Below, in pieces: positions 1 through 5,866 of a stretch of 5,866 nucleotides of DNA. The stretch lies in contig JAJZZU010000182.1 in NCBI GenBank assembly GCA_021797365.1, positions 1 through 5,866 on the forward strand, read 5' to 3'. The position numbers and the translations under genes are program-made. The notes under the pieces were generated by a model. It did no database searches. It was not told where the DNA came from and saw only the letters and a program-made list of their open reading frames with translations. How positions within the stretch are numbered: the first letter of the stretch is position 1; each line of letters starts with the position of its first letter. This stretch comes from Pseudomonadota bacterium. GTDB lineage: Bacteria > Pseudomonadota > Gammaproteobacteria > Acidiferrobacterales > Acidiferrobacteraceae.

Positions 1-1890
1 ACCGCTTATATGGCTAAAAACGGGGGCCAGTTGACAAGCATCGCGCCGGGGGGTGGGCAGTTATTAGCTAAGGAGACTTTGCAGTCTGAGTTAGCCATGG
101 CGTTTTTCGTCAATTATGAGAAAGACAACATCAACCCGATCTACACAGTGTCGCCGTGGCGCCCGGACCCATTGACCGCATCAGATGCGTCGCTAGGACC
201 GACGGCCACCCTCGACGATCCAGGCCATTATACGGTTACGTTTGCCACACCGGCAAAATCGGGAGGATTCTTGGGCTTCTATGCAGACGGTCTCTCGCCT
301 GGGCAGGCCGGAAAATTCACGGTTCAGTGCGCACGCAAAAGCGATCCGATGTGTACTGCGGAAGTTTCTGCGCTCGTGCAAATGATCAAAACGGTAGCGC
401 CATATGCCGTGCAGGCGGTTAACTCGACGCAAGCGGCGGCTGGGTCATCGTCGATATCGGCGACAAATAAAGCCGCGGCAACGACGCCCGCCACACAGGC
501 GGCGCTCGTCGTGTATCAAGCCGGGGAGGCGTATGACAGAGCTGTGGCGGCGGCGGAACAGCAGGTCATCAGTCAAGCGCACCCGGAACTCGTCCAGGCC
601 ATTGACAACATCAATTCATCGGTTAGCCACCTGGGGTGGTGGACTCTTGGCATGTACTACTGGAACATCGCGCGAGTCAACGCAGGGATACAAACACAGG
701 TCGGCAGGCCGCCGGTTTGGTCGGGATTTGACATGCACGCTATCTACAAGGCGATGAGTTCAAAAGTTGACCGGAAGACCTTCGCGAGGATCGCTGCGGC
801 GGCCGGGGCGAGTATCAGAGAAGCGAAGTCCACGGATGGGGTTAGTGTTGCGCAGAGCTTGTTGACGAAGGTTTTCACGAGTCAGGGCGCGTGGTTCACA
901 GATTTAAGCCCTTGGCGATTGCTGAGCGGGAATCCGTTGGAGCGTTTCCAGACAGCTGGGGACTTGATCGTGACGACTGAGGTTCCTGCAGCGCTTGCGA
1001 CATACACGACCCTGCGGTCTGTTGCGTCGGGCGCGAATACTGAATCGGAGGGAGCTGGGTGGTTTGGGGAGGGGACATCGTGGTTGACTGGCGCCGCAAA
1101 CGCGGCGGTCAAAGCCGTTGGGCCATATGTCACAATGGCCGCCATGGCACTTTTCGTGATTGGCGCAATATGGGCCTACTACCTTCCATCAATCCCGTTC
1201 ATTTTATGGACGATGGCTCTCATCGGCTGGTTGATCTTCTTGATCGAAGCTCTTGTCGGGTCCGTCGTGTGGGCGGCCGGCATCGCGCTTCCAGAGGGCG
1301 AGGGGATTTTCGGGCCGCGCGGCGACCAAGGGGTCATGCTTTTCCTCAACGTCATGTTTCGACCAGCGCTCATGGTGATCGGCTTCTTCGCCAGTTTCAT
1401 GCTGCTGAATATACTGGGGCCGTTAGTTGGCGGGAGTTTTGGCGTGTTCATGGGAGGCATGTATAGCATCACAGGGTCGGGCGTCACAGCATCAAGCGCC
1501 CAAGGCATGGCGATGAGCTTGAACCCGCTTACATACGTTGCCGCAGCCGTAATCACGACAATCCTGATGCTAATCCTCGTCCACAAAATTTTCGGGTTGA
1601 TCACATGGATACCTGAAAACGTTATGCGCTGGGTCGGCGGGCAGGGGGTGCAGTTGGGGGAAGGTGGGGACGAGCAGCGCGCGCGAGGGCATGTTGATGC
1701 CGTTGGCGGGTTCGTCAATAAAGGCGCTGGTGCAAAGACGAAGGATGCCGAGGGTGCCAGTGGAACCGAGAGGAGCCCGGGTGCCGGTGGGGATGCCGCC
1801 GGGGCCGGGGTCGGCGACGGTCGAGGTGAGAATGACGTAGCGGGTGGGGGGGAGACTATGAGCGAGGCGCCGCCGACGAAGCCTGAATGA
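1..1890 (+). CDS. DotA/TraY-family type IV secretion/conjugal transfer membrane protein, 3' part (5' end outside window)
   Basis: The frame is open to the left edge. The first ATG (nt 10) has no ribosome-binding site in the nine visible bases, and the family is usually longer than the 626 codons seen from that ATG, so I read this as a gene truncated at its 5' end. DotA/TraY proteins are polytopic inner-membrane components of IncI-type conjugation and Dot/Icm type IV secretion systems. Counting from the ATG, residues 1-365 form a mostly hydrophilic, probably periplasmic, region. Hydrophobic segments lie at about 371-390, 394-427, 446-470 and 508-530. Family-like signatures are the LPEGEGIFGPRGDQG loop (427-441) followed by RPALMVIGF (451-459), and PENVMRWVGGQGVQLGE (535-551) after the last membrane segment. 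The last 75 residues are Gly/Ala/Glu-rich and look disordered. The gene ends in tandem stops TGA-TAA and converges on repB. The family call rests on remembered motifs; no search was run. Confidence 0.8.
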   Translation, partial: TAYMAKNGGQLTSIAPGGGQLLAKETLQSELAMAFFVNYEKDNINPIYTVSPWRPDPLTASDASLGPTATLDDPGHYTVTFATPAKSGGFLGFYADGLSPGQAGKFTVQCARKSDPMCTAEVSALVQMIKTVAPYAVQAVNSTQAAAGSSSISATNKAAATTPATQAALVVYQAGEAYDRAVAAAEQQVISQAHPELVQAIDNINSSVSHLGWWTLGMYYWNIARVNAGIQTQVGRPPVWSGFDMHAIYKAMSSKVDRKTFARIAAAAGASIREAKSTDGVSVAQSLLTKVFTSQGAWFTDLSPWRLLSGNPLERFQTAGDLIVTTEVPAALATYTTLRSVASGANTESEGAGWFGEGTSWLTGAANAAVKAVGPYVTMAAMALFVIGAIWAYYLPSIPFILWTMALIGWLIFLIEALVGSVVWAAGIALPEGEGIFGPRGDQGVMLFLNVMFRPALMVIGFFASFMLLNILGPLVGGSFGVFMGGMYSITGSGVTASSAQGMAMSLNPLTYVAAAVITTILMLILVHKIFGLITWIPENVMRWVGGQGVQLGEGGDEQRARGHVDAVGGFVNKGAGAKTKDAEGASGTERSPGAGGDAAGAGVGDGRGENDVAGGGETMSEAPPTKPE

Positions 1891-1910
1891 TAAAAACACA
1901 ATAGAGATAT

Positions 1911-1956
1911 CATCTTCAATCCGGATCGGGCTTGAGGCCCGACCGGATCAAAGATG
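1911..1956. terminator. Long imperfect hairpin between convergent genes, candidate bidirectional terminator
   Basis: The arms pair as CATCTT (1911-1916) with AAGATG (1951-1956), then a 2-nt internal loop on each side, then ATCCGG (1919-1924) with CCGGAT (1943-1948), a bulged A at 1925, and TCGGGC (1926-1931) with GCCCGA (1937-1942). The loop is TTGAG. The hairpin sits 20 bp after the traY stop, and the repB stop codon (complement of 1948-1950) lies inside its 3' arm, so it could end both transcripts. A T-run for the - strand transcript appears only about 13 nt after the stem, and none is seen on the + strand. Efficient intrinsic termination is therefore uncertain. Confidence 0.55.
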
Positions 1957-2775
1957 AGAGGAAAAACCGAGCTGTGAGGCGGCTCTTAAAACAGTCTTCT
2001 CAGCATAAATCAAAGCCTCAGCACGGGTTTTGCGCTTGCCGCGTTCCACGGCGCGGTCAGCGATATTGCCAACCAAATACGCAAATTCTCCGGCTGGGTC
2101 GCGACCGCGTCGCTTGGCCCAATCGAGCCGGGCCAGCGCGTACCGGTACTCCCGCTCCGACTCAGATTTCGCATCACCGGAACTCAAAGGCGAAGGCGTG
2201 AAAACAGCGCCCCCCCGCCCGCCGGCGGGGGAAAGGGCCAGGGTTTCGACAAGATAAGGAGCCGGATCTAAGGCCGCACCAGCCGACGCCTCTAAAACCC
2301 TCACAACAAAATCATCACGTCCCTTCTTTCTGTTACAGTAACCAACCGCACGCCCGAAGTGGTCGCCCGACACGCTCATCGGGTCGGCCCCGACCAGACG
2401 GATCAGCGACCTCTGAACCGTCGAACGCTCAGGTTCAGACAGGGGGCGCGAAACGCGTACCCAGACCTGGCAGTTATTCGCGCTGGTCTCGACCACAAGC
2501 GAGCCATATTTGCGGGCGATACCAAGCGCCTTGCGCGGCGGCAGGTCGTCAAGAAACACGACAGGATGACTGACGCCCCGCGCTGGCCGGATATACACAT
2601 CATGACCCGCGTTATTCTTCACCCAACCCCACCCAAGCGACTTCTCGACCTCGGCACGATCCCGCGCGCGATCGTGACCCAACATGCCCCGATCTAAAAC
2701 GGAGAAATTCCAGGAATCGACTCCCGACGACTGGAACCAATCCAGCATTACCGCCATCGCTTCTTTATGCCCCAT
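1948..2775 (-). CDS. repB: IncQ-like RepB/RepB' replication primase
   Basis: This is a plasmid primase that would synthesise short primers at single-strand initiation sites in the origin, independent of host DnaG. The protein has 275 residues, and its first 180 match the layout of the RSF1010 RepB' catalytic domain. Landmarks are WVKNNAGHDVYIRPA (51-65), FLDDL (74-78), SLVVETSANNCQVWV (92-106) and ADPMSVSGDHFGRAVGYCNRK (130-150 region). The acidic pair D76-D77 and D138 correspond to the catalytic aspartates known in RepB'. A Gly/Pro linker (about 182-200) leads to a basic helical C-terminal domain. I chose the ATG at 2775 because AGGAGG lies 5 nt upstream of it and because homology begins there. 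The in-frame ATG at 2871 adds 32 unrelated codons and sits inside a hairpin. The gene lies directly downstream of the origin candidate. Confidence 0.88.
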   Translation of the reverse strand: MGHKEAMAVMLDWFQSSGVDSWNFSVLDRGMLGHDRARDRAEVEKSLGWGWVKNNAGHDVYIRPARGVSHPVVFLDDLPPRKALGIARKYGSLVVETSANNCQVWVRVSRPLSEPERSTVQRSLIRLVGADPMSVSGDHFGRAVGYCNRKKGRDDFVVRVLEASAGAALDPAPYLVETLALSPAGGRGGAVFTPSPLSSGDAKSESEREYRYALARLDWAKRRGRDPAGEFAYLVGNIADRAVERGKRKTRAEALIYAEKTVLRAASQLGFSSHL

Positions 2776-2780
2776 CTCTG

Positions 2781-2786
2781 CCTCCT
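2781..2786 (-). promoter_or_regulatory. Ribosome-binding site of repB
   Basis: The - strand reads AGGAGG followed by 5 nt (CAGAG) and the ATG whose first base is 2775. This consensus Shine-Dalgarno decides the repB start against the longer ORF that begins at 2871. Confidence 0.85.
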
Positions 2787-2797
2787 GACGCCGTCTT

Positions 2798-2817
2798 GCC
2801 CCCCCCCTGGGGGGGGC
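2798..2817. repeat. C-run/G-run inverted repeat upstream of repB
   Basis: G, nine C, T, eight G and C form a near-perfect inverted repeat with a very short loop, 12 bp before the repB Shine-Dalgarno. In the repB transcript it could fold into a GC-only hairpin just upstream of the ribosome-binding site and limit translation. In single-stranded DNA it could be an additional hairpin of the origin. The homopolymer runs are also prone to slippage and sequencing error, so their exact length is uncertain. Confidence 0.55.
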
Positions 2818-2866
2818 GGCGCTGTTTTCACATCTTTTCTGCATCAACTCCCACTCTCCCTCACAA

Positions 2867-2909
2867 CTCATAGGAGGGTTGGCCCTCCAGGGCCAACCCT
2901 TCCTATGAG
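2867..2909. repeat. 19-bp-stem hairpin in the origin region, candidate single-strand initiation (ssi) site
   Basis: CTCATAGGA (2867-2875) plus GGGTTGGCCC (2876-2885) pairs with GGGCCAACCC (2890-2899) and TCCTATGAG (2901-2909). The loop is TCCA and there is one bulged T at 2900. All 19 pairs are Watson-Crick. No T-tract directly follows on either strand, so it does not look like an ordinary terminator of repC. In RSF1010 the RepB' primase starts synthesis at hairpin sites (ssiA/ssiB) next to the iterons. This stem lies 55 bp from the iteron array and 92 bp from repB, which makes an ssi role a reasonable inference. Confidence 0.6.
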
Positions 2910-2922
2910 GTCGGCCACTGTT

Positions 2923-2955
2923 TTTCTATAAGGACCCTATAGGGTCCTATAGAAA
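2923..2955. repeat. Palindrome with 18-bp perfect core in the origin region
   Basis: The core 2931-2948 (AGGACCC, TATA, GGGTCCT) is a perfect 18-bp palindrome. It is extended by TTTCTAT (2923-2929) pairing with ATAGAAA (2949-2955) across one bulged A at 2930, giving a potential 14-bp stem with a TATA loop or centre. It lies 9 bp from the first iteron. It could be a protein-binding site, a cruciform, or the second hairpin of the origin. Confidence 0.6.
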
Positions 2956-2962
2956 CCTATAG
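2936..2962. repeat. Three CCTATAG heptamers with an exact 10-bp period
   Basis: CCTATAG occurs at 2936-2942, 2946-2952 and 2956-2962, with starts exactly 10 bp apart. All three copies would face the same side of the helix. A related CTATA at 2926-2930 extends the series imperfectly. The repeats overlap the palindrome and stop 2 bp before the iteron array, suggesting a second class of short binding site in the origin. The binding protein is unknown. Confidence 0.55.
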
Positions 2963-2964
2963 GC

Positions 2965-3051
2965 TCCAGGCGTCGGTGCCAGGGTCCAGGCGTCCGTGCC
3001 AGGACTCCAGGCGTGGACGCCAGGACTCCAGGCGTCGGTGCCAGGGTCCAG
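2965..3051. repeat. Iteron array: four 20-21 bp direct repeats plus a 5-bp partial copy
   Basis: Units start at 2965 (20 bp), 2985 (21 bp), 3006 (21 bp) and 3027 (20 bp), and a partial TCCAG closes the array at 3047-3051. Units 1 and 4 are identical (TCCAGGCGTCGGTGCCAGGG). Units 2 and 3 differ at a few central bases and end in GGAC. Each unit is itself partly palindromic, most clearly in unit 3 (GGCGT-GG-ACGCC). The copy number and roughly two-helical-turn period match IncQ iterons (RSF1010 has 3.5 copies of 20 bp), which are bound by RepC. The array begins 8 bp beyond the repC stop codon. Confidence 0.85.
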
Positions 3052-3058
3052 TCCCTCA

Positions 3059-3889
3059 TCAGGCGCTTGTACTGGGATCGGATGTGTCAACGATCTGGTC
3101 ACCATCGATCTCAAGCCCGTACTCGGCGAATCGCTTGGCATCTTGGTGAATGCGGCGTTTTGCGTCCCAGCGGGGTTGACCTTGGGGTATCTGCATCTGA
3201 TCAAAAATCGCCTTAAAGGAAAGCTTGCGTCCATACCATTTTTTGCGATCGTGTCCGAGCACAAGCCGTGCGGCTGCTTGGGATATGGCGTAGGTCATGT
3301 GAACTATCGCGGAGGGGTCGTACCAGAGCCCGAGGTCACCCATTAGCGCAACCCATTGCGCCGATAGAGTGATCCGCCATAACGCCCGGTCATCGTCAGG
3401 GCGGAGCGGGTCATGTGCATAGACCTTAGCCCACTCCTTGGCCTGCACGATCTTCGTGACGCCACCCCTTTTTCCACCTTTCATCTCCCATTCGACATCC
3501 GCATCCCGGAGGCCGTCGATCAGGGCATCGAGTCCGCGGCCGCTGTAGAGGGCAACGGCCGCACCAGAGGGTGACCTTTTTTTCGATTGTGGTTTCTGTT
3601 TTGGGGACGCCATCGCGCGCCGAACGACATACGGGTCGATCAGTAGATCTACGCGCCCGTCTTTTTTGTGGTGTACCTGCAAGGCAGTCCGTTGCATGAT
3701 TTCCATGACGTCCGCATGCCTTTGGCCTACCGCCCCTTTTATGCGCGCACGACCCCACGGTGTGGTGATCCATTCGCCGGTCAACGTGACCGGCTCCCGC
3801 GTCGGCTGGTATATAAGGAGTCGCCCAACGAGCGCGCTGGTTGTCGGGAGATGCGACGTGAGGGCGATGTACTTAGAATGGGCAGTCAT
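3059..3889 (-). CDS. repC: IncQ-like RepC replication initiator (iteron-binding) candidate
   Basis: The protein has 276 residues, close to the 283 of RSF1010 RepC, and occupies the same place after repA. In IncQ plasmids RepC binds the iterons and opens the origin. Sequence likeness is weaker than for RepA and RepB. The most recognisable part is the C-terminal half, where WRITLSAQWVALMG (171-184), ISQAAARLVLGH (202-213) and a basic helical stretch with WDAKRRIHQDAKRFAEYGLEI (241-261 region) fit a winged-helix initiator. The N-terminal half includes a Lys-rich linker (about 97-106). I chose the ATG at 3889 because GGAGAG lies 5 nt upstream. The extra 79 codons up to 4126 are a shadow of the repA frame (Arg/Ser-rich). 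The start overlaps the repA 3' end by 17 bp, suggesting translational coupling, and the stop is next to the iterons. Confidence 0.78.
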   Translation of the reverse strand: MTAHSKYIALTSHLPTTSALVGRLLIYQPTREPVTLTGEWITTPWGRARIKGAVGQRHADVMEIMQRTALQVHHKKDGRVDLLIDPYVVRRAMASPKQKPQSKKRSPSGAAVALYSGRGLDALIDGLRDADVEWEMKGGKRGGVTKIVQAKEWAKVYAHDPLRPDDDRALWRITLSAQWVALMGDLGLWYDPSAIVHMTYAISQAAARLVLGHDRKKWYGRKLSFKAIFDQMQIPQGQPRWDAKRRIHQDAKRFAEYGLEIDGDQIVDTSDPSTSA

Positions 3890-5033
3890 CGTCGCTCTCC
3901 GCGTTTTTGATGAATGGCGCTGGATCTGTGGGCGGCACATCAGCGAACCTCGCATCGAATTCGTCCGCCCCAACGCCCATCGCATTCGCCCGACCGCGCA
4001 ACGGCCTCGGCGGCTGACCGCTGGACTGCTGCTCTTTGTCTCTGTATTTGCGAGCCGCCCGGGAGACCTTAGGCACATCACCGTCCGCCGCCTCCGGTTC
4101 TTCCTTGACTGGTAGGAGCCTCGCAAGCGGAACGCCGCCCACGGTCTTGCCGGTCGCGTCTGTCGTCTCCGGATAGTGATAGAGAGCGATGTTGTCGCTG
4201 CATGTCCTGGCCGAGTATGACGACTTACCTTCGTGCACTTTCGTCCAGAAGTGCTGATCGAAAATCTCCCGATCTTTGGCTTCTTTATCTGAAAGCGGTT
4301 GGAGCGTTACGGACCATCGCGCACCCGCCGGGATCTTGCTGCTCCCTCTTGATGTCTGGTTGTGTTTCTCCCCCGCGCCCATGGCCGCTTTATTTTGATG
4401 GTGCGCCACCAGGACACCAGCGCCTGTCTCTCGGCTAATAGACCGGAGCGTTTGAACAAGTAACCGCGCGGCTACATCGTCATTTTCCGACGCATCAACC
4501 ATATCTGCGAGCGGGTCGATGATGATGAGCCGGGCACCTTTGCAGTATTCGATCAGCGCCGCCACGTTGGGGTGCTGTGCAAACCCGGCTTTCTCGTCTG
4601 ACGGACATATCAATGTCAACCCATCCGCCCCATCAGCGAGCGGGATGATGTCCAGGTTCTCATCACAGTCTGCAAGCCAGGTCGCGTCGTCTTCGTTTTG
4701 AGCGACAGAGTGGATGCGATGCCACATTTCTTGCGCCACATCTTCTCCGGTAAAGAAGACGACGCGCCCGCGCTCTGGTGCTGGCCACAACCCTCCGGCG
4801 ACCTCCCGGCCAGCCGCGACCGCAATGGCGATATGGAGGGCCAGCCAGCTTTTGCGCGAGCCGTCAGGCCCGATTAGCATGCCGTATATCCCACGTCGCT
4901 CGGGGAGGTGGCCTACTATGTAGGAGCGTGGTGGCGGGGTCTCAGTGACCGCTACGCGTATATCGACGCGATGCCAGTCTAGAGATTTTGCGCTGATGCG
5001 CTTCGTGATTTGCGGGATCTGTGGGGTGCTCAT
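3873..5033 (-). CDS. repA: IncQ-like RepA replicative helicase (RecA/KaiC fold)
   Basis: RepA of IncQ plasmids is a hexameric ATP-driven helicase that unwinds the origin. In this 386-residue protein I see an N-terminal leader with PPPRSYIVGHLPE (33-45), a Walker A at 55-62 (GPDGSRKS, Arg where the second Gly usually stands), the TGED motif with the likely catalytic Glu97 (95-98), a Walker B strand LIIIDPLADM (169-178, Asp173), the VAHHQNK segment (209-215) and TSRGSSKIPAGARW (227-240), which matches the RSF1010 ASRGSS...RW region. It is about 100 residues longer than RSF1010 RepA. The extra C-terminal part is charged, Pro-rich and probably disordered, and ends in ESDDDCPF, like the tip of single-stranded-DNA-binding proteins. 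The start ATG overlaps the stop of the upstream ORF as ATGA. A GGGGGTG run a few bases upstream of the ATG is the only Shine-Dalgarno candidate, so coupled translation is likely. Confidence 0.9.
   Translation of the reverse strand: MSTPQIPQITKRISAKSLDWHRVDIRVAVTETPPPRSYIVGHLPERRGIYGMLIGPDGSRKSWLALHIAIAVAAGREVAGGLWPAPERGRVVFFTGEDVAQEMWHRIHSVAQNEDDATWLADCDENLDIIPLADGADGLTLICPSDEKAGFAQHPNVAALIEYCKGARLIIIDPLADMVDASENDDVAARLLVQTLRSISRETGAGVLVAHHQNKAAMGAGEKHNQTSRGSSKIPAGARWSVTLQPLSDKEAKDREIFDQHFWTKVHEGKSSYSARTCSDNIALYHYPETTDATGKTVGGVPLARLLPVKEEPEAADGDVPKVSRAARKYRDKEQQSSGQPPRPLRGRANAMGVGADEFDARFADVPPTDPAPFIKNAESDDDCPF
3895..3900 (-). promoter_or_regulatory. Ribosome-binding site of repC, inside the repA 3' end
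   Basis: The - strand reads GGAGAG, 5 nt (CGACG), ATG. It lies within the last codons of repA and decides the repC start at 3889 against the upstream in-frame start at 4126. Confidence 0.75.
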
Positions 5034-5350
5034 ATGGCACCCCCAAACTCGACGCCCGGGAGACTGTATAGGTGGGGAGGTTCGGGGTCTTGATCGGAAC
5101 TGCTAGACCCCGAATCTGTGGTCGCCCGGCGGACGCAGGCATGTGAGCGGTGAGCGCGTGGCGCTTGCAGCCCCGTTTTGGTCTTCCTGGTTACCGGGAA
5201 CCGCATGGACCGCATTGCGCGTATACGGCTCGCGATAACACCAGCGTCGTGGTTTATGATGGCTTTTCGTGCGCGCTGCAGAAGCGCGTTAACGAAGTTT
5301 ATGGTTGGATCTGTGGGGCTTGATTTTACGCGAGACTGGGCTATAGTCAT
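5030..5350 (-). CDS. Hypothetical 106-residue basic protein or leader ORF, coupled to repA
   Basis: I do not recognise this protein. It starts at the ATG at 5350 with AGAGG 9 nt upstream, and its TGA overlaps the repA ATG as ATGA. That arrangement, on the same strand and directly before repA, supports a translated ORF. Residues 10-55 (around NFVNALLQRARKAI and ASRIRAMRSMRF) could form basic helices. The C-terminal half is rich in Ser, Pro, Asp and Arg and looks disordered. No helix-turn-helix is obvious. In RSF1010 a small repressor gene (repF) and another small ORF precede repA, so position suggests a control protein or a leader whose translation exposes the repA start. No sequence similarity to RepF was recognised. 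A perfect 10-bp inverted repeat (5081-5114) lies in its 3' part. Confidence 0.55.
   Translation of the reverse strand: MTIAQSRVKSSPTDPTINFVNALLQRARKAIINHDAGVIASRIRAMRSMRFPVTRKTKTGLQAPRAHRSHACVRRATTDSGSSSSDQDPEPPHLYSLPGVEFGGAI
5081..5114. repeat. Perfect 10-bp inverted repeat upstream of repA
   Basis: TTCGGGGTCT (5081-5090) pairs perfectly with AGACCCCGAA (5105-5114) around a 14-nt loop. It lies inside the end of the 106-codon ORF, 47 bp before the repA start. In the transcript it would be a stable hairpin that translating ribosomes would melt, so it may be part of the coupling between the small ORF and repA. No T-run follows it on the - strand, so it is not an intrinsic terminator. Confidence 0.5.
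5320..5347 (+). promoter_or_regulatory. Predicted + strand promoter for a short antisense RNA
   Basis: TTGATT (5320-5325), a 16-bp spacer and TATAGT (5342-5347) give a good sigma-70-type promoter. It reads against the rep operon, and its predicted start is near 5353-5355. An intrinsic terminator on the same strand begins about 30 bp later. The -10 element ends next to the start codon of the 106-codon ORF on the other strand. Confidence 0.55.
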
Positions 5351-5353
5351 GTT

Positions 5354-5416
5354 TAGGCGCCTCTGATCGCCTGGATGTACCGGAAGCCCCCCGCCGATCG
5401 AGGGGCTTCTTTTTTT
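5354..5416 (+). ncRNA. Putative antisense (counter-transcribed) RNA of about 60 nt against the rep operon leader
   Basis: A promoter just upstream and a T-tract-tailed hairpin predict a transcript of about 60 nt with two stem-loops: AGGCG (5355-5359) with CGCCT (5368-5372), loop CCTCTGAT; and GAAGCCCC (5383-5390) with GGGGCTTC (5402-5409), an 11-nt loop, then seven T. It is fully complementary to the leader of the 106-codon ORF. In that leader the Shine-Dalgarno AGAGG falls in the loop of the complementary first hairpin. RNA pairing would mask it and, through the ATGA coupling, lower RepA and RepC synthesis. R1162 and RSF1010 are known to use a small antisense RNA of about 75 nt upstream of repA, so role and position agree. 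The 5' end is estimated; no transcript data are available. Confidence 0.55.
5383..5416 (+). terminator. Intrinsic terminator of the antisense RNA
   Basis: GAAGCCCC (5383-5390), an 11-nt loop, GGGGCTTC (5402-5409) and seven T (5410-5416) form a classic rho-independent terminator that works only on the + strand. On the - strand the stem is preceded by A and followed by no T-run. No annotated + strand gene ends here, so a short RNA is its most likely client. Confidence 0.8.
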
Positions 5417-5471
5417 GGGCTGTCAATAAGCGTAGCCCATCATTCCGAAAAAAACAACCGCCCGCATTTCC

Positions 5472-5514
5472 ATTATCTAGTATGTGTTAAAGAGGGTAGG
5501 AAAGCACACACTAG
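5472..5514 (-). promoter_or_regulatory. Candidate rep operon promoter/operator region with inverted repeat
   Basis: CTAGTATGTG (5477-5486) and CACACACTAG (5505-5514) form an inverted repeat of 10 bp with one mismatch, separated by 18 bp. The - strand has GATAAT (5477 to 5472) at its edge, one base from the -10 consensus, so the repeat covers the place where the -35 would be. No good -35 hexamer is seen at the right spacing. The right arm includes the stop codon of the upstream regulator gene. A repressor-controlled promoter for the rep operon is the natural reading, but the promoter itself is weakly supported. Confidence 0.4.
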
Positions 5515-5866
5515 AATGGCAGTGAGACCTGCTCTTGCCCCCGTAGGCCCGGCGCCGGTAGCGCCTTCTGGCTTGGTGGCCTACCTCGCCGCGACCGGGG
5601 GCGCCGTTCGATATGCGTGTTCGTTGCAACGGGCCGGGGTGGCGGCAGGAAACTTCTCTGCGCTACGACCCCAGCCGCACGGGCCAGGATCTGAGTCACG
5701 GTATTTTTGACTTGTCGCTGAGATACCCCAATGGCACTAGCTGCATCAGCGACGCTCATGCCTTTTGCCAGCGCTGACAAAACGTCCGCCCCCGGCGTTC
5801 CTTGGAAAAGGCTCCAGAGTTGCCGGTAGCGCGCGGCGGTCAGCCCGCGCACGATTGGCTCGCGTG
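5511..5866 (-). CDS. Small helix-turn-helix DNA-binding regulator, KorA/TrfB-like in layout (5' end outside window)
   Basis: This is a likely transcription regulator lying upstream of, and in the same direction as, the rep operon. The frame stays open to the right edge. A GTG at 5852 could start a 113-residue protein, but the upstream codons (REPIV) read like protein and no ribosome-binding site can be assessed, so the true start may be outside. Numbering from the GTG, LTAARYRQLW (4-13) precedes a helix-turn-helix at about 31-56 with MSVADAASAIGVSQRQVKN, resembling the arrangement of KorA/TrfB regulators of IncP plasmids. The C-terminal half is Pro/Arg-rich, with RRPRSRRGRPP (83-93) containing an AT-hook-like GRP core. 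An inverted repeat overlaps its stop codon and could be its operator. LuxR-type or other HTH families remain possible. Confidence 0.6.
   Translation of the reverse strand, partial: REPIVRGLTAARYRQLWSLFQGTPGADVLSALAKGMSVADAASAIGVSQRQVKNTVTQILARAAGVVAQRSFLPPPRPVATNTHIERRPRSRRGRPPSQKALPAPGLRGQEQVSLPF

Follow-up and report, generated by a model that had tools for sequence, protein, structure and literature searches.

What holds in check a replication operon in which the helicase gene is preceded by a long leader frame, and does the short stretch opposite the start of that leader encode a regulatory RNA? Both questions are raised by the 5,866-nucleotide stretch of DNA analysed here, the whole of which we refer to as the window. 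A reading made from the letters alone (the sequence-only reading) had noted a sigma-70-like promoter and a T-tailed terminator on its + strand, and had predicted that the RNA between them would mask the ribosome-binding site of the rep leader. Considering the window together with its relatives, we find that this element is very probably a real countertranscript RNA that limits rep expression.

The rep module and the element opposite its leader

The rep genes lie on the - strand, in the order HTH-like gene, gap, leader ORF, repA, repC-position gene, 21-bp repeats and RepB-type primase, with the predicted antisense RNA on the + strand. By position in the window, the features are:

10-1890, + strand: DotA/TraY-family gene (NCBIfam 1.1e-66)
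2871-1948, - strand: RepB-type primase (PF16793, 5.7e-10)
2964-3045, no strand: four 21-bp direct repeats, candidate oriV iterons (21-bp repeats also in L001, with 4 copies, and in L082, with 3.9 copies)
3059-3889, - strand: repC-position gene, overlapping the repA end (no Pfam or NCBIfam match)
3873-5033, - strand: repA, IncQ-like hexameric helicase (AAA_25, Pfam 2.5e-32; PDB 1g8y, E 1.3e-17)
5023-5044, - strand: leader/repA junction, ATGA overlap in a possible hairpin GGGGUG-CCAUAUGAG-CACCCC (fold; synonymous recoding test)
5030-5350, - strand: leader ORF, 106 aa, variable N-terminus and conserved C-terminus (protein comparisons)
5320-5347, + strand: antisense promoter TTGATT-16-TATAGT, within leader codons 1-11 (9/12 consensus letters)
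5351-5416, + strand: predicted antisense (countertranscript) RNA (fold z -2.65; covariation in 17/20 pairs, 6 sequences)
5351-5376, + strand: hairpin I, loop CCUCUGAU (5360-5367) with anti-Shine-Dalgarno (fold; both-side changes in 7/8 pairs)
5360-5364, - strand: leader ORF Shine-Dalgarno AGAGG, in an mRNA hairpin loop (sequence and fold)
5382-5416, + strand: hairpin II and U7 tail, intrinsic terminator (dG -17.2; 9 outer and 2 inner pairs at 5382-5410)
5429-5457, - strand: candidate sense (rep) promoter TTGTTT-17-TACGCT (TTGnnn-17-TAnnnT pattern at 5/6 loci; 6/12 consensus letters in the window)
5478-5513, no strand: dyad TAGTGTGTG-18-CACATACTA, a candidate operator that precedes the rep promoter (8/9 arm letters pair)
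5511-5852, - strand: small HTH-like protein, upstream of the rep operon (Pfam HTH matches below curated cut-offs; alignment with L001 and L009)

Among the traits of IncQ-type replicons, the window has a RepA hexameric helicase related to the RSF1010-type RepA (PDB 1g8y, as listed), a RepB-type primase and iterons of the 20-22-bp class (4 x 21 bp). The RepC iteron-binding protein PF06504 is the trait not found, the repC-position gene giving no Pfam match at E<=5 while the RSF1010 RepC control gave 4.2e-145. Genes in this position are equally without a Pfam match in two relatives (L001:2816-3643 and L082:2959-3840), and may be unrecognised RepC relatives or represent another initiator class. To our knowledge, no known plasmid pairs a DotA/TraY gene (type IVB secretion) with an IncQ-like rep module (2964-5033) as the window does, and we infer that the latter sits on an apparent I-type conjugative element. 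A long reversed ORF takes the place of the DotA-like gene in the related genome G010 (L082:4875-7148, 757 aa, no Pfam match). Searched against the plasmid collection, window DNA 2940-5866 met no record at E<=0.01. The HTH-like gene may start beyond the window edge, and directly after its stop codon, ahead of the rep promoter, both the window and L045 carry the dyad TGTGTG...CACACA. In L009/L045 its 9-bp arms are exact, and an element at L001:1312-1345 looks related by eye; the dyad is a possible operator of the HTH protein, potentially providing a second layer of control.

The antisense promoter is present as the sequence-only reading described it, with TTGATT at 5320-5325, a 16-bp spacer and TATAGT at 5342-5347, and taken alone it is at chance level and not significant, since four sites of such quality occur in the window against 2.1 +/- 1.2 in shuffles. 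The terminator, called strong in that reading, is indeed far beyond chance: it ends in seven T at 5410-5416, and a shuffled window contains on average 0.005 sites with at least seven T and a dG of -16 or lower (200 shuffles, with both strands scanned). One terminator scan did not list it, probably since loops of at most 8 were allowed there. As the only recognised + strand gene upstream ends at 1890, this terminator is without another obvious client. A mechanical + strand ORF at 5375-5710, which crosses both the terminator and the HTH gene, is taken for spurious, and the enclosed stretch, as far as can be judged, has no gene of its own, as had been claimed. The RNA would begin at about 5352-5356. 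Folded from 5351 to 5416 (66 nt), it forms two hairpins of -28.4 kcal/mol, with a z of -2.65 and 3 of 200 shuffles equally stable; from a shorter start, 5354-5416, z is -1.95 and 7 of 200 shuffles are equally stable. On the mRNA, AGAGG (5364-5360, - strand) lies inside an 8-nt loop, which confirms a further claim, and when the anti-Shine-Dalgarno letters of the window are held fixed, a hairpin that is as stable and has these letters in its loop arises in 30 of 3000 shuffles. The leader ORF (5350-5030) overlaps repA (5033-3873) by ATGA, the join that had been described.

Leader relatives and conservation of the RNA

How far does this arrangement extend beyond the window? The window leader protein has no match in Pfam or NCBIfam, and leader proteins have none at E<=1 in the plasmid collection. 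A leader profile search gathered 60 proteins at E<=0.001, previously known ones included and many of them weak or partial, and in the 15 read among these the N-terminus is variable and the C-terminus conserved; six close leader proteins were found in protein collections. A leader match at E<=0.01 occurs in 8 of 57 genomes of the order, and the junction motif GGGGTGCCnnATGAGCrCCCC (at most one mismatch) at 8 places in 6 of the 57, all six falling among the 18 genomes of one family, with 0 places for the reversed control pattern. The gene behind the leader varies: the window, L001 and L045 have an AAA_25 RepA there, whereas in L048, L053 and L049 it encodes a Toprim/CHC2 primase-like protein, 1114 and 1132 aa long where complete (L080, L081); these large proteins may start replication. 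A ParA-like gene, below the Pfam cut-off, lies near one of them (L080).

The overlap of leader and next gene by ATGA recurs at nine loci (the window, L045, L048, L049, L053, L055, L059, L060 and L062). The exceptions are L001, where the junction reads TAATG; L044, where it is interrupted, an IS-like insertion in G011:C58 (L044/L049) splitting the leader ORF between its first codons and its C-terminus; and L047 (G004:C49, rc 1306 onward), where the leader frame enters a longer, different protein (weak AAA_19 match) without a stop or an ATGA junction, so that coupling is not universal. At each of six loci examined, the junction can fold into a hairpin that might mask the start of rep. Compared with 2000 synonymous recodings at each of eight loci (L001 left out), it stands out at two, with 32 recodings as stable in the window and 24 at L060, and not at the other six (L045 1286, L053 1276, L049 512, L048 448, L055 336 and L059 234). 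It was rejected as proof of coupling, and since it is unremarkable at those six loci, coupling is something that we continue to infer.

Eleven leader loci were seen as DNA, namely the window, two each in G010 and G015, and one each in G001, G005, G004, G011 (two copies counted once), G002 and G017. The RNA is present at six of them (the window, L045, L048, L053, L047 and L044) and missing or unconvincing at five (L001, L055, L059, L060 and L062); outside the window, the carriers all belong to genomes of a single family. The refuting condition named in the sequence-only reading, homologues that lose promoter or terminator, thus gives a mixed picture. The other half of the G011 locus, L049, had looked RNA-less because the insertion separates the leader start and the RNA from the leader end. 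L001, a syntenic MAG contig with a RepA 80% identical to that of the window and a different leader N-terminus, has neither antisense terminator nor promoter, although it is the closest RepA relative seen as DNA. L055 has a short leader without an R2 model match, and 430 nt ahead of it there is an antisense hairpin with TTTTCCTT; L059, L060 and L062, the last two being near copies, show a T-rich stretch after a weak hairpin and no first hairpin.

Genome G010 (L009/L045/L082) keeps the gene order of the window (HTH, leader, repA, repC position, iterons, RepB primase) around a RepA of the P0063 type, which is 69-70% identical to P0063, itself 34% identical to the window RepA. Window and L045 share 76% identity over the upstream 90 bp and 38% in the RNA region, against 31% (maximum 45%) for shuffled letters, and despite this low identity both hairpins form in L045 as well (-31.4 kcal/mol, z -6.55). 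The contrast of high upstream and low RNA identity is not seen in the three other pairs (upstream/RNA region 46%/53% for window/L048, 37%/57% for L048/L053 and 42%/44% for L045/L053). L001 thus keeps the RepA type of the window and not the RNA, and L045 keeps the upstream region and the form of the RNA and not RepA, a pattern that, at the level of sequence comparison, points to module exchange.

Draws of genomes from the class and the phylum yielded no further relative at limits of 1e-60 and 1e-15; at 1e-4, R2 added matches of 38.2 and 36.9 bits in genomes that are unrelated, both rejected by eye as plain terminators. Three weak leader matches (L050-L052) had no R2 match at E<=1. R2 also matched 17 places in 14 of the 57 genomes, of which four are training loci and two the G011 copies; the weak matches were rejected as members, and of the other 11, four of which were viewed by eye, none lies on a contig with a leader match. 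In viral contigs, the queries RepA, A1, A2 and A4 gave no relatives; the hairpin-I pattern hit 11 stretches, none with a relative, the conserved upstream pattern had 0 matches, and the junction pattern had one, in surroundings that look unrelated.

Covariation in homologous leaders, a check that the sequence-only reading had proposed, was analysed and argues for the RNA. With the six sequences aligned to the model, an alignment that leans towards the model structure, 17 of 20 pairs carry changes on both sides (seven of eight in hairpin I, 10 of 12 in hairpin II) and 85.7% of cells are paired; 0 of 500 shuffles reach any of five measures, and the result lies above every slid register. A MAFFT alignment of the five model-building sequences gave the same answer (14 of 20 pairs, 0 of 500 shuffles). 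The sixth sequence, L044, scores only 27.6 bits, below the two terminator matches in unrelated genomes, so that its membership is held by its context. Folded alone, four of the five loci other than the window reach a z of -4.29 to -6.55, with 0 of 200 shuffles as stable in each case. The anti-Shine-Dalgarno lies in the loop at four of the six loci and in or beside it at all six, and when it is held fixed, between 0 and 30 of 3000 shuffles, depending on the locus, give as stable a first hairpin around it.

Two promoter patterns, both chosen after inspection of the loci, accompany the RNA. On the antisense strand, TTGN3-N16-TAN3T occurs at all six loci, with 7 to 9 of 12 consensus letters; its end falls on leader nt 4-10, and the background rate is 1.3e-4 per position. 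On the mRNA strand, TTGN3-N17-TAN3T occurs at five (not L047), ending 76-80 nt before the leader. If this sense promoter is right, transcription of the mRNA would begin immediately ahead of the stretch complementary to hairpin II, and the antisense RNA would therefore cover nearly the whole untranslated leader. Covariation and the shared promoter at six loci together uphold the core of the earlier claim, namely that an antisense RNA is encoded here whose target is the ribosome-binding site of the leader ORF, itself overlapping repA.

Proposed mechanism and its competitors

We consider it likely that a cis-antisense ctRNA of ~60-65 nt, made from a promoter inside the leader, blocks the leader ribosome-binding site and hence RepA, thereby setting copy number. 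The + strand from 5351 to 5416 would give rise to this RNA, starting within the leader ORF and ending at the intrinsic terminator, and the product would be complementary to nearly the whole predicted 5' UTR of the leader-repA-repC mRNA. Loop-loop contact would begin at the first loop and proceed to a duplex; as this loop carries the anti-Shine-Dalgarno, the duplex would hide the ribosome-binding site of the leader. The leader stop and the repA start share the ATGA, so that reduced leader translation would in turn reduce RepA, and copy number and incompatibility would be set in this way. The precedents of RepX and R1 suggest by analogy that the RNA should indeed block leader translation and, through it, repA.

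Might a real antisense RNA act on transcription instead, through collision of opposed promoters or through attenuation of the rep mRNA, the class exemplified by pT181-type plasmids? The candidate promoters do face each other, their -10 boxes lying ~80 bp apart in the window, and nearly all of the predicted mRNA leader is spanned by the RNA; however, the window scan showed no - (mRNA) strand hairpin with at least five T, and hence no visible attenuator, and the consistent placement of the anti-Shine-Dalgarno in or beside the loop at six of six loci speaks for a translational target, which leaves this reading unlikely. It is also conceivable that no functional small RNA exists, the T-tailed hairpin serving to stop stray + transcription before the HTH gene, or the structure belonging to the mRNA leader. 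Hairpin II alone would pass for an ordinary terminator, and covariation alone would equally fit a structure needed only in the mRNA, but hairpin I covaries too (7/8 pairs) and the antisense promoter pattern persists at all six loci even though it lies in poorly conserved codons, and we regard this explanation as quite improbable. A type I toxin-antitoxin pair, with the leader ORF as toxin and the RNA as antitoxin in the manner of PtaRNA1, derives some appeal from the resemblance of the two RNA classes, RSF1010 RepX itself matching PtaRNA1 weakly (28.9 bits, E 0.0004, below the gathering score), and from L047, where no separate gene follows the leader. Yet leader and following gene share an ATGA overlap at nine loci, the window included, the window leader lacks any Pfam or NCBIfam match and the window RNA does not match PtaRNA1 at E<=5, all of which makes such a pair very improbable indeed.

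The favoured reading, a translational block at the leader, also has to be set beside the thought that the RNA is a direct homologue of the R1162/RSF1010 RNA (RF00043) that has moved to a leader ORF. For this comparison, 15 plasmid repA loci were hand-picked among those listed (798 records matched) and joined by RSF1010 to make 16 (L021-L036), of which 14 were aligned, the two omitted being L022, whose stretch starts only at repA, and L031, which has no such element; the aligned set includes near copies (L025/L036 and L027/L035). All 14 have a two-hairpin RNA at the repA start, with both-side changes in 7 of 19 predicted pairs, and the anti-Shine-Dalgarno lies in or beside the loop of a 34-nt fold at eight of them, the other six showing a 7-nt loop when 80 nt are folded. 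Since RSF1010 RepX and these 14 loci share the two-hairpin form, the earlier suggestion that this form is a distinct version of copy control does not hold. The same anatomy and an RSF1010-type RepA downstream would suit direct homology. Against it, RF00043, which scores RSF1010 at 98.5 bits, has no match in the window at E<=5 and none at the other five RNA loci at E<=0.5; model R1, built on the 14 IncQ-type loci, attains 7.4 bits in the window in a shifted alignment, with no filtered match in the window or L009; and model R2 matches none of the 16 plasmid loci. The window RNA was therefore rejected as an RF00043 member, and we hold direct descent to be unlikely as well. The comparison with the R1162-type RNA that had been proposed from the sequence thus stood as regards anatomy and failed as regards RF00043, the target being a leader ORF rather than repA; the repA start of the window has no promoter scoring above 5 and no RepX-like two-hairpin fold. 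On RSF1010 (L023:2820-2894), the 98.5 bits of RF00043 belong to the strand of the repA mRNA, the RepX strand scoring 19.2 bits, which would fit a model built on the target strand. The loop motif YUNR was rejected as a signature, as it occurs in three of six loops of the leader loci and in one of 14 IncQ loops.

Comparison with known control systems

RepX of RSF1010, which has been studied by experiment, is described in PMC8136791 as a FinP-like RNA with two stem-loops that lies over the ribosome-binding site of repA; it was discovered in R1162 as an RNA of 75 nt, and mutations in it raise copy number. With RepX as described there, the window RNA shares a length of ~65-75 nt, two stem-loops, a first loop at the Shine-Dalgarno and a second, GC-rich hairpin (PMC8136791), and both lie antisense to the rep operon in a helicase replicon of IncQ type. 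They differ in that RepX lies on the repA start itself and the window RNA on a 106-aa leader ORF, in that the RepX tail, according to PMC8136791, lacks the three consecutive U of FinP whereas the window RNA ends in U7, and in that no sequence model of one matches the other in either direction. Table 1 of the review PMC12361487 lists IncQ plasmids without an antisense system, which conflicts with RepX as given in PMC8136791. FinP of F-like plasmids likewise places two stem-loops over a translation start, and PMC8136791 names RepX and FinP as FinO ligands. FinP, however, controls traJ, that is, transfer and not replication.

Leader-coupled control is also exerted by the Inc RNA/repY/repZ system of ColIb-P9, and the leader peptides of R1 and ColIb-P9 are very short, in contrast to the 106 aa of the window leader. 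In R1, according to PMC5717011, repA is coupled to the leader frame tap, which is inhibited by CopA, so that there, too, an antisense RNA inhibits translation of a leader frame coupled to rep. The defining trait of this class, an antisense RNA over the ribosome-binding site of a leader frame that overlaps rep, is found in the window and not at L047.

A further likeness, by description only, is to the REx-C module of Pseudomonas, for which PMC5304414 reports a putative antisense RNA with compensatory changes in its terminator stem and a leader ORF, exchanged as a module between non-homologous rep genes. That leader, repI, measures 123 nt and its deletion did not stop replication, and the rep families are others (RepJ, RepA-PFP and more), as reported in PMC5304414. 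Could the window represent a comparable unit? We put forward, as a tentative and rather doubtful idea, a portable and self-contained copy-control cassette of opposed promoters, a RepX-form RNA and a long leader usually ending at ATGA, installed before unrelated replication genes. The conserved, arginine-rich C-terminus of the leader would itself be a working part, for example as an RNA-binding helper of antisense pairing, and the leader N-terminus would be free to diversify together with the RNA to yield new incompatibility types. If this is true, a unit of RepX-type RNA and leader ORF is passed around, serving in one place an IncQ-like helicase operon and in another large Toprim primase-like genes. 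The REx-C notion that replicons exchange their control modules would then extend to another lineage and another RNA shape, and incompatibility and copy number could be better predicted for plasmids of uncultured bacteria.

The leader family and the joining of a RepX-like RNA to a long leader were not found in searches of an open-licence library whose coverage leaves out some of the IncQ papers. Each element is known by itself: the shape of the RNA from RepX and FinP, leader coupling from R1, and portability between unrelated rep genes from REx-C. What is new is their combination, a RepX-like RNA on a long leader ORF, placed before IncQ-like RepA helicases and Toprim primase-like genes.
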